In this document: positions 1-64,000 of the stretch, piece by piece
Numbering within the stretch: position 1 is the stretch's first letter
How the letters are laid out: each line of letters begins with the position of its first letter
From: Nitrospira sp.
GTDB taxonomy: Bacteria; Nitrospirota; Nitrospiria; Nitrospirales; Nitrospiraceae
Assembly (NCBI GenBank): GCA_005116955.1
Contig: SWDI01000002.1
Span: 671,316 to 735,315 of the forward strand
Direction: 5' to 3'
DNA length: 64,000 bases
Notes under the pieces: generated by a model
The model's input: the letters and a program-made list of their open reading frames with translations, nothing else
Database searches by the model: none
What the model was told of the DNA's origin: nothing
Translations under genes and position numbers: made by a program

Positions 1-238
1 CGTCGACCGGCATACCCGGTATCGGGAAACAATTCGGTAGAGGAAGAACAACCGCTCATACTATTGACGTGCATGGTGAGAGTAAATCGCTGAAGGAATG
101 GGTCTGTCGCCATTCTCGTGATAGTCAGCCGAAGTCCTGTTGACGAGATCTCAGCCGAAACCGGCTCGGGAGTGTTACTGTTGCATCCGATGCAGAGGAG
201 CACCGCACTTCCAGCGAGAGTGGACCATGAGCGCGTAT

Positions 239-787
239 TCACTTGGACGCCGGAACCTTTGGGGCCGCACCGATGGCATCAAGCCCCTCCTGAGCGCAAG
301 CATCATCCAGATGGGCACCCGGTGCTCCACCGACACCGATTCCCCCGATCACTTCTCCGCTGATTTCGATGGGTAGTCCTCCGCCCAGGATAAGCATCTC
401 GCCGTTAATGTCTCGGAGCGCCTGCAGCGTAGGGACTTTCATGATGAGATCGGCTAACTCGCTGGTCGGGCGTCGCAGACTGGCTGCCGTGTAGGCTTTC
501 TTCCGGCTACTATCGACCGTGTGTGATCCGGCACCATCGGCACGCCCCATTGCACGCAGGACGCCAGCTCGATCAACTACGGACACGCTCACTCGATAGC
601 CGTCTTTCTTGCAGGCGTCCAATGCCGCCTGAATTGCCTTATTCGCTGTCCCAAGCGGTAAGATAGATTCTTTTGGGAGATCGTCTGCAGATGTTGACTG
701 TGGCGTGGGTAACCCTGCCAGAGACAGGACTATCGTTGCAGCAACGACTAGGCGACTAGTTGGTTCCTGCACGAACGGAGGCATCAT
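239..787 (-). CDS. Secreted GlcG/HbpS-family haem-binding-like protein
   Basis: The 182-residue product has an N-terminal hydrophobic signal segment (about residues 12-35) followed by one GlcG/HbpS (DUF336) domain. Visible family features are the region around 'VSVVDRAGVLRAMGRADGAG', the 'SSRKKAYTAASLRRPT' stretch, and the glycine-rich 'GEMLILGGGLPIEISGEVIGGIGVGG' core, split here only by reading. Family members bind haem or small molecules or act as accessory proteins of oxidoreductases; no catalytic role can be read here. The ATG at 787 has a GGTGAG-type ribosome site. It stands alone on the minus strand. Function beyond the family is unknown. Confidence 0.8.
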   Translation of the reverse strand: MMPPFVQEPTSRLVVAATIVLSLAGLPTPQSTSADDLPKESILPLGTANKAIQAALDACKKDGYRVSVSVVDRAGVLRAMGRADGAGSHTVDSSRKKAYTAASLRRPTSELADLIMKVPTLQALRDINGEMLILGGGLPIEISGEVIGGIGVGGAPGAHLDDACAQEGLDAIGAAPKVPASK

Positions 788-863
788 AGTCTCACCTACC
801 CTTTCCTCTACTGCGTACTGAGACTACGGATGCCCAAAGACGCTGTCAAGAGATCCAGTAACT

Positions 864-1058
864 CCCTAATCTCCGGCTAAGTCGGGCTGAGGGCCAGGAT
901 ATTGGCTCGTGCCAGGGCCATGAGGGCCTGCTGCGCTGCCGTGGTGAGGCGTAACAGCGTCCGATCAAGCAATGTGGATGCCATGCCGGTTCCCGCTCCG
1001 CATACGATCGGACACCATCGTGGACGTTGCCAGTCCCGTACTTAGCCGGAGAATAGGG
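864..1058. mobile_element. MITE-like element with TIRs and TAACT target duplication
   Basis: A 195-bp non-coding element is bounded by about 23-bp imperfect terminal inverted repeats. The left end reads CCCTAATCTCCGGCTAAGTC and the right end, read on the minus strand, CCCTATTCTCCGGCTAAGTA. It is flanked on both sides by the direct repeat TAACT (859-863 and 1059-1063), a classic target-site duplication. It lies just downstream of the debranching-enzyme gene. Its right half recurs in inverted orientation at 13210-13306. No transposase is encoded, so it would need a helper element elsewhere. Confidence 0.75.
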
Positions 1059-1078
1059 TAACTGTCGGGGGGATGCAG

Positions 1079-3094
1079 TTAGAGTTCGGCTGCCCGTTTA
1101 TGGGTCCTTGATCGAGCCTTGGTTGTCGAAATCGGCGCTCCCAGCTCTTCGACCATGGCACGTAGCGGCTCCGCGATTGACCAGGCCTGCGCCGGACAGC
1201 CTCGTGGCTGGTGTGGTGGGTCCCCGTCGAAAATCTCCGACACGTGTCCGAGACAGGCCTCTTGTAAGTGGGTCTCTATTCCATTGAGGAAGGCTCGCGC
1301 CTCAGTCCTTGTTTCGGCCGTATCTCCAAACGTTTTCACCCAGGCCGTCACAAAAGGACCCAAGAGGAATGGCCAGACAGTCCCCTGATGATAGGCGCTA
1401 TCTCGTTCCATAGGGCCACCCTCGTACCGTGGGCGATACCGACTGTCTTGTGGTGACAACGTTCTCAGCCCAACTGGCGTGAGGAGATGGTCTTTGATCG
1501 TACGGAGAACCTGCTTGGCCTGCTCCTTCGTCAGCAGATCATCACAGAGGGAGATGGCATACACTTGGTTAGGACGGACTGATGGGTCATCTCCCTCCGG
1601 ACCATCGATGGTATCGTACAAGTACTGTCCGTCTTCGTGCCAGAATTTCTTACGGAAAGACTCCATCGCTCGTATCCGATTTTTCAGACAGTCAAGGGCA
1701 TATTCTGATTCGCCAAATTCCGCAGCCAGACGTGCACCGACGTCCAGCGCCCTAATCCACAGGGCCTGAATTTCTACCGGCTTTCCGGACCGAGGTGTGA
1801 CGACCCAGTCACCGATTTTGGCATCCATCCACGTGAGTTGAGTACCGAGCGTTCCACCAGCGATGAGCCCATCCCCTTCATCCATATGGATATTGTATCG
1901 AGTGCCGCGACGGTAGCCATCGAGAATCTGCTTAACCGCAGGCCATGCGACGGATCTGATGCTCATCGTATGACCACTGTACGCAAGATACCGGTCGACG
2001 GCATAGATGAACCACAGTGATGCATCAATCGTGTTGTATTCGGGCTCCTCACCAACATCGGTGAATCGGTTGGGTACCATCCCGTTGGAAACATGAGCAG
2101 CGAATGATTCGATGATGTGTCGGGCAACGTCATGCCGCCCCGTGACGAGGCACAGCCCTGGAAGGGAGATGAAGGTGTCTCGCCCCCAATCCGTAAACCA
2201 GGGATATCCAGCAATGACCGTCTGCTTCGTGTCTCGCACCACGAGAAACGTTTCTGCCGCCTGCCTGAATGTCTCGGCCAACGGATCGACGGCTGGCGCA
2301 GACCTTTGCAACCGTCCACGTCGCACGCGTTCGCTGGAAATGAGACGAGTGACGCCGAGGCTATCATTCTTGTCGCTGGTAAGTGTGAGTGTATGCGCTG
2401 TCCCAGGTTTCAGCTCGAGCCTGAACTCGCCCGGTGACCACCAGTCTTCCTCACAATCAAGTCCCCGCTGTTGCTCCAGAGGAAACTGCACATGCCGAAA
2501 CCAATCTGGTTCATGGTGATATGTACCTGAATGGAAAGCTCGGACAGCCGGCAGACTGTCGTAGGGAGACCAGGTCACGCACTGTTGGCCAATCACGGCC
2601 AACGTCGAAAGACTTCCGTTCTCGTGATGCAGGCCATGATACTCACGTCCCGTCAGCATCGGTCGCACTCTCAGTACGATAGGCGCACTCTTTGTGCCCA
2701 TCAACTTCCATCGAATGATGACAATGTCGCGTCCTCGGACACAGAAGATTTCACGCTGAATGTGTTGGTCCCCGCAAGCAAACGTCCATGTCGGCCAGGG
2801 GGTTGATGAGAAAGAGGTGCAATGCGTGTATCCGTTGGGATGGATTGCTCCTGGATACAGGTTGCTGGAGAGAGAAAACTCCTCGTTACCGATCTGAACC
2901 CATTCTTCGACGTGATTGACCAGTACATACCGATCGGTTGGTGGTCGGCGCGCCGTCAATAACAGCGCATGGTACCGACGCGTATTGGCACCGGCAATGG
3001 TCCCTGAGGCAAACCCACCGCGACCGTTTGTCTCCAACCATTCAACGTGCAGTGCGCGATCGAGATTTTGACAAGTTGCTTTCTCAACTCTCAT
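1079..3094 (-). CDS. Glycogen-debranching enzyme (amylo-alpha-1,6-glucosidase), GH133 type
   Basis: The protein is about 671 residues if the ATG at 3094 is used; a TTG at 3118 in the same frame is the alternative. The N-terminal GDE_N domain carries the family signature 'EWLETNGRGGFASGTIAG' near residue 20, and the C-terminal GDE_C (alpha/alpha-toroid) domain has 'GYPWFTDWGRDTFISLPG' and 'DASLWFIYAVDRYL'. The enzyme class removes alpha-1,6 branch glucose from glycogen or limit dextrin in the cytoplasm. The GH63 glucosidase gene lies just upstream on the same strand (85-bp gap), suggesting a two-gene storage-polysaccharide operon. Length and motifs match the archaeal/bacterial gde type, so it appears intact. 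Confidence 0.9.
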   Translation of the reverse strand: MRVEKATCQNLDRALHVEWLETNGRGGFASGTIAGANTRRYHALLLTARRPPTDRYVLVNHVEEWVQIGNEEFSLSSNLYPGAIHPNGYTHCTSFSSTPWPTWTFACGDQHIQREIFCVRGRDIVIIRWKLMGTKSAPIVLRVRPMLTGREYHGLHHENGSLSTLAVIGQQCVTWSPYDSLPAVRAFHSGTYHHEPDWFRHVQFPLEQQRGLDCEEDWWSPGEFRLELKPGTAHTLTLTSDKNDSLGVTRLISSERVRRGRLQRSAPAVDPLAETFRQAAETFLVVRDTKQTVIAGYPWFTDWGRDTFISLPGLCLVTGRHDVARHIIESFAAHVSNGMVPNRFTDVGEEPEYNTIDASLWFIYAVDRYLAYSGHTMSIRSVAWPAVKQILDGYRRGTRYNIHMDEGDGLIAGGTLGTQLTWMDAKIGDWVVTPRSGKPVEIQALWIRALDVGARLAAEFGESEYALDCLKNRIRAMESFRKKFWHEDGQYLYDTIDGPEGDDPSVRPNQVYAISLCDDLLTKEQAKQVLRTIKDHLLTPVGLRTLSPQDSRYRPRYEGGPMERDSAYHQGTVWPFLLGPFVTAWVKTFGDTAETRTEARAFLNGIETHLQEACLGHVSEIFDGDPPHQPRGCPAQAWSIAEPLRAMVEELGAPISTTKARSRTHKRAAEL

Positions 3095-3179
3095 CCTCTC
3101 CACCACCCCGGACAGCAAGGATTGCCTGGTTTCCTAGTACATGCATGGTGCAAGGAAGGCAACGACCGATCCTTACCGT

Positions 3180-5861
3180 CTACTCCCCTGACTGCTGGAT
3201 TAACTTTGCCACGAGTCCCGTCCATCCCGTCTGATGGCTGGCTCCGACACCAGCGCCGTTGTCGCCATGGAAATATTCATAGAAGAGAATGGCATCCCGC
3301 CAGAATGGATCGTCTTGGAATTTCCTGGTGCTTCCATAGACTGGACGTCGGCCTGTGTTGTCACGAAGGAAAATGTGCGTCAATCGTCGCGAAATCTCAG
3401 AGGCAACCTCATTCAAGGGGAGCAATTGACCGGATCGGACCGGGCACTCGACTTTGTACTCGTCACCCAGAAAATAATGAAACTTCTGGAGTGATTCGAT
3501 CAGCAGATAGTTGACTGGGAACCAGATGGGACCCCGCCAGTTCGAATTACCGCCGAAAAGTCCCGTGCTCGATTCAGCGGGTTCATAGTCCACCCGATAG
3601 TCGCTGCCCATGATGGAGAGCACGTAGGGATGGTCCTTGTGATAGCGTGAGAGCGCCCGGATGCCATAGGGGGAGAGAAATTCTTCTTCGTCAAGCATGT
3701 ACCGCAACACCGACTTGAGTCGTGTGGGATTGACCAAGGACAAGAACCTCCGTACCTCTCCGTCCTGCGAATGAGTCTCGACATGGGCGCTGAAATCTGG
3801 CCTGTTTTCAATGAACCACTGCATGCGGTGCTTAAATCGAGGGAGTTTGTCGATCAACTCTGAGTCCAACGTCTCGACCGCAAAGAGCGGGATCAGCCCG
3901 ACGAGCGATCGGACCTTGAGCGGACAGGTATGACCGTCCGGAAGGTGCAGCACGTCGTAGAAAAATCCATCTTCTCTATTCCACAACTCGATGTTTTCGC
4001 CGCCGATGTTGTTCATGGCTCGGCAGATATACACGAAATGCTCGAAGAACTTGCTGGCCACGTCTTCGTACGCTCGATTCTCACGCGCGAGTTCCAGGGC
4101 AATCGAGAGCATATTGAGGCAATACATCCCCATCCAACTGGTCGCATCCGATTGCTCGATATGCCCGCCGGTCGGCAAGGGCGCGCTACGATCGAAGACA
4201 CCAATGTTATCGAGTCCGAGAAATCCCCCTTGGAAAATATTTTTCCCTTCGGCATCTTTTCGATTGACCCACCAGGTGAAGTTCAATAACAGCTTATGGA
4301 ACACTCGTTCGAGGAAGACACGATCTCCGAATCCTTTTCGCTTTTTCTCGATCTTGTAGACACGCCAGGCGGCCCAGGCGTGGACCGGAGGGTTGACATC
4401 TCCGAACGCCCATTCATATGCCGGAATCTGGCCGTTCGGGTGCATGTACCATTCTCTGAGCATCAGAAGCAGCTGTTCCTTTGCGAACGTGGAATCGACC
4501 AGGGCCAGGGGGATGCAATGGAATGCCAAATCCCACGCCGCATACCACGGATATTCCCATTTATCAGGCATTGAGATCACGTCAGCATTGTAGAGATGGG
4601 TCCAGTCGGAGTTCCGCCCATGGAGCCTCTCCTGAGGAGGATCCGGCATTCCCGGATCACCGACCAGCCAGCGTCTTAGGTCATAGTGGTAGAATTGTTT
4701 ACTCCACAGTAATCCGGCAAATGCTTGCCGTTGCACCCGCTGCGCATCTTCTGAAAGATCAGGTGGCGCCAGTTCGGCATAAAACTCGTTGGCTTCCCGG
4801 ATCCGCTGCGTAAAGAGGCCGTCACACGTCGATGTTTCGAAACTTCCGGCGTGGTCCTGATCGGTCAGCCGAAGACGAATGATCTCCGATGCTCCGGGTG
4901 GCAAGGTCAGTTCATAGTGCGCAGCGGCTTTTGACCCGATCTGTTCAGGGTTTATCGCATCCTTTTGACCATGGATCACGTAGTCATGAAAACTGTCTTT
5001 CACATAGGTAGAGCCTTCTTGATCGCCGTACAATCGGCGAGTATTCGTTTCATTCTCGGTGAAGAGTAATGGAGGCTTTCCTTCACACCACAGGCGGCGT
5101 TGACCGTAATACTCATGATCAAACTCAATGACACTCATGCCTTGGACAGGCTTCCCTGCACGCATTCTCGGTCGACGAGCATCGATCCCCCACGCCCACG
5201 TATTCCTGAACCAGAGAGTGGGTAACAATGTTAATTCGGCAGAAGCTGGCCCGCGGTTCGTCACGTGAATACGAACGAACAGATCTTCCGGCGTCGTCTT
5301 GGCGTACTCCACGACGACATCAAAGTAGCGATTCTCATCGAAGATACCCGTGTCGATCAGTTCATATTCCACATCTCCACGTTGGCGCCGGTGATTTTCC
5401 GCAATCAGTCTGGCATAAGGAAATTCAGCCTGTGGATACTTGTATAGATACTTCATGTATGAATGTGTAGGCGTTGAATCTAAATAGAAATAGTATTCTT
5501 TTACATCTTCCCCATGATTCCCTTCGTTACCTGTCACACCGAATACTCGTTCCTTCAGAATGGGATCGCGCCCATTCCAAAGCGCGAGGGCAAAACAGAT
5601 GTATTGGTGACGATCTGAAATCCCGCCAAGCCCGTCTTCATTCCATCGGTAGGCGCGGGAGCGAGCATGATCATGAGGAAAGGCTTCCCAAGCCGTTCCG
5701 TAAGGGCTGTAGTCCTCACGCACCGTTCCCCAGGCACGTTCACTCAGGTAGGGCCCCCATCGTTTCCAATGCTGTCTCCTGGCGGCATCTTCCTCGAGAC
5801 GCTGCTGCTCGGCGAGTCGGGAAACTTCAGTGCGGGAAGCTGTCCGAACCGTTTTTGCCAC
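3180..5861 (-). CDS. GH63-family glucosidase
   Basis: An 893-residue cytoplasmic protein with no signal peptide. The N-terminal part has '[17 protein letters not shown]' and '[12 protein letters not shown]', and the C-terminal (alpha/alpha)6 barrel has '[20 protein letters not shown]', '[15 protein letters not shown]' and '[16 protein letters not shown]', which are typical of the MGH1/GH63-like glucosidases annotated in many bacteria. Such enzymes hydrolyse alpha-glucosidic bonds; the exact substrate (kojibiose, glucosylglycerate, mannosylglycerate or trehalose-like) cannot be read here. Translation probably starts at GTG 5861, preceded by AAAAGAGGTGTT. It is probably cotranscribed with the debranching enzyme. 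Confidence 0.9.
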
Positions 5862-6129
5862 AACACCTCTTTTCTACGTAGGAATCATGATGTGGAGGAT
5901 GGCGCTACGATGCGCTTCCACTAGTCCTAAATCAAGCTGCACCCGTCGATCATCACTTCCAACCCCGTTCTTCTCTTCGGTTTCTCCAGGCTTCCTCTAA
6001 AGAGAGGGACAGTGATTATGTCGAGAGAGGGATGGCAGCCTTACAAAAAGCAGTTTGTAAAGGCGGTGGAGATGTTAAGGATTGTGGGAAGGTAACTGGA
6101 AGAACGGGATGGCCAAGTAGGCCAGGAGG

Positions 6130-6315
6130 TTAACTCCAGACTACTCGCTCTTGATTCAAGAGGTACTCAATAACCTCGATACTATTCCGCATCTGGATTT
6201 GAGCTTGTTCAGACATGGGGAGCACGGCCCCAACCAGCTTGCCGGATTCCATATCCATGAGCGAGGGAATGTCTTCACCCGATAACTTTTCAAGATTGCT
6301 GCGAAAGCTAGCCAA
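6130..6315 (-). CDS. Small hypothetical protein (61 aa)
   Basis: A 61-residue soluble acidic/polar protein starts at TTG 6315 with a strong ribosome site (AGGAGGTCTCCC, about 5 nt upstream). It contains 'SLMDMESGKLVGAVLPMSEQ' and a helix with 'IEVIEYLLNQERVVW'. No family is recognised. The good ribosome site and isolated position are the main support, and it could be a small regulatory or stress protein. Confidence 0.45.
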   Translation of the reverse strand: MASFRSNLEKLSGEDIPSLMDMESGKLVGAVLPMSEQAQIQMRNSIEVIEYLLNQERVVWS

Positions 6316-6464
6316 GGGAGACCTCCTGGTTGAATCCTTCTCGGCGCGCTTGCAGTGTTACTTTAATTTAGAGGGATCTGGAGGTGCATGCGCTAGACAG
6401 AAAGCATACCATATGCATTCCTCGCGCCATGAGTAGCCTCTCTATATCATTGTTTCCACGATGT

Positions 6465-7508
6465 TTAATGGCGATTGTGTGCAGGGGGTAGAAGCGGAGG
6501 CAGCGCGCCAAGGTAACGAAAGGTTCCGTGATTGAGAAGGGTCGTATCGGACTTTAAGCGAAAATCATCATGTTCGGCATCGACAAAGCGTGGATCGGTA
6601 GTCATATCCGACTCAGCCTGAAGCTCAGGTGCCGGAACATTCGGGGAGCCGGCTCTCATATAGTTCCCGTCACTATTGAACAACGCGTTATACGAGGTCT
6701 TGGTTTGACTCGACGCGGCAATGAGAAAGCCAACTTTATTGAGACTCACAATATTTCCAGAAGCTTCGATCGTCGACGAGCCTAGGAATGCCGCTCCTCC
6801 ACCATTCTTAACCAGGGTGTTATTGATCAGGACCACCTTTGCCTGATCACTGATCACGACGGCCTCAAATAAATTTCTGGTAATGATATTGCGCTCAAGC
6901 CGAATCTCTGATTTTCCCGTGACGTTCACTCCATGGTCATTGTCATGGATAACGTTCCCAATCAACTGGACTTGAGAATCCGTGACATGCACGCCGGTCG
7001 TCTCACTTCCCCCGATCACACAGTCTTCGATGCGAACTTCGTGTACCTGTTGGCCGAACACCATCCCCTTCACATGAAGATGATGGAGTGTAATGCGAGT
7101 TCCATTAAAGATTCCGAGAGCATGTCCCCCGTGCTCGTTGATCGTGAGCCCGCTGATGGCAATGTCCGTTGCCCCATACGGCCACTTTCCGACATGGAGC
7201 ACGCCAACCATCGTACCTCGTCCCAGCAGGATCGTTTTGTCGATTCCAGCACCGACAATCTTGATCTGTTCTTTGCTATGAATGGTTAAGTCCTGAGCGT
7301 AGGCCCCGGCCTTGATGATTACCGTATCGCCCTTCAGGGCGCTATCGACCGCCTCCTGAATCGACGAGAAATCCCCCGAGCCATCGAGCGCGACAGTAAT
7401 GGTTCTTGGCGCGGAGGTAGGGTTCTCAGCCAGAGCGACCGCAAGCCCAGCGCTGGTTGTCCCGAATAGTATGACCGTGAGAAAGACAAGCCGCATGAAG
7501 AGTTTCAT
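6465..7508 (-). CDS. Secreted right-handed beta-helix protein (pectate-lyase/NosD-like fold)
   Basis: A 347-residue protein with a signal peptide (residues 1-28, ending near 'AVALAEN'). It is followed by 'ITVALDGSGDFSSIQEAVDSALKGDTVIIKAG' type sequence (quoted in parts: DGSGDFSSIQEAVD), the usual entrance of DUF1565/pectinesterase-like beta-helices. About seven parallel beta-helix rungs follow, with recurrent 'N-[IV]-[IV]' turns such as 'GNVIHDNDHG', 'RNIITRNLFE' and 'NNTLVKNGGG'. It probably acts in the periplasm or outside the cell on, or binding to, polysaccharide. No catalytic residues can be assigned. It is divergently arranged with coaE. Confidence 0.75.
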   Translation of the reverse strand: MKLFMRLVFLTVILFGTTSAGLAVALAENPTSAPRTITVALDGSGDFSSIQEAVDSALKGDTVIIKAGAYAQDLTIHSKEQIKIVGAGIDKTILLGRGTMVGVLHVGKWPYGATDIAISGLTINEHGGHALGIFNGTRITLHHLHVKGMVFGQQVHEVRIEDCVIGGSETTGVHVTDSQVQLIGNVIHDNDHGVNVTGKSEIRLERNIITRNLFEAVVISDQAKVVLINNTLVKNGGGAAFLGSSTIEASGNIVSLNKVGFLIAASSQTKTSYNALFNSDGNYMRAGSPNVPAPELQAESDMTTDPRFVDAEHDDFRLKSDTTLLNHGTFRYLGALPPLLPPAHNRH

Positions 7509-7577
7509 ACAAGCGGAGAGCTGGTGATGTCAATCGCGGTTTCCTGACAGATACAGCACATGATAAGCTCTTCTGCC

Positions 7578-8177
7578 ATGATGCTCATCGGACTCACCGG
7601 AGGCGTCGCCACCGGGAAAAGCACGGTCGCGAAAATGTTCGGGCAATGCGGCGCTGTCGTGATCGATGCCGATCAGTTGGCGCGAGATGTGGTCCAGCCA
7701 GGCAAACCGGCGTGGCGAGACATTGTTCATACCTTTGGTACAGGAATCCTTAATCCTGATCGTACGATCAACCGCCCAGCGCTCGGCTCGCTCATATTCA
7801 GTCATCCCAGGAAACGACGTGAGCTTGAGCGTATCATTCATCCTCGTGTGGCTCGTGAACAGCAACGACTGACGAGACAGGCAGCCAGAATCGATCCGGA
7901 CGCCGTCGTGATCTATGACGTTCCCCTCCTATTTGAGGCAGGTGTCGACACACGTGTCGACAAGATCGTTGTCGTGACCGCCGATCGAGAAACCCAAATT
8001 GCCCGCCTCAGCACACGAAATGGCCTCTCACGATCCGAAGCCCTTCGACGGATTAGGAGCCAGCTGCCAATGAATCGAAAGCGCCGGCTCGCAGACTTTG
8101 TCCTCGACGGAACGAAAGATACACGACGCCTCAAACAAGATGTGGCCAAGATTTGCAAAAATCTTCGGGCCCTGTAA
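7578..8177 (+). CDS. coaE: Dephospho-CoA kinase
   Basis: This is the last step of coenzyme A synthesis: ATP-dependent 3'-phosphorylation of dephospho-CoA in the cytoplasm. The P-loop 'GLTGGVATGKSTVA' is at the N-terminus. 'DADQLARDVVQPG' (substrate-binding Asp), 'RRELERIIHP' and 'VIYDVPLLFEAG' are family hallmarks. With about 199 residues it has the normal length. The start is uncertain (ATG 7560, 7578 or 7581); the family begins just before 'MLIGLTGG'. trxB follows 89 bp downstream on the same strand. Confidence 0.95.
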   Translation: MMLIGLTGGVATGKSTVAKMFGQCGAVVIDADQLARDVVQPGKPAWRDIVHTFGTGILNPDRTINRPALGSLIFSHPRKRRELERIIHPRVAREQQRLTRQAARIDPDAVVIYDVPLLFEAGVDTRVDKIVVVTADRETQIARLSTRNGLSRSEALRRIRSQLPMNRKRRLADFVLDGTKDTRRLKQDVAKICKNLRAL

Positions 8178-8266
8178 GGTGCCATTTTCTTCCGCGAAAA
8201 GACTGGCTCATAAGGGGTAACAACCTTCTACCTTCTGATTCTCATGCTGTGTTAGAGTTCTCACCC

Positions 8267-9190
8267 ATGCGTGATCTCGTGATTATCGGTTCCGGTCCTG
8301 CAGGACTCACGGCTGCTATCTATGCTGCCCGAGCCAACCTCTCACCACTTCTCATTGAGGGATGGCAATCCGGTGGCCAGCTCACGACCACGACGGAAGT
8401 CGAGAACTATCCCGGGTTTGCAAAGGGCATCATGGGTCCGGAGCTCATGAAAGAAATGAGGGCTCAAGCAGGACGGTTTGGGACGGAATTTCTCACTGGT
8501 GATGTCTCTGCTGTAAGCTTCAACAAGAACCTCCCATTGATCCTGACGATTGATGGTGAGCGTACCGTCGAGGCGAAAACCGCCATCATTGCCACTGGAG
8601 CCTCAGCGATTCCGATTGGCCTGCCCAATGAGAAGCGATTGACCGGTCACGGCGTCTCAACTTGCGCAACCTGCGATGGGTTTTTCTTTAGAGGGAAAGA
8701 ACTCATTGTGGTTGGTGGCGGTGACAGTGCGATGGAGGAAGCAACCTTCCTGACCAAGTTTGCGACGAAAGTCTCGATTGTCCATCGACGCGACAAGCTT
8801 CGTGCATCGAAGATTATGCAAGATCGGGCCATGAAGAACGAGAAAGTCAGTTTCATCTGGAATGCTGTGGTTGAGGATATCCTTGGGCATGAGGTTGTCA
8901 CCGGCGTGCGGCTGAAAAATATCGTTACTGGGAAAACATCGGAAGTGCCCTGCGCCGGTGTTTTTGTTGCCATCGGCCATAGACCTAACACGGCGTTGTT
9001 CGCCGGTCAGATTGATATGGACGAGAAGGGCTACATCAGGACTCACACGGGAACAGCCACCAGTATTCCCGGCGTCTTTGCCGCTGGTGATGTGCAGGAT
9101 TCACGCTATCGTCAGGCCGTGACTGCAGCCGGGTCTGGCTGCATGGCGGCGATTGATGCCGAGCGATTTCTAGAGTCCAGTGAAGGGTGA
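8267..9190 (+). CDS. trxB: Thioredoxin reductase
   Basis: A 307-residue FAD/NADPH flavoenzyme that reduces thioredoxin. The N-terminal FAD-binding motif is 'DLVIIGSGPAGLTAAIYAAR', the redox-active disulfide is 'STCATCDGFFF', the NADPH site is 'VVGGGDSAMEEATFLT', and the C-terminal FAD motif is 'GVFAAGDVQDSRYRQAVTAA'. ATG 8267 is chosen because it matches the family N-terminus; the in-frame open region upstream is not homologous. thiI starts 15 bp after the stop, so the two are probably cotranscribed. Confidence 0.96.
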   Translation: MRDLVIIGSGPAGLTAAIYAARANLSPLLIEGWQSGGQLTTTTEVENYPGFAKGIMGPELMKEMRAQAGRFGTEFLTGDVSAVSFNKNLPLILTIDGERTVEAKTAIIATGASAIPIGLPNEKRLTGHGVSTCATCDGFFFRGKELIVVGGGDSAMEEATFLTKFATKVSIVHRRDKLRASKIMQDRAMKNEKVSFIWNAVVEDILGHEVVTGVRLKNIVTGKTSEVPCAGVFVAIGHRPNTALFAGQIDMDEKGYIRTHTGTATSIPGVFAAGDVQDSRYRQAVTAAGSGCMAAIDAERFLESSEG

Positions 9191-9205
9191 GGCGTTAAGG
9201 CTGAC

Positions 9206-10384
9206 ATGCGCTGTGCCATCGCCCACTACCACGAACTTGCCCTCAAAGGCCGCAATCGCGACTACTTTGAGCAATGCCTCATTCAGAACATCCGGACAGC
9301 CCTCAAGGATTTAGGCGTTCGACAGGTTCAGAACCTCCACAGCCGGATCCGCATTGATCTCCCCCTGGAAGCGAACGCGGATGTTGTTCGAGATCGGCTC
9401 GTTCGTGTGTGTGGCATCGCAAACTTCTCGCTGGGTCGTGTGATTCCGCTACAGATTGCGAACCCTGACCTGGCGGCGCTCGCTGATGTCGCTGTCGAAG
9501 AGATCACGGCAACGTCATGCACGACCTTTCGAGTCACAGCCAAACGAGCCGATAAGCGATTGGCGCTGACGTCGATGGAGATCGAAAGAACCATCGGTGC
9601 AACAATATGCGAACGAACCGGCAAGACCGTCAATCTGAAAAGACCGGATGTCACCATTTATATCGAGCTGCTGTCGAGGGAAGCCTATTGCGCGGCGGAA
9701 AAAATCGAGGGGCCTGGGGGGATGCCAGTCGGAGTCAGCGGAAAGATCGCCTGTTTGATCTCGGGAGGCATCGATTCACCGGTTGCCGCCTACCGGATGA
9801 TCAAACGAGGCTGCCATGCTTCCTTTGTTCATTTCTCCGGCCGTCCTTTGGTGAGTCGTGCTTCTGAGGACAAGGTGCGGGAGCTGGTCCAAACCCTCAC
9901 GGCGTATCAATATGCGTCGCGTCTCTATGTCATTCCTTTCGGAGAAATCCAACGCGAGATTGTGTTGAATACACCACCACCGTTTCGCGTGGTGCTCTAT
10001 CGGCGGATGATGCTTCGCATTGCTCAAGAACTCGCGCGGGAGGAACGATGTTGGGGGTTGGTGACAGGAGATAGTCTCGGGCAGGTCGCGTCGCAGACCC
10101 CTGAGAATCTGACGGTCGTTGAGGAAGCTGCCGAGATCCCAATCCTCCGGCCGCTCATCGGAATGGATAAACGGGAGATCGTCGACGAGGCCAAGCGGAT
10201 CCGAACCTATGAGACGTCCATCGAACCTGACCAGGATTGCTGTAAGCTGTTCACCCCACCCCACCCCAGTACGAAGACCCGGATTGACGACCTTCGAAAG
10301 GTTGAGCGGAGCTTGGATATCACGCAACTCGTCAAGCAAGGGTTGGAGAGGGCTGAAGTGTCAGAATTCACTTTTCCGACCTGA
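9206..10384 (+). CDS. thiI: tRNA 4-thiouridine synthase (sulfurtransferase) ThiI
   Basis: A 392-residue enzyme that transfers sulfur to uridine 8 of tRNA. The order is an N-terminal ferredoxin-like region with 'AIAHYHELALKGRNRDYFE', a THUMP domain (to about residue 170) and a PP-loop adenylation domain with 'ACLISGGIDSPVAAYRMIKRG'. The sequence ends at about the point where a rhodanese domain would begin, so this is the short form without C-terminal rhodanese. A conserved Cys ('DQDCCKLFTPPHP') is present near the end. It probably forms an operon with trxB, 15 bp upstream. Confidence 0.95.
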   Translation: MRCAIAHYHELALKGRNRDYFEQCLIQNIRTALKDLGVRQVQNLHSRIRIDLPLEANADVVRDRLVRVCGIANFSLGRVIPLQIANPDLAALADVAVEEITATSCTTFRVTAKRADKRLALTSMEIERTIGATICERTGKTVNLKRPDVTIYIELLSREAYCAAEKIEGPGGMPVGVSGKIACLISGGIDSPVAAYRMIKRGCHASFVHFSGRPLVSRASEDKVRELVQTLTAYQYASRLYVIPFGEIQREIVLNTPPPFRVVLYRRMMLRIAQELAREERCWGLVTGDSLGQVASQTPENLTVVEEAAEIPILRPLIGMDKREIVDEAKRIRTYETSIEPDQDCCKLFTPPHPSTKTRIDDLRKVERSLDITQLVKQGLERAEVSEFTFPT

Positions 10385-10570
10385 TTGAAGATCTGATCCT
10401 TAGCGGTATCGTCACTCAGAGCATCGGTGCCGATCGTGCACTATCCAAGCACGTAAGCCCTTCATCGAAGCCCATTGCAAAACTCCATCGACCACGGTAA
10501 GCTCGCCCTTCCGTCGAGCATGTTTCCCTTACCTGCTCGATCATCAATCCAGCCGACGATCTACCATAAC

Positions 10571-10660
10571 GGAGAGGTGCGAGAGTGGCCGAATCGGGCA
10601 GTCTCGAAAACTGCTGTCGGGGTAACTCGACCGTGGGTTCGATCCCCACCCTCTCCGCCA
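10571..10660 (+). tRNA. tRNA-Ser (anticodon CGA)
   Basis: A 90-nt class II tRNA. The acceptor stem GGAGAGG pairs with CCTCTCC, followed by discriminator G and an encoded CCA. The anticodon stem CAGT/ACTG encloses the loop CTCGAAA, giving anticodon CGA (reads UCG). A long variable arm follows, then a T arm with GGGTTCGATCCCC. All are normal for tRNA-Ser. Confidence 0.97.
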
Positions 10661-10774
10661 TACGGCACTTCGTGTGTACCGCCGGCTCATCAGGCGAAGC
10701 CTCTCTTCATTGTCCCGGCGGATAAACAGCTATAGTGGTGTTTCTCATTCTGGCCAGCCCTCATCACCTTGTTC

Positions 10775-12301
10775 TCAGATATGACGATCTGCCTTCTCTC
10801 CCAACACCCTCCGCAATTCCACCATCGCCAGCGTGTCTCGCTCACAATAGCGTAAGAGCGCCTCTCTGATTCCAGCCTGCTCCACCCAATCGCTTTCGAC
10901 AAAGACCATCCGATAGTATTCAGCCGCTGCCTGACCTCCCGCTTGAATTGCAAGATCGTCATACCCAAGCGATGGCACCACCGCCGGCAACACAGACTTA
11001 ATCGAGTACGATCCGTTGAAGGCGGGATGATAATAGTGATTCTTGATAACGGAGAGCAGATCCCATAACCGCTTCATAATTGCTTTGAACGTTGAATTAA
11101 ACTCAGGAAATGTCTCTGCTAACTGACGAATGAGCGATTCCTCATAGGCTGAGTAGACCACGATGCTCCCAGTCTCACCGAGTGATTCGATGAGCGATTC
11201 GACCCAACGCTTGCGAGGGTCCGACGCCTCACCATGAAGAAACTCCTGGTGCGCCACCTCGCCGGATTCAAGTTCAATGTGATTGGACCACTGCACCGGA
11301 AGAGACTGATAGGGTCTCATAAAGGGAAACCGCGGCAATGCCAACATGACGGTTTCAGCATCGAGATGGTGTATGGGATAGCTGAGGGAACGAAGAATCC
11401 GACCCAATTCGGATGAAACCCACTCGACGTTGTCCTTGACCTTTCGTTGTACATCCGACAGCCTTGTGTCATCTGGAATGTCGTCGATCGTCACGATACC
11501 CCTTCGGACAAGTTGACTGACGATCTCCTTCTTGCCCGGCAGATGGTAGATCCAGCGCTGCGGTTTGTCCTTTGTACAATGGGCCCAGAAGGGACATTCG
11601 TAGGGTGTATGACAATGCTGATCAGGCTCGATCCTCGGGGCTTTCGACTCCAGCAAAAGGACTTTCATGGTGGCCAATCGTTCCGGCACCGACCCGCGAC
11701 GGTCTGATACCGCTTCCGAGACGTCTTCAATCGAGAAGAGCGTCTGCAGATCAACCTCCCCACCACGGTAGAGATACCCCGTATCGATATGCATCAGACA
11801 GGTCGCATCAAGCCTCAACCCGGCTCCTCGTACGACATGGCTTTGTATAGAGAGGTCATCAAGGTGGACATCTTTCACCCTGGTTGATGACTTCACCTCG
11901 ATCAATCGCCAGGACGACGATCCCCCTTCACCATTCTGCACGCGCTCTAAAATATCGACGCGCACCAGCACTCCGTCATATTCGAACGCTCCTTCGAAGA
12001 TGGCGGGAATCATGGGGTCTTGAAGCAAGGCGGCGGTCTCTGCAATTGCTGCTTCTCGCTGACGGAATCCCGACTTGACCAGCACGCCTCCGCGAAAGCG
12101 CTGCTGCGCGAGCACTCCGATCTCGGTCCCCATGTCCAAGATCGCCTGGGTCGATGCGTCAGGCGGGGTGGCCAACGCAGGCTGATGCATCTCCAGATAG
12201 AGCCGCTTGTGACATTGCAAGCCCGAGAGAAATTTCGATTTTGATAAGCGACGAAGTGCGAATGTCGTGGGGTATTCGTTATGAGCGTCGGCTATTGTCA
12301 T
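10775..12301 (-). CDS. DUF2779 protein: Cas4/RecB-like nuclease fused to RNase H-like domain
   Basis: About 508 residues from ATG 12301 (GGTGGAG just upstream). The N-terminus 'LSKSKFLSGLQCHKRLYLEM' has the cysteine/basic signature seen in Cas4/AddB-type PD-(D/E)XK nucleases. 'WRLIEVKSSTRVKD' carries the E-x-K catalytic motif, and the paired cysteines in 'HTPYECPFWAHC' could complete a 4Fe-4S cluster with the N-terminal Cys. The second half has 'YPIHHLDAETVML', an acidic motif like DnaQ-type exonucleases, and matches the DUF2779 family. Its role in DNA processing is inferred from these folds. The gene is monocistronic, convergent with the tRNA and divergent from the MATE gene. Confidence 0.8.
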   Translation of the reverse strand: MTIADAHNEYPTTFALRRLSKSKFLSGLQCHKRLYLEMHQPALATPPDASTQAILDMGTEIGVLAQQRFRGGVLVKSGFRQREAAIAETAALLQDPMIPAIFEGAFEYDGVLVRVDILERVQNGEGGSSSWRLIEVKSSTRVKDVHLDDLSIQSHVVRGAGLRLDATCLMHIDTGYLYRGGEVDLQTLFSIEDVSEAVSDRRGSVPERLATMKVLLLESKAPRIEPDQHCHTPYECPFWAHCTKDKPQRWIYHLPGKKEIVSQLVRRGIVTIDDIPDDTRLSDVQRKVKDNVEWVSSELGRILRSLSYPIHHLDAETVMLALPRFPFMRPYQSLPVQWSNHIELESGEVAHQEFLHGEASDPRKRWVESLIESLGETGSIVVYSAYEESLIRQLAETFPEFNSTFKAIMKRLWDLLSVIKNHYYHPAFNGSYSIKSVLPAVVPSLGYDDLAIQAGGQAAAEYYRMVFVESDWVEQAGIREALLRYCERDTLAMVELRRVLGEKADRHI

Positions 12302-12368
12302 ATGCTCCACCAAACGATCGACGATTTCTCACATAGCGTCAGAAGGAACTCTGTTAGGATAGCGCCCC

Positions 12369-13226
12369 ATGGGCAACGGTGTCACCCAGATCAGACGGTC
12401 CGTGATGACTTTGGCACTTCCCGTCACGTTGACCACGCTGCTCCAACGAGCCGAAGGCATTGTCGCCGTCTTCTTGGTCGGGGGACTGGGTGCCACGTCA
12501 ATCGCCGCAGTCGGTCTGGGTCAACTGCTGGCCTTCGTGGCCACGACTCTGGTCTCTGGAATTTCAGTCGGGACGAATGTGATCGTTGCCCAGTTATGGG
12601 GAGCGCGGCGGCGACAAGACGCCGGAGAAGCAGCTCGTCACTTCTTATGGCTTTCGATTGGCGTTTCGATCCTGTTGGCCGGCCTTGGGATCGCCGGCAA
12701 TCTGCTCGTCATGCAGCAACTCGGTGCGGAATCCGCTGTCATTGAGCTCGCCCTCCCCTATTCGACACTCATTTTCCTCGTGATTCCCTGTACAGTCCTC
12801 ATCCAGGTCTTGTCGTCCATCCTCCAAGGCACTGGCGACACAAAGACCCCCATGTACGGCCTGATCGGCGTCAACCTCCTCCATGTGCTCCTGGCCTACC
12901 CCCTCATCTACGGACAGTGGGGAGTTCCTGCAATGGGACTCAAAGGCGCGGCGATTGCCGTCGGCGTCGCCGAAGCGACAGGCATGTTCTATCTACTGCT
13001 GCGTTGTCGCCCCATCTTGAAGCAGTCGTCCACACTGCGCCTCGACTTGATTCGATCGATCTGGGATGTGGGAGCGTCGGTCTCCGGCGAACGCATCGTG
13101 CAACAGGCCGGTATCTTTATCTACACCAAACTTGTCCTTCTGTACGGCACCGTAGCCTATGCCGCGCATCAAGTCGGGTTGTCGATCGAATCCCTTTCGT
13201 TCCTGCCCGCCCTATTCTCCGGCTAA
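12369..13226 (+). pseudogene. MATE-family efflux transporter, 3' truncated by a mobile-element fragment
   Basis: 285 residues of a multidrug/toxin extrusion Na+/H+ antiporter are readable, from 'MTLALPVTLTTLLQRAEGIVAVFLVGGLG' type N-terminus (cited by position, residues 13-41) through seven to eight membrane helices, including 'VIPCTVLIQVLSSILQGTGDTKTPM'. MATE proteins normally have about 450 residues and 12 helices, so about a third is missing. The reading frame runs into a half-copy of the inverted-repeat element at 13210, which supplies the last residues 'LFSG' and the TAA stop. The protein is unlikely to function. The break coincides with the left edge of the sorted-protein island. Confidence 0.8.
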
Positions 13227-13306
13227 GTACGGGACTGGCAACGTCCACGATGGTGTCCGATCGTATGCGGAGCGGGAACCGGCATGGCATCCACATTGCT
13301 TGATCG
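13210..13306. mobile_element. Half copy of the 864-1058 MITE-like element
   Basis: Bases 13210-13306 match, in inverted orientation, the right half of the 864-1058 element. The match starts with the terminal repeat CCCTATTCTCCGGCTAAGTA and ends abruptly after GCTTGATCG, where the full element would continue. The other terminal repeat is absent. Insertion followed by deletion or recombination into the neighbouring island explains both the truncated MATE gene and the missing half. Confidence 0.75.
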
Positions 13307-13359
13307 TCACGACGTTTCACGCTTCACGTGCGACGCTTCACGACGGACAACGCTCGTCG

Positions 13360-14571
13360 TCAAGCGGTTCCCTTCATCCGCCGGCGCGCCAGTCCGGCCA
13401 ACCCAAGAAGGCCCGATCCAAACAAATACACCGCCGCCGGCACCGGCACGGGCGTCAGCATCCAAGGGATAATTCGATCGTGACCGTCATAGAGATTGGT
13501 CACGATCTGCCCTTGGTCGCTGATGGCGATCCAGTCGGAAGAGGTGGCGGAACTTTGGCCGATGGGATCTTCGATGATATGCCAGCCGGCGGCGATGAGA
13601 TCCGCCGGGATGAATTGCGTGAGATCAATGACCTGGCCGTTGTCCCACAGGGTGGCATGGGCGACGCCATCGGTCGTCTCGCTGAAACCGACAGCCTGGC
13701 CGCTGTCATTGATCGAGAACGCCATCCCTCTAGCCCCGCCGAGGGTGCCCAGCAGCGTCGGTTGGTCGTTCACGCTGTTCCAGATGACCGGCACATTGAT
13801 GTCCCCGTTGTCGTCAGAGACGCCGTTATTGGCCGCGCCGACGATCTGCCCCAGATTGTTGATGCTGTTGGCCTCGTTGTTGACACCGCCGGGCAAGGTG
13901 TCCAGCAGTTGGGGCGTGCCGTTGATCCAGGCGGCGCCGCGGATCGAGTCGCTATTCTCGGTATGGCCGGTCCCCGTCAGCACTCCGTTATCGTTAAGTT
14001 GGTGATTCCAGACAGACACAAATGGTCCGCCCAAGTTGCCCAAATCGGTCAGGGTCGTGCTGCCGGGCTGCCAGAGGGCGGCATTGGTCCCGCCGGCCGG
14101 CGTCCAGACCTGGCCGCCGACCGCGCCTGGATTGTTGATCGACATTCCAACGTCGAAAGGCAACAGCGTCTGAGTGACGTCGAGTGGAATCAAGCCGGTC
14201 AAGATGGTCGGCTGTGTCGTGCTGCTGTCCCAACGGAAGGCGACAGAGGCGTCCACACCGTCCACGACTCCAATGCCCGCGATCTGCCCCGTATCGTTGA
14301 TGTTCAGCGCTGAGTACGCGCTGAAGCCGGGGCGCGCGGCGATATCGCTCCAACTGCCGTTGCTCCAGATGCCCGGCACGCCGGTCGTGCTGTCCCCCAC
14401 CACCTGTCCGAGATTGTTGATGCCGCGCGGCAAATACGATCTCGAAAAATCGCTCAAGCCGCCCATGTCGCTGAAGACATAGCTTTGCGCCAGCGCCGGG
14501 CCGCCAGTGAGGGCGAACACACCGATCACTATGAGTGCACTGCGTTGTAGTGCTCGAAGTGTGTTGAACAT
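13360..14571 (-). CDS. HAF-repeat extracellular protein with VPLPA-CTERM tail
   Basis: A 403-residue secreted protein with a signal peptide (to 'GGPALAQS'). It has repeated HAF-type units with 'ININDTGQIAGIG', 'SINNLGQIVGAA' and 'SINDSGQAVGFSETTDG', each followed by 'W' and a title-like segment. It ends in 'VPVPAAVYLFGSGLLGLAGL' plus RRRMK, a VPLPA-type sorting tail recognised by an exosortase. HAF repeats (TIGR02913) probably form a beta-propeller-like extracellular domain. The ATG at 14571 has AAAGGA about 6 nt upstream. The regulon motif lies about 280 bp upstream on the same strand. The tail and its 3' flank resemble those of the gene at 17953. Confidence 0.88.
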   Translation of the reverse strand: MFNTLRALQRSALIVIGVFALTGGPALAQSYVFSDMGGLSDFSRSYLPRGINNLGQVVGDSTTGVPGIWSNGSWSDIAARPGFSAYSALNINDTGQIAGIGVVDGVDASVAFRWDSSTTQPTILTGLIPLDVTQTLLPFDVGMSINNPGAVGGQVWTPAGGTNAALWQPGSTTLTDLGNLGGPFVSVWNHQLNDNGVLTGTGHTENSDSIRGAAWINGTPQLLDTLPGGVNNEANSINNLGQIVGAANNGVSDDNGDINVPVIWNSVNDQPTLLGTLGGARGMAFSINDSGQAVGFSETTDGVAHATLWDNGQVIDLTQFIPADLIAAGWHIIEDPIGQSSATSSDWIAISDQGQIVTNLYDGHDRIIPWMLTPVPVPAAVYLFGSGLLGLAGLARRRMKGTA

Positions 14572-14833
14572 AGAAGTCCTTTCTGGTTGCTCTCGGATGG
14601 AGTAAGCATTTCACGTTTCTAATTTCCGATTTCAGGTTGCGCGTTGTGGACCATGTGTCTTCTCTTTCGCACGGTGTTGATAAACACCGCGTCGCCTCAA
14701 AACAGGATCGGTGCGTACAGACACGAGACTGCACGCGTCCACCATCAGTGCGGTGCTGCTTCACGACCAGAGCATCACGGCGCTCATTACTTGTATTACG
14801 TGCGAGAATGTATCATGGGCTGAGTTCAGCCGA

Positions 14834-14870
14834 CTACCGACAGGCACCGACGGGTGCAACAGATGTGGTG
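14834..14870 (-). promoter_or_regulatory. Regulon motif upstream of the HAF gene
   Basis: Read on the minus strand: CACCACATCTGTTGCA, then 15 bases, then CGGTAG. It is one of 17 copies of the island motif. Transcription would run toward the HAF gene start at 14571 with a long leader of about 260 nt. Confidence 0.65.
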
Positions 14871-14948
14871 AAATCAGACTCGGAGAGGCAGGGACAATGT
14901 TCTCTATGCCACGGCCGTTTGGGCCGACTGTTCACCTACGCTCCTGAG

Positions 14949-15062
14949 TGTTTAGTTTCACGTGTCATGTTTCAGGTTTGAAGTTGCCCGAAAACCTGAA
15001 GCTTGAAACCTCAAACCTGAGGCTGCCTCTAAAACGTTGAACATGAAACCTGGAACTCAGAA
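14949..15062. repeat. GTTTCA-type inverted repeat family, copy 1
   Basis: A run of TTTCACGTGTCATGTTTCAGG followed by imperfectly complementary CCTGAAGC/AACATGAAACCTGGAACTC segments can fold into a long hairpin. The same words recur at 26265-26360 and, less completely, near 17862-17945. The rest of the 14572-15405 gap holds the motif, this repeat and one hairpin but no convincing gene. Confidence 0.5.
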
Positions 15063-15333
15063 TCGAAGGAACCACGAGCGACGGATCTTGTCGCAGCGGC
15101 GTATCGGCCTGCCTGTGCGTGTGGCATGCAGGCAGTTGCCGTAGAACCACTCATGAAGAATGTGAGGCCGAGTCGATCACGAGGAGAAGCGAGGCGAGGA
15201 CCGAACTTGAAGATCAAGGGAAGAAGAACTTGTCGAGTGTGCCGTCTGCCTGATGACGTGCAGGCCACTCACATCCCGTCAAAAGCTCAACCAGATCACG
15301 GCTTCACCAGAAACAGTGACTCAGAGCCACCAC

Positions 15334-15370
15334 TCGTGGCCGGTATCGCCCTAGACGATACCAGCCACGA
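15334..15370 (-). terminator. Stem-loop downstream of the 15406-18741 operon
   Basis: Arms TCGTGGCCGGTATCG (15334-15348) and CGATACCAGCCACGA (15356-15370) pair at 14 of 15 positions around a 7-nt loop. This lies 36 bp beyond the stop codon of the minus-strand PQQ dehydrogenase gene. There is no U tract, so it is a transcript-end or mRNA-stability hairpin rather than a canonical intrinsic terminator. Confidence 0.45.
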
Positions 15371-15405
15371 ACGGTCATAGAGAACTCTCGTGCGGTTGAA
15401 ACCGC

Positions 15406-16863
15406 CTATGCGGCTACCTTCATGCGACGGTGCGCCAGTCGAGCAAGGCCGAGCAGGCCTGTCCCGAACAGCCACGCCGCTGCAGGCACCGGGACCGCTG
15501 AGATCTTGAAGACCTCTCCGGTCACCCCAGCCGGCCCCAGCGAGCTGTTGGCCAGGACATAGAGCTCGCCGTCGGCGTCTTGACCGAAGCCGAGTAACCA
15601 GCGATTCAGGGGAGTCATGTTGTCGATATTGAGTTCCTCGATCGTGCCTGTCGCCAGATCACCGGCAAACAGCCGGCCGGTTGGACTGGCAAAGGCGCCC
15701 CAGTCGCCGAAGATGTACTTTCCCTGCAGTTCAGGCAGCCCACTGCCGCGATAGACGAATCCGCCGATCAGCGCAGTGCCCTCGTCATGGTCGTATTGCA
15801 GGACCGGATCGATCAGGCCAGGGGGAAGGCCCGTCAGGTCGTTGGACACCTCTCCGGTGACGGGATCGAACTTGAACTGGCCCTCCTTGAAATTCCAGCC
15901 ATAGTTGCCACCGGCGGTGATGATATTGATCTCCTCGACATTGACCTGACCGGTATCACCTTCGATCAACGCGCCGGTCTGGCTATCGAAACTGAAACGC
16001 CAGGGGTGGCGCAGACCATAGGCATAGATCTCCCGGACGGCACCCGCCGTGGCGACGAACGGATTATCGCTGGGAACTCCGTACTGACCGTTGGCGCTAT
16101 TATTGCCGTTCGGATCGATACGGAGGATGGTCCCAAGTGGGTTACTCAAGTCCTGTCCGTTTCCGTTAGTACCATGTCCCGGCCCGACATCATTGCCGCT
16201 TCCGCCATCGCCCATGGAGATGTACAGATGGTTGTCCGGGCCGAAGGCCAGCATGCCCGCATTGTGGTTCATCTGCGGCCAGTCGACCCTCATGATCTCG
16301 CGACGGGACGCAGGATCGACGATGTCAGGATTGCTAGGATCGACAGTCCATTCGGTCACTACATTCTGGTGGTTGAAAGCCGTTCCAGGCGGCATCGGAA
16401 CAGTAAAATCAGCCGGCCTGGTGACCGTTTCACTCGTATAGGTGTACACCTTGCCAAAGCCTGCAGTGCCCGGAGTCGAAAAAGTCGGGCTGAAGGCGAG
16501 GCCCAGCAGGCCGCGCTCGTCATAGGCAGGACTCAGAGTCGGTAGCCGCGCGGTGACGTCCAGGAAGGGTGTGCTTTGGAGAACCCCATCCTTGATCAAC
16601 CTCACCTGGCCGATCTGGTCGGTGACGAATTGCCGATTGGTCCCGTCACCGGCACTGATCAATAAGTTGGGAGCCGTCAAGCCGCTGCCGGACGAGACGA
16701 TTGGGGTCAGCCCAACGTGCAACGACCCTTTGACGATCGGATCGGGAAAGGGATTGAACGGATCGAAGGGGTCCGAGACGTTCAGCGCGTGGGCTTCTGT
16801 GGCCAGGAGAAGACAGGGCAACAGGAGCCAATATCGAACGTGAGGAGTCAGTTGGTCAATCAT
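15406..16863 (-). CDS. PQQ-dependent sugar dehydrogenase-like protein with VPLPA-CTERM tail
   Basis: A 485-residue secreted beta-propeller of the soluble aldose-sugar dehydrogenase (GSDH/Asd) family. Visible features are 'FVTDQIGQVRLIKDG', 'ERGLLGLAFSPTF', 'NHNAGMLAFGPDNHLYISMG', 'GDGGSGNDVG', 'YAYGLRHPWRFSFD' and 'GDTGQVNVEEINII', with the catalytic-type His/Arg region ('LRHPWR') present. Family enzymes oxidise sugars using PQQ and calcium. The last 25 residues are a sorting tail ('VPVPAAAWLFGTGLLGLARL' plus HRRMK). The signal peptide ends near 'ATEAHAL'. It is the third gene of a minus-strand operon behind 17953 and 16935 (72-bp gap). Confidence 0.88.
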   Translation of the reverse strand: MIDQLTPHVRYWLLLPCLLLATEAHALNVSDPFDPFNPFPDPIVKGSLHVGLTPIVSSGSGLTAPNLLISAGDGTNRQFVTDQIGQVRLIKDGVLQSTPFLDVTARLPTLSPAYDERGLLGLAFSPTFSTPGTAGFGKVYTYTSETVTRPADFTVPMPPGTAFNHQNVVTEWTVDPSNPDIVDPASRREIMRVDWPQMNHNAGMLAFGPDNHLYISMGDGGSGNDVGPGHGTNGNGQDLSNPLGTILRIDPNGNNSANGQYGVPSDNPFVATAGAVREIYAYGLRHPWRFSFDSQTGALIEGDTGQVNVEEINIITAGGNYGWNFKEGQFKFDPVTGEVSNDLTGLPPGLIDPVLQYDHDEGTALIGGFVYRGSGLPELQGKYIFGDWGAFASPTGRLFAGDLATGTIEELNIDNMTPLNRWLLGFGQDADGELYVLANSSLGPAGVTGEVFKISAVPVPAAAWLFGTGLLGLARLAHRRMKVAA

Positions 16864-16934
16864 GGTAGTCTCCGCTTGTTACTTCGAACAAAGATGCACA
16901 AGACCTCGTTGTCAGCTCCGACTGGTACGGCTCT

Positions 16935-17849
16935 TCAGCAGCTCGTCCGCTTCCTGCGTCGAGCGACCAGCCCCAGGCTCCCCAGAGCGCTGCCCATGAG
17001 CCAGAACGCAGCGGGAAGCGGAACCGGTTGGGCGTGCAGGGAAAAGGTCGCGGAGTGAAATGGGCCACGGCAGGCTGCGGAAGCGTCGTTACAACCCTCG
17101 CCCCCCGCTGCAATGGAATAGGTGCCGGCCGGCAAGAAATACTGCAACAGCGATTCGCCCGTGCCTACGGCGGTATCGTGATTCCCATTGCCACCCCAGG
17201 TCAGTCCTCGGCTAGGATCCGAATCCGACGTGCCGGACACGGCAAGAACATATTCCACGCCGGACGGCAGGTCCGCAGCGTTCCCCATGCTCCAACTGCC
17301 GAACGCATCGAACTGGCCCTCGTACGTATTGTTGACGGTATCTCTATACCCGGAATGCTTCAGATACTGTCCGCTCGGATCCGCGTCGGTGACGCTCTGA
17401 ATCGGGAGAAAGGTGATCGGATCCACGGGATTCAATTGATCGATCGTGCTGTCATCATGGGCGCCGTTCAGAAACGCTCCCCGATACAAGGTGAATGCCG
17501 GGTCGAGGCCGGCGGTGCCCTGGATCAATGAAATATCCACCAACCCCGGCTGATTCAGCGTAAAGCGGTACCAGCGGGCGGACAAGCCGCCGACCTGATG
17601 GCTGTCGCCCAGATCAGCATCGGTGCCGTCCACCCAGCCGAAAGCCTTGTACTGGCTTAGTGCATTAGAAAAGTTGAGGTCCGTCCCGTTGAAGGTGCCG
17701 GCATTGGTGAAGGACACATGGGCCATCGCCGGCTCCAGATTGCACAGCAGCAGCGCGCATGTTCCAAAGACTACACCAGACACGATTCTGCTTACGTAAG
17801 ACTTCCGAACGACCGACTGCCTTGTGCAACTATGCATTGTTCGTCCCAT
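16935..17849 (-). CDS. Secreted protein with VPLPA-CTERM tail, paralogue of the 17953 product
   Basis: 304 residues with signal peptide (to 'LEPAMAHVSF'), an all-beta domain and a C-terminal tail 'VPLPAAFWLMGSALGSLGLV' plus ARRRK. The motifs 'DADLGDSHQVGG', 'FTLNQPGLVDISL', 'DPAFTLYRG', 'GQFDAFGSWSMGN' and 'GESLLQYFLPAGTYSIAAGG' are shared with the neighbouring gene at 17953, so the two arose by duplication. The fold resembles pre-peptidase-type sugar-binding domains, but no function is recognised. A cysteine pair occurs in 'GCNDASAACRG'. ATG 17849 has GGAGAA 8 nt upstream. There is no regulon motif upstream, which supports cotranscription from the promoter at 18898. Confidence 0.82.
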   Translation of the reverse strand: MGRTMHSCTRQSVVRKSYVSRIVSGVVFGTCALLLCNLEPAMAHVSFTNAGTFNGTDLNFSNALSQYKAFGWVDGTDADLGDSHQVGGLSARWYRFTLNQPGLVDISLIQGTAGLDPAFTLYRGAFLNGAHDDSTIDQLNPVDPITFLPIQSVTDADPSGQYLKHSGYRDTVNNTYEGQFDAFGSWSMGNAADLPSGVEYVLAVSGTSDSDPSRGLTWGGNGNHDTAVGTGESLLQYFLPAGTYSIAAGGEGCNDASAACRGPFHSATFSLHAQPVPLPAAFWLMGSALGSLGLVARRRKRTSC

Positions 17850-17952
17850 CGGCAGGTTCTCCTACTCTCTGTGTTTCAAGTTTCAGGTTTCGAGTTCACC
17901 TTTCAGGCACGACGCTTCACACAGGACGTTTCACGACCGACAACTCTCGTCG

Positions 17953-18741
17953 CTAGGCTGTCGTCTTCATCCGGCGAGCCAGTCCGGCCAAGCCGACCAG
18001 GCCCGTCCCAAACAAGTACAACGCTGCCGGTACCGGTACCGGAGATGCACTCACATTCACGGTTCCATTGATAAAGGGACCGGTGCAGCCGGCCACTGCG
18101 GTGTTACAAGCAGCGCCTGACGCGACAATCGTGTACTCCCCGGCTGGGAGAAAGTAGCCGAGCAACGATTCGTTACCAGTGGTCTCGTTCTTATGTGTCA
18201 GGTAGTCAATGACACGCCAGACTCCGCCATCGGATGGGTCGCTGGCCATGCTCCAACTGCCGAGCGCGTTGAATTGACCTTCATAATCGATGTTTGCGGT
18301 GTCCCGGAAGGGAGACACGCGACCGAACGCATCCGTCGTGACACCATCATCCACGGGGGAGGCAATCTTATTGAAGCTTCCGTCCACGGGATTGTTTGGG
18401 TCGAACGCCGTGTCGTCATGCGCCAGATCGCCCATGAGGCCCGCATAGAGAGTAAAGGCCGGGTTCAAGCCCAGTTCGTTGGCCCCGGTCATCGTAATGT
18501 CGACCAATGAGTCCTGAGTCAGGCTAAACTTGAAAAACGAGACCTGGTGACTATCGCCCAAATCCGTGTCGGCACCAGCAATCCAGCCGTACCGTTTCAT
18601 GGCGTCGGTCGCCGAGCCTCCACCCCCAAGATCAATGTACTCCACGTGCGCAGCTGCATTGCCTGCCCATGCCATGGCACTTGCGGCAATCACTGCAGTG
18701 ATCAACGTCCTGACTCTGCGACTTGTTCTTTCGGTATTCAT
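17953..18741 (-). CDS. Secreted protein with VPLPA-CTERM tail, paralogue of the 16935 product
   Basis: 262 residues from ATG 18741 (AAAGAGGAG 8 nt upstream). The signal peptide ends around 'GNAAAHVEY'. The domain shares 'GADTDLGDSHQVSFFKF', 'LVDITMTGANE', 'NPAFTLYAG', 'EGQFNALGSWSMAS' and 'ESLLGYFLPAGEYTIVASG' with the downstream gene. The tail is 'VPVPAALYLFGTGLVGLAGL' plus ARRMK. First gene of the operon 18741 to 15406, preceded by the regulon motif at 18898-18933. Molecular function is unknown; cell-surface or matrix location is inferred from the tail. Confidence 0.85.
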   Translation of the reverse strand: MNTERTSRRVRTLITAVIAASAMAWAGNAAAHVEYIDLGGGGSATDAMKRYGWIAGADTDLGDSHQVSFFKFSLTQDSLVDITMTGANELGLNPAFTLYAGLMGDLAHDDTAFDPNNPVDGSFNKIASPVDDGVTTDAFGRVSPFRDTANIDYEGQFNALGSWSMASDPSDGGVWRVIDYLTHKNETTGNESLLGYFLPAGEYTIVASGAACNTAVAGCTGPFINGTVNVSASPVPVPAALYLFGTGLVGLAGLARRMKTTA

Positions 18742-18897
18742 CGTATCTCCTCTTTGTGACGAGTTCGTGTGATCGCTGAACATTCATCTATAGACCTAGA
18801 TCGTATGGACCTAGGAACCCGCAACGTTCTTCCGGCTCGGACAGCCGCACCTTTACTATCCACCGTGCGTCTGTGTATCAAAGGCTGCGGCTGTCCT

Positions 18898-18933
18898 CTA
18901 CAGCCACGTGCACCAGGTGCACCAGATGCGACA
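18898..18933 (-). promoter_or_regulatory. Regulon motif of the 18741-15406 operon
   Basis: Minus-strand reading TGTCGCATCTGGTGCA followed after 14 bases by CTGTAG. The spacing is one base shorter than in most copies. It lies 157 bp upstream of the first gene. Confidence 0.6.
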
Positions 18934-18949
18934 GAACTTTCCTCGAATC

Positions 18950-19035
18950 TCAGAATAAGGATTCCCCTGCCACCCTTCGACGCACAAGGCCCACCAGGCC
19001 ACTGCCGACGAGCCAGACGCGGAACAAAACCGACT
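18950..19035 (-). pseudogene. Remnant of a VPLPA-CTERM tail
   Basis: One minus-strand frame reads 'VWLVGSGLVGLVRRRVAGES', then two residues and a stop at 18950-18952. This is the hydrophobic helix and Arg-rich end of a sorting tail. No signal peptide or domain precedes it in frame, so it is the 3' stump of a lost gene. It sits directly upstream of the next operon's promoter. Confidence 0.45.
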
Positions 19036-19414
19036 CCTGCCGCGATGACCAGGAACACACTCAACGGTTGGACTCTCATGTGTTCACCAGCAGGATTGGT
19101 GTGCCATCCAGACCCTTGGCTCCTCTATCGCACGGCATTGTGTCGCATCGGCATCTCTTCCCGCTACCGATCGATACCCCTCCGTGCACCAGCTGTGAAA
19201 GAATGATTCGTACGGGAGGGACGAGAGGAGACGTGTGATATCGAAGTTCGAGGGTTCGAACGGAATACAGGGCGACTCGCTTTCTCGTTCCCCGCAGCGG
19301 AGCCTATTGTCGTTGAAACCGTGATGACCTCAGCACCAATGCGTATAGTGAACGCACTCGTGAATGTCGCAGTCAGCGCTGATGCAACAACGCCTGCGCT
19401 GCTAACTGCAATGC

Positions 19415-19594
19415 CTAGCAGGCTTTTGACAAAGTCCGCCAGCGGCGTTCCCTGCCTTCGCCGAAGCGCTTCGCGCACGCAGGTCGCATCGCTCAGAGGC
19501 TCAACGTACGGCCTGTGGGCTATTCGGGTTCCGGCCTGTGACCGTACACGAAGCTTCATTTCTTGGTCGTCATAGCCTGTCGACAACCTGCTAG
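19415..19594. repeat. Dispersed inverted-repeat element (MITE-like), family 2
   Basis: A 180-bp non-coding segment is bounded by CTAGCAGGCTTTTGACA and its imperfect complement TGTCGACAACCTGCTAG. Its interior shares the words GTCCGCCAGCGGCGTT and CTCAGAGGCTCAACGTAC with the element at 28400-28606. Open frames through it give the spurious peptide 'PYVEPLSDA', the counterpart of 'PYVEPLSEA' in the other copy. It ends 12 bp before a regulon motif. Confidence 0.55.
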
Positions 19595-19606
19595 CAACTC
19601 AGTTTT

Positions 19607-19643
19607 CGTCACATGTGTTGCAGACATGGGCAGGGGTCTGTAG
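19607..19643 (+). promoter_or_regulatory. Regulon motif upstream of 19764
   Basis: CGTCACATGTGTTGCA, 15 bases, CTGTAG. It lies 120 bp before the ATG of the frameshifted sorted-protein gene. Confidence 0.6.
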
Positions 19644-19763
19644 TCCTTCCGATAAAAGATTGGTAATTTCACGCTCATCAAGAATGTACCTGCCACCTTC
19701 ACATGCCTTGCTGGGCGACGACTGACGCTCAGACCATAAGGCCAGAAAGGATATGAAAAGAAA

Positions 19764-20388
19764 ATGAGGAAACTCTCTTCGAAGAAAATCCGTTCAGGGC
19801 TTACCGTCACACTTGCCTTGCTGTCGGGGCTCTGGATATTCCCAGGGTCATCACAGGCGGAGACGATCACGGAGCTGGACTTCACCAGCGGTTCGGTGGC
19901 GTTGAAGTTCGGCAGCACGACAATCCAATCCGCCAACTTCACCACGAGTGGACAAATCATCATGGGCCAGTACCAAACCCTTGCCGAACATCATTGCACC
20001 CGCTCCGCTTGGACCCTATACCTTCTCCCTCTTCACCAGTGGGCCTAATCCAGTTCCCACCGGCAACACGAGTGGCTCGACCATTACAGCCGATCTGACG
20101 GCGTTGGGTGCCCAATTGACAGGACCGGGCGTTGGCCTGTCGCTCAATGTCGGCGGCAATGCGACCGGAACCTTCAACGATACGACGGACGCATTCACCA
20201 GCTTGAGCTGGACGCGCAGCTTGAGCGGAATCGCGGGCCTGCCGACGGGATGGAATCTGTTTTCCTTACAGTTCACCTTGAATGGCACGGCACAACTGGC
20301 CGCAGTGCCATTGCCGGGAGCTGCGCTGCTGTTCGGTTCAGGATTGGCAGGGTTGATCTTGCGGCGCGCACGAAAGGTCGTGTCGTAA
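19764..20388 (+). pseudogene. VPLPA-CTERM protein gene with a frameshift
   Basis: The first frame (19764-20048) gives a signal peptide ending 'PGSSQAETITELDF' and 60 residues of mature domain up to 'IIMGQYQTL'. Homologous-looking sequence then continues in the +1 frame ('PNIIAPAPLGPYTFSLFTSG') to a proper tail, 'VPLPGAALLFGSGLAGLILR' plus RARK, ending at 20388. The shift lies near 19975-19990, in CCAAACCC. Restoring one base would give about 207 residues. It may be a real null allele or a sequencing error. The regulon motif at 19607 precedes it. Confidence 0.65.
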
Positions 20389-20473
20389 GAGGCCGCGGCT
20401 TCTCGAATCCTACGACTCATGGCGCCCTGAGTCGGTCCCCCTGCGAGAAGGACTGACTCAGTCGGCCCCCCAA

Positions 20474-20513
20474 CGAAACCTGCTGGAAGCGGTGACGCGT
20501 TCAGCAGGTTTCG
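20474..20513 (+). terminator. Perfect 12-bp stem-loop after the 19764 gene
   Basis: CGAAACCTGCTG (20474-20485) pairs exactly with CAGCAGGTTTCG (20502-20513) across a 16-nt loop, 85 bp after the stop. There is no U tract. The remaining interval to 20880 shows no gene I can support. Confidence 0.4.
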
Positions 20514-20880
20514 TGCGTGTGGACACTCACCTGATCAAACCCTGCTATATCCTGCAACACATTCCAACGACGAAACATCGAGCAATTCATCATCGCAGCG
20601 GTCTCGCATACGCGGCGTCACGGAGGATCGACTTGTCACTGTGTACGGCGCGGTCGAGTGTGTGCTCGAAAAGACTGGAGAAACTCACCGGGTGATAAGA
20701 CCACCACTTCTAGATCTGGAACTGGTGGCGGCGGCTGTCGCAAACAGTGGCGATATCGGAGGTGCTCTACTCGAGAGAACTGAGCTCTTTCGCTCAGTTC
20801 ATCTATAACGAGACTCGCATCAGCACGCGCTGACAGGCACTTCTCTCGATCTTCCGACCGATGGCCGCGATGGTGACGGT

Positions 20881-21042
20881 TTACCAATCGTCGAGCAGCT
20901 CGTCGTAACGACGATCATGCGTGAACGCGGCCACCAGGCCGAAGATCGGCGCGAGAATGAGAAAGAGAAGGGCCAGCATGACGGAACGAATCGCTTCTAC
21001 CACCTGCATAAACGACCGCATCGCCTCCGTACAAACCATCAT
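20881..21042 (-). CDS. Small single-pass membrane protein (53 aa)
   Basis: A 53-residue peptide consisting of a short N-terminal segment ('MMVCTEAMRSFMQVVEAI'), one membrane helix ('VMLALLFLILAPIFGLVAAF') and an acidic/basic tail ('THDRRYDELLDDW'). The ribosome site is weak, so the start could also be the Met nine codons in. The main support is a minus-strand regulon motif at 21124-21139, which gives this tiny gene its own copy of the island promoter. No family is recognised. Confidence 0.5.
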   Translation of the reverse strand: MMVCTEAMRSFMQVVEAIRSVMLALLFLILAPIFGLVAAFTHDRRYDELLDDW

Positions 21043-21102
21043 GACTAGCCAGAAGTTTCTTCTTAAGATGTGGCGCAGTATACGCCTCTCCCTGCTCGAC
21101 TG

Positions 21103-21139
21103 GCCATAGCACCCCGCTCCAGATACTACAGATGTGACG
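21103..21139 (-). promoter_or_regulatory. Regulon motif upstream of the small membrane protein
   Basis: Minus-strand CGTCACATCTGTAGTA (21124-21139). The downstream CGGTAG half is not recognisable, so this may be a weak copy. It is divergent from the copy at 21308. Confidence 0.5.
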
Positions 21140-21307
21140 AAACCGACTGAGTCTGCCGCTCCAAAGTTCAATCCCTGCCTGCCCGGATGTGGAAACGTCT
21201 GGGTGTTACGTACGTGCCGAATCGTTTCCCTGGCCGGCATAACTGGATAACTCCCCCCTGTGGTTGCACAGTCCCCACGGTTTTTTCCTTCTGTCTTGGT
21301 CCGTATC

Positions 21308-21344
21308 CGTCACATCTGTTGCAGGTGTCGGCGCCTATCGCTGG
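21308..21344 (+). promoter_or_regulatory. Regulon motif upstream of the subtilase-like gene
   Basis: CGTCACATCTGTTGCA, 15 bases, CGCTGG in place of CGGTAG. It lies 149 bp before the GTG start at 21472. Confidence 0.6.
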
Positions 21345-21471
21345 ACAGCGCCTGACTCGATCACTACCTTGGGTTACATAGTGAGCCAGTACCACCGACG
21401 ATGTGGATCGTCGTCTCAACGATGAGTCGTCATGCATTATCACTAGCTCCTTTGTCATACAGGAGGTCGCC

Positions 21472-23073
21472 GTGCATCTGAAGACACACGCTCCGTTCAG
21501 GTCTGATTCACCGGTCAGAGACCGCTCGTCGGACCGAAACCTTTTCCAACCCAGTCGAGCACTTTCATGGCTCGGCGCGTGGATGTTCGTGATCACCGGG
21601 ATCTTATCGGTCTCACTTTCGCCTTTCGCCCTGGCAAGCTCTCTCGTCGACGTGGGCTATTCCACCCTCCAGAGTGAGCTAGACGCTCGTACTCCGACTG
21701 GAGCGGGAGTACGCGTGGCGCAGGTTGAAGCACCCACCAACGATACGAGCGGTGGAGCGGCTCCGATCTTCATGCCCAACCCGAGCGATGCCCAATTTGC
21801 AGGCAAGGTGCTCACGGCACAGAACGGGAACGCTTCGGGCACTTTCTCCGATCACGCGACGGCGGTCGGTCGGCTGTTCTATGGAAACACCAGCTCCATC
21901 GCGCCCGGCCTCACGCAGATCGACGCGTACGACGCCGTCAATTGGTTCACCAGCTTGTCGAATGCGTCCGGCACAACCACGACCGGTCCAAACCGCGTCA
22001 CCAACCACAGCTGGGTCGGGACAGGCGACACTCCATCGGAAACCGGACAAATCCTGCGCATGGTCGATCGTCAAGTTCACATCAACGAGTCCATTCAAGT
22101 CGTCGGCCTGGCCAACGGCAGCTCCGACAGTCCGTTACTGGGCAGCGCCTATAACGTGATATCCGTCGGTCGCACCGACGGTGGGCATCAGCAGCGCACG
22201 GTCTCCGTTGCGGGAGACAGTCTCTATGGAACAGCCCGCGCGGCCGCGCTCCTCGTGGCGCCGGAATCCACCACGAGCTCAGCCACCCCGGTGGTCGCCG
22301 CAGCCGCCGCCCTGCTCGTCCAAACCGGCCATGGCGCAGGCTTGTCTCTCTCGGAAGGTTCCACCACCATTTCCGGCGTCGGGACGATCTATAACGCCGA
22401 GCGGTCAGAAACGATCAAGGCAACGTTGTCGGCAGGCGCAGACCGGGAAACGTCAAATACCGGCACCACCACCAATATTACCGACTATCGCAGCGCCGGG
22501 CATGAGACGGCGAACGGATTGGACGACCGCTACGGGGCCGGACAGGTCAATATCTACAACAGCTATCACATCCTGGCCGGCGGCGAGCAGCAGAGTCTCC
22601 AGAGCGGAGGAGGCGATATCGGGTCGAGAGGATTCGATTACGGAACCATCGGTAGAGTCGGTGGCATCCAAGGCGCGGCTTCGTACTTCTTCAACGCGAC
22701 GAGCGAGGTCACGCTCTTCGCCTCGTTGGCGTGGAACCTGAGCCTGTCGAACGACGCCCAGCTGACCTCCCAGCTGTACAATCTCGACGTGTCGCTGTTC
22801 GACGTCACGAACAACCGGCTCGTCGCATCCTCGATCAGCCCCCTCGATAACACGGAAAATCTGTTCTTCAACCTGCTCGTGGGAAATCGCTACGAGATGC
22901 GCGTGACCACAAACGAATCCACCGACTTCTCAGGGGATTACGCTCTGGCCTGGCGGATGGATCCGTCTTCCTCGCCCGTCCCGCTCCCCGCCGCCGTGTG
23001 GCTCTTCGGAAGCGGAATGGCGGGTCTTGCGGCCATTGCCCACCGTCGCATGCAGAGACCATTCACCGCTTAG
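21472..23073 (+). CDS. Subtilase-fold secreted protein with VPLPA-CTERM tail, probably missing the catalytic Asp
   Basis: 533 residues from GTG 21472, which has AGGAGG 5 nt upstream. A membrane/signal segment lies near residues 35-55 ('MFVITGILSVSLSPFALA'). The body looks like a peptidase S8 fold: 'GAGVRVAQVEAP' sits where subtilases have the Asp motif, but the Asp is replaced; 'SDHATAVGRLFYG' retains the His-motif position; 'TSSATPVVAAAAALLVQTG' resembles the Ser motif. A C-terminal beta domain precedes the tail '[20 protein letters not shown]' plus HRRMQ. Proteolytic activity is doubtful, and a binding role is an alternative. 59 nt of the tail are identical to the gene at 24159. Confidence 0.8.
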   Translation: MHLKTHAPFRSDSPVRDRSSDRNLFQPSRALSWLGAWMFVITGILSVSLSPFALASSLVDVGYSTLQSELDARTPTGAGVRVAQVEAPTNDTSGGAAPIFMPNPSDAQFAGKVLTAQNGNASGTFSDHATAVGRLFYGNTSSIAPGLTQIDAYDAVNWFTSLSNASGTTTTGPNRVTNHSWVGTGDTPSETGQILRMVDRQVHINESIQVVGLANGSSDSPLLGSAYNVISVGRTDGGHQQRTVSVAGDSLYGTARAAALLVAPESTTSSATPVVAAAAALLVQTGHGAGLSLSEGSTTISGVGTIYNAERSETIKATLSAGADRETSNTGTTTNITDYRSAGHETANGLDDRYGAGQVNIYNSYHILAGGEQQSLQSGGGDIGSRGFDYGTIGRVGGIQGAASYFFNATSEVTLFASLAWNLSLSNDAQLTSQLYNLDVSLFDVTNNRLVASSISPLDNTENLFFNLLVGNRYEMRVTTNESTDFSGDYALAWRMDPSSSPVPLPAAVWLFGSGMAGLAAIAHRRMQRPFTA

Positions 23074-23176
23074 GATCGTAGTAGATGCCTGATGTGAATT
23101 CGATCGACTCATCGGTTGAGCCGAGGTTGGAACATCCGGAAGTCATCAGCCTGATCGTTCCTGTCGCTCAGTAATC

Positions 23177-23213
23177 CGTCACATTTGTTGCATCCATCTG
23201 CACCAATCGGTAG
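23177..23213 (+). promoter_or_regulatory. Regulon motif of the 23303-25223 operon
   Basis: CGTCACATTTGTTGCA, 15 bases, CGGTAG: a near-consensus copy, 90 bp before ATG 23303. Confidence 0.65.
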
Positions 23214-23302
23214 ACGCACCACTGATGTACGGACTACCGTCACACTGCACGCATACATGTCCACATTTTTCTATCGTATTATCTCTAAAGGAGAGAATAG
23301 TT

Positions 23303-24037
23303 ATGACAAAGCATAGGGTTATCCTCAGCGTTGCTGTGCTCGGCTTGTGGATGACAAACTCGTTGCCGGCCTCGGCTGCCACATTCTTTTCCACCGATTT
23401 CAATACGAATGACGGAGGCTTTACGCAAAGCACCGTGAATCCTCTCGGCGCGTCCCCGTCTGGCCCATGGACTCATGGTTCGACGGTCGGCGTCGGTGGG
23501 AGCGGTGGATGGACTGCAGGACCGGAAGAAGGCCAAGGAAACCCTGTTGAACATCTGCTGACGTCTTCGGTCATCTCGCTTGCAGATAGCGGTGCCGTCA
23601 GCCTCAGCTTTGATCATCGCTACAGCTTCGAGCAGGGGTGGGATGGCGGGCAAGTCTTGGTCAGCCTCAATGGCGGCACCTTTGCCCCTGTGTCCGGCGC
23701 CAGCTTCACCCAGAACGGATATTCTGGAACAATTCAAACCAACGACGACTGGGGATACACGGACGACATGAACGGTCTTGATGTCTTTACGGGAGAAGCC
23801 GCAACCTTTGGCTCGAGTCTTGCCAACCTCGGCTCCTTCAACGCCGGTGATACGCTGCAAATCCGATTCCGTGGCGGCTGGGATTGGAATGGAATTGGAA
23901 GCGATCCCTCTCTTGGCTGGCAAATCGACAATGTGGCACTGTCCGTCAATCCTGTCCCATTGCCCGCTGCGGCATGGCTGTTTGGGAGCGGTGTGATCGG
24001 CCTCGGTGCCATGGCACGCCGCAAGTTAGTGGCCTAG
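23303..24037 (+). CDS. Secreted beta-sandwich protein with VPLPA-CTERM tail
   Basis: 244 residues from ATG 23303 (AAAGGAGAG upstream). The signal peptide ends at 'SLPASAATFF'. The mature domain is rich in Gly/Asn/aromatics with 'LSFDHRYSFEQGWDGGQVLV' and 'DTLQIRFRGGWDWNGIGSD', a jelly-roll pattern like MAM/laminin-G or carbohydrate-binding modules attached to peptidases. The tail is 'VPLPAAAWLFGSGVIGLGAM' plus ARRK. It is first in a pair with the 24159 gene, from which it is separated by a strong hairpin. Confidence 0.85.
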   Translation: MTKHRVILSVAVLGLWMTNSLPASAATFFSTDFNTNDGGFTQSTVNPLGASPSGPWTHGSTVGVGGSGGWTAGPEEGQGNPVEHLLTSSVISLADSGAVSLSFDHRYSFEQGWDGGQVLVSLNGGTFAPVSGASFTQNGYSGTIQTNDDWGYTDDMNGLDVFTGEAATFGSSLANLGSFNAGDTLQIRFRGGWDWNGIGSDPSLGWQIDNVALSVNPVPLPAAAWLFGSGVIGLGAMARRKLVA

Positions 24038-24057
24038 GCATACTGAAATGATGGAAA

Positions 24058-24098
24058 CCGGGCGGCGCATGGCTGATCTCCTTCGATGCGCCGCCCGG
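24058..24098 (+). terminator. 13-bp perfect stem-loop between 23303 and 24159 genes
   Basis: CCGGGCGGCGCAT (24058-24070) is exactly complementary to ATGCGCCGCCCGG (24086-24098) with a 15-nt loop, 20 bp past the stop. No U tract follows, so partial termination or 3'-end protection is more likely than full termination. Confidence 0.5.
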
Positions 24099-24158
24099 CC
24101 ACAGGATATTTCCGGACGTCACAACCTAAGTACTTCACAGAAAGAGAAAGAGGACTCC

Positions 24159-25223
24159 ATGAATATCAACCATTGTATGCGTGAGGCACATGTTGCTTCT
24201 CCGCCCTACGCTCGCGCAGTGCTCATCGGACTTGGGCTAGTCAGCTGCCTTAGCCTAACCCCCGGGCCTGCTGAGGCCCATGTGTCTTACACTGGTACCA
24301 CCATGACCAACGGGAACGGCGCCTTCCTCGATCGCGAAACGGTTCGCAAAGATCTTGCGCTGACCGTCACCGGCCATGCAGCTCAAAATGCCGCAAGCGC
24401 AGGGATCGGCGTGGCCACAGGACTGCCGGCTGACAATGGCGCGTTTACCTCCTACAGCAATGTCGGTGGCGTCATCTCCAGTCGTCAGGACACCACCGTG
24501 GAATCCAATACCGGCTGGCTCAATGGGGTCAGCAATGGGGCCGACAGCCATCTCGTAAAGTTCTTCGGTGTCGAGCTCAGCACGACTTCCACTGTCAGCA
24601 TTTTTGCCGAAGGTCTGTCTGGTATCGGAACCGCATCCAGCGATCTGGTTCCTTCTATTTCCCTCTACAGCGGGAAAGCGCCCTATCAAGCGCACGACCA
24701 AGCCCCGATTCCGGTTGACTACAATGGCGACGGGCTCCCCGATCCGTTCGATCCAAACCAGAACGGAACGCCACTCTATACGTTTGCGCCCGGGCAGACG
24801 GGAGTGTTTTTTGCTACCCAGGACACCACGATGTGGAACGATCCCGTGGACCGCTATAATGCGGCTGGATTGCAAGCGGACTATGCAGCAGGAAACCTCA
24901 CGGTCGACCGGGATGGCAACGGCATCATCAATCAGGCTGATGTGGCGTTGATGACTCCGGAAATCGGGACCATATCGTACGTGGACCATATTTTTAACAG
25001 CACTAATCCGTCCGTGGAATGGAGCGGCACATTGGGCCCAGGGTTCTATACATTCCTGGTCGGTGGGTCGGACCCTAACGAGCCTGCTGCCACGGCTTCT
25101 CTACTCCGTGGTTTGCGCGTCAACTTCGAAGCTGCTCCCGTCCCGCTCCCCGCCGCCGTGTGGCTCTTCGGAAGCGGAATGGCGGGTCTTGCGGCGTGGG
25201 CTCGGCGGCGCAGAACCGAATAA
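24159..25223 (+). CDS. Secreted protein with VPLPA-CTERM tail and dockerin-like calcium loops
   Basis: 354 residues from ATG 24159 (GAAAGAGGA 6 nt upstream). The signal peptide ends 'GPAEAHVSYTG'. The middle part has two acidic loops that look like EF-hand/dockerin calcium sites: 'DYNGDGLPDPFDPNQNG' and 'VDRDGNGIINQADV'. The tail is '[20 protein letters not shown]' plus ARRRR. No specific function is known. The tail's 59 nt are identical to those of the unrelated gene at 21472, and the 3' flank resembles that of the gene at 40219. Confidence 0.83.
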   Translation: MNINHCMREAHVASPPYARAVLIGLGLVSCLSLTPGPAEAHVSYTGTTMTNGNGAFLDRETVRKDLALTVTGHAAQNAASAGIGVATGLPADNGAFTSYSNVGGVISSRQDTTVESNTGWLNGVSNGADSHLVKFFGVELSTTSTVSIFAEGLSGIGTASSDLVPSISLYSGKAPYQAHDQAPIPVDYNGDGLPDPFDPNQNGTPLYTFAPGQTGVFFATQDTTMWNDPVDRYNAAGLQADYAAGNLTVDRDGNGIINQADVALMTPEIGTISYVDHIFNSTNPSVEWSGTLGPGFYTFLVGGSDPNEPAATASLLRGLRVNFEAAPVPLPAAVWLFGSGMAGLAAWARRRRTE

Positions 25224-25345
25224 GTCACCGGTCCTGAATCTTCGGTGTGTGACGGATGTGGGCTCGGCCGGTGACACGGTTGAGCCCCTATCCGATCACA
25301 ACAACGCTCCCAACCCGATCCTGCGCATCATTCACACATATTTTT

Positions 25346-25382
25346 CACCATATCTGGTGCAGCGAGCAGCGCCTCTCGGTAG
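25346..25382 (+). promoter_or_regulatory. Regulon motif upstream of the receiver/zinc-ribbon pair
   Basis: CACCATATCTGGTGCA, 15 bases, CGGTAG, 117 bp before ATG 25499. Confidence 0.6.
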
Positions 25383-25498
25383 CCAAGCTCCTCGTCTTGT
25401 GTTTCGATACATCCAGCCGACAACAACGGCGATTCTCACCCGATGGTTTCAACATAAAGGGGATCTTGGCCAGCCCTGCAGCGAAAGGAGAACGAGAG

Positions 25499-25996
25499 AT
25501 GGAAAACCTGTCGAAGAAGAGGCCCTGCGTCATGATCGTGGACCACGACTTGGATTTTGGGATCAAGCTCGCTGATTGGCTCGCGGCACACGGCTACCAG
25601 GCGGTGCTGGTCCGGTCGATCGAAACGGCGATCGATGAATGCCGAGCCCTCCACCCACAAGTCGTCTTCATCGGGCTCAGTCGCTCTGAGCCGGAAGTCC
25701 AGCTGAACCTGCATGGATTATTCCGTGTGATTGAGACCACGTGCCCTCTCGTGCCGGTGATTACCATGGGATACCGAGCAAGCGGGAAGCTCATCCAGGT
25801 CGTGGCTGATGGAGCCGTGCGCCAGGTTCTGGTCAAACCCATCGGCTTCACGTACATCGGTCGTTTGCTTCAGGCGGAACTCAACCGGGCCACCGCATCA
25901 CTGGATGTCCGAAACAGAGAGGCAGGTTCTCAGGATGGATGGGCAGTAGATAATCTCACATACGAACAGCTCGTTCATCGGGAGGCAACGACATGA
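25499..25996 (+). CDS. Stand-alone receiver-like regulator lacking the phospho-acceptor Asp
   Basis: 165 residues from ATG 25499 (AAAGGAG 7 nt upstream). A CheY-like domain spans about residues 8-125: the acidic pocket is 'VMIVDHDLDFGIKL' and the conserved Lys is in 'QVLVKPIGFTYIG'. The beta-3 position that normally carries the phosphorylated Asp reads 'PQVVFIGLSRSEP', with Gly in its place, and the beta-4 Thr/Ser is also lost ('VPVITMGYRAS'). Signalling without phosphorylation is therefore likely. A 30-residue tail follows, with no DNA-binding domain. The stop overlaps the zinc-ribbon start (ATGA), so the two are translationally coupled. A decayed second copy lies at 41628. Confidence 0.75.
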   Translation: MENLSKKRPCVMIVDHDLDFGIKLADWLAAHGYQAVLVRSIETAIDECRALHPQVVFIGLSRSEPEVQLNLHGLFRVIETTCPLVPVITMGYRASGKLIQVVADGAVRQVLVKPIGFTYIGRLLQAELNRATASLDVRNREAGSQDGWAVDNLTYEQLVHREATT

Positions 25997-26247
25997 ATCG
26001 AGCGATCTGTCATCGTTGCCAGGGGCTCATGCATCCGATTGATCCGCTCGATCCCCTCGATGTGCTGCGCGGCGGGGAGTATGACCATATTCGGGCCTGG
26101 CGATGCGTCGCCTGTGGCGACCTCATCGACTCGGTGATCATGGAGAACCGTAGTCGCCCGAGGAAACAGCGCAGTCTCAGGCAAAAGTCGACACCACGCC
26201 AACCGGTGTTCAAGGATCCAGATCTGGAATGGCCGGTATGGAGATAG
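25993..26247 (+). CDS. Small zinc-ribbon-like protein
   Basis: 84 residues with two Cys pairs, 'ICHRCQGLMHP' and 'WRCVACGDLIDSVI', suited to bind one zinc ion, and a basic C-terminal tail ('MENRSRPRKQRSLRQKS'). The start overlaps the receiver gene stop by 4 nt. It probably works with the receiver protein, perhaps as a nucleic-acid or protein adaptor; that is inference. Fragments of paralogues occur at 41900 and 46719. Confidence 0.65.
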   Translation: MNRAICHRCQGLMHPIDPLDPLDVLRGGEYDHIRAWRCVACGDLIDSVIMENRSRPRKQRSLRQKSTPRQPVFKDPDLEWPVWR

Positions 26248-26264
26248 TTGCGTCGTTCGTTCCG

Positions 26265-26360
26265 TCGATCCTGAGTTTCACGTTTCATGTTCAATGTTTC
26301 AAGTTATGCAGAAACCAACAACCTGAAACTCGAAACATGAAACGTGAAACTCAGGATCGA
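26265..26360. repeat. Long perfect inverted repeat of the GTTTCA family
   Basis: The 26-nt arm at 26265-26290, containing CTGAGTTTCACGTTTCATG, is exactly complementary to 26335-26360. The 44-nt centre is also partly self-complementary (CAATGTTTCAAGTT / AACCTGAAACTCG). It separates the zinc-ribbon gene from the next regulon promoter, and could end transcription or be a REP-like mobile hairpin. Confidence 0.65.
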
Positions 26361-26384
26361 CAATGAATGACCAGAGCCATTTTC

Positions 26385-26421
26385 CGTCACATCTGTTGCA
26401 TCGAACAGCACCCATTGCTCG
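26385..26421 (+). promoter_or_regulatory. Regulon motif upstream of 26508
   Basis: CGTCACATCTGTTGCA exactly matches the consensus 16-mer. The downstream half is TGCTCG instead of CGGTAG. It is 123 bp before ATG 26508. Confidence 0.6.
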
Positions 26422-26507
26422 CTTATCCGTTACTGCTCCTGTTACCACTTCGCTCACGCAGGGAATGATCCCTGACACCTCATTCTCTCAATCTAAGGAG
26501 CACCGTC

Positions 26508-26933
26508 ATGAAGCGTCTCTTGTTGTCGACCGCCGTGGTTTCACTCATCCTCTGCACCCAGGCTCACGCATTCTTCGAAGAAGAAGGCCGCTGCCAGAAA
26601 CGGGACCTTCGAGGAAACTGGGTCTCGTACCAAAACGAAGTCCTGAAAAATCCCCATACCGGTATCTGCAAGTTTTCCATTGAGAACGGGAAAGCCGACG
26701 GCACATGTGACTTTTCGCTGAAGGACGAACAGGGCAATCTCTTGACGGGACTGCAATTCACCGGCGAGGCAACCGTGAAGGAAGACTGCTCCGCGCAGGT
26801 GACGATGGACTTCGCGCCTCGTCCATTCAAGTCCACGTTTCAGCTCCAATTGCACCGGAACAAGAAATCCTTCGTGGGTCGCTGGGAGAACACGTTCGGC
26901 GCGCTCGGCACGGCGAGCGGGGTGAAGCAGTAA
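26508..26933 (+). CDS. Small secreted protein without sorting tail
   Basis: 141 residues from ATG 26508 (AAGGAG 8 nt upstream). The signal peptide ends at 'CTQAHAFFEEE'. The mature 120-residue beta-rich domain has three further cysteines ('RCQKRDLRG', 'GICKFSI', 'GTCDFSLKDEQG', 'EDCSAQV'), compatible with disulfides. It lacks a VPLPA tail, yet it has an exact copy of the island motif and is closed by a canonical terminator. Function is unknown. Confidence 0.75.
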   Translation: MKRLLLSTAVVSLILCTQAHAFFEEEGRCQKRDLRGNWVSYQNEVLKNPHTGICKFSIENGKADGTCDFSLKDEQGNLLTGLQFTGEATVKEDCSAQVTMDFAPRPFKSTFQLQLHRNKKSFVGRWENTFGALGTASGVKQ

Positions 26934-26973
26934 ATCGATTACCTTCTACGATTGTCCCCACGGACAAGGCATC

Positions 26974-27021
26974 CGGACCGAACAGCGGATCAACATGATC
27001 CGCTGTTCGGTCCGCTTTTTT
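26974..27021 (+). terminator. Rho-independent terminator of the 26508 gene
   Basis: The 18-bp perfect stem at 26974-26991 pairs with 26997-27014 around the loop AACAT and is followed by CTTTTTT. It is the only canonical intrinsic terminator I see in the island. Confidence 0.85.
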
Positions 27022-27063
27022 CCGACCGTCGTCTCGCTCTCGCCGATTGGCTTCTTGCATTTT

Positions 27064-27100
27064 CATCACATCTGGTGCAGCCATCTATTCTGTTCGGTAG
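27064..27100 (+). promoter_or_regulatory. Regulon motif upstream of a gene remnant
   Basis: CATCACATCTGGTGCA, 15 bases, CGGTAG. It is well preserved although the gene behind it has decayed. Confidence 0.6.
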
Positions 27101-27154
27101 CCGAACACATTCCAACGTGATACTGATCCTCGGACAATACGGCGAGGGAAAATC

Positions 27155-27292
27155 CATCGCCTTACGATCTTCACCGTCGTGGCATTGGGGCTGTCGCTGA
27201 CCGGAGACGCCTGGGCCACTACCTACAACGTCATTGATCTGGGCTTCAACGTCTACCTAACCAGCAGCAACAATACGGATGACATTCCTTGA
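27155..27292 (+). pseudogene. N-terminal remnant of a secreted (HAF-like) gene
   Basis: A frame without a start codon reads a signal peptide and short mature stretch, 'FTVVALGLSLTGDAWATTYN' followed by 'VIDLGFNVYLTSSNN', then stops at 27290-27292. This resembles the N-terminus of HAF-type sorted proteins. A small deletion has probably removed the ATG. The interval 27293-27595 shows no gene. Confidence 0.5.
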
Positions 27293-27595
27293 TCACCCAG
27301 GCTTTTCCAACCTTGAGTTCTAACTCCAAGTGCAACACTACTGGCCCTGAGGGGCTAAGTTGTTGGCATGATGGCCTGGCTTGCCAGTCCTGTGTGTCGG
27401 TTTATTGAGCTTGGCTGAATGAAACTAACCATCTGGTTCTCGCGTCGCTCGAGTTTCTGAATACGAACTACGGGGACTGTTTCCCTCCCAAGCGGCAACT
27501 GTCACCATCGAATAGCAGAAATGCATAGGTTTGGACTCAAGGGAGTGGTAGGAGGCGCACTGGTTTGGTGGGTCGAGGCCGGCGTATCAGGGAAG

Positions 27596-28024
27596 TTATT
27601 CAAGAGGGTGGCGGATGCGAAGGCCGGGGAAGCGATGGTAGTCGCGATCGGCGGTCACCCACTCGCTGCCGCTTTCAATGGCCAACGCAGCGAGAAAGGC
27701 ATCCGGAACGAGGTTGCCTTTGACATCGGCCGTTTTGCACAGACTGCAAAAGATCTCCCAATGGCGGGGACCAGGATTGATGACGGTGCAAGTCGGTTGA
27801 TCGCGAAGCTCTCTTGCGAACGCCATGGCCTTATTCATGCTGCTCGGAGGATTGAACACACTTGGATGGGTGACGACTCGGAGAAAGCCGCTCAGCACCA
27901 GATCGGACAGGCCGTAGGGGTTGTCGGAGTTGAGCAGGTTTTCAAGCCATCTGCGATAGAGATGATGGTGCGGTGAATCTTGACGGTGAGCGTAGACGAG
28001 CACATTGACGTCAAGAAGGACCAT
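27596..28024 (-). CDS. VapC-family PIN-domain toxin
   Basis: 142 residues from ATG 28024. PIN-domain nuclease features are the N-terminal 'VLLDVNVLVYAHR' (first catalytic Asp), a central acidic stretch 'DAFLAALAIESG' and 'WVTADRDYHRFPGL' (last Asp motif). Toxins of this type cleave tRNA or rRNA. The antitoxin gene at 28011-28262 precedes and overlaps it by 14 nt, the usual arrangement of type II modules. An upstream in-frame extension to 28063 is not homologous. Confidence 0.85.
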   Translation of the reverse strand: MVLLDVNVLVYAHRQDSPHHHLYRRWLENLLNSDNPYGLSDLVLSGFLRVVTHPSVFNPPSSMNKAMAFARELRDQPTCTVINPGPRHWEIFCSLCKTADVKGNLVPDAFLAALAIESGSEWVTADRDYHRFPGLRIRHPLE

Positions 28025-28262
28025 GGGGCCGTTCCATGAAGGCGAGGAGCGCGGCGGAGTCATTCAGGTCGACACCGGGCCGGACTCCGCGTCCGGAGAC
28101 CGTGGTGAGCCTCACCGGTTTGCGCGGGTGCCGGGCAATCCGGCGAGACAGGATCTGCCGAAGCGCGTCTTCTATGACCGCCGTCAACGACTTGCCTGTG
28201 TCGTGAGCGAAGCGTTTGGCGGACTTCAGGAGTTGATCGTCGAGTCGAACAGTCGTGCGCAT
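28011..28262 (-). CDS. Ribbon-helix-helix antitoxin (VapB/CopG type)
   Basis: 83 residues. The N-terminal strand and helices 'MRTTVRLDDQLLKSAKRFAH' and 'GKSLTAVIEDALRQIL' form an RHH DNA-binding domain, followed by a C-terminal toxin-binding tail ('DLNDSAALLAFMERPHG'). It is expected to neutralise the overlapping PIN toxin and repress the operon. The position 5' to the toxin and the 14-nt overlap support the assignment. Confidence 0.85.
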   Translation of the reverse strand: MRTTVRLDDQLLKSAKRFAHDTGKSLTAVIEDALRQILSRRIARHPRKPVRLTTVSGRGVRPGVDLNDSAALLAFMERPHGPS

Positions 28263-28399
28263 ATGCTAAAGCATATCGACCAGGCGTCAATATGTCAAAC
28301 AGCCTTCTCGCTAGCCAAGAAGGCGAGGGTAGGGGAATTTCTCTGGCGCATGCGTCCGCCTTCTCTCTCTCGTTCATCGAACTCAACAAACCATATAGA

Positions 28400-28606
28400 T
28401 AGCAGGCTGCGGAAAAACTCATTTTGACCTCTGTAGCCGTCGCAGATATCGAGGTTTTGGACGACGCTGAACAGCCATGCAGGATGCGCAAAAAGGCCGT
28501 CCAGCAAGGCCGCAGCGAGCAAAGCGGCGAATCGTACTCTGTGCCGTACGTTGAGCCTCTGAGCGAGGCGAGAACGCCGCTGGCGGACTTTTTCCGCATC
28601 CTGCTA
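28400..28606. mobile_element. MITE-like inverted-repeat element, family 2
   Basis: A 207-bp element with terminal repeats TAGCAGGCTGCGGAAAAACT and, at the other end, the near-complement AGC-AGGATGCGGAAAAAGTC read in reverse. No open frame is convincing; the frame reading 'VPYVEPLSEARTPLADFF' is a by-product. The interior and right end match the 19415-19594 element. Target duplication is not clear. It lies between the VapBC genes and a regulon motif. Confidence 0.6.
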
Positions 28607-28650
28607 GACCGAATAAACCAGATCCCCGCCACGCGCAGCATGAGACGTTC

Positions 28651-28687
28651 CGTCACATCTGTTGCAGGCATCGGTTTACTTCTGTAG
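28651..28687 (+). promoter_or_regulatory. Regulon motif upstream of the 28765 remnant
   Basis: An exact CGTCACATCTGTTGCA, 15 bases, CTGTAG. It is intact although the following gene is reduced to 32 codons. Confidence 0.6.
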
Positions 28688-28764
28688 TCCCACCCATCCG
28701 GTTGCGCTAGTTGTGCGTCCACGAGTGATCAACTGCCCAACCATTTTCATCTCAAGGAGGGTGC

Positions 28765-28860
28765 ATGACAAAACGTTCGCCGCGTTTCACCGCCGCCGCG
28801 CTGGGACTGTGCTGGTCGGACTTGTCGGATTGGCGCGACCGGCGAATAACTGACGACTGA
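28765..28860 (+). pseudogene. Internally deleted sorted-protein gene (32 codons)
   Basis: ATG 28765 has a strong AAGGAGG ribosome site and begins a signal-peptide-like 'MTKRSPRFTAAALGL'. The next bases, read in the adjacent frame, give 'VLVGLVGLARPANN', the helix and Arg end of a sorting tail. The whole mature domain is deleted, joining the 5' end to the 3' tail out of frame. Confidence 0.55.
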
Positions 28861-28937
28861 TTGGACGTACAGTCTCTGTCCGTTACCTCCTGTTGTTGTC
28901 GCGATCTTGCTCGCTCACCCATCTTGCAAATACTTTC

Positions 28938-28974
28938 CGATGCATCTGGTGCATGTGTAGCGCGAGCTATGGCG
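28938..28974 (+). promoter_or_regulatory. Regulon motif upstream of peroxidase gene 1
   Basis: CGATGCATCTGGTGCA. The CGGTAG half is not conserved. It is 139 bp before ATG 29092. Confidence 0.5.
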
Positions 28975-29091
28975 CGAGATTGGATCTCCATGATAGCCAT
29001 AGGCCAGTGAATGATCGGGCCATCAGAACCCATCGGTAGCAACCATTGGCAGCGCCGGCCGGGGCGCAGATACATGAATGCAGGAGGATGT

Positions 29092-31113
29092 ATGAAAACC
29101 GCGCATGTCTCACTCGGTCTGGTTATCCTGTCGGTCTTGTCCACATCCACGATTCAGGCGCTGACCGGAGATGGAACGATTCCTCGTGTGGTAAACCCGC
29201 CCGCGACCAGTGACCTCACGAATCTACCCGGCGATTTGCGCGCGGTGCCGGTCCCAGGCCCAGGCGATCAAGCGCTCACGGAGTACGTCAAGGATAAGCA
29301 GACGGCCATCGCCTTGGGCAAGGCGCTGTTCTGGGACATGCAAATCGGCAGCGACGGGGTGCAGGCCTGCGCCAGCTGCCATTTTCGCGCCGGGGCGGAC
29401 CCACGCTCGAAGAATCAACTCTCGCCTGGCCTCAAGCATGTGCCGCAGCAGGACCTGACTTTCAAGACCGGCGGTCCGAACTATCAACTGACTGGCTCCG
29501 AGTTTCCCCTCACCCGCCTTGCGATTGCCGGACAACGCGGCGCACTCGACTCAGCTACCGACAGCAACGATGTCGTGAGTTCCCAGGGCGTTCCGTTTCT
29601 CGACAGAGGCCCTGACCCGCTGGGCTTCCACGTGAACCGGCTCAAGACTCGTCGGGTCGAGCCGCGCAACACTCCGTCGGTGATCAACGCGGTGTTCAAC
29701 CATCGCCAGTTCTGGGATGGCCGCGCCGAGAATATCTTCAACGGCGTGAATCCGCTGGGCGCTCGAGACCCCGAGGCTCGGGTGATGGCATCAATAGGCG
29801 GAAGTCTGGCCGAAGTTCAAGTCGCGCTGGTAAACTCCAGCTTGGCTTCACAGGCCGTGGGCCCGATCGTCAGCGAGATCGAGATGGCCGCCCCGGGCCG
29901 TACGGCACAAGACATCGTACGCGATCTTCGCAAAGGCAAGCACAGCCGCCGCCTCGGTCGGCGTGTCCATGGCTCACGCCCTCTCCAACAGCAACTGGTC
30001 GACCCATCCGACAGTGTGCTGGGTCCGCTCAGCCGCTACCCGGAACGCGGTCTCCGTGTGAAGTCCTACAATGCCATGATCCGGACGGCCTTCCAGGAGA
30101 AGTACTGGCAGAGCGAGAAATTCGTTCAGGTGGCGGAGGACGGCACGGTGTCGATCGTCGATCAACGAGACAGAAACCCGGACACCGACGAATACACCCT
30201 GCTGGAGTACAACTTCGCGTTGTTCTTCGGCCTAGCCGTGCAACTCTATGAAGCCACCTTGGTCTCCGACGACACCCCATGGGACCGATTCCGACGCGAG
30301 CACCCGAGTGCCACCGATCCCGCGCTCAACCCCTGGACCAACCAGAATCCCAACCATATCACCCGCTTTGCGCTCTTCGGCGCGCACCTGTTCAACGATC
30401 GGACCCGTGGCCCGAACAATCTGCGTTGCAGCAACTGCCACGAGAGCGCGGAACTGACCGACGCGTCGGTCCGGCGAATTGGGTTGGCCGCCAACGGCCC
30501 GGTGCGTAACCGCGACGGGAATATCATCGACAAGGGCTTCAACAACATCGGCCTGCGCCCCACCGAGGACGACTTGGGTGTCGGAGCAAGCGATGCCTTC
30601 GGCCCCTTGTCGCACAGTAAGCGCCTCTTCCCAGACTCGCCACCGGCTAGTTTTGATGGTGCGGCGGTGACGAAGGGATTCGGCCTTGAAGGCGCATTCA
30701 AGATACCATCGCTGCGCAATGTCGCCCTGACGGCTCCCTATTTTCACAATGGCGACACCCATTCACTTCGCGAAGCGGTACTGTTCTACAGTCGCGGGGG
30801 TAATGTCGCGCCGATCGCACAAATCGATGGGACACCAATCGAGCCGCTCGGCATTGCCAACATGACCTCCGACGAGGCTGATGCCGTGGTGGCCTGGCTC
30901 GAAGCGCTCACGGATGAGCGGGTCCGCATTGCCAGCGCCCCATTTGACCACCCGCAACTGTTCGTGCCCAATGGTCATCCGGGCAACCAGGGCGGAGTCG
31001 AGCGCGGCAAACAAGGATTCGCGAAGGACGATCTGGTGGAAATCCCGATGACCGGCGCAGCCGGAGGCCCGCCGCTGCCGGGATTCCTCGAAGGAGTGTT
31101 CGGACCACACTGA
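29092..31113 (+). CDS. Large dihaem cytochrome c peroxidase (MauG/CcpA family)
   Basis: 673 residues from ATG 29092 (AGGAGG 5 nt upstream), with a signal peptide ending near 'STIQALTGD'. Two c-type haem sites are visible: '[20 protein letters not shown]' and '[15 protein letters not shown]', with '[20 protein letters not shown]' characteristic of the family, and '[22 protein letters not shown]' near the C-terminus. The enzyme reduces H2O2 or performs long-range oxidation in the periplasm. It is longer than classical CcpA (about 320-350), with insertions between the haem sites. The C-terminus '[19 protein letters not shown]' replaces a sorting tail and recurs as a remnant at 31935. Paralogue at 37241. 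Confidence 0.9.
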
Positions 31114-31249
31114 GAAATATGACACCGGTCGGCTTGCAGAGGATGTCGTGAACCAGGTGCTCTGTGGAGGTTGCATCTTTGCTTGCAGCAACCTGGGACT
31201 GATGCAGTACAATAGGAAAGCCGTTCCCAGGAGATACTGGAGATCCACT

Positions 31250-31480
31250 ATGCCACCGATGTTAAAGCAAAAAGTAACCGTACAACCGGGCGGGGTCGTC
31301 CATGTGCAATCGTCGGAACTCGTGCCCGGGTCCACCGCCGACGTCATTATTATTCCTGACAGCGAAACACCCCCTGTCGAAAAACTCGTGGACTTGATCG
31401 GAAGCGCAGCAGGGGGCTTCCCCTCACCTGAAGAGGTCGACGCTTTCATACGCCGAGAACGAGACGCATGGTCCGCCTAA
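31250..31480 (+). CDS. Putative antitoxin of a PIN-toxin pair
   Basis: 76 residues from ATG 31250. The N-terminal part 'MLKQKVTVQPGGVVHVQSSE' resembles the AbrB/SpoVT- or DUF104-like strands of small antitoxins, and the acidic C-terminal helix 'SPEEVDAFIRRERDAWSA' would clamp the toxin. It overlaps the following PIN gene by 13 nt. The longer open frame from 31148 starts without support. Confidence 0.7.
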   Translation: MPPMLKQKVTVQPGGVVHVQSSELVPGSTADVIIIPDSETPPVEKLVDLIGSAAGGFPSPEEVDAFIRRERDAWSA

Positions 31481-31908
31481 CGCTGTCTGGTCGCGTCTAT
31501 CTCGATACCAACATCTTCATCTATGCGCTTGAGGGATACTCAACCTTCCGAGCTGTCCTGACCACACTCTTTGGGGCCCTCGATCGGTGTGAGCTGGCCG
31601 CAATCACCAGTGAACTCACGCTGGCCGAAGTGTTAGTGAAGCCGTTCTTGGACCGAAGTATCGAGAGGGAGAGAGCCTACCTGCAAATCCTCCAACCATC
31701 CGCCTCCTTACAGATGGTGCCGGTGAGTCGTGACGTCTTGATCGCAGCCGCCCGTCTCCGTGCTGAGACAACCATGAAGTTGCCGGACGCCATTCATGCT
31801 GCTACTGCACAGATCACCGGTTGTTCGTATTTTCTCACCAACGACACCCAACTCAAAACCATTCCCGGCCTTACGATTCTTTCACTCGTAGAACTGTCAC
31901 GAGAATAG
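31468..31908 (+). CDS. PIN-domain toxin (VapC family)
   Basis: 146 residues. 'VYLDTNIFIYALEG' carries the first catalytic Asp, 'SELTLAEVLVKPF' the conserved Glu, 'KLPDAIHAATA' the third acidic site, and 'YFLTNDTQLKTIPGL' the terminal Asp motif. It is a probable RNA-cleaving toxin paired with the overlapping antitoxin upstream. The module sits between an intact peroxidase gene and a peroxidase 3' fragment. Confidence 0.85.
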   Translation: MVRLTLSGRVYLDTNIFIYALEGYSTFRAVLTTLFGALDRCELAAITSELTLAEVLVKPFLDRSIERERAYLQILQPSASLQMVPVSRDVLIAAARLRAETTMKLPDAIHAATAQITGCSYFLTNDTQLKTIPGLTILSLVELSRE

Positions 31909-31934
31909 CGCGGCAACTGCCACGAGTGTACTGC

Positions 31935-32036
31935 GCAAAACCTTTCAAGGATGACCTGCAGGAAATCCCAATGACGGGGGCAGCCGGTGGGCCGCCGTTG
32001 CCGGGATTCCTGGAAGGTGTGTTCGGACCACATTAA
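31935..32036 (+). pseudogene. 3' remnant of a second peroxidase gene
   Basis: The frame reads '[20 protein letters not shown]', then '[10 protein letters not shown]' and a stop, nearly the same as the last 30 residues of the 29092 product. No haem motifs precede it in frame. It is a leftover of a tandem duplicate, separated from the intact gene by the toxin-antitoxin pair. Confidence 0.7.
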
Positions 32037-32191
32037 GGGATCTACTGATCGGATCGTCACGACTGATCCAGATGAAGCCAACCAGCAAGCCGTCGACAAT
32101 GTTGGCCGGCGGCGTTCTGGCGTCGGTTCCAAGCCTGTGAAGCGTATCGCGTGAAGCGTCGTTCGCGTGCGAGATACGAACAACAACGCAC

Positions 32192-32231
32192 AGCGGAGAG
32201 TCGTTCATGTCAGCCTGAATGGCTCTCCGCT
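32192..32231 (+). terminator. Repeated stem-loop, copy 1
   Basis: AGCGGAGAG (32192-32200) pairs with CTCTCCGCT (32223-32231). Loop and flank (TCGTT...GAATGG / GTGCATTGA) recur at 33229-33268. It lies after the peroxidase remnant, and no U tract follows. Confidence 0.45.
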
Positions 32232-32365
32232 CGGTGCATTGACTACCATTTCTACCGAGCGGCGATCCGGGATGCTCCTTTCCTCGCTTCACGGTGAAAT
32301 CTTGGATCCACCCCCCATTGAGCCGGATCGGTGCCGCTACGATTCAGTGAGATTCAAGCACTTTT

Positions 32366-32402
32366 CGTCATATCTGTAGCACGGGTGAGGTTCAATCGGT
32401 AG
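32366..32402 (+). promoter_or_regulatory. Regulon motif of the 32497-34222 genes
   Basis: CGTCATATCTGTAGCA, 15 bases, CGGTAG, 131 bp before ATG 32497. Confidence 0.65.
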
Positions 32403-32496
32403 ATCTGCAGCACGTAATCGACTACCTTTTTTAAGCATGAGGGCGAGCTCATCAGCCTATGTTGCATCACTCGATTTCTAACCAAGGAGTGTCTGA

Positions 32497-33219
32497 ATGA
32501 ACCCTATTACGACAAGAACGCGATCTCTCGGCTTCATCGTCGCCGCCGTGGGACTCTGGCTGGCCGGGGTTGCTCCGTTGCACGCTGCAACCATCACCGC
32601 CGGGGACACCGGGGATCCACTCAGCCGAGGCATCGCCTATAACTGGACCGTCAACATGAGTGGCAATGACACCACAGCGGGATCAACCCCCAACTATGCC
32701 GCCGCTATCGGATCGCTCAGTTGGAACGATCCGATCAATGCCGGGGATCCCATCGGCACAGGCTGGACACACACGTCGAATTGGACCGCGTTGACCCTGA
32801 CCGAAGCGGCCGACCTCACCATCACGCTCGCGGCGAACGGCAGCTCGTTGGTTCCTGCGTTCTCGCTCTATGCAGGCCACCAACAAACTGATAATGGCGG
32901 AAACTTTGGGTGGCATGTCTATAACAATGCCGGAAATTTTGACTGGAGTACGGCAGACCCCACGTACGACTCCAGCTCGTTGAACTATATCGGCAACGCC
33001 ACGGCCTCCGGCACTGACTCCTCGATTACCAAGACCTTCTCGCTCGGACCAGGGTTGTACAGCCTGGTCTTCGGCGGCAATCCTCCTGCCGGGACTCCCG
33101 GTAGTTCAGTTGCCTATCAGGCCACGCTTTCAACAGTACCGGTTCCGGCCGCCGTCTATTTGTTCGGCAGCGGCCTCATCGGCCTCGCCGGACTTGCCCG
33201 ACGCAAGTTCTCGGCCTAA
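32497..33219 (+). CDS. Secreted protein with VPLPA-CTERM tail, paralogue of 34536
   Basis: 240 residues. The ATG at 32497 has AAGGAG 8 nt upstream. The signal peptide ends 'APLHAATITAG'. The mature part shares with the 34536 product the pattern 'VNMSGNDTTAGS', 'GWTHTSNWTALTLTEAADLT', 'VPAFSLYAGHQ' and 'LGPGLYSLVFGGNPP', a small beta domain reminiscent of pre-peptidase C-terminal modules. The tail is 'VPVPAAVYLFGSGLIGLAGL' plus ARRK. Function is unknown. Confidence 0.83.
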   Translation: MNPITTRTRSLGFIVAAVGLWLAGVAPLHAATITAGDTGDPLSRGIAYNWTVNMSGNDTTAGSTPNYAAAIGSLSWNDPINAGDPIGTGWTHTSNWTALTLTEAADLTITLAANGSSLVPAFSLYAGHQQTDNGGNFGWHVYNNAGNFDWSTADPTYDSSSLNYIGNATASGTDSSITKTFSLGPGLYSLVFGGNPPAGTPGSSVAYQATLSTVPVPAAVYLFGSGLIGLAGLARRKFSA

Positions 33220-33228
33220 GTGTTACGG

Positions 33229-33268
33229 AGCGGAGAGTCGTTTAGATTAGTCTGGATGGCTCTCCGCT
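33229..33268 (+). terminator. Repeated stem-loop, copy 2
   Basis: AGCGGAGAG and CTCTCCGCT as at 32192, 9 bp after the stop codon of the 32497 gene. The duplication includes the loop and part of the flank. Confidence 0.45.
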
Positions 33269-33385
33269 CTCTGCATTGAGCGACACTCCAGCACTAGAGT
33301 CCTTCAACGCTGAAAATAATGTAACCTGACCTCAAGGGCTCGCTGCCCATTGAAACAAACGGCCAAGATGGCCAGGGGTAATCAT

Positions 33386-34222
33386 ATGAACTTTTTTTCA
33401 CACCGAACAATGGCTTTGTCGATAGCGGTAATAGTGTTGCTGAGTGCAACAGCCTCCCAGGCGGCGCTCATCGTGCCAGCAGGCAACAGCCTGGTGGTAA
33501 ACGACACCGACCTCAATGTTGCCTGGACGCAAGATGCTAACCTCTTCAGGACCCAAGCCGCCGCCAATCCCAACTTGGTCACGTCCATCATAAGTGTCAC
33601 ACCGAGTGTGACCGATGGTTTAGGCACACACACTATGGTAGCCGGCGACTTCACCACTAGTACGGGCGCCATGAACTGGTATGGTGCCAATGCCTGGGTG
33701 AATTACCTGAACAGCATCAGCTATGCGGGCGAGACCGATTGGCGTTTGCCGATCGTAAGCCCGGTCAATGGGAGCAGCTTGAACACCATCGTTTCATTTG
33801 ACGGCACCACCGACCGAGGATTCAACACCGCGGCCGTCAACGGGACGGCGAGCGAACTGGCGCACCTGTTCTATCACGAGCTGGGCAATTTGGCTCAGTT
33901 CAATACAGCGGGGGGCAGTCAATTGGGATTCGGCGTGACCAACGCCGGGCCGTTTGCTAATTTGGAAAATAGTGGCTACTGGTCCGGTACGGAGTCCACG
34001 AACCCTACAACTGGAACCGTAAGCTTCGCCTGGCTCTTCGCAACTGCTAACGGCGGCCAGGGCCCAGGCCCCAAGACCGGTCAGGGCTCAAATTTTCCCT
34101 ACTACGGTTGGGCGGTGAGCCCGGGACAAGTGGCTCCCGTGCCAGTCCCAGCTGCGGTTTACTTGTTCGGTAGCGGCCTGATCGGGCTCGCCGGACTCGC
34201 ACGTCGCCGGATGAACGCCTAG
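33386..34222 (+). CDS. DUF1566-like secreted protein with VPLPA-CTERM tail
   Basis: 278 residues from ATG 33386. The signal peptide ends 'TASQAALIV'. The body has the DUF1566/Lcl-type pattern: 'LNVAWTQDANLF', 'WVNYLNSISYAGETDWRLPI', 'SGYWSGTEST' and a closing aromatic 'FPYYGWAVSPGQ'. Such domains are lectin-like (FimH/Lcl) and often adhesive. The tail is 'VPVPAAVYLFGSGLIGLAGL' plus ARRRM. It is 166 bp behind the 32497 gene with the repeated stem-loop between; no motif of its own, so probably cotranscribed. Confidence 0.83.
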   Translation: MNFFSHRTMALSIAVIVLLSATASQAALIVPAGNSLVVNDTDLNVAWTQDANLFRTQAAANPNLVTSIISVTPSVTDGLGTHTMVAGDFTTSTGAMNWYGANAWVNYLNSISYAGETDWRLPIVSPVNGSSLNTIVSFDGTTDRGFNTAAVNGTASELAHLFYHELGNLAQFNTAGGSQLGFGVTNAGPFANLENSGYWSGTESTNPTTGTVSFAWLFATANGGQGPGPKTGQGSNFPYYGWAVSPGQVAPVPVPAAVYLFGSGLIGLAGLARRRMNA

Positions 34223-34276
34223 CCCAGCAACACCATTGCAGACTCACGCATCAGCCCAACTTCCTCACGACCTTAT

Positions 34277-34302
34277 CCACCGTCGCTTCCTGGCGACGGT
34301 GG
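34277..34302 (+). terminator. 10-bp perfect stem-loop after 33386
   Basis: CCACCGTCGC (34277-34286) and GCGACGGTGG (34293-34302) with a 6-nt loop, 55 bp past the stop. The U tract is lacking. Confidence 0.5.
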
Positions 34303-34402
34303 ACGACCAACCTCAGCCCAGGACCAAGAAACTTTCTGCCACCCCCACTTCCCCTAAGACGTCTGGTTCTTGGCCTGATCAGGGCCCTCTGAAGATATTT
34401 TT

Positions 34403-34439
34403 CGTCACATCTGTAGCAAGGACTTGGTTTGGTCGGTAG
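34403..34439 (+). promoter_or_regulatory. Regulon motif of the 34536-39112 operon
   Basis: CGTCACATCTGTAGCA, 15 bases, CGGTAG, 97 bp before ATG 34536. No further copy occurs until 39238, so four genes may depend on it. Confidence 0.65.
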
Positions 34440-34535
34440 CTCAGCGAGTCTTGCTTTGCTATTGGTAACCCGTATGAGGGCTGGCTCTCACAAGCTGTTC
34501 TTTTTCGCAATCCTCATTAACCAAGGAGTGCCTGT

Positions 34536-35309
34536 ATGAATCACGTTGTATCGAGAAGGCAGTCTATAGGCTTCATCGCCGCTGCCGTGGGTCTGTGGCT
34601 GGCCGGGGCCGCACCGTCTCACGCCTCGACGGTCACGGCAAATCCAGCCGGTCACCAATCGGGACTCACCTATGAGTGGGAAGTCCAGATGGGCGACAAT
34701 GATTCTGCCACCTACGCCGGATCGGTCGGCGCCAAGAGTTGGGCGGAGCCGGGAAACCCAGGCCCGGACCTGTTAAACCCGAACGGCAGAAAAGGCTGGA
34801 CCCATATCTCAGACTGGACCCTGTTGAACCTCACCAGTGCCACCGGCCCCACGCTTGTGACGCTTACGCTGGGTCGCGGTGCCACCGGGTCCTTATTCCC
34901 GGCCTTCAGCCTGTATTCCGGCGTGGAGGACGTGGTCTCCGACTTAAACAGTCATACCTTCACCAACATTGGAGATACGACTTGGCAGGTGAATGCGGCG
35001 GATCCCCCAATTTACGAACCAGCGAACATTACCTATCTCAGTCATGTCGCCAATGCCGGTGGGCCGAACGGCGAAGTTGAAGGATCCGGAGTGACATCCG
35101 TCTCCGATAGCTGGGTGTTGGCGCCCGGTCTGTACAGCCTCGTCTATGGAGGCAATCCTGGCTTTGTCCCTCCTCTCGGCCAAACCGGCAACCACGCCTT
35201 TTCGGCGACATTGACGACCGCACCCGTCCCGGTTCCGGCCGCAGCCTATTTGTTCGGCAGTGGGCTGATCGGCCTGGCAGGACTCGCGAGACGGAGGTTG
35301 TCGGCCTAG
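34536..35309 (+). CDS. Secreted protein with VPLPA-CTERM tail, paralogue of 32497
   Basis: 257 residues; AAGGAG upstream of ATG 34536. The signal peptide ends 'APSHASTVTA'. Shared pattern with the 32497 product: 'VQMGDNDSATYAGSVGAKSW', 'GWTHISDWTLLNLT', 'FPAFSLYSG' and 'LAPGLYSLVYGGNPG'. The tail is 'VPVPAAAYLFGSGLIGLAGL' plus ARRR. First gene of a probable operon with 35488, 36169 and 37241. Confidence 0.83.
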   Translation: MNHVVSRRQSIGFIAAAVGLWLAGAAPSHASTVTANPAGHQSGLTYEWEVQMGDNDSATYAGSVGAKSWAEPGNPGPDLLNPNGRKGWTHISDWTLLNLTSATGPTLVTLTLGRGATGSLFPAFSLYSGVEDVVSDLNSHTFTNIGDTTWQVNAADPPIYEPANITYLSHVANAGGPNGEVEGSGVTSVSDSWVLAPGLYSLVYGGNPGFVPPLGQTGNHAFSATLTTAPVPVPAAAYLFGSGLIGLAGLARRRLSA

Positions 35310-35487
35310 GTTCTGCCATCGTCCTCATTGGGAGAAAAGCAGCGCCCGGCTCCAGCGACGCTGGAGTCGAGCGCCCTCCCCAGTGTGAACAGGAATCGGA
35401 TCGAGCAGTGGTTCTGTTTTGGATGAGACTCGACCCGATTCTCGATTACATTGACGTCTTCTTACCCACGAACCAAAGGAGTTGTGT

Positions 35488-36132
35488 ATGCGCTCCCATC
35501 GATTCATCAGCTTCCCGACACTTATCCTGTTGTTTGCCTGCACAGTCTGGTCCTCTTTAGCCCAGGCGGCCGCGATTGATCTCACCGAGATCATCTTCGA
35601 ATACGACGGCTCGCCGTGGACGCTGGGCTGGAAATTTTCCGTGACCGCTCCGACCTCGGTCGAAGCGCTGGGGGTCTACGATGCCGGCCAGGACGGGCTG
35701 GCTGGACCGGCCCAGGTTGGACTGTGGCTCGCCTCCGGCGGCGCCCCGCTCGTCCAGACCACCGTTGCAGCCGGAACTGATGCCGCATTGGACGGATATT
35801 TCCGATTTGTGCCGGTGACCAGCACCGCCCTCACCCCTGGGATCGAATATATTGTCGGAGCCTATCTGGACAGCGACGCCACGTCGTTGTTCGGGGGCAA
35901 CGGCGTCGTCGACCCTCGTGTGACAGTGGTGGATGCACGGTACTCGGCGTTTGGCAATGCAACGTTTGAGTTTCCCGGCCTTACCGATCCGGGAACGGAG
36001 GGTGGGGCCTTCTTGGGAGGCAATGTTCAGCTGAATCCCGTCCCCCTCCCCGCCGCCGCCTGGCTGTTCGGGAGCGGGCTCGCAGGGATTGCAGCGTTCG
36101 GACGTCGGAAAAATCGTGCCATTTCACGTTGA
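35488..36132 (+). CDS. DUF4082-like secreted protein with VPLPA-CTERM tail
   Basis: 214 residues from ATG 35488 (AAAGGAG 6 nt upstream). The signal peptide ends 'SLAQAAAIDL'. The domain 'PWTLGWKFSVTAPTSVEALG', 'GPAQVGLWLASG' and 'LTPGIEYIVGAYLDSDAT' matches the DUF4082 pattern of secreted beta-sandwich modules. The tail is 'VPLPAAAWLFGSGLAGIAAF' plus GRRK. 41 nt of the tail are identical to those of the next, unrelated gene. Confidence 0.83.
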   Translation: MRSHRFISFPTLILLFACTVWSSLAQAAAIDLTEIIFEYDGSPWTLGWKFSVTAPTSVEALGVYDAGQDGLAGPAQVGLWLASGGAPLVQTTVAAGTDAALDGYFRFVPVTSTALTPGIEYIVGAYLDSDATSLFGGNGVVDPRVTVVDARYSAFGNATFEFPGLTDPGTEGGAFLGGNVQLNPVPLPAAAWLFGSGLAGIAAFGRRKNRAISR

Positions 36133-36168
36133 GGGCAGCTACCAGCGGATAACGGAAGGACGGGTTAT

Positions 36169-37161
36169 ATGGCCAGTATCAAATCTATAATTTTATTGGC
36201 TGGAATATTAGCTATTCCGACTACGGCTTCATCCGAGACACTGTATAGCATTGGAAACAGCCTGACAGTGGACGGATTAACCGGTCTTACTGCCACGACT
36301 AACATCAATGGCTATTCCCTGGATGTTGGCACACATATTCGGGCCGGTGCCCCACTGAACTATATCCGAGCCTATCCGAGTGATGTTACCCCTGGCTATG
36401 AAACCCCTTATGGAACATGGGATTATGCGCTGTCTAATTTCAGATTCGATCATGTTCTCATTCAACCTTATCTCGGAACCGGATTTGGAACTCACGACAC
36501 GCTGGGTTCCGATGTATCCAATATTCAATATTGGATAGATTTGGCCAAACACGGCGGTCTGGCTAATAATACGGAATTTTATATCTATGAAGCCTGGCCG
36601 CAGCAAAGTGCTTTCAACGGAAATTATCAATCCTACTGGAACCAACCTCTCTCCGATGACTCCAATCAACCTATGATTTTTGCGCGGGAATACTTTGATT
36701 CCGCTTACCTGGCCCTTACAAATCATTATGGAGACAGCGCGGATATCGGAGTAATTCCTATCGGCGATGTCATAAGTCGAATGGATCAGGATATCAAGGC
36801 AGGGTTGTTCCCTGAAATATCTGATGTCCGCCAGCTTTATCGGGATGACGTCCATTTAGGAGACGTCGGACGATTTGTGGCAACAGCTACGATCTATTCT
36901 GCTCTCACGAAGACGAGCCCAGAAAATATCGATCTCCCGAACTGGCCGTTCGCGACAGGGCAGGGTCCGCTGGTGTTGACACCGAGGTTAGCATCACACA
37001 TTGGGTCTGTGGTTTGGGACGTGGTATCTCACGATACCCGTGCGATCACGCCCGTCCCCCTCCCCGCCGCCGCCTGGCTGTTCGGGAGCGGATTGCTCGG
37101 CCTGGGATCCATGGCCAGAGCCAGACTGCGAAAAGGACAACCGATTGCATACAGGCGGTAA
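36169..37161 (+). CDS. SGNH-hydrolase-like secreted protein with VPLPA-CTERM tail
   Basis: 330 residues. The signal peptide ends 'TTASSETLYS'. 'LYSIGNSLT' near residue 25 corresponds to SGNH/GDSL block I (nucleophile Ser), and 'YRDDVHLGDVGRFVATATIY' to block V (D-x-x-H). It may therefore be an esterase or carbohydrate acetyl-esterase acting outside the cell; substrate unknown. The tail is 'VPLPAAAWLFGSGLLGLGSM' plus ARARLRK. The first 700 bases are visibly more A/T-rich than neighbouring genes, whereas the tail is GC-rich, suggesting a foreign domain joined to a local tail. Confidence 0.8.
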   Translation: MASIKSIILLAGILAIPTTASSETLYSIGNSLTVDGLTGLTATTNINGYSLDVGTHIRAGAPLNYIRAYPSDVTPGYETPYGTWDYALSNFRFDHVLIQPYLGTGFGTHDTLGSDVSNIQYWIDLAKHGGLANNTEFYIYEAWPQQSAFNGNYQSYWNQPLSDDSNQPMIFAREYFDSAYLALTNHYGDSADIGVIPIGDVISRMDQDIKAGLFPEISDVRQLYRDDVHLGDVGRFVATATIYSALTKTSPENIDLPNWPFATGQGPLVLTPRLASHIGSVVWDVVSHDTRAITPVPLPAAAWLFGSGLLGLGSMARARLRKGQPIAYRR

Positions 37162-37240
37162 CTGTTACTTAACGGGAAGTACGCGCTCACGGCCAGACGA
37201 TCGAGAGCCAGTCCTTCCCGGAACATCGGAAGGAGTAGTC

Positions 37241-39112
37241 ATGCGCACAGGTATCCCCCATTTTCTCGCCGTTGCCCTGATAGGGCTCGGCATCACTGTC
37301 TCAACGGAAGCATTTTCGCAGGTCAACAGTCCGACTGATCCTCCCCGTCCCCCGTCGCTCAAGACCGTGCCGGTGCCGGAGCCGACAAACCTGGCCGACT
37401 TTGTCAGTGACCGCCAAGCCGCCATCCGCCTCGGCAAAGCGCTGTTCTGGGACATGCAGGTCGGCAGTGATGGGGTGCAGGCCTGCGCAAGCTGCCATTT
37501 TAATTCGGGTATGGCGGACAACCGCTCGAAGAATCAACTCTCTCCGGGCTTAAAACGGATCACCGCGACTGGCTCCCCAAACCCCGACACCACGTTCTAC
37601 AGAAACCTCGGCCCAGTTGGGCAAGTAACGGGATCTGACTTTCCGTTCTTCCCCGCCAGCAACGACGTACTCTCCTCACAGGGTGTCCGCAACTCCGTCT
37701 TCCTTGGGATCGGAAACGGCTCAGCTGATCTCACGCGTCAAGAACCGGACCCTGATGGATTTCGAGTTGGGTCGACGAACACGCGCCGGGTCGAACCTCG
37801 CAATACCCCGACCGTCGTCAATGCGGTGTTCAATCACCGTCAATTCTGGGACGGGCGGGCGGATAATGTGTTCAATGGTGTCAACGAAATGGGCGATCGG
37901 GATCCGAACGCTCGGGTGTTCCGCGCGGACAGCCCGACCAACCCCGTTCCGGTGCAGGTCCGGCTGGAAGACTCCAGCCTCGCGTCACAAGCAGTCGTCC
38001 CACCTGTCAGCCCTGATGAAATGTCGGCACGCGGTCGAACGATGCGGGATATCGGCAAGAAATTCGCCCGCTACCAGATTCCCGGTCAGCCGGCCTCCAA
38101 CCTTCGGCCTCTGGCGCTTCAGTTGGTGCATCCTGAGGACAGCGTGCTCGGCCCCTTGAGCCGGTGGCCTCAAAAAGGATTGAGCACCATCGGGTATCCG
38201 GAACTGATTCAGGCGGCGTTTCACCGTCAGTGGTGGGATTCGCCTAAAGTGATTCGCGTCGGGACCGATGGAACGCCGACCGTAATCGACCCACCCTCCG
38301 TGGCGCTTGCGGCCAATGAATACACCTTGACGCAGTACAACTTCTCACTCTTCTTCGGCTTGGCCGTCCAGCTGTACGAAGCGACCCTCGTGGCTCACAA
38401 TTCGCCGTACGATCAATTCATGGACGGCAATCCCAATGCGATCAGCGCGCAGGCCATCTTAGGCGTCGACCTCTTCCGCAGCCAGACCCGTGGTCAGTGC
38501 ATCACCTGTCACGAAGGCGCCGAACTGACCGGCGCCTCAGTACGACAAGTCCGTGCCAGTCCGACGCGCATCCGCGATGAACAAGCGATGGACAGAGGCT
38601 TCAATAACATCGGTGTGCTGGCCACGATTCAAGATTTGAGCCTCGGGGCGAAGGATTCCCTCGGCAACTGGCTCTCCACGGTCAAGCGCCTGACCCCACC
38701 GCCGGCGGAACCGATTGTCGTCGATGGGGCCTTCAAAGTGCCCGGCCTGCGAAATGTCGAACTCACGGCTCCGTATTTCCACAATGGCGGCCAGCGAGAT
38801 TTACCCGCCGTCATTGAATTCTATAACCGGGCCGGCGATGCCCACGAAGGCATGCTGACGCTCGACGGTACCGACATCGTGCTCATGTCGATCTTGGGCC
38901 TCACGGCTGATGAAAAGGCAGCCCTGCTGGCCTTTCTTGTTTCTCTCACAGATGAACGAGTGCGCTTTCAGCAGGCCCCGTTCGATCACCCGCAGCTGTT
39001 CATCCCGAACGGACCGGGCGCCCCGCGCATGATCATGCCCGGCGATCCGTTGTTCGAAATTCCCGCGGTCGGTCGCTTCGGTGGGCAACCGCAAAAGAAG
39101 TTCTTGGAGTAG
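37241..39112 (+). CDS. Large dihaem cytochrome c peroxidase (MauG/CcpA family), paralogue 2
   Basis: 623 residues from ATG 37241 (GGAAGGAG upstream). The signal peptide ends 'TEAFSQVN'. The haem sites are 'ACASCHFNSGMADNRSKNQL' and 'QCITCHEGAELTGASV'; family blocks are '[20 protein letters not shown]' and 'PYFHNGGQRDLPAVIEFYNR'. The overall length and insertions match the 29092 paralogue, but the C-terminus ('MIMPGDPLFEIPAVGRFGG') differs. That C-terminus recurs as a fragment at 42854. It probably detoxifies H2O2 or oxidises a partner in the periplasm. Last gene of the operon that starts at 34536. Confidence 0.9.
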   Translation: MRTGIPHFLAVALIGLGITVSTEAFSQVNSPTDPPRPPSLKTVPVPEPTNLADFVSDRQAAIRLGKALFWDMQVGSDGVQACASCHFNSGMADNRSKNQLSPGLKRITATGSPNPDTTFYRNLGPVGQVTGSDFPFFPASNDVLSSQGVRNSVFLGIGNGSADLTRQEPDPDGFRVGSTNTRRVEPRNTPTVVNAVFNHRQFWDGRADNVFNGVNEMGDRDPNARVFRADSPTNPVPVQVRLEDSSLASQAVVPPVSPDEMSARGRTMRDIGKKFARYQIPGQPASNLRPLALQLVHPEDSVLGPLSRWPQKGLSTIGYPELIQAAFHRQWWDSPKVIRVGTDGTPTVIDPPSVALAANEYTLTQYNFSLFFGLAVQLYEATLVAHNSPYDQFMDGNPNAISAQAILGVDLFRSQTRGQCITCHEGAELTGASVRQVRASPTRIRDEQAMDRGFNNIGVLATIQDLSLGAKDSLGNWLSTVKRLTPPPAEPIVVDGAFKVPGLRNVELTAPYFHNGGQRDLPAVIEFYNRAGDAHEGMLTLDGTDIVLMSILGLTADEKAALLAFLVSLTDERVRFQQAPFDHPQLFIPNGPGAPRMIMPGDPLFEIPAVGRFGGQPQKKFLE

Positions 39113-39152
39113 TAACGGAGTAGGTGCGGTCAATGCACCGAGAGTAACCCAT

Positions 39153-39186
39153 CCGGGCCGTCGCCGATCCTAGGACGACGGCCCGG
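39153..39186 (+). terminator. 11-bp perfect stem-loop after peroxidase 2
   Basis: CCGGGCCGTCG (39153-39163) pairs with CGACGGCCCGG (39176-39186), 41 bp beyond the stop, marking the end of the 34536-39112 operon. There is no U tract. Confidence 0.55.
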
Positions 39187-39237
39187 ACCTTCACATCACG
39201 CGTCTTTCCTCCTCTCATCAAATCAACCTCATTTTCC

Positions 39238-39274
39238 TGTTGCATCTAGTGCAGCAGCCGGTATCGATCAGTAG
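39238..39274 (+). promoter_or_regulatory. Regulon motif of the 39450-41295 pair
   Basis: TGTTGCATCTAGTGCA, 15 bases, CAGTAG, 176 bp before the start at 39450. Confidence 0.6.
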
Positions 39275-39449
39275 AGGATCTCAACTAGATCTTGGTAAGA
39301 GTGATATCGAAGACAACCAATCGTTTGTTTGTCCCAATTCCCGGTCGCAAGACTGATTGAAATGGCCAGACGGCACACATGCGCCTACAAAGAATGACAG
39401 GTTGAACACCAGATATCACGTGCTTCAATTACTATAACCAGGGAGTACC

Positions 39450-40226
39450 ATGATGAAGCCTTCGATTCTCACGTCCCTCATGATTTCTGCCGTGCTGTTA
39501 GTTTCACCCTCCATCTCGTCGGGGGCCACCGTCACCAGCGGCACGTTCACGATGGATCTCGATCGGAATGCTCTTGCGCAGCTTGTGCTGAATCCGACCG
39601 GCACCCCGCCGACGCTCTTTCTTGAGGAATTCTTCACCTCGCCTTCGCTGACAGGCGCGCAAATCAATGACGTCGTCAATACGAATCTCGTGCCCGGCAA
39701 CGGCGAGATTCCTGCCACGGGCTTGGTCTATGACGTCACCGGTTCGTCCGTCACGAATCCGTCCGGCCGAGCCATTCAAGCGACGAACTTCACCTACGAT
39801 CCAACCGACCTGACCGGCACCGCTACCGGACAGATTGGATTGGGTGGTGTGCTTCGATTTTTTGGAAATTTCGGGGGGATCTTTGCGACCGGTGACTATG
39901 CGCTGAAGTATGATGCCACACGAGTCGGCAATGCGGCGGGCGGTTCAGGCTGGTATCTTCTCAATAACTATGGGTTCCCCGTTCCAGGATGGGATCTCAC
40001 CGATGTGACGGCATCAAGCGATCCCTTTTCCCTGTCCTTGTCCGGCACGTTGAAATGGAGCCCCGAGGTCACCTCGGCGTTTTTCCACTCAAGCGACATC
40101 GGCAAGTCGATGGGCACCTTCACATTTGTGTCGCCGGTTCCGCTCCCTGCCGCCGCCTGGCTGTTCGGCAGCGGTGTGATTGGGTTGATCGGTGTGGCGC
40201 GGCGGCAAATGGCCCATCGTGGGTAG
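39450..40226 (+). CDS. Secreted protein with VPLPA-CTERM tail (unknown domain)
   Basis: 258 residues (a second ATG follows at 39453). The signal peptide ends 'SISSGATVTSG'. The mature domain has 'GTFTMDLDRNALAQLVLNPT', 'LTGTATGQIGLGGVLRFFG' and 'GDYALKYDATRVGNAAGGSG', like the beta domains of other PEP-CTERM proteins, with no known function. The tail is 'VPLPAAAWLFGSGVIGLIGV' plus ARRQ. Its stop overlaps the probable GTG start of the next gene. Confidence 0.82.
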   Translation: MMKPSILTSLMISAVLLVSPSISSGATVTSGTFTMDLDRNALAQLVLNPTGTPPTLFLEEFFTSPSLTGAQINDVVNTNLVPGNGEIPATGLVYDVTGSSVTNPSGRAIQATNFTYDPTDLTGTATGQIGLGGVLRFFGNFGGIFATGDYALKYDATRVGNAAGGSGWYLLNNYGFPVPGWDLTDVTASSDPFSLSLSGTLKWSPEVTSAFFHSSDIGKSMGTFTFVSPVPLPAAAWLFGSGVIGLIGVARRQMAHRG

Positions 40227-41295
40227 CGATAGAAGATTCCGTTGCCGAATCCTGGTGGCTGCGGCCTTGGCCGCAGCCATGTTCCCCGTTTCTCTGGTCC
40301 ATGCGGCACTGCTCCCCCTCGACACGGTGGTCGTCGGCAATGCCGGGAATCTCCCGGACCCCTTGACCGGACGAGGCTCGGTTGCGTACACGTACCACAT
40401 CACCAATACCGAAGTGACGAATGCGCAGTACGTCTCATTTCTGAACACTGTCGATCCGACCGGCAGCAACCCGCATGATGTGTACAACCCAGACATGACG
40501 AATGCAACCGGCTTCGCGGTCGTCAAAGGTGGAATTGACTTCATCCCGACGGCGCCGGATGGAGCCAAATATGCCGCGAAACCCAACTATGGCGATAAGC
40601 CGGTCAACTATGTGAGCTTTTACGACGCCGCGCGATTCGCCAACTGGGTGATGACGGGCGACACGGAAAACGGATTTTATACCTTCGCCGACACGAACAC
40701 GCTTGCCGGCCAGGGCACTCACGGGCCGGATCAGCATAACGGCACGAATTGGGTAGCAATCCCCGATCAGGATGAGTGGTACAAGGCCGCCTTCCACAAG
40801 AACGAGGGCGCGACCGGAAGTTACTACTTGTACCCGACAAGCAGCGATTCTATACCGACCGTCGCCACGGCAACGGCGGCTGGCGTGATTGCGAACCCTG
40901 GATCGAATGTCGCCAACTATAATTTTGGTGCGAATTGGGACGGCACTGTGAATCTTGGTCATGTCACGTCAGTAGGAAGCGCAGGCCCCGAAAGCACCAG
41001 CCCATATGGCACATCCGACCAGGGCGGCAATGTCATCGAGTGGGTCGACGAGGTGACCGGTGCTTATCGCGTGATGCGTGGGGGATCGCTCTGGCTCGGA
41101 GAAGAAACGCTGCGGTCCACATCCAGCAGCTTCTACAACCCTCATGTGGGAGGCAGTAGTCTTGGCTTTCGACTCTCCAGCCTCGGGCCGATCAGCGTCG
41201 TGCCGCTTCCGGGTGCCATCTGGCTGTTCGGAAGCGGGGTGACAGGTCTTGCGGCATGGGTTCGGCGGCACAGACACAGAATTGACCAGTCTTGA
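40219..41295 (+). CDS. FGE-sulfatase-domain secreted protein with VPLPA-CTERM tail
   Basis: About 358 residues. GTG 40219 overlaps the previous stop (GTGGGTAG), implying translational coupling; the open frame extends to 40192. The signal peptide ends 'VSLVHAALLPL'. The body is a formylglycine-generating-enzyme-type (SUMF1/C-lectin) domain: 'YHITNTEVTNAQYVSFLN', 'PVNYVSFYDAARFANWV', 'WVAIPDQDEWYKAAFH', 'DQGGNVIEWVDEV' and 'RVMRGGSLWLGEE'. In this sub-group the domain is often structural or binding rather than sulfatase-maturing. The tail is 'VPLPGAIWLFGSGVTGLAAW' plus VRRHR. Confidence 0.86.
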   Translation: MGSDRRFRCRILVAAALAAAMFPVSLVHAALLPLDTVVVGNAGNLPDPLTGRGSVAYTYHITNTEVTNAQYVSFLNTVDPTGSNPHDVYNPDMTNATGFAVVKGGIDFIPTAPDGAKYAAKPNYGDKPVNYVSFYDAARFANWVMTGDTENGFYTFADTNTLAGQGTHGPDQHNGTNWVAIPDQDEWYKAAFHKNEGATGSYYLYPTSSDSIPTVATATAAGVIANPGSNVANYNFGANWDGTVNLGHVTSVGSAGPESTSPYGTSDQGGNVIEWVDEVTGAYRVMRGGSLWLGEETLRSTSSSFYNPHVGGSSLGFRLSSLGPISVVPLPGAIWLFGSGVTGLAAWVRRHRHRIDQS

Positions 41296-41402
41296 ATCCT
41301 TGATATGTGATCACTATGCGACTCAACCGGTAAATCGGTTGAGCCCACGCTTAAGGCATCCGCAAACCACCGGCTGGTTTTTACCCGTCACGAACATATT
41401 CC

Positions 41403-41439
41403 CCCCACATCTAGTGCAGTGATCAGCGCCATGCAGTAA
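41403..41439 (+). promoter_or_regulatory. Regulon motif upstream of the decayed receiver copy
   Basis: CCCCACATCTAGTGCA, 15 bases, CAGTAA. Its position relative to the receiver pseudogene is the same as that of the 25346 copy to the intact gene. Confidence 0.5.
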
Positions 41440-41627
41440 CCGCTGCTCCTCATCTTGTATTTGGATACCTCATCGTCTCCGAGACCGTGATTTGCGCTAC
41501 CCATGGCGATGAGAAGAGGACTCTGCGTGATACCGCGCATGCGCCGCCGAATCGGCGCGCGGCCGGTAAGAGAGGAAAGGGAGATCCGCCCATGTGACAC
41601 TGATCGAGCCAGAAGAGGCCGTGCATT

Positions 41628-41912
41628 ATGGCATCATGCGCCTATCCTCATGTTCCGGTGGTCACCATGGGAGTTTGCGCCGGCTGGGACCCGACGAACA
41701 TCCCGAACGGTGGATCCCTTCGCCGTCTTCATCTTCTACTCAAGCCCTTCGAGTTTAAGTACATTGGGCGTCTGCTCCGATCGGAACTCAGCGCGGCAAC
41801 CGCATCGTCGAATCAGCCTGACAGAGAGTCTGGTTCTCCCGATGGACGGGCGGTTGCACACCTCTCACACAAGCGGGCAATCCATGGCGGGACAACCGCA
41901 TGGGTCGGGTAA
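41628..41912 (+). pseudogene. Decayed copy of the receiver-like regulator
   Basis: Only the C-terminal half survives: 'VPVVTMGVCAGWDP' corresponds to 'VPVITMGYRASGK' of the 25499 product, 'LLLKPFEFKYIGRLLRSEL' to 'VLVKPIGFTYIGRLLQAEL', and 'DRESGSPDGRAVAHLSHKRA' to its tail. The N-terminal acidic pocket is gone. It overlaps the fragment of the zinc-ribbon partner as in the intact pair. Confidence 0.7.
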
Positions 41913-41980
41913 TCTGTCGTGATTGCCCAAGGTCCGATATATTCCGACGTTCTTTCCGCGCTTTCCAGTGCTTTGCGTGA
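41900..41980 (+). pseudogene. Fragment of a zinc-ribbon partner gene
   Basis: ATG 41900 begins 'MGRVICRDCPRS', matching 'MNRAICHRCQG' of the intact 25993 product. The middle is deleted and the second Cys pair is reduced to 'FQCFA' before a stop. Relative position to the receiver fragment is conserved. Confidence 0.55.
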
Positions 41981-42027
41981 TACTACGTATTACACACGGG
42001 TGCCACCGAACAGCCTGGACCATTTTC

Positions 42028-42064
42028 TGTCATATCTGTTGCATCTGTAGTATCTGTTGCTCGC
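42028..42064 (+). promoter_or_regulatory. Regulon motif upstream of 42144
   Basis: TGTCATATCTGTTGCA, immediately followed by a second partial copy (ATCTGTAGTATCTGTTGC). The CGGTAG half is not clear. It is 101 bp before ATG 42144. Confidence 0.6.
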
Positions 42065-42143
42065 TATTTTCCCCGATCCTCACTATACAGTGTCTCTGGG
42101 AAGGAATGAACTTCGGGTCCTCCACTACCAAAGGAGCATCGTC

Positions 42144-42857
42144 ATGAAATGCATTTTGTTCAGGATAGCCCCACTCGTGCAAGCCTCAATCTTCTCCGCG
42201 ATCGTTCTTACCACAGCCCTCTTCAGCTCGGTCGACACATGCCAGGCGGCCTCGTTCGGCACCTTGGAATGGGTCGATAGAACCGGCACGGTCTCTGGGA
42301 CCGATACAATCCCGGTTCAATTCCGTCTGACCTTGGATCCTGCGTCCGTTCCACTGACGATCGGCCCTGGTGGATCAGGGGAACCGATTTCCGGACTGGA
42401 ACAGGCTGATTTAGACTCTTTGGCTGCTGACTTTCCAAATTTCACCATAACAGACGCTTCTTTGAGTCATAGCTTTTATAGTGGAGGGACATTCAGTGAC
42501 GACACCAACCCGCCGCCCTATCAGTTCCAGTTTTCGAATTCATTTCCGTTTAGCAACGTAAGTCTCGTGCCCGGGGTTCCGACCATCATTGAGCATGGTC
42601 AGTTCGTCCCTTCTCCTGTCCCAGCTCCGCCAGGAACCTACTTTCATTATCGTTCTGAAATCAATTTAGTGGTGACCGGATTGAATTCTTTTGGTGATTC
42701 CTTTGAACGCGATTTCTTGGTTGCTCAAGTCGCCTGCAGTGATGGGGATACGTCCTGCGCGTTCCAACGGACCGTGACCCCGGTGCCGATTCCCGCCGCC
42801 GTCTGGTTGTTCGGGAGCGGCGTGATTGGCCTGGTTGGATTGGCGCGCCGCACATGA
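42144..42857 (+). CDS. Secreted protein with shortened VPLPA-CTERM tail
   Basis: 237 residues from ATG 42144 (AAAGGAG 8 nt upstream). The signal peptide ends 'DTCQAASFG'. The mature domain ('GTVSGTDTIPVQFRLTLDP', 'YFHYRSEINLVVTGLNSFGD') has no recognised family. The tail is '[20 protein letters not shown]', then only ARRT and a stop. The coding end is fused at the DNA level to a peroxidase 3' fragment, which supplied the TGA, so the native last residues are probably lost although the Arg pair remains. Confidence 0.8.
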   Translation: MKCILFRIAPLVQASIFSAIVLTTALFSSVDTCQAASFGTLEWVDRTGTVSGTDTIPVQFRLTLDPASVPLTIGPGGSGEPISGLEQADLDSLAADFPNFTITDASLSHSFYSGGTFSDDTNPPPYQFQFSNSFPFSNVSLVPGVPTIIEHGQFVPSPVPAPPGTYFHYRSEINLVVTGLNSFGDSFERDFLVAQVACSDGDTSCAFQRTVTPVPIPAAVWLFGSGVIGLVGLARRT

Positions 42858-42943
42858 TCATGCCCGGCGATCCGCTGATGGAAGTTCAGGCGGTTGGCCG
42901 CTTCGGCGGCGCGCCGCAGAAGAAGTTCCTGGAGGCAGGATGA
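42854..42943 (+). pseudogene. 3' remnant of a peroxidase-2-type gene
   Basis: The frame ATG 42854 reads 'MIMPGDPLMEVQAVGRFGGA', then 'PQKKFLEAG' and a stop, almost identical to the last 27 residues of the 37241 product. It starts exactly where the preceding sorted-protein gene ends, at the shared bases CATGATCATGCCCGGCGAT. A recombination joint is the simplest explanation. Confidence 0.75.
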
Positions 42944-43054
42944 AACAGTGACGAGCAATTCGTCGATATTGAAACGCCGTTGCCGGTCACTCGACGACGG
43001 CAGAAATCCCCAGACGGAGATCACGGACTTCCGGCTGTTCAGCAGGCTTCAATC

Positions 43055-43091
43055 TGTTGCATCCGGTGCAACAGTAGGCATTGATCAGTAG
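43055..43091 (+). promoter_or_regulatory. Regulon motif upstream of HAF gene 2 and gmd-fcl
   Basis: TGTTGCATCCGGTGCA, 15 bases, CAGTAG. The distance to ATG 43430 is unusually long (339 bp) because a dispersed repeat occupies the leader. Confidence 0.55.
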
Positions 43092-43195
43092 GGTGCATCG
43101 GCGAATTTTGGTATTAATCTGGATTCCGCAGTTGAACGGTTGCGATGACCAGCCAGCGATCAGAACCCCTCGCAAGATGGGAAGATGATGCGGTC

Positions 43196-43286
43196 TCAGG
43201 GAAGAGGGTCATGCCTACGACGCGGAGGCGGGCATCCAGGCATTCCAGACTTTCTGGATACCCGTTGAAGCATGCGGGAATGACGA
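43196..43286. repeat. Dispersed intergenic repeat (GCGGGAATGACG type)
   Basis: This segment contains GGCATCCAGGCATTCCAGAC, TTTCTGGATACCCGTTGAAG and CATGCGGGAATGACG. These are words of a short repeat that I recall as common between genes in many environmental bacterial genomes. ATCCAG...CTGGAT forms a small hairpin. It lies within the leader of the HAF gene. Confidence 0.5.
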
Positions 43287-43429
43287 GAGGGACCGTGTTC
43301 AACTCCGGAATCTGGAGTTACGCTTCCTTCCATTTTCCACAACTGTTCAAAAGACAAGACCGTTCGGCTCACTGCGGAGTTTCCCGTTTACTCATCGCCC
43401 TAGTTTTTTACCGTCTGAGGAGAACTTCC

Positions 43430-44653
43430 ATGATGAAATCCATGTTCGCACGACATGACCGCAAGCCCCAGCCCCTGCGCGGTGCTCTTGTTGTCTGCTC
43501 TCTCATGATCGCCGTCATCGCCGCACCGGCGGAGGGACAAGCTGCCTCATTCATTGGCCTTGGCGATCTCCCAGGTGGTGCATTTGGTAGTCGTGCGTCA
43601 GGGGTCTCCGCCGACGGGTCAGTGGTGGGAGCTGGATACTCCGCCAACGGCCGTGAGGCCTTTCGCTGGACCAGCGGCGGCGGCATGGTGGGGCTTGGTG
43701 TCCTCTCGAGCAGCAACTACTATAGTCAGGGGGATGGAGTCTCCGCCAATGGTTCGGTGGCAGTGGGATATTCAAACTCCACCAACAACAGTGTTGAGGC
43801 CTTTCGCTGGACCAGCAGCGGCGGCATGGTGGGGCTTGGCGACCTCCCAGGTGGCGGCAATATCACCAACAGCTGGGCGCGTGGCGTCTCCCAGGATGGG
43901 TCGGTGGTGGTGGGATATGGAACTTCCGGCGGCAACAACGGCCAAGCCAGTAATGAGGCCTTTCGCTGGACCAGTGGTGGCGGCATGGTGGGGCTTGGCG
44001 ACCTCCCAGGCGGCTTATTCCACAGTGAGGCAAATAACGTCTCCGGCGATGGCTCGACGGTGGTAGGATTTTCGCTCTCCGACAACAACAGGACTGAGGC
44101 CTTTCGCTGGACCAGCGACGGCGGCATGGTGGGGCTTGGTGCCCTCCCGAGCAGTATTTTCTACAGTCAGGCTTATGGCGTCTCCGCCGATGGCTCAGTG
44201 GTGGTGGGGCTATCGGGTCCTGCCAGCAGCCCTGAGGCTTTTCGCTGGACAAGCAGCGGCGGCATGGTGGGGCTTGACGACCTCCCGGGTGGCTTTTTTA
44301 GCAGCCAAGCTTACGCCGTATCCGGGGACGGGCAACTCGTGGTGGGGCTGGGAAATGGCGCCAATGGTCCTAGTGGATTCATCTGGGATCCCGTTCTTGG
44401 AATGCGGGATCTGCAAACGCTTCTCGAAACACAAGGGGGCTTGGTCGGAGATCTCGCCGGGTGGTCGGAACTAAGACCACTGGCCATTTCCGAGAATGGA
44501 ACATGGATTGTCGGGATGGGAACTAACCCTTCTGGCGATTTGGAAGCCTGGCGTGCGCAGTTAGCCCCAGTGCCGCTACCGGCGGCCGTCTGGCTGTTCG
44601 GGAGCGGAGTTGCCGGGCTTGTCGGATTGGGCCTCCGGCGCATGAAACCGTAG
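43430..44653 (+). CDS. HAF-type repeat protein with VPLPA-CTERM tail
   Basis: 407 residues from ATG 43430 (GAGGAG 6 nt upstream). The signal peptide ends '[10 protein letters not shown]'. About seven near-identical 45-60-residue units follow, each with '[10 protein letters not shown]' and '[20 protein letters not shown]', typical of extracellular HAF/beta-propeller repeats. DNA repeats are strong enough to allow unit gain or loss. The tail is '[20 protein letters not shown]' plus GLRRMK. gmd starts 17 bp after the stop, so the protein is probably co-expressed with GDP-fucose synthesis. Confidence 0.86.
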
Positions 44654-44670
44654 CAAGGGGGAGTCTACGC

Positions 44671-46659
<1,989 letters not shown>

Positions 46660-46718
46660 TGTGGCGAGGAACTCCGCTCGAAGGCAGGGTAACCTACTTC
46701 ACCAAGAGTAATCATTCA

Positions 46719-46856
46719 ATGAGTTATCGCCGGTACCGCGTCCTCATATGTACTGTTGTTGCCCCCCGCACTCCAGCCGGCAGCGGCAGGCTGGGCAGTA
46801 CCCACAGATGGCACTGTATGCTCTGTGGTGAGATCATCCATCCAGTGATCGCGTGA
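46719..46856 (+). CDS. Short zinc-ribbon-like protein fragment
   Basis: 45 residues from ATG 46719. The C-terminal 'HRWHCMLCGEIIHPVIA' resembles 'RAWRCVACGDLIDSVI' of the 25993 protein. The first Cys pair is lost, so it may be a remnant. It marks the right end of the island. The interval 46857-47097 contains only an unsupported 82-codon frame. Confidence 0.4.
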   Translation: MSYRRYRVLICTVVAPRTPAGSGRLGSTHRWHCMLCGEIIHPVIA

Positions 46857-47097
46857 AATTGCATCCGCGCAAAGAACCCGCACTTGATCGGAAACCACGG
46901 GAACCCTCGCCAGCCTCTGTTCAGACCTTGGCGACCGGGATGCGCGACCTGACCGGAGACACCACGAACAGCGAGACGAAACCTCATCGCCCCCTGAATC
47001 CTTTCACGGAAAGCCCTTCTGCTGCCCGCACCTATCCTTCGACCAACCCCCATTCTTTCCTTCTTGTCGGGCCTGCGCTACAGTACGGCATCGTCCA

Positions 47098-48918
47098 ATG
47101 ATTCTCACGCATCGCCTACTCGCTCTTGTTTGCCTGCTGGCACCGATCGTTCTACCCTCGTTTGCGCGAGCAGAACTCCTGCCCCGCCATGTGGTGATCC
47201 TCGCCAATGCCAAAAGTCCTGAGAGCCTCGGCGTGGCTCACCACTATGCCGCTGAGCGAAATATCCCCACAGGCCACATTATTCCCCTTGACCTGCCGCT
47301 TCGGGACTCGCTCACTCGTCGCGAGTACGAGGAGCTCGTTGTGACTCCTCTGCGGCACACGCTAGAAGATCGCAAGCTGTCTTCGTCCGTTCGCGTGGTG
47401 GTTACGACCTATGGCGTACCGCTGCGCGTAGAGGCGCCTCAGCTTTCGGCAGAGGAACGCCGCTGGCTCACGGACGCGCAGCAGCTGGTCAAGACAAGCC
47501 GGACGAGATTGGAACACTTGAAACAGCAGTTCGAGCTGCTTGTGCCCGAATCATCGAACCCACAGGACACATCGTCGTTCCCTGCGCAAGATATCCTCGA
47601 AGCAGCTCGGACGGCAGCTCTCGTATCACAAGTCAATCGGACCTGGCGATCCACACTTGACCAGGTTCGACAGCAGAATGGCCTGGAGGCCGAGCGATCG
47701 TCGAAGAAGCTGCTTCATCTGACCCAGCAGTATGGTGGATGGGGCATCATGCTTCAGAAGCACACAGGATCGGAACACCCCCCTGCGGCTCCGGATACGC
47801 CTCAAGCCGCGGCGTGGCGCAAACTGCTGGAACGCTCCAGCCCCTTATGGACAGGACTTGGCCGTCGACCGATCTCCTCCGAACGGTTATTGATCTACCG
47901 CTGGGCCGAACGACTGTTCGGTGTGCACGGAGTACTCGAACTTGCGAGTGCCGAAGTCGATCTCCTTACCTATACCCATGCCGCAGCCAGCCTAGACAGC
48001 GAGCTGAGCCTGCTCTGGTGGGATCGAGATCTGTACTCAGTGGCTTGGCGTTGGGGGAACCCACTTTTTCAAGACCTGCCGGCGAATCAGGAGGAACTGC
48101 CCATCCTGATGGTGAGCCGGCTTGATGCGCCGACCGCTGAGCTGGCAAACGGTCTCGTCGACAAGGCAATCCATGCCGAGCGGCATGGATTGCGCGGAAC
48201 TGCATATCTTGATGCGCGCGGGCTGAAACCGAAGAGCCCCAACGATGCGTACGGTCATTACGATCAGAGTCTTCGCGATGCTGCAGACCTCATCACGCAG
48301 CAGAGCGATTACCGAGTCGTCCTGGACAACACCGAGAAAACGTTTTCGAATTCCGGTGAAGCGCCGGACGTCGCGCTCTACATCGGATGGTACCGATTGC
48401 GGGCCTATGAAGATGCCTTTACCTTCAACCCTGGGGCAATCGGCTATCACATGGCATCGGCCGAAGCCCTCACGGTGCATGATCGTGGCGAACGAGGCTG
48501 GTGCAAGAATTCGCTGGAACATGGGATTACCGCCACGCTAGGCTCGGTGGGAGAACCATACCTGGATGCGTTTCCCGAGCCGGCACGGTTTGCGGCCTTG
48601 CTGCTGACGGGACGATACTCCCTCGTCGAGATCTATTACTTGACCAGTCGCTATGTCAGCTGGCAGATGGTGCTCTTTGGCGATCCGCTCTACAACCCAA
48701 TGAAGGGACGTTCGCCCATTCCTTCATCGACCTCACCGCCGGTTGCCCCTTCTGATCGGCGATTGAGCAATCCCCAGGCGCAACTGATGCGGGCCCATGA
48801 CCTCGCACGCACCCGACAGAAACAATTGATCGCCCTGCTTCTACAAGCCCAGCAAACGCTCACAGCTCCCTCCTCGTCTTCTCTTCCGATCTCTCCATCG
48901 ACACAACCCGCTCAGTGA
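47098..48918 (+). CDS. TIGR03790-family secreted protein
   Basis: 606 residues with a signal peptide (to 'SFARAELLPR'). Family features are the opening 'VVILANAKSPESLGVAHHYA', 'VVVTTYGVPLRVEAP', 'PILMVSRLDAPTAELANGLV', 'ALYIGWYRLRAYEDAFTFNP' and near the end 'GSVGEPYLDAFPEPARFAAL', with 'GDPLYNPM'. TIGR03790 proteins have no assigned function; the 'GxVGEPYL...P' region resembles the gingipain-like C25 fold. An insert at residues 110-230 is Gln-rich and helical. It has no sorting tail. Confidence 0.85.
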   Translation: MILTHRLLALVCLLAPIVLPSFARAELLPRHVVILANAKSPESLGVAHHYAAERNIPTGHIIPLDLPLRDSLTRREYEELVVTPLRHTLEDRKLSSSVRVVVTTYGVPLRVEAPQLSAEERRWLTDAQQLVKTSRTRLEHLKQQFELLVPESSNPQDTSSFPAQDILEAARTAALVSQVNRTWRSTLDQVRQQNGLEAERSSKKLLHLTQQYGGWGIMLQKHTGSEHPPAAPDTPQAAAWRKLLERSSPLWTGLGRRPISSERLLIYRWAERLFGVHGVLELASAEVDLLTYTHAAASLDSELSLLWWDRDLYSVAWRWGNPLFQDLPANQEELPILMVSRLDAPTAELANGLVDKAIHAERHGLRGTAYLDARGLKPKSPNDAYGHYDQSLRDAADLITQQSDYRVVLDNTEKTFSNSGEAPDVALYIGWYRLRAYEDAFTFNPGAIGYHMASAEALTVHDRGERGWCKNSLEHGITATLGSVGEPYLDAFPEPARFAALLLTGRYSLVEIYYLTSRYVSWQMVLFGDPLYNPMKGRSPIPSSTSPPVAPSDRRLSNPQAQLMRAHDLARTRQKQLIALLLQAQQTLTAPSSSSLPISPSTQPAQ

Positions 48919-48971
48919 GCCTGACACTCAATTCCCACAGCTGCATCGCGCGCAACAGGATCGACGGACTG

Positions 48972-49742
48972 TCAGTATCCGGCCGAGGAGGTCGCGTACC
49001 ACTCCGTGCGATGAGGTCCTGAAAAGAGCTCACGTCCGGACTTCACGAAGCAACTCGCCGCCTCGGCCCTCCCTGAAACGCGCAAACGTTTGTAGATTCG
49101 CTGGAGGCGCCGTGCGATCACGCTCTGATCGACCTGTAGTTCCAGCGCGATGGCTTTGTTCGTTTCTCCCGCTGCAACACGCGAGAGAAGCCTCAGGTCC
49201 TCGTCCGGACAGTCTTCAACAGTCCGGTGAGGCAGGCTCCGTACTCGCTCCCGAACCCAGCACAGGACCTGTTGAGTCAGATGCTGGTCAATCATCGCCC
49301 GTCCGATCGCTACGGCTTCTATGCCCTTCATGAGTGCGTCCCCCGATCCCGCCTTCAGAAGATATCCTCGCGCCCCGGCGATAATTGCGGAGTACAGGAT
49401 GTTTAGATCGTCCTTATCGGTGAAAAACACCACGCCGACGTTCGGATGCGACTTCCGGATGGCTCGGCAGAGGCTGATCCCGCTCGCGCACCCGACTCGC
49501 ACATCCAAGACAACCACATCCGGCCGGCAGGTCTCCATGGCGGTAAAGGCTTCGGCTTCGGTGCAGGCAGTACCGGCCACGACAATCATATCACATCGCA
49601 AGAGCACTGCTTTCAGCCCATGGAGGGCAATGACGGACTCATCGATCAGGAGCACGCGAACAGGCTCGCCTCTTCCTGGTGTTCTCACCACTATTGACTG
49701 CCTCTCGATCGAGCGTTGCAGCCTTTCATGAGAAATAGACAC
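48972..49742 (-). CDS. NarL/LuxR-type response regulator
   Basis: 256 residues from GTG 49742. The receiver domain (residues 28-145) has acidic 'VLLIDESVIALHG', phospho-acceptor Asp in 'PDVVVLDVRVGCASGISL', 'VVFFTDKDD' and Lys in 'ARGYLLKAGSGDAL', so, unlike the 25499 protein, it is a complete receiver. The C-terminal LuxR-type HTH has 'LLSRVAAGETNKAIALELQV' and 'VIARRLQRIYKRLRV'. It is a two-component transcription regulator whose sensor kinase is not in the window. It is a candidate local controller but not proven to act on the island motif. Confidence 0.88.
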   Translation of the reverse strand: MSISHERLQRSIERQSIVVRTPGRGEPVRVLLIDESVIALHGLKAVLLRCDMIVVAGTACTEAEAFTAMETCRPDVVVLDVRVGCASGISLCRAIRKSHPNVGVVFFTDKDDLNILYSAIIAGARGYLLKAGSGDALMKGIEAVAIGRAMIDQHLTQQVLCWVRERVRSLPHRTVEDCPDEDLRLLSRVAAGETNKAIALELQVDQSVIARRLQRIYKRLRVSGRAEAASCFVKSGRELFSGPHRTEWYATSSAGY

Positions 49743-49807
49743 ACACCCCTCTCACGACGTTGCGCCGTTGTGTTACCCGGTGAATCGTCAGGCATCACCA
49801 TCCGGCA

Positions 49808-50287
49808 CTACTTGATCAGGAGAAGCGTTCCACCAGCATCTTTGGGGTTCAGATGGTCTCGATACACAAAGGTGGCTCCTGCGGCATAGAGCAGATCGCT
49901 GATGGGGATGCCGATATATTTGGTCTCTCCTGGTTTGAGCACGAGTTGCACGTTTAAGACCGTTGGGGCCGTTTGATTCGCCGCCGCCGTCATGAGAAAC
50001 CCTCGCTCATTGGTGGACCGATTGGTCACACGCACCAAGACCGGGGTGCCCGGTCGCGACTTCAGATCCAGCACCGATATGGGAGGATAGAGCACCTTGA
50101 GCCCCCCGATCTCTGTGGCATGAATATCGAGGTCAACCAACAATTCCTTGAAGCGTTGGCCGACCACCGACCCGTTTTCAAGGTCGCCGACTTCCACTCC
50201 CCCGGCTTGTAACGCCCAGGACGCTTCGCCCATCATGAGCACAGTCACGGTTACCGCCATACCGAATACACAAGACCTCATTCCCAT
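49808..50287 (-). CDS. Secreted beta-sandwich protein of unknown function
   Basis: 159 residues from ATG 50287 (GGAGG 8 nt upstream). The signal peptide ends 'ASWALQAGG'. The mature part has 'GTPVLVRVTNRSTNERGFLM', 'LVLKPGETKYIGIPISDLLY' and 'FVYRDHLNPKDAGGTLLL', with the layout of a cupredoxin-like fold, but no Cys and no complete copper-ligand set are visible. It is next to the 50313 gene (25-bp gap), probably the same operon as the P460-like cytochrome. Confidence 0.65.
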   Translation of the reverse strand: MGMRSCVFGMAVTVTVLMMGEASWALQAGGVEVGDLENGSVVGQRFKELLVDLDIHATEIGGLKVLYPPISVLDLKSRPGTPVLVRVTNRSTNERGFLMTAAANQTAPTVLNVQLVLKPGETKYIGIPISDLLYAAGATFVYRDHLNPKDAGGTLLLIK

Positions 50288-50312
50288 TCGTTCGCCTCCA
50301 AGGTTAGCCCAC

Positions 50313-50654
50313 CTACAGTGATTCCTCTCGCGGCCGAACAGACAAGAGACAGGGAGGGAGCCCCTGCTCCTCGAGCACCTGCCCTTCGACCACGGTCTCG
50401 CCTACGACTAGAAACTGGACCTTGACTCGTCTCGTCTGGTCGAAAAACTTTCCACTCGCCACAGCCGTGACTTCATGCTCTCCATTGGTGTGTGTCACGT
50501 CACGTTCAATCCTGACGTGATAGTAGTCAAAGCCGTCGAACATCTTATTGAACGCCTGCGCACGCAAGAGGGTGACCAACGGCGCGTCTTCGGCGTGAGA
50601 CTGACCCGCAGGGCACAAGAACACTGTCAAGATGAGCGCCATCAGTAGAGGCAT
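50313..50654 (-). CDS. Small secreted protein of unknown function
   Basis: 113 residues from ATG 50654 (AAGGAG 6 nt upstream). The signal peptide ends 'AGQSHAEDAP'. The mature domain 'FDYYHVRIERDVTHTNGEHE' and 'RRVKVQFLVVGETVVEGQVL' is a short beta/alpha unit with one Cys ('PPCLLSVRP'). No family is recognised. It lies between the cytochrome P460-like gene and the 49808 gene on the same strand. Confidence 0.65.
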   Translation of the reverse strand: MPLLMALILTVFLCPAGQSHAEDAPLVTLLRAQAFNKMFDGFDYYHVRIERDVTHTNGEHEVTAVASGKFFDQTRRVKVQFLVVGETVVEGQVLEEQGLPPCLLSVRPREESL

Positions 50655-50762
50655 CGTTGACTCCTTATGGGTAGATCCTGCCCTGAGCTGTATTCGCTTC
50701 CGTCGATACCATCAGAGTACTGAGTGCCCGTTGTGTCGGATGACCCTGACTCGCTTGCGCCG

Positions 50763-51311
50763 CTATCGCGCCGCCCGCTTTTCAAAATATTCATCGTAGC
50801 GAAGGACGAAGTCTTTCATGGCCAATGGCGCGTGACAGCCTCGGCACTTCGTGAAGTCTTCCGCCAACGCTTTCCCGTCCGGGCCATAGGCCGCAAAGAC
50901 CCAATTTCCGGTCCTGAGGTTCTCGGATACCTCTTGCCCCCAGCCCTCGCCTTTTTCCATGACGAAGATCTTGGCGAGATCACCCTTCACCAATTTACCG
51001 TCCGGACCGGTTACCGGCGTCTCGCCGTCCACCTGCGCCTTGTAGACTTCCATCACCATCACTGTGCCGTTGGGAAACGGCTGTCCCGCCTTCGTCTTGG
51101 CACCGACCGTATTGATAAACAGCTCGCGAACCTGCTTGACATCTGGTCGCTGGACCTCCGATAGGAACTTCGGCCCATTCTGATATCCAACCGGCAAAGC
51201 CGGCTCTCCATCTTTCAACTTCGCCGGAGAAGACGCAGTTTGTGCCGAACCCATTTCGGCACAGCCGCATATCGCAACCACACAAAGAATCAGTCCCCAC
51301 TGTTTGGTCAT
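50763..51311 (-). CDS. Cytochrome P460-family lipoprotein
   Basis: 182 residues from ATG 51311 (AAAGGGG upstream). The N-terminus 'LILCVVAICGCAEMG' is a lipobox, so the protein is membrane-anchored. The P460-type domain has 'GKFLSEVQRP'-like strands (quoted from 'GPKFLSEVQRPDVKQVRELF'), 'FPNGTVMVMEVYKAQVDG', 'WVFAAYGPDG' and one c-haem site 'CRGCHAPLAMKDFVLRYDEY'. P460 cytochromes oxidise hydroxylamine or NO or act in nitrogen-oxide detoxification; the crosslinking Lys cannot be confirmed. It is the likely first gene of the operon to 49808. Confidence 0.85.
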   Translation of the reverse strand: MTKQWGLILCVVAICGCAEMGSAQTASSPAKLKDGEPALPVGYQNGPKFLSEVQRPDVKQVRELFINTVGAKTKAGQPFPNGTVMVMEVYKAQVDGETPVTGPDGKLVKGDLAKIFVMEKGEGWGQEVSENLRTGNWVFAAYGPDGKALAEDFTKCRGCHAPLAMKDFVLRYDEYFEKRAAR

Positions 51312-51495
51312 TGCCAGTACCCCTTTCTCGATGAATTTCTCTCATATACCCGGTCACGTGTTCTTCGTCTACCGATGCCTGCCTAACCAGGCTCCAGGTA
51401 CTACACATTCTCCCTCTGATGAGGAGTTTTCTGTTCCACGACGATCGTGAGATGACGTATAACCGGTGCAGAATACGGAGTCGGGTGACAATGCG

Positions 51496-52404
51496 ATGAG
51501 AGACACGCACATGGGAGCAACTTCTTCGACCGGCGCCTCGGCAGAGGCGGAACAGGCGCGCCCTAAGCCGTTGATCCACTCGTTGCTCTTTGTGTTCGGT
51601 TTCTCGATCATCTTCGTTGCTCTGGGCACAGCAGTAAGCGGTATCGGTCAATTGGTCTTTGACCTTCGAGAGCCGCTGGTCAGGATCGGGGGAGTGATCG
51701 TGATTGTCTTCGGGCTCGCGACGATGGGTTTGTTCGACGTGTTGTCGAAATGGTTTGGCCACCTGGAGAATTCTGCCGCTGATGGAATGTGGCTCTGGTG
51801 GCTTCCGCTAGTCAGGTGGATAAAGAACGGGATTGATCTCTTTCGACGCTCTTTTTATCGCGACACACGAACCGAACTGAGCCGTCGGAACAGCGGCGGG
51901 TATCTGCCGTCCTTCCTCATGGGCGTCTTCTTCTCGGCCGGTTGGACGCCCTGCATCGGGCCGACCTTGGGCGCTATTCTGGCACTGGGGTACAACAGTG
52001 CGACCATCGGCCACAGTGCCTTGCTCCTTGCGGCCTATTCGTTGGGATTGGGGATTCCGTTCGTACTCTTCGCGCTTGCTTTGGATTGTGCGCGCGGCTT
52101 CTTACGCTCGCTCACGCGCCATATCCGGACCATTCAACTGATCAACGGCACATTGCTGGTTCTGATCGGCTTGGCGCTTCTGACGAAGCAACTGGCGGTT
52201 ATCGCTAGATGGGCACAAGCGCATAATTTCTATGTGGAGGCAGGGTTCCTAGGTGGTGACACCCCCACCTTTTTCATTGCCGCACTGGCCGGGCTGCTGT
52301 CTTTTCTGTCGCCTTGTGTCTTGCCTCTGGTGCCAGCCTATGTCTTTTACCTCACCGGACGCACATTTTTGAAGACGACTGCGCATCAACCCGTTTCCCT
52401 ATGA
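51496..52404 (+). CDS. CcdA/DsbD-like thiol-disulfide membrane protein with permuted order
   Basis: About 302 residues with six membrane segments. CcdA proteins pass electrons across the membrane for cytochrome c maturation through two Cys. Both Cys motifs are here: 'FFSAGWTPCIGPTLGAILAL' and 'LAGLLSFLSPCVLPLVPAYV'. The order is unusual. In canonical CcdA the SPC helix is the first, followed by a loop and 'HSLLFVLGF'-type helix 2. Here the protein starts with 'HSLLFVFGFSIIFVALG' and the SPC helix is the last, ending 'FYLTGRTFLKTTAHQ'. It looks circularly permuted at the helix 1-2 loop. The start is uncertain (51466, 51496 or 51511). It lies beside cytochrome genes. Confidence 0.8.
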   Translation: MRDTHMGATSSTGASAEAEQARPKPLIHSLLFVFGFSIIFVALGTAVSGIGQLVFDLREPLVRIGGVIVIVFGLATMGLFDVLSKWFGHLENSAADGMWLWWLPLVRWIKNGIDLFRRSFYRDTRTELSRRNSGGYLPSFLMGVFFSAGWTPCIGPTLGAILALGYNSATIGHSALLLAAYSLGLGIPFVLFALALDCARGFLRSLTRHIRTIQLINGTLLVLIGLALLTKQLAVIARWAQAHNFYVEAGFLGGDTPTFFIAALAGLLSFLSPCVLPLVPAYVFYLTGRTFLKTTAHQPVSL

Positions 52405-52764
52405 CTTCGCATGGTGGTTTAAATAGCGAGTGATCGCCTCACGCTCGGAGTCGGTCAGAGGCTGAATTCCTTTTTCGTGCATGAGCTTTTCCATCCTGGT
52501 CAGCGCCGCTTGCCATTCCACCATGGTCCGGAACCGTGGATCCGGCACACCATGCGTGATGCCATGGCTTCCAAACGGCTTCCCGTGACACGCTCCACAC
52601 CGTTGCGCGAACACTCGTCCATCTGCGGTGTTCAATTCTGGAATTTCGGTAAACACTCCGCCGCATCCTGCGAGCCAGAGAATCGCCAACAGTTGGAGAA
52701 TAGGAAGACCCCGTCGGCCAGCAACAGGAATCGCTGCGGACACCCTTCGATACACGATCGTCAC
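52399..52764 (-). CDS. Monohaem c-type cytochrome lipoprotein
   Basis: 121 residues from GTG 52764. The lipobox is 'AILWLAGCGGVF', with one haem site 'VFAQRCGACHGKPFGSHG' and a distal Met candidate in 'MEKLMHEKGIQPL', plus the C-terminal helix 'SEREAITRYLNHHAK' typical of small cytochromes c. It is a probable periplasmic electron carrier. It overlaps the 3' end of the convergent CcdA-like gene by 6 nt and follows the TPR gene on the same strand. Confidence 0.82.
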   Translation of the reverse strand: MTIVYRRVSAAIPVAGRRGLPILQLLAILWLAGCGGVFTEIPELNTADGRVFAQRCGACHGKPFGSHGITHGVPDPRFRTMVEWQAALTRMEKLMHEKGIQPLTDSEREAITRYLNHHAKS

Positions 52765-52788
52765 TTCCGCTTCCTCCAGCTTTCTGGA

Positions 52789-53910
52789 TTATTTAATCTG
52801 CTGAGTCCGGATGGCCGAAGCTCTGGTCGCGACGAGCCCTGCCTGCAATGGCTGTCCAAGGTCACGGAGTAACATGGCATAGCGATCAAGTAACACCGCC
52901 ACCATCGGGTGGCTGCGGCCCAGCGTCTGTTGCTGAATCACCAGCGCTCGCTCGTACAGAATCTTCGCCTCTTCCACCAGACCACGCTCATGTGTCAGCA
53001 AGGCCCAATTCCCCAAGATACTCCCCATGAGCGCTTCCGCCGGTTCCTTCGCCCTCTCATTGCTGGCGAGCGCTTCGCGATAGTGCAGATCCGCGCGTTC
53101 GGACAGTCCTTGGGCATGGTACAGATTGGCCAGGTTATTCAGACTCAGGGCGACGGCTGGATGCGTGTCACCATAGCGGGCACGTCGGATGCCCAGCGCC
53201 CGTTGATACAGCGGTTCGGCAAAGGCGTACAGTTCCTTTTCCTTGTACAGGGATGCGAGATTATTCAGGATCGGCGCAGTATCGGCAGACTCACTCCCAT
53301 CGCGTCTTTCCAGGAGAGCCAATGCCAAGTGGAATCGGGCTTCCGCTTGAAGCAGATGACCCTGCTTTCGATACACAAGCCCCAAACCGTTGTAGCCGAA
53401 CGCCAACTGCGGATGTCCCGCACCTCGCACCTGTTCCCCGATCGTGAGCGAACGCAAGTAATAGACTTCTGCCTGTTCGAGCTCGCCTTCCTGCTGATAG
53501 ATTTCCGCCAGGTTGTGCAGTGCGGTCGCCACATCAGCATGTTCCGTGCCGAATACTTGCTCCCAGACGGCTAACGCCTGCTCATAGTAGGACTTCGCCC
53601 GTGCATACTGCCCCTGTTCATGAAACACCAATCCTAAATTGTTGAGCGTCGCCGCAACGCGCGTATCGGTGGCGCCGAATTGCTCCGCCTCACGGACTGC
53701 AGCCAAAAACATCTGCTCCGCTTCTCGATATCTGGCCTGTTCGCGTGCCGCAGTTCCCTCATCCGTCAATTGCTGCCACCGATCAGTCGGTTCCGCCTCG
53801 GCTTGGATCGATGCGAAGAGGCTCACCAGCAACCACGTAAGAAGAAGAGTCATCCGCACCCCCCAGGCAGGCACACTCCGGTTCATCAACAGTGCTCGCC
53901 CCTCAATCAT
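52789..53910 (-). CDS. Secreted TPR-repeat protein (kinesin-light-chain-like)
   Basis: 373 residues with a signal peptide ('LLLTWLLVSLFASIQAEAEP') and about seven 42-residue TPR_12 repeats, e.g. 'AATLNNLGLVFHEQGQYARA', 'ALHNLAEIYQQEGELEQAEV' and 'LNNLASLYKEKELYAFAEPL'. It is a protein-protein interaction scaffold, probably periplasmic. It lies between the beta-propeller lipoprotein (46-bp gap) and the monohaem cytochrome on the same strand, suggesting a five-gene unit 56585 to 52399. Confidence 0.85.
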   Translation of the reverse strand: MIEGRALLMNRSVPAWGVRMTLLLTWLLVSLFASIQAEAEPTDRWQQLTDEGTAAREQARYREAEQMFLAAVREAEQFGATDTRVAATLNNLGLVFHEQGQYARAKSYYEQALAVWEQVFGTEHADVATALHNLAEIYQQEGELEQAEVYYLRSLTIGEQVRGAGHPQLAFGYNGLGLVYRKQGHLLQAEARFHLALALLERRDGSESADTAPILNNLASLYKEKELYAFAEPLYQRALGIRRARYGDTHPAVALSLNNLANLYHAQGLSERADLHYREALASNERAKEPAEALMGSILGNWALLTHERGLVEEAKILYERALVIQQQTLGRSHPMVAVLLDRYAMLLRDLGQPLQAGLVATRASAIRTQQIK

Positions 53911-53955
53911 GTGGCCATCTCCCTTGGGATCACGACTGGGTGATTTGGACCGACT

Positions 53956-55494
53956 TCACCAGGTCGGCGTGGCCTGGTTGTCGCTGGCAGCAAGTCCCGC
54001 ATAGTAGACCGTGACCTGCTTCGGGTTTCGTCCCACTGGAATAGTTACCGAGATCGCATTGGTTGCGGCATCGATCAGCGAGACCGAACCGTTCCCGCTA
54101 TGTGGGGCGTTCGTCACGACGACGCCTTTTGCCGTTCCAACACCCTGTGGACCGACGACCCATAGGTCCATGCCATGCTCGCCATTCGATCCCACCGCTG
54201 GGAGGTCGACGCTCGCGAGCAACGGAAATGAAGCCGGCCACGGTGTCGCATCGAAGACATAGAGCTTGTCTTTTTGAACGGTAGCCGCTTGTTGCGACGT
54301 CAGCCCAATCATCGCGTTCGATTGAGTCACATAGAGTCGATTGCCGTCGGCGGTAAAGCGAAATCGTGACGGCCTCACATGGTCCAGACTGTGGCTGACC
54401 AAACTCAGCGTCGGTTGGGTGAGGTCGATGAGGCCAAACCTCCCGATCACCTTGGCGGGATCAGACGTCACATCCTCGCCGACAAGTAGGAGAAATCGTC
54501 CGTTCGGCGTCACTTCCATACTCCACACGCTCGGCACATCGACCTGCCTCGTCGTCAGAGTCAAGGAAGCCGGATCTATCTCGACAATCACTCGATAGCC
54601 GGCAAGGTAACTGTAAATCTTGCCCGTAATCTTCGACCAAAACATGCCGACTGGCACGGAGTGATTGGGGGTCAATGCATCCGCATCACAGACCGAATGT
54701 CCCAACGGCGTCTCTTTGGCGCTGTCACACAGATCGATCTTGACGTTGAATTCGCTCCAGGCCACATTCCCATCCGCAATCGGTACGGGAAGCAGCACAC
54801 TGATAATTCCCGTTGTACTACTGGAAACAAACGCAAGTTGCTGCGGGGTGACCGTCGGTCTTGAAAATGCAACGAGGTGTTGCCCCTTCCCCGAGAGACA
54901 GACAATCGATGTGACACGGGGCTTCTCTCCCCCCACTCCGAGATGTGAGTTATGAAGGACTGAGACCGACCCGCCCCGCGCGCAGTTGGCTATCGTATCG
55001 ATCCCGGTGGCAGGGTCACCGTCGTTCATCGTCCAGAGCACTTCCTTATCGACCGGATCGCGGTAGATGCGTGTAGGCCGCTGTCCAATCTTGACTCTAG
55101 GATCTAGCGGATTGGCGGTGAGAAAACCCTCAAGAATTGGCGCGGTGCCCCCAATCGGATCAATGGTCGCCACTTGGTTCGTTTCAGTATTTGTGACAAA
55201 GATCCACTCGCCCAATGAGAACGCGACACCACCGATCGCGTCGGCCTGCCGTGGGCCAAGCGACAGCGTCCCGATGACCGCCGGACTTACTCCATCCAGA
55301 CGAACCGTGGTGAGCGTCGTGTCGTCTTGGTTCACGACTAGCGCCATGGGAGTCGAGAGAGGTGTGTTTGGAGCTTGATCACTGTCCCCAGCCGCAGAGC
55401 ATGCGCTGAGCAGAATGACGACTGGAAAGATTGTGTATCTTCGCCACCACGTGAGTCGACCGTGGCATTTGTTGATAGAGATCGTATTTGCCAT
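53956..55494 (-). CDS. Beta-propeller lipoprotein (YncE-like)
   Basis: 512 residues from ATG 55494. The open frame reaches back to GTG 55536, overlapping the upstream gene stop. The lipobox is 'FPVVILLSACSAAG'. Repeated blades include 'GGVAFSLGEWIFVTNTETNQ', 'WSMEVTPNGRFLLLVGEDV', 'SRFRFTADGNRLYVTQSNAM' and 'GSVSLIDAATNAISVTIPVG', as in YVTN/YncE seven-blade propellers. It is a surface or periplasmic lipoprotein with an unknown ligand. It probably works with the outer-membrane protein encoded just upstream. Confidence 0.8.
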   Translation of the reverse strand: MANTISINKCHGRLTWWRRYTIFPVVILLSACSAAGDSDQAPNTPLSTPMALVVNQDDTTLTTVRLDGVSPAVIGTLSLGPRQADAIGGVAFSLGEWIFVTNTETNQVATIDPIGGTAPILEGFLTANPLDPRVKIGQRPTRIYRDPVDKEVLWTMNDGDPATGIDTIANCARGGSVSVLHNSHLGVGGEKPRVTSIVCLSGKGQHLVAFSRPTVTPQQLAFVSSSTTGIISVLLPVPIADGNVAWSEFNVKIDLCDSAKETPLGHSVCDADALTPNHSVPVGMFWSKITGKIYSYLAGYRVIVEIDPASLTLTTRQVDVPSVWSMEVTPNGRFLLLVGEDVTSDPAKVIGRFGLIDLTQPTLSLVSHSLDHVRPSRFRFTADGNRLYVTQSNAMIGLTSQQAATVQKDKLYVFDATPWPASFPLLASVDLPAVGSNGEHGMDLWVVGPQGVGTAKGVVVTNAPHSGNGSVSLIDAATNAISVTIPVGRNPKQVTVYYAGLAASDNQATPTW

Positions 55495-55532
55495 GATGTG
55501 TTGCCTCATAGCGCGTTCTTTGTGGGCGCTCT

Positions 55533-56585
55533 TCACTGCTTGAACAGAGACGGCGTTGTAAAGTACTTGGTGACGCCGCCGACAAAGCTGATTTCTTGCT
55601 GCAAATTGCCGTTGAAGTCGCGGTAGATCGGAATCTGTGTGATGAAATAGACTTGAGCAAAATCGAAGACGTTGATTACTGCTCCGGTTGAATAGGCAAC
55701 ATACGTATGATCGGTAGTCGGCACCGACCGCCCGATAATGTTTCCATCGAGCAAGACGGCCCGGTTCACGGGGTCAGGTCGAAATTCAAGCAGCTCGGCC
55801 TCGATATTGTCTCTTCCCTTATACCGAAAATTGATCTGGTTCGTGAGGGTCAGCCATGGGAAGGTCACCAGATTCAGGCCGGCATTGATGGAGAACTCTT
55901 CTCCGGATCGATAGCCATCAGAATTACGGAACGTATATCGGACGTTTCCCGAAAGGAACTGATTCAGCCGATGAGGAATGATCTCGTAGGTCTGGTAGAA
56001 CCCCGGCTGAATTCCAAAGGCCCCGCGTCCGACTTGCAGGGTAGATTCAGCGAGCTGACCAGCGACAGGCATATTTCCGTAGTCGCCGACCGGGAACCAC
56101 ACTCCCATTTCCAGGACGACCATGCTGCGCAGGCTGGGCAACAGGTTGTACTTCACCTTTCCCAACACATCTCCAACGCCGCGATCAAAGGTGTTCCCAA
56201 CTGCAGCGTTACCAATCTGTCCGATTGCATCGATTATTCGATAGGGCACCTGCACCTGGATGCCGATTCGCTCCGTGAGTCCGTAATTGAGATCCAAGAC
56301 CGCAGTTTGAACCAGCGTACTCAGTTGACTGACTTGGCTATTCGCTAGAATCAACTGTTTGGTCTGCTGGTTGGCGAAGGGAATGGTATTCACCCCTCCC
56401 GAAGGAATCTCGTTCGGGGTGTGGGCAAAACTCAGATTTACCGTAAGGACGCCTGCGGGCGAGACTGCTTGCTGCGAACCGATCACAACAAAGCAGCTGA
56501 CTGATCCACACGATGCCTCAGCAGAGGAATACATCCCCCCGAGACTCAGCAGGACAAGAAACCAGTATGGGGCTGCACGACGCAT
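55533..56585 (-). CDS. Outer-membrane channel-like protein (phenol-degradation MetA/transporter type)
   Basis: About 350 residues if started at the Met at 56585 (the open frame extends to 56660). The signal peptide ends 'SSAEASCGSV'. The remainder alternates polar and aromatic residues as in beta barrels: 'VLDLNYGLTERIGIQVQVPY', 'GVGDVLGKVKYNLLPSLRSM', 'ALGMGVWFPVGD'-like 'LEMGVWFPVGDYG' and 'NVRYTFRNSDGYRSGEEF', ending in a Phe-rich final strand 'SFVGGVTKYFTTPSLFKQ'. This matches the PF13557-type outer-membrane transporters. Substrate is unknown. Confidence 0.75.
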   Translation of the reverse strand: MRRAAPYWFLVLLSLGGMYSSAEASCGSVSCFVVIGSQQAVSPAGVLTVNLSFAHTPNEIPSGGVNTIPFANQQTKQLILANSQVSQLSTLVQTAVLDLNYGLTERIGIQVQVPYRIIDAIGQIGNAAVGNTFDRGVGDVLGKVKYNLLPSLRSMVVLEMGVWFPVGDYGNMPVAGQLAESTLQVGRGAFGIQPGFYQTYEIIPHRLNQFLSGNVRYTFRNSDGYRSGEEFSINAGLNLVTFPWLTLTNQINFRYKGRDNIEAELLEFRPDPVNRAVLLDGNIIGRSVPTTDHTYVAYSTGAVINVFDFAQVYFITQIPIYRDFNGNLQQEISFVGGVTKYFTTPSLFKQ

Positions 56586-56604
56586 GGGCGTGGAGGCCGC
56601 TACA

Positions 56605-56904
56605 TTAGACTGCTGCAGCCTGTCGCAACCGGCCTGTTTCACGGCCGACTGATCGTGCATTCACCGTCCGCGACTTGAATGGACTTTGCTTGGTTGGCAC
56701 AGCGATATTTTCGATTTTGATCGCTCCCACACAATGGAGATCGATCAACGCAGCTACGGTCTGGCTGAAAATTCTCAAGCTACCGGCACCCAGGCGACCT
56801 GCCTCAACCCATCGATACACCGTCCAGCGGCTGACATTGAGAATCTTTGCGGCTTCGTCTACACGGAGTAGCTGTTTGTTCTGTAACGTGCCGATGACAT
56901 CCAT
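56605..56904 (-). CDS. Small MerR/excisionase-type helix-turn-helix protein
   Basis: 99 residues from ATG 56904 (GGAGGAATC upstream). The N-terminal HTH_17 motif 'LLRVDEAAKILNVSRWTVYR' followed by 'WVEAGRLGAGSLRIF' is an excisionase/MerR-like DNA-binding unit; the C-terminal basic tail is unstructured. It may regulate the gene cluster downstream or be left from an integrated element. The first 14 codons of the longer frame lack a ribosome site. Confidence 0.75.
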   Translation of the reverse strand: MDVIGTLQNKQLLRVDEAAKILNVSRWTVYRWVEAGRLGAGSLRIFSQTVAALIDLHCVGAIKIENIAVPTKQSPFKSRTVNARSVGRETGRLRQAAAV

Positions 56905-57152
56905 AATGATTCCTCCATACCTTCCCTTAAAGCTTACGTACGACAATCGGGAAATAACTCGTTTACCTTGTTCTACTCGTCACAATTCGTAATGGCGGGG
57001 TGAAGGCCGAGGAAGGAGCACCTCCCCCCCGCACTCGTCCGAGTCAACGGCTGCTTGACTCAGACAGAACTGATCTGTGTCACAATTAAAACGAACCGGG
57101 ATAAGAATCAGCAGCAGGGCATTCGCAAGAGTGCGTAATACCTTGGTGATCT

Positions 57153-57500
57153 TTATCCACGCGAGAAAGGCGTAGTGCTTGGAGGCGCCCGAGGGTGAAG
57201 TACGGTAGAAGCAGATGATAGGAAGTATGAGTCAGGAACCGAAACCTGTTGTTCGACGACAAGCAAGGCGACGTCAACCGGCGGCTGCGCCACTGCGACG
57301 ACATCCGACATTGCTTGGCAAGCCAACGCACAGAACGCATTCTGAGGCGATGAGTTCCCTTCACTATGGTCATGATGGGTCTGGGTTTGGTCGGCATGGG
57401 CAAGCATACAGCCCGCACCCATCACGACCAGCGCCGTATAAATCAGGACTGCACATCCGGCGATGGAAATACTATGGAAGGCCCGACCGAAGCGTTTCAC
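57153..57500 (-). CDS. Small membrane-associated His/Cys protein
   Basis: 115 residues from GTG 57500 (TTGGAG 10 nt upstream). One hydrophobic segment, 'SIAGCAVLIYTALVVMGAGC', is followed by 'HADQTQTHHDHSEGNSSPQN' and 'FCALACQAMSDVVAVAQPP'. The His-rich motif and Cys pair resemble DUF2946-like proteins linked to metal or copper genes. No metal-transport gene is adjacent, so the role is a guess. The 57501-57712 interval shows nothing. Confidence 0.55.
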   Translation of the reverse strand: MKRFGRAFHSISIAGCAVLIYTALVVMGAGCMLAHADQTQTHHDHSEGNSSPQNAFCALACQAMSDVVAVAQPPVDVALLVVEQQVSVPDSYFLSSASTVLHPRAPPSTTPFSRG

Positions 57501-57712
57501 GAATTTATCACTCCAACTAGCCCTACCGCCGCATTCCAATTAACCCTACGTGAGCTCTTGTACACGAACCACCACGCGCTGTCTACCTATGGGTGCTCAC
57601 GCATGCTACAGTTTTGACATCCAGCTGGTAGGGCTGTTCGGCATATTTGCAAATCTGCGTCCACGACGCAGGGGATCGCCACCACGAGTCCCACCGCCTA
57701 ATAATTAAGGAG

Positions 57713-58216
57713 TTAATACGCCGTACACGATGGAAGACTCCCGACGATTTGCGGTTTGTCCAGGGCGTGCTTCATGTGGAGAGGACGAGATGAAAAGCAT
57801 CGCGCATCGTCGAGTCCGCGAGGATCGGTGTCCCCCCCATCGCGCCATTCGGCTTTCAGATCGGCCACGGCCTCTTTCCCGTGAATCACCTGACCGTCCT
57901 GATCCTCGATCTCGAGTTGGCCATCACGCGAAATGTAGCTGAGGTTGTTGGAGATGCCTTTCATCCCTTTCGGCGCCTTGACGAGTTTCACCACGACTTG
58001 CGGCGCACGGCGGACCATGGCCTGGAGCTTCTGCCGGACATAGGTCGCGCGAGCCCGCGGCTTGCTGAGCCGTCCGCCGGCACTCACAGGCTTGGCTGAG
58101 CCAAGAGGAAGGCGTGTGCTGCGACGCGGTCGTGGGAGGGTCTCCGTTGAGACATTGAAGAGCCGACTCCCCCACTCATCCAGCTTCAGGTCGATTGGAC
58201 GAATTGAAGGGCTCAT
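57713..58216 (-). pseudogene. Truncated, frameshifted relaxase (MobA/VirD2-like)
   Basis: The N-terminal 125 residues match mobilisation relaxases: 'VKLVKAPKGMKGISNNLSYI', 'SRDGQLEIEDQDGQVIHGKE' and 'VADLKAEWRDGG'. In a run of seven C at 57831-57840 (+ strand) the frame shifts; the adjacent frame continues correctly as 'ADSTMRDAFHLVLS' and then stops. The catalytic His triad that should follow is absent. The start overlaps the mobC stop by 4 nt (ATGA). The protein cannot process oriT. Confidence 0.75.
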
Positions 58217-58758
58217 TGGAGAGACCAGCGCGCCACCGTCCCACGCAAGACATCAGAGACTCTGTCGGTGTGGGTTCGGATCACACGGGAGAGTTCGGTG
58301 ATCACCTCCACCCGAAACGCACCCCGGTTCTCTGGGGACGTATTCAAGACTTTCGCGATCTGGTTTAGGTTCCGTCCCAAGGCAAGGAGTTGCTGATTCG
58401 ATCGGGTCAGCGCGGCGAGCTCCGGCTGCCCCACATGGGGTTCCCCCGTCAATTTGGTGCGGATCATCGCGACCACCCAGGCCGTCGGCTGATAGCCCTC
58501 GTGCCGGGCACAGGTACGCAGCGCGGCGAGTTCGGAGGGGGTCACATTCAGTTTGATGCGGGCGGTGGCTCGTTCTCGCCGCCGGGTGACGCGCAGCCGA
58601 GGAACAGCCGACGATCCGGGCGTCTGGTCCAGGGCCCGGCGCACGACCTGCCGGAGGGCATGGCTCGGTGTAACCCCCTGCTGCTGACACCAAGCCTGCC
58701 AGGGTGCTTTCAGCTCTCCCAAATCCACGGTGATCGTGGTGGTGCGTTTCGTGGTCAT
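58213..58758 (-). CDS. mobC: MobC-like plasmid mobilisation relaxosome protein
   Basis: About 181 residues from ATG 58758. The N-terminal 'RTTTITVDLGELKAPWQAWC' and 'VTPSHALRQVVRRAL' resemble a ribbon-helix-helix unit. The C-terminal MobC signature is 'GRNLNQIAKVLNT' preceded by 'NQQLLAL', with 'VITELSRVIRTHTDRVSDVL'. MobC melts or binds oriT and recruits relaxase. The gene is intact while its relaxase partner is not. Confidence 0.8.
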   Translation of the reverse strand: MTTKRTTTITVDLGELKAPWQAWCQQQGVTPSHALRQVVRRALDQTPGSSAVPRLRVTRRRERATARIKLNVTPSELAALRTCARHEGYQPTAWVVAMIRTKLTGEPHVGQPELAALTRSNQQLLALGRNLNQIAKVLNTSPENRGAFRVEVITELSRVIRTHTDRVSDVLRGTVARWSLQ

Positions 58759-58841
58759 CCCCACAGGCCCGGCAGAGTCAGGGCCAGTCCAGCGTTCCGG
58801 TGACCACAGTGATGAGAGTCATCAACACGCATGGGCAAAAG

Positions 58842-58920
58842 CTTACAACACACGAGAGATGTAAGACAACTGGGCCTTGAGGCCATATCCTGCAACCTCC
58901 TCAAATCGGTCTTACACGCT
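58842..58920. other. Candidate origin of transfer (oriT)
   Basis: Upstream of mobC, the short repeats CTTACA (58842-58847), TGTAAGAC (58860-58867) and GTCTTACA (58909-58916) form inverted pairs around TATCCTG|C (58886-58893). That sequence fits the YATCCTG|Y nic core known for MOB-P relaxases. Position next to mobC and relaxase is as expected. The rest of 58765-59151 holds no gene. Confidence 0.45.
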
Positions 58921-59151
58921 CCCTACCCCCATACAACAGTAAGACCACAGATCAACATTTTAGACTGCGCACCGGACGGCAGAAACAGGCCCCGGATCGG
59001 CGGGTCGGTGGAGCCTCCGGCAAGCCGGTCATGCCGGCACCCCTGGTCGGCTGGTCCGGTTTTCAGCCATTCGGGGGTCCCGGTTTGAGGGGGGATCTCT
59101 TCCTGTTATCCTATGACAGGGAACATCCTGTGGGTTGTTGAGGGCACAACC

Positions 59152-59967
59152 ATGCACATGACCGAGCCAAACGTTCTTCGATGCCTTCTGGCACTCGGCC
59201 TGATGAGTGGGCTCGTTGCTTGTCGCAGCCTGGCCAATTGCTTCAATAGTGGGTTCACTCCCGCCGCCTGTGGCGGCGGCTATAGCGAGAGCAACGTTGC
59301 ATCTCTACCGCAGCACACGGCCACTTCGGCGGAAGGTCGCTGGACGGGCACGACTCCTACAGGCCGAACCGTCGTAGTACTGGTCGTCCATGACGGCTCG
59401 TATTGGCTATTCTATTCGGCAAAAGACCAGCCCAACATCCTGGCAGGACTGGTTCAGGGAACTGGCACGTCACACTCCGGTTCCTTCGGTTCCTCAAACA
59501 CGACAGATTTTAATGTGGAAGGCACTGCCACTCGCGCGGCGACGACGCGTGGCAGCTATGTGCCGAACAAGAGCTTTGACGGGACGATCGCCTACGTCAC
59601 TGGCGAGACAGAAAGCTTTACGAGTACGTCCGATGTGGACTCTGAGTCGGCCCCGAACCTGACTCAGGTGACCGGGACCTATACTGGGCTCCGTTCCGAC
59701 AATCACACGGTCACAATGACCGTGGATTCCACCGGGACGCTTTCAGGTCATGCAACAGATGGTTGCACCGTTGCGGGGACCTTATCTCCTCCTGCAACGG
59801 GAAATGTGCTTCATACCTCGGTGACATTCGGAGGTGGTGCCTGTCGTCAGGGAACCGAGACGGTCAGTGGGGTGGCGTTTTACGATGTCACGACACAACG
59901 GCTCTACAGTGCCGCCCTCAACCATGCCAGGACCACTAGCTTTCTCTTTCTCGGCACGAAGCGGTAA
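59152..59967 (+). CDS. Secreted lipoprotein of unknown function
   Basis: About 271 residues from ATG 59152 or 59158. The lipobox is 'LGLMSGLVACRSLANC'. The mature part has 'GRWTGTTPTGRTVVVLVVHD', 'GTYTGLRSDNHTVTMTVDST' and 'CTVAGTLSPP', a repeating beta pattern around a two-sheet barrel reminiscent of small lipocalin-like or META/NlpE-type domains, with a late Cys pair ('DGCTVAG', 'GGGACRQG'). No family is recognised. It sits inside the decayed mobilisation region as cargo. Confidence 0.7.
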   Translation: MHMTEPNVLRCLLALGLMSGLVACRSLANCFNSGFTPAACGGGYSESNVASLPQHTATSAEGRWTGTTPTGRTVVVLVVHDGSYWLFYSAKDQPNILAGLVQGTGTSHSGSFGSSNTTDFNVEGTATRAATTRGSYVPNKSFDGTIAYVTGETESFTSTSDVDSESAPNLTQVTGTYTGLRSDNHTVTMTVDSTGTLSGHATDGCTVAGTLSPPATGNVLHTSVTFGGGACRQGTETVSGVAFYDVTTQRLYSAALNHARTTSFLFLGTKR

Positions 59968-60056
59968 GCCTCACCGGTTCGTTGTTCTGTCGGGATGTCC
60001 TTCTTTGACGGGGACATGACCTGGTCAGATCATGCCCCCTCATTGGATCGACCAGA

Positions 60057-60485
60057 TCACGAGGACAGGATCTCTCGCACCGCGGTCGAGGCAAAGAAGT
60101 CCTGATCCTTCAGATTGGCAAACCAGCTCTCGGCAAACTCCTTCAAGTCCTGCTTCAGTAAGGGCACGACGTGCGTGCGCCTGCCCGTCTGGTTATACCG
60201 ATAGACGTCTTGCGAGAGCCCCAGGTAGTCGTTCCTGAACGATACCGGTTCGGCTGCTATGCCATCTGGCAAATTGTGAAACAGAAACACGATATCGGGA
60301 TCGCGCATGAGGTCGCCGTTCTGTTCGCCGTAATGGCACAAGGACACAAGCCGGTGTCCGTCTCCTCTCGATCCAATCTCCTCGACCGAGAGTGGCATGT
60401 AGCCAGATACGGTAATCCGCACCGCGTGTGCGCCGTTGAGCAAGTGATTCAATTCCGTCGCAAAGGCTTGATACGGTTTCATCAT
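60057..60485 (-). CDS. DUF6908-type plasmid/ICE protein
   Basis: 142 residues from ATG 60485 (AAGGAAGG 6 nt upstream). Features are 'AFATELNHLLNGAHAVRITV', 'PLSVEEIGSRGDGHRLVSLC', 'GEQNGDLMRDPDIVFLFHNL' and 'EPVSFRNDYLGLSQDVYRY', similar to conserved proteins of integrative elements now called DUF6908. Function is unknown. The open frame extends upstream, but the sequence there is not protein-like. Confidence 0.65.
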   Translation of the reverse strand: MMKPYQAFATELNHLLNGAHAVRITVSGYMPLSVEEIGSRGDGHRLVSLCHYGEQNGDLMRDPDIVFLFHNLPDGIAAEPVSFRNDYLGLSQDVYRYNQTGRRTHVVPLLKQDLKEFAESWFANLKDQDFFASTAVREILSS

Positions 60486-60547
60486 CGTCTTCCTTCCTTC
60501 AGGTGAAGGAAGCCCCCGGCGCGAAGGCCGGAGGCTTCCCGTGACGG

Positions 60548-60790
60548 TCAGCGTTCCGACCGCTCCGCGATCCAGCGTGTCGCCTGTTGGGCGACGACGA
60601 TCAGCGCGTCGAGATCCGCCAGGCCGAAGGATTCGGAGTTCTTCCAGACTCCATCCCGGTCCTTGTACGAGCGGGCGACGGTGACGTTGTAGAACGGACC
60701 GTTCATGCCCTCGTTCTTCCAGATGCTCGCCTTGATGCGGCTGCATCGAAGCGTGGTGACCGGCTTGGGTTTCTTGTCTTGAGGTGCCAT
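60548..60790 (-). CDS. Conserved small plasmid/ICE-type protein
   Basis: 80 residues. 'TTLRCSRIKASIWKNEGMNG', 'FYNVTVARSYKDRDGVWKNS' and 'SFGLADLDALIVVAQQATRW' follow the pattern of a small protein that I recall as widespread on conjugative and mobilisable elements. It resembles a compact beta-sheet plus helix. Function is unknown. It is 62 bp upstream of the DUF6908 gene on the same strand. Confidence 0.65.
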   Translation of the reverse strand: MAPQDKKPKPVTTLRCSRIKASIWKNEGMNGPFYNVTVARSYKDRDGVWKNSESFGLADLDALIVVAQQATRWIAERSER

Positions 60791-61396
60791 GGTGTGTCTC
60801 CTTTAGTTAGAGTTGATGTGTTGGCCTCTCACGAGAAAGTGGAGGCCACACAGCGACGACAAAGGAGACAGAGAGGCCGCCGCCACCTGGCGGGCCGGCG
60901 GGCGCGAAGCGGAGGAATGACCGCGGAAAGGAGCCGCCTCTGAGGCGGCGCGCGGGCATGATCGACGCAGCCTGACGGTGGAAAGCCAGGGCGACGGCCG
61001 GATGCGCACAGGCACCGGCCCTGAAACCACAAGCTGGTACCGCTCATCAACAGCACGGCATGGCAGAGCAGATTTAACGGACGAGGCGAGAAGGTCCTGC
61101 TCACAGATCAAAGAGACTAAGTTCGTTCGCCACGGCGGAAGAGAGTCAGCGAGTCGGCTTCGATGCGGTCTTGAGCTTGACGCGGTTGTCGGCCAGCAGG
61201 CGACCGACTACACGTCAGATGGTTGCTGAAAGCAGTGGAAGACCGAACGGCCTGCGAGGCCACTCGCGAACATCCTGTGAATAACGGCGAGAGATGGTGA
61301 GATAGGCTGTCCATGTAGCAGCTGGGGTGAGATCATCATCACCCGACAGCCCAAGCCAGAGTCGATGACGACTGCCAATGCATCACGGATGAGTGT
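60791..61396. other. Interval without a supported gene
   Basis: 606 bases in which several overlapping open frames on both strands lack ribosome sites and protein-like composition. I see no RNA gene or clear repeat. The right end leads into the 61397 promoter. Confidence 0.4.
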
Positions 61397-61424
61397 TTGA
61401 CAATTATACCTGTTCAGGTATAAT
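61397..61424 (+). promoter_or_regulatory. Consensus sigma-70 promoter with overlapping palindromic operator
   Basis: TTGACA (61397-61402), 16 bases, TATAAT (61419-61424). The spacer plus the -10 form a perfect palindrome with arms ATTATACCTG and CAGGTATAAT around TT. An antitoxin dimer bound there would block polymerase, so it fits an autoregulated toxin-antitoxin operon starting at 61431. Confidence 0.75.
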
Positions 61425-61430
61425 CACACC

Positions 61431-61807
61431 ATGGCGCGTCACGAACGGCCAGTCGAATGAATTGGCAGTAGCTATAAAGATTTGATGGCGTTACCGGTGC
61501 CGTGCGGCGATTCTTCGGGTACGCATTGTCGCTGGCTCAGGCTGGCGATCAACATGATGATGCGAAGGTGCTCACGGGTTTCGGCAGTGCCGGTGTGCTT
61601 GAAGTGGTCGAAGACGACAGGAGCGGCACCTATCGAGCGGTGTATACCGTGAAGTTCAAGGAGGCGGTCTTCGTCCTGCATTGTTTCCAAAAAAAGAGTA
61701 CGCATGGCATCGCCACGCCGAAAGAGGATCTTGCCATCATCCGCGCCAGGCTGAAAGTGGCTGAGGCGCTGGCCAAGGAGCGACGACATGAAAAAACGAG
61801 TCATTGA
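61431..61807 (+). pseudogene. Inactivated HigB/RelE-type (Gp49-like) toxin
   Basis: ATG 61431 begins 'MARHERPVE' and then TGA, where homologues have Trp (compare 'LRPVVWMGDSKKQL' of the 63505 gene). The same frame continues 'IGSSYKDLMALPV', then a one-base shift near 61498 leads to the open frame from 61502 ('VRRFFGYALSLAQAGDQHDD ... VYTVKFKEAVFVLHCFQKKS'). The C-terminal catalytic half is intact, but two lesions prevent full-length toxin. The antitoxin gene overlaps the 3' end by 20 nt. Confidence 0.75.
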
Positions 61808-62123
61808 AGGGATCGAGGTCTTTCGCGGGTCTGGCAATGTCTTCGCAGACTTGGAGCTGCTAGATGCGAATACGCTCCAGATCAAGACCGGGCTGGTGAT
61901 CGAGATCCGGAGAGCGATTCGCCAACAAGGGCTCACCCAGCAAGCCGCAGCCACACGGATGGGAGTCACTCAACCGAAGGTCTCCAGCATGATGCGTGGG
62001 GACTTCTCTAATGTGTCCGAACGCAAACTGATGGAGTGCCTGAATCGGCTCGGCTACGATATTGTAATCAAAGTTCGACCAGCCTCTGCTCGCATTGGAC
62101 ATTTGATGCTGGCGCTGCCGTGA
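61788..62123 (+). CDS. XRE/HigA-type antitoxin
   Basis: 111 residues from ATG 61788. The HTH 'IRRAIRQQGLTQQAAATRMG' with recognition helix 'VTQPKVSSMMRGDFSNVSER' is followed by 'LMECLNRLGYDIVIKVRPAS', the HTH_37 pattern of HigA partners of Gp49-like toxins. It probably binds the palindrome at 61403-61424. It is intact although the toxin is broken. A second, similar module starts at 63505. Confidence 0.85.
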   Translation: MKKRVIEGIEVFRGSGNVFADLELLDANTLQIKTGLVIEIRRAIRQQGLTQQAAATRMGVTQPKVSSMMRGDFSNVSERKLMECLNRLGYDIVIKVRPASARIGHLMLALP

Positions 62124-62276
62124 TTATAGGGCGTTGTCTCACGAGGGTGATCCCACTCCCGTAAAAGAACCGGACGTTCCCTCTCATTCCTGAGACCAAA
62201 AGCCCTCCCCTCCTCTCGTGTCTTCACGGAAACTGACGATTCAGCGCATCACAACCCCAGGCGTCAGGACGTCCTG

Positions 62277-62495
62277 CTAATAGTATCCAGGCTGGTTGCG
62301 TCTATACGGATCACGTTGTGAAGCCGGCGGAGGTTCGTCGTAACGATGCTGTTGGCCCGGCTGCAACGATCCCATATTCACGTTGTCATAGCCAGGCGCG
62401 GGTCGTTGCCGACCCGACAAAGAATCATCGGCACAGCCAGCGATCATGGCACTCGCCAGAAGGGCACAGGGCAGCGCGCATAGAATACGAATCAT
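62277..62495 (-). CDS. Small proline-rich lipoprotein
   Basis: 72 residues from ATG 62495, preceded by GGAGGAGG. The lipobox is 'LLASAMIAGCADDSLSG'. The mature 50 residues are polar, Pro/Gln/Tyr-rich ('SLQPGQQHRYDEPPPASQRD', 'PYRRNQPGYY'). It is probably an outer-membrane-anchored small protein. No family is recognised. Confidence 0.65.
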   Translation of the reverse strand: MIRILCALPCALLASAMIAGCADDSLSGRQRPAPGYDNVNMGSLQPGQQHRYDEPPPASQRDPYRRNQPGYY

Positions 62496-63447
62496 ACGAA
62501 ACCTCCTCCGTCATTCAGAATGATTTCCATGCATTTCTCATCCAGCCAGTCTGCTGTCCGTACCGCTACCGTACAAGCCTTCTTCAACCTGCAAAGAGTC
62601 ACCTGATAATCTGAACTCAGCCAACTGGGGAAATAAACTGGTGCGCCCTCATTTGTTGCCACGCATCGTCTTCTCAATTGTGCCATGCATCCCCTCCACT
62701 GCGCAAAGGTCGATGGGCCAACTCAATTTCGGAAAGGATAAAAGAGACGAGAATTGGCCATTCAGCACTTCCGACAAGGACGTTGCCGTCAGCATAGAGC
62801 ACCACCCCTCTTTCTAACGTGGTACGGAGTTGCAGGACCACGCGACACTCGCCGTTCCTCGCCCCAGCGATGCTGCCGCGTCACTCTGCGCTACGATCAT
62901 CATCGAAAAGCCGAGCCGACCATGAATGGCCTCAAACTGCGGCATATGCAAACCGACCTCTTCGTAACACACTGTTGCGCCCCTCACCTACATCGGGGCG
63001 CAACGGAATGTCCCCGTCTGGGGCAAAGCGCGGCTGCAAGCGTGACACCGTCCGCGGTGGCGCGGTTGCCACGGGCGTGCCACACCCGTTAATGGGCGAC
63101 GGCGGTTCTCTTGGCACGGTCGAGTCGCATTGCGCGACACGACGGTGCCGGACTCCACCTGGCACGGCGTCTCCTGACGCGGTGCCGCAGAGGCCTGCCT
63201 ACCCGAAGCCCCTCGCCGAGGGTAGCCTGCAGTGCAATCCCTATAGCTTGGATGGTCAAGCATGCAGAGCAGACCTCCTCGTTGGAAATCCCGTGCCGTT
63301 GAAACTCGACGAGGAAGAGGGCGGGTCGTGGGTCTATGGGAATAACACAGGATATACCTCTCGGTTGCAATCTGCCTTCGCCTACCGTACGTTTGGTGGC
63401 CTCCTTTTACACCGGCAGAGTGATCGCACCCCATCAGACGATGATTC
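62496..63447. other. Interval without a supported gene
   Basis: About 950 bases. Long open frames exist on both strands (for example 62819-63502), but they overlap each other in several frames, lack ribosome sites and give Arg/Pro-rich low-complexity products, as GC-rich non-coding DNA does. No repeat or RNA gene is recognised. Confidence 0.4.
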
Positions 63448-63476
63448 TTGCCATTATTACAATCTTGTCATATCAT
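63448..63476 (+). promoter_or_regulatory. Sigma-70-type promoter of the second HigBA module
   Basis: TTGCCA (63448-63453), 17 bases, TATCAT (63471-63476), 28 bp before the GTG start. GGTAAGTACCGGTAAGG just downstream could serve as the operator. Confidence 0.6.
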
Positions 63477-63504
63477 TGGTAAGTACCGGTAAGGAGAAAT
63501 AGAC

Positions 63505-63870
63505 GTGTCGAAAGATAGTGTGCTCCGACCTGTGGTCTGGATGGGCGATAGCAAGAAGCAATTGAAGAAGATGCCGGAGGACGTGCAAAAGCAGATGGGC
63601 GGCGAGCTGTATCTCGCTCAGCGAGGCGAAGCTCCGCCACACAGCAAGATGTTAAAGGGACTCGGCGGTGGCGTTTTTGAAATCAGGGACGACTTTGACG
63701 GCAACACCTATCGGTTGGTGTATGCCGTCCAGATTGGCAAGCGGCTCTATGTGCTGCATGCGTTTCAGAAGAAAAGCAAAAAAGGCATCGCGACACCCCC
63801 GAGAGACGTAGAGTTGATTACGCGGCGGTATAAGGAAGCAGTCGTCATGGAAAAGGAGTGGCCGTCATGA
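63505..63870 (+). CDS. HigB/RelE-type (Gp49-like) toxin
   Basis: 121 residues from GTG 63505 (AAGGAG 9 nt upstream). Family features are 'VVWMGDSKKQLKKMPEDVQK', 'MLKGLGGGVFEIRDDFDGNT' and 'YRLVYAVQIGKRLYVLHAFQ', with 'KKSKKGIATPPRDVELITRR'. It is a probable ribosome-dependent mRNA interferase. Intact, unlike the 61431 paralogue. It overlaps the next gene by 4 nt (ATGA). Confidence 0.88.
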   Translation: MSKDSVLRPVVWMGDSKKQLKKMPEDVQKQMGGELYLAQRGEAPPHSKMLKGLGGGVFEIRDDFDGNTYRLVYAVQIGKRLYVLHAFQKKSKKGIATPPRDVELITRRYKEAVVMEKEWPS

Positions 63871-64000
63871 AGAAAAGGAACACCATAGACCATGAAGTCA
63901 GTTCCGGGAATGTCTTTGCGGATTTAGGCTTGAAGGACTCCGAGAGCCTGCTCATGCGGGCTGAGCTAGGCCATCAAATCTTCAAAATCCTCAAAAGCCG
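63867..64000 (+). CDS. HigA-type antitoxin (partial, cut by window end)
   Basis: 45 residues are visible before the window ends: 'EVSSGNVFADLGLKDSESLL' matches 'FRGSGNVFADLELLDANTLQ' of the 61788 antitoxin. ATG 63867 overlaps the toxin stop. The HTH should follow beyond the window. Confidence 0.85.
   Translation, partial: MKKRNTIDHEVSSGNVFADLGLKDSESLLMRAELGHQIFKILKS

Follow-up and report, generated by a model that had tools for sequence, protein, structure and literature searches.

Results and Discussion

The locus and its features

In the 64-kb stretch of Nitrospira DNA analysed here (the window), a gene for a receiver-like protein, preceded by a ribosome site of the AGGAGA type, is followed by a gene for a small protein with two cysteine pairs, and as already claimed by the sequence-only reading the stop of the first and the start of the second share an ATGA (25993–25996, a 4-nt overlap; Table 1). 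Nitrospira are nitrite-oxidising bacteria. The pair is located in an island of VPLPA-CTERM surface-protein genes, and a rigid 37-bp block, CGTCACATCTGTTGCA-N15-CGGTAG, which usually comes after a T run, lies upstream of many of these XrtD-sorted genes and of the receiver gene itself. With 20 matches to TIGR03370 and two genes for the exosortase XrtD (540 and 532 bits, cut-off 400) the genome of the window possesses a VPLPA-CTERM/XrtD system, which is defined by the presence of both parts in one genome.

Table 1: Features of the window (positions are those of the whole stretch).
Feature	Position	Strand	Remarks
VPLPA-CTERM gene	21403–23073	+	
Promoter-like block of the gene 21403–23073	21308–21344		
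PEP-CTERM gene	23225–24037	+	C-terminus VPLPAAAWLFGSG; true start probably further in
Promoter-like block of the gene 23225–24037	23177–23213		
VPLPA-CTERM surface-protein gene directly upstream of the receiver	24048–25223	+	TIGR03370 28.1 bits, cut-off 25.35
Receiver-gene block, variant CACCATATCTGGTGCA-N15-CGGTAG	25346–25382	+	ends 116 bp before the ATG
Pseudo-receiver gene, 165 aa	25499–25996	+	ATG start; Nitrospira genome
Four-Cys zinc-ribbon-like protein, 84 aa	25993–26247	+	C6-x2-C9 and C38-x2-C41
Promoter-like block upstream of the gene 26508–26933	26385–26421	+	
Small exported protein, 141 aa	26508–26933	+	family c8
Promoter-like block upstream of the gene 32497–33219	32366–32402	+	
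VPLPA-CTERM gene with CorA-like copper-binding region	32497–33219		
Promoter-like block upstream of the gene 34536–35309	34403–34439	+	
VPLPA-CTERM gene	34536–35309		
Promoter-like block upstream of the gene 13360–14571	14834–14870	-	
Weak promoter-like block remnant, before the decayed receiver copy	41403–41439	+	score 19.2
Decayed second receiver copy	41604–41912	+	N-terminal half missing
Decayed zinc-ribbon remnant	46758–46925	+	in-frame TGA

An aspartate-less receiver

Taken alone, the 165 aa protein reached 17.8 bits against PF00072, which is below the cut-off of 30.2, but a family profile compiled from 14 of the 25 aligned rows (13 relatives and the window's own sequence) matched the receivers of Spo0F, CheY and RssB in the PDB with a best E of 2e-8. 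Its AlphaFold2 model (pLDDT 65), built on three near-identical sequences, is of low confidence and was therefore used for the fold only, and it could be superimposed on known receivers with a VIA Z of up to 12.3 (rmsd 3.4, 118 residues). In a Foldseek search with this model arginine decarboxylase chains ranked top, followed by response regulators and others. The proposed receiver domain is real on these grounds, being weak for the single sequence and clear from the family profile and the model. The receiver is 100% identical to its counterpart in the Nitrospira MAG RSF1 and 95% identical to that in RSF5.

The five catalytic positions are occupied by D15 (DD1), H16 (DD2), G59 (D), G91 (T) and K113 (K), so that two residues are kept and three are lost. 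The exchange of the conserved Asp for Gly, the loss of the beta-4 Thr/Ser and the retention of the Lys had all been read correctly from the letters, whereas the acidic pocket, which had been described as intact, holds for D15 and not for the second acidic residue, which is a His. As no Asp is found from -6 to +7 around the D position near beta-3, a displaced Asp, which would have refuted the sequence-only reading, was rejected and its loss stands.

According to the available part of PMC12632262 (2025), a pseudo-receiver (PsR) is a receiver that misses at least one of DD1, DD2, D, T and K. As a receiver by family profile and fold with at least one of these residues gone, the 165 aa protein is a pseudo-receiver by this definition and thus of a kind already known, and because of G59 it is also an aspartate-less receiver (ALR), which its fused orthologues described below, having Asp there, are not. 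It lacks the complete set of D, DD, T/S and K of a phosphorylatable response regulator, and as it consists of a receiver only it also lacks the sigma-54 interaction domain and the Fis-type DNA-binding domain which together with a receiver make up PrsR. It shares with RitR, FrzS, NblR, CmrT and BldM/WhiI the receiver fold without key phosphotransfer residues, and it also carries an Ile at K+2, a residue class that the same available text describes as favouring active states. In contrast to these proteins it is a stand-alone receiver coupled or fused to a four-Cys zinc-ribbon-like protein with no HTH output, and it differs from other ALR in having Gly instead of the common Glu at D, with D being present in the fused branch.

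Relatives of the receiver are present at E ≤ 1e-9 in 23 of the 79 Nitrospira genomes, which is not chance. They comprise ten intact two-gene loci and G020, whose ORF is cut short (group A), five genomes in which receiver and zinc ribbon form a single ORF (group B), six solo receivers adjoining a PAS histidine kinase and LuxR-type response regulators (group C), an extra solo paralogue in G019 and G063 (group D) and a divergent relative in G053. At least two of the five catalytic residues are missing in all 25 aligned rows, although not always the same ones: group B and G058 have retained D and lost DD1, DD2, T and K, whereas the D-less rows of groups A, C and D all have DD1 and, one row excepted, K. 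Thus, the residue losses differ between the branches. Seen over the Nitrospira rows this is an inverse pattern, as D occurs only in those rows that have lost the other four residues.

Three lost catalytic residues and the decayed copy at 41.6 kb might suggest that the receiver of the pair is itself nothing but a decaying, functionless remnant of a response regulator. This we regard as very improbable and already disfavoured, as the dN/dS of the receiver gene was 0.06–0.43 in 12 pairs, indicating purifying selection, the promoter and the gene overlap are conserved and the fused orthologues are intact in five genomes. The 41.6-kb copy was also rejected as a simple duplication of the receiver gene next to the zinc ribbon, since it shows 54% identity to a G011-type paralogue compared to 43% to the receiver at 25499–25996.

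The four-cysteine partner and its coupling to the receiver

The cysteines C6, C9, C38 and C41 of the 84 aa protein are invariant across 15 aligned proteins and form two C-x2-C knuckles like those of a zinc ribbon; a family-specific HPIDPLDPLD insert, a basic segment and a PRQPVFK tail are its further features. Searches with it gave no hit in Pfam (E ≤ 1) or NCBIfam (E ≤ 0.01), its matches to solved structures were weak and non-significant and its own model (pLDDT 56) was too weak to use. No recognised DNA-binding domain was found in either protein of the pair. The core CxRCxG...RCxxCG..D..I..NR is common to the receiver-linked form and a family of small C-x2-C/C-x2-C proteins from Nitrospira, which is represented by 16 matches (E ≤ 1) in the genome of the window, the receiver-linked protein included, and the latter differs by a 4-residue insert (the HPIDPLDPLD segment) and by its tail. 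At one group C locus (L057:7413-8083, minus strand) the gene of a small protein without Pfam match, winged-helix-like by eye, has a 4-nt overlap with that of another four-Cys protein, which raises the possibility that members of the zinc-ribbon family pair with more than one kind of partner.

The receiver and four-Cys genes overlap in 10/10 intact two-gene loci, by 4 nt in the window and by 13 nt in several others (e.g. G046), and the group B fusions form one clade with a support of 100/100. These natural single-ORF fusions in five genomes also support the complex of receiver and zinc ribbon that had been suggested from the overlap. Judged from gene order and fusion, a functional coupling of the two proteins is strongly supported. 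The two-gene form may likewise act as a physical complex, and the four-Cys protein is a putative zinc binder. In G003 both parts are affected, the receiver being broken and one Cys of the zinc ribbon lost, and no promoter block was found at that locus. A spread of the pair by plasmids was rejected, as no match was found in the plasmid collection.

The most conserved element of the receiver is the alpha-1 stretch GIKLADWLAAHGYQ with a mean majority fraction of 0.85 (21 rows) compared to 0.44–0.74 elsewhere, suggesting that a face for protein binding and not a catalytic pocket has been conserved. A decoy that keeps this docking face without taking up phosphate, and so sequesters a histidine kinase or a phosphotransfer protein, would explain such a conservation and would fit the kinase and response regulators next to the group C relatives. 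We nevertheless consider it quite improbable for the pair, because no such kinase was found beside groups A or B in the neighbourhoods examined, where instead the zinc ribbon is constant.

A conserved block upstream of surface-protein genes

Using a block model seeded on eleven sites of the window, that is on one genome, so that more distant versions of the block may have escaped detection in other species, we detected 59 sites in 20 neighbourhoods of other genomes compared to 1 after local shuffling. All but one of them (58) belong to 13 loci of group A, group B or the extra paralogues, and the remaining one to 7 other loci. If at most 2 mismatches are allowed, the block pattern matches 24 times in the whole genome of the window and the reversed pattern 4 times. 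For all 79 genomes we counted a related block pattern, again with at most 2 mismatches, against a control: the 16 genomes with the pair (group A or B) gave 104 matches versus 11 for the control and the 63 genomes without it 62 versus 57, which is background level, species kinship being ignored in both counts. VPLPA-CTERM matches are themselves more numerous in group A or B genomes than in the rest (Mann-Whitney p 5e-9; 79 genomes), but also among the genomes with at least 3 such matches the block is enriched only together with the pair (15 versus 10 genomes, Mann-Whitney p 0.0009, kinship ignored).

Of the 16 group A or B genomes, 15 have the block in front of the receiver gene, the exception being G009, whose contig starts 102 bp before the match. 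The version at the receiver gene, CACCATATCTGGTGCA, holds a CACCA-N4-TGGTG dyad, and block position 11 is G in 12/12 receiver promoters but in 6/49 other sites, so that the receiver promoters form a distinct subclass. The link to surface-protein sorting is also visible in the neighbourhoods, as an XrtD gene adjoins the fused gene in G059 (scored) and a gene of the same family does so in G040 and G049. Of the 20 neighbourhoods examined, 5 have a member of the exported-protein family c8 close to the pair. The promoter-like block at 42028–42064 holds a tandem 9-bp repeat, TGTCATATC TGTTGCATC TGTAGTATC TGTTGC, and the block itself may be a direct repeat of TGTNNCATC.

The block could also be read by an unrelated factor such as sigma-54 with an activator, an ECF sigma factor or a LuxR protein, with the pair being only downstream. 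The spacing CGTCAC-N5-TTGCA is that of a sigma-54 -24/-12 site, sigma-54 and many region-4 proteins are encoded in the genome, and CTG-N10-CAG, which we take to be lux-box-like, was counted by eye in 8/12 receiver promoters. While the -12 GC is present in about 98–100% of 60 sites, the -24 GG is absent, its second base being T in about 80% of them, and the block is thus no sigma-54 promoter as usually defined. Furthermore, none of the 9 ORFs scanned near two XrtD loci carried the name PrsR or PrsK according to the model-based naming. Nor do the data support the LuxR neighbour as the factor to which the block belongs, as it is present in 74/79 genomes and does not track the block. Altogether we hold a reading of the block by an unrelated factor to be unlikely.

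In three genomes a LuxR protein is encoded upstream of the pair (L049:8793-9641, L051:5600-6526 and L053:10158-11096), and an autoinducer-binding domain was scored in those of L049 and L051. The best NCBIfam match of the LuxR protein adjoining the receiver in some relatives (two scored, the third from the same cluster) are the EpsA-type LuxR regulators (TIGR03020), from which it differs in reaching only 66 of the 170 bits of the cut-off; moreover, the EpsA fold differs from that of the receiver. A quorum-sensing input to the pair via the upstream LuxR protein is possible.

A candidate two-part regulator

In the available part of Haft 2006 (PMC1569441) PrsR/PrsK were identified by a presence matching the distribution of the proteobacterial PEP-CTERM promoter motif, and for the species discussed there outside the Proteobacteria no shared motif was found. 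The same distribution-matching logic makes the pair a candidate regulator of the Nitrospira block: it is found in species bearing the shared block before exported surface-protein genes and thus is a candidate controller of these genes. The likeness to PrsK/PrsR (as covered by the available text of PMC1569441) lies in a conserved upstream DNA block and a candidate regulator with the same genome distribution. However, PrsR reads a sigma-54 promoter with the output domains named above, whereas the Nitrospira pair has no such outputs and its block no -24 GG.

We propose, with a probability of roughly 0.45, that the pair controls the VPLPA-CTERM regulon as a two-part regulator working independently of phosphorylation, and that it is a functional counterpart of the proteobacterial PrsR. 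The two genes, overlapping in some species and fused to a single protein in others, would represent one functional unit, in which the receiver part would no longer take up phosphate but serve as a protein–protein module, with the alpha-1 face as its most conserved surface. The basic four-Cys part might be the output contacting DNA or RNA polymerase, and the unit would regulate the promoters of the XrtD-sorted VPLPA-CTERM proteins. Since the receiver promoter is a variant of the VPLPA-CTERM promoters, the activity of the unit might be set by expression level and autoregulation and not by a kinase.

The conserved overlap, the fusion clade, the dN/dS values, the co-occurrence of pair and block, the receiver promoter subclass, the XrtD genes beside the fused gene and the broken pair without a block in G003 argue for such a regulator. 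Against it stand the missing recognised DNA-binding domain, the genome G076 (83% complete assembly), where many VPLPA-CTERM genes and two plausible block sites occur although no pair was found, the few exact block sites in fused genomes (G008 1, G040 1, G009 0) and the residue losses, which in the fused members, having kept Asp, are not those of the other branches. The idea that the pair could be the regulator of the island gains independent support from the block, which exceeds background in no genomes but those with the pair, and from the own block variant of the receiver gene, and the regulatory role itself is what we infer from them. For the other suggestion, an adaptor of the polymerase, the database and structure searches with the four-Cys protein gave nothing that would speak for it directly.

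A protein may belong to a regulon without controlling it, and in the chief alternative the pair is such a member, acting as a cytoplasmic adaptor or scaffold in the assembly of surface proteins or polysaccharides by way of protein contacts, as the pseudo-receiver FrzS does its own work. The location inside VPLPA-CTERM islands, the block in front of the receiver gene and the conserved alpha-1 region would agree with this, and pseudo-receivers acting by protein contacts are known (PMC12632262, available part). But a mere passenger does not predict that the block is at background in the 10 VPLPA-CTERM-rich genomes without the pair, the distinct promoter subclass of the receiver also speaks against it, and we find the adaptor somewhat doubtful.

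For the regulator the more far-reaching version would be a new architecture, in which a receiver that has lost phosphorylation and a zinc ribbon govern, without a classical DNA-binding domain, a Nitrospira-specific VPLPA-CTERM regulon via the previously undescribed 37-bp block and autoregulate via the palindromic variant CACCA-N4-TGGTG; this version is more tentative and in our view rather doubtful as a whole. In the literature searched (pseudo-receivers, PEP-CTERM/exosortase, VPLPA-CTERM, Nitrospira regulators) we found neither the pair nor the block, and new relative to it are the coupling and fusion to a zinc ribbon, the block and the distribution that they share. If the regulatory role is true, PEP-CTERM-type surface proteins would gain a candidate regulator outside the Proteobacteria, in organisms important for nitrification and biofilms. 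The switching of pseudo-receivers is called an open question in the available part of PMC12632262, and here the natural fusion names the partner of a pseudo-receiver, the decayed copy and the broken locus offer natural controls and the defined block allows a direct test.

Other features of the island

Within the 64-kb window no match to Rfam was found. Right after the zinc-ribbon gene lies a near-perfect inverted repeat of 98 bp (26264–26361), which matches its own reverse complement in L044 and is proposed to be a hairpin or a mobile repeat. Two adjacent ORFs on the minus strand (27596–28262) look like what we presume to be a toxin–antitoxin pair of the VapBC type. Two MauG-type di-haem peroxidases (29011–31113 and 37001–39112) share the island with CorA-like copper-binding VPLPA-CTERM proteins, and their MauG family recurs in other islands.
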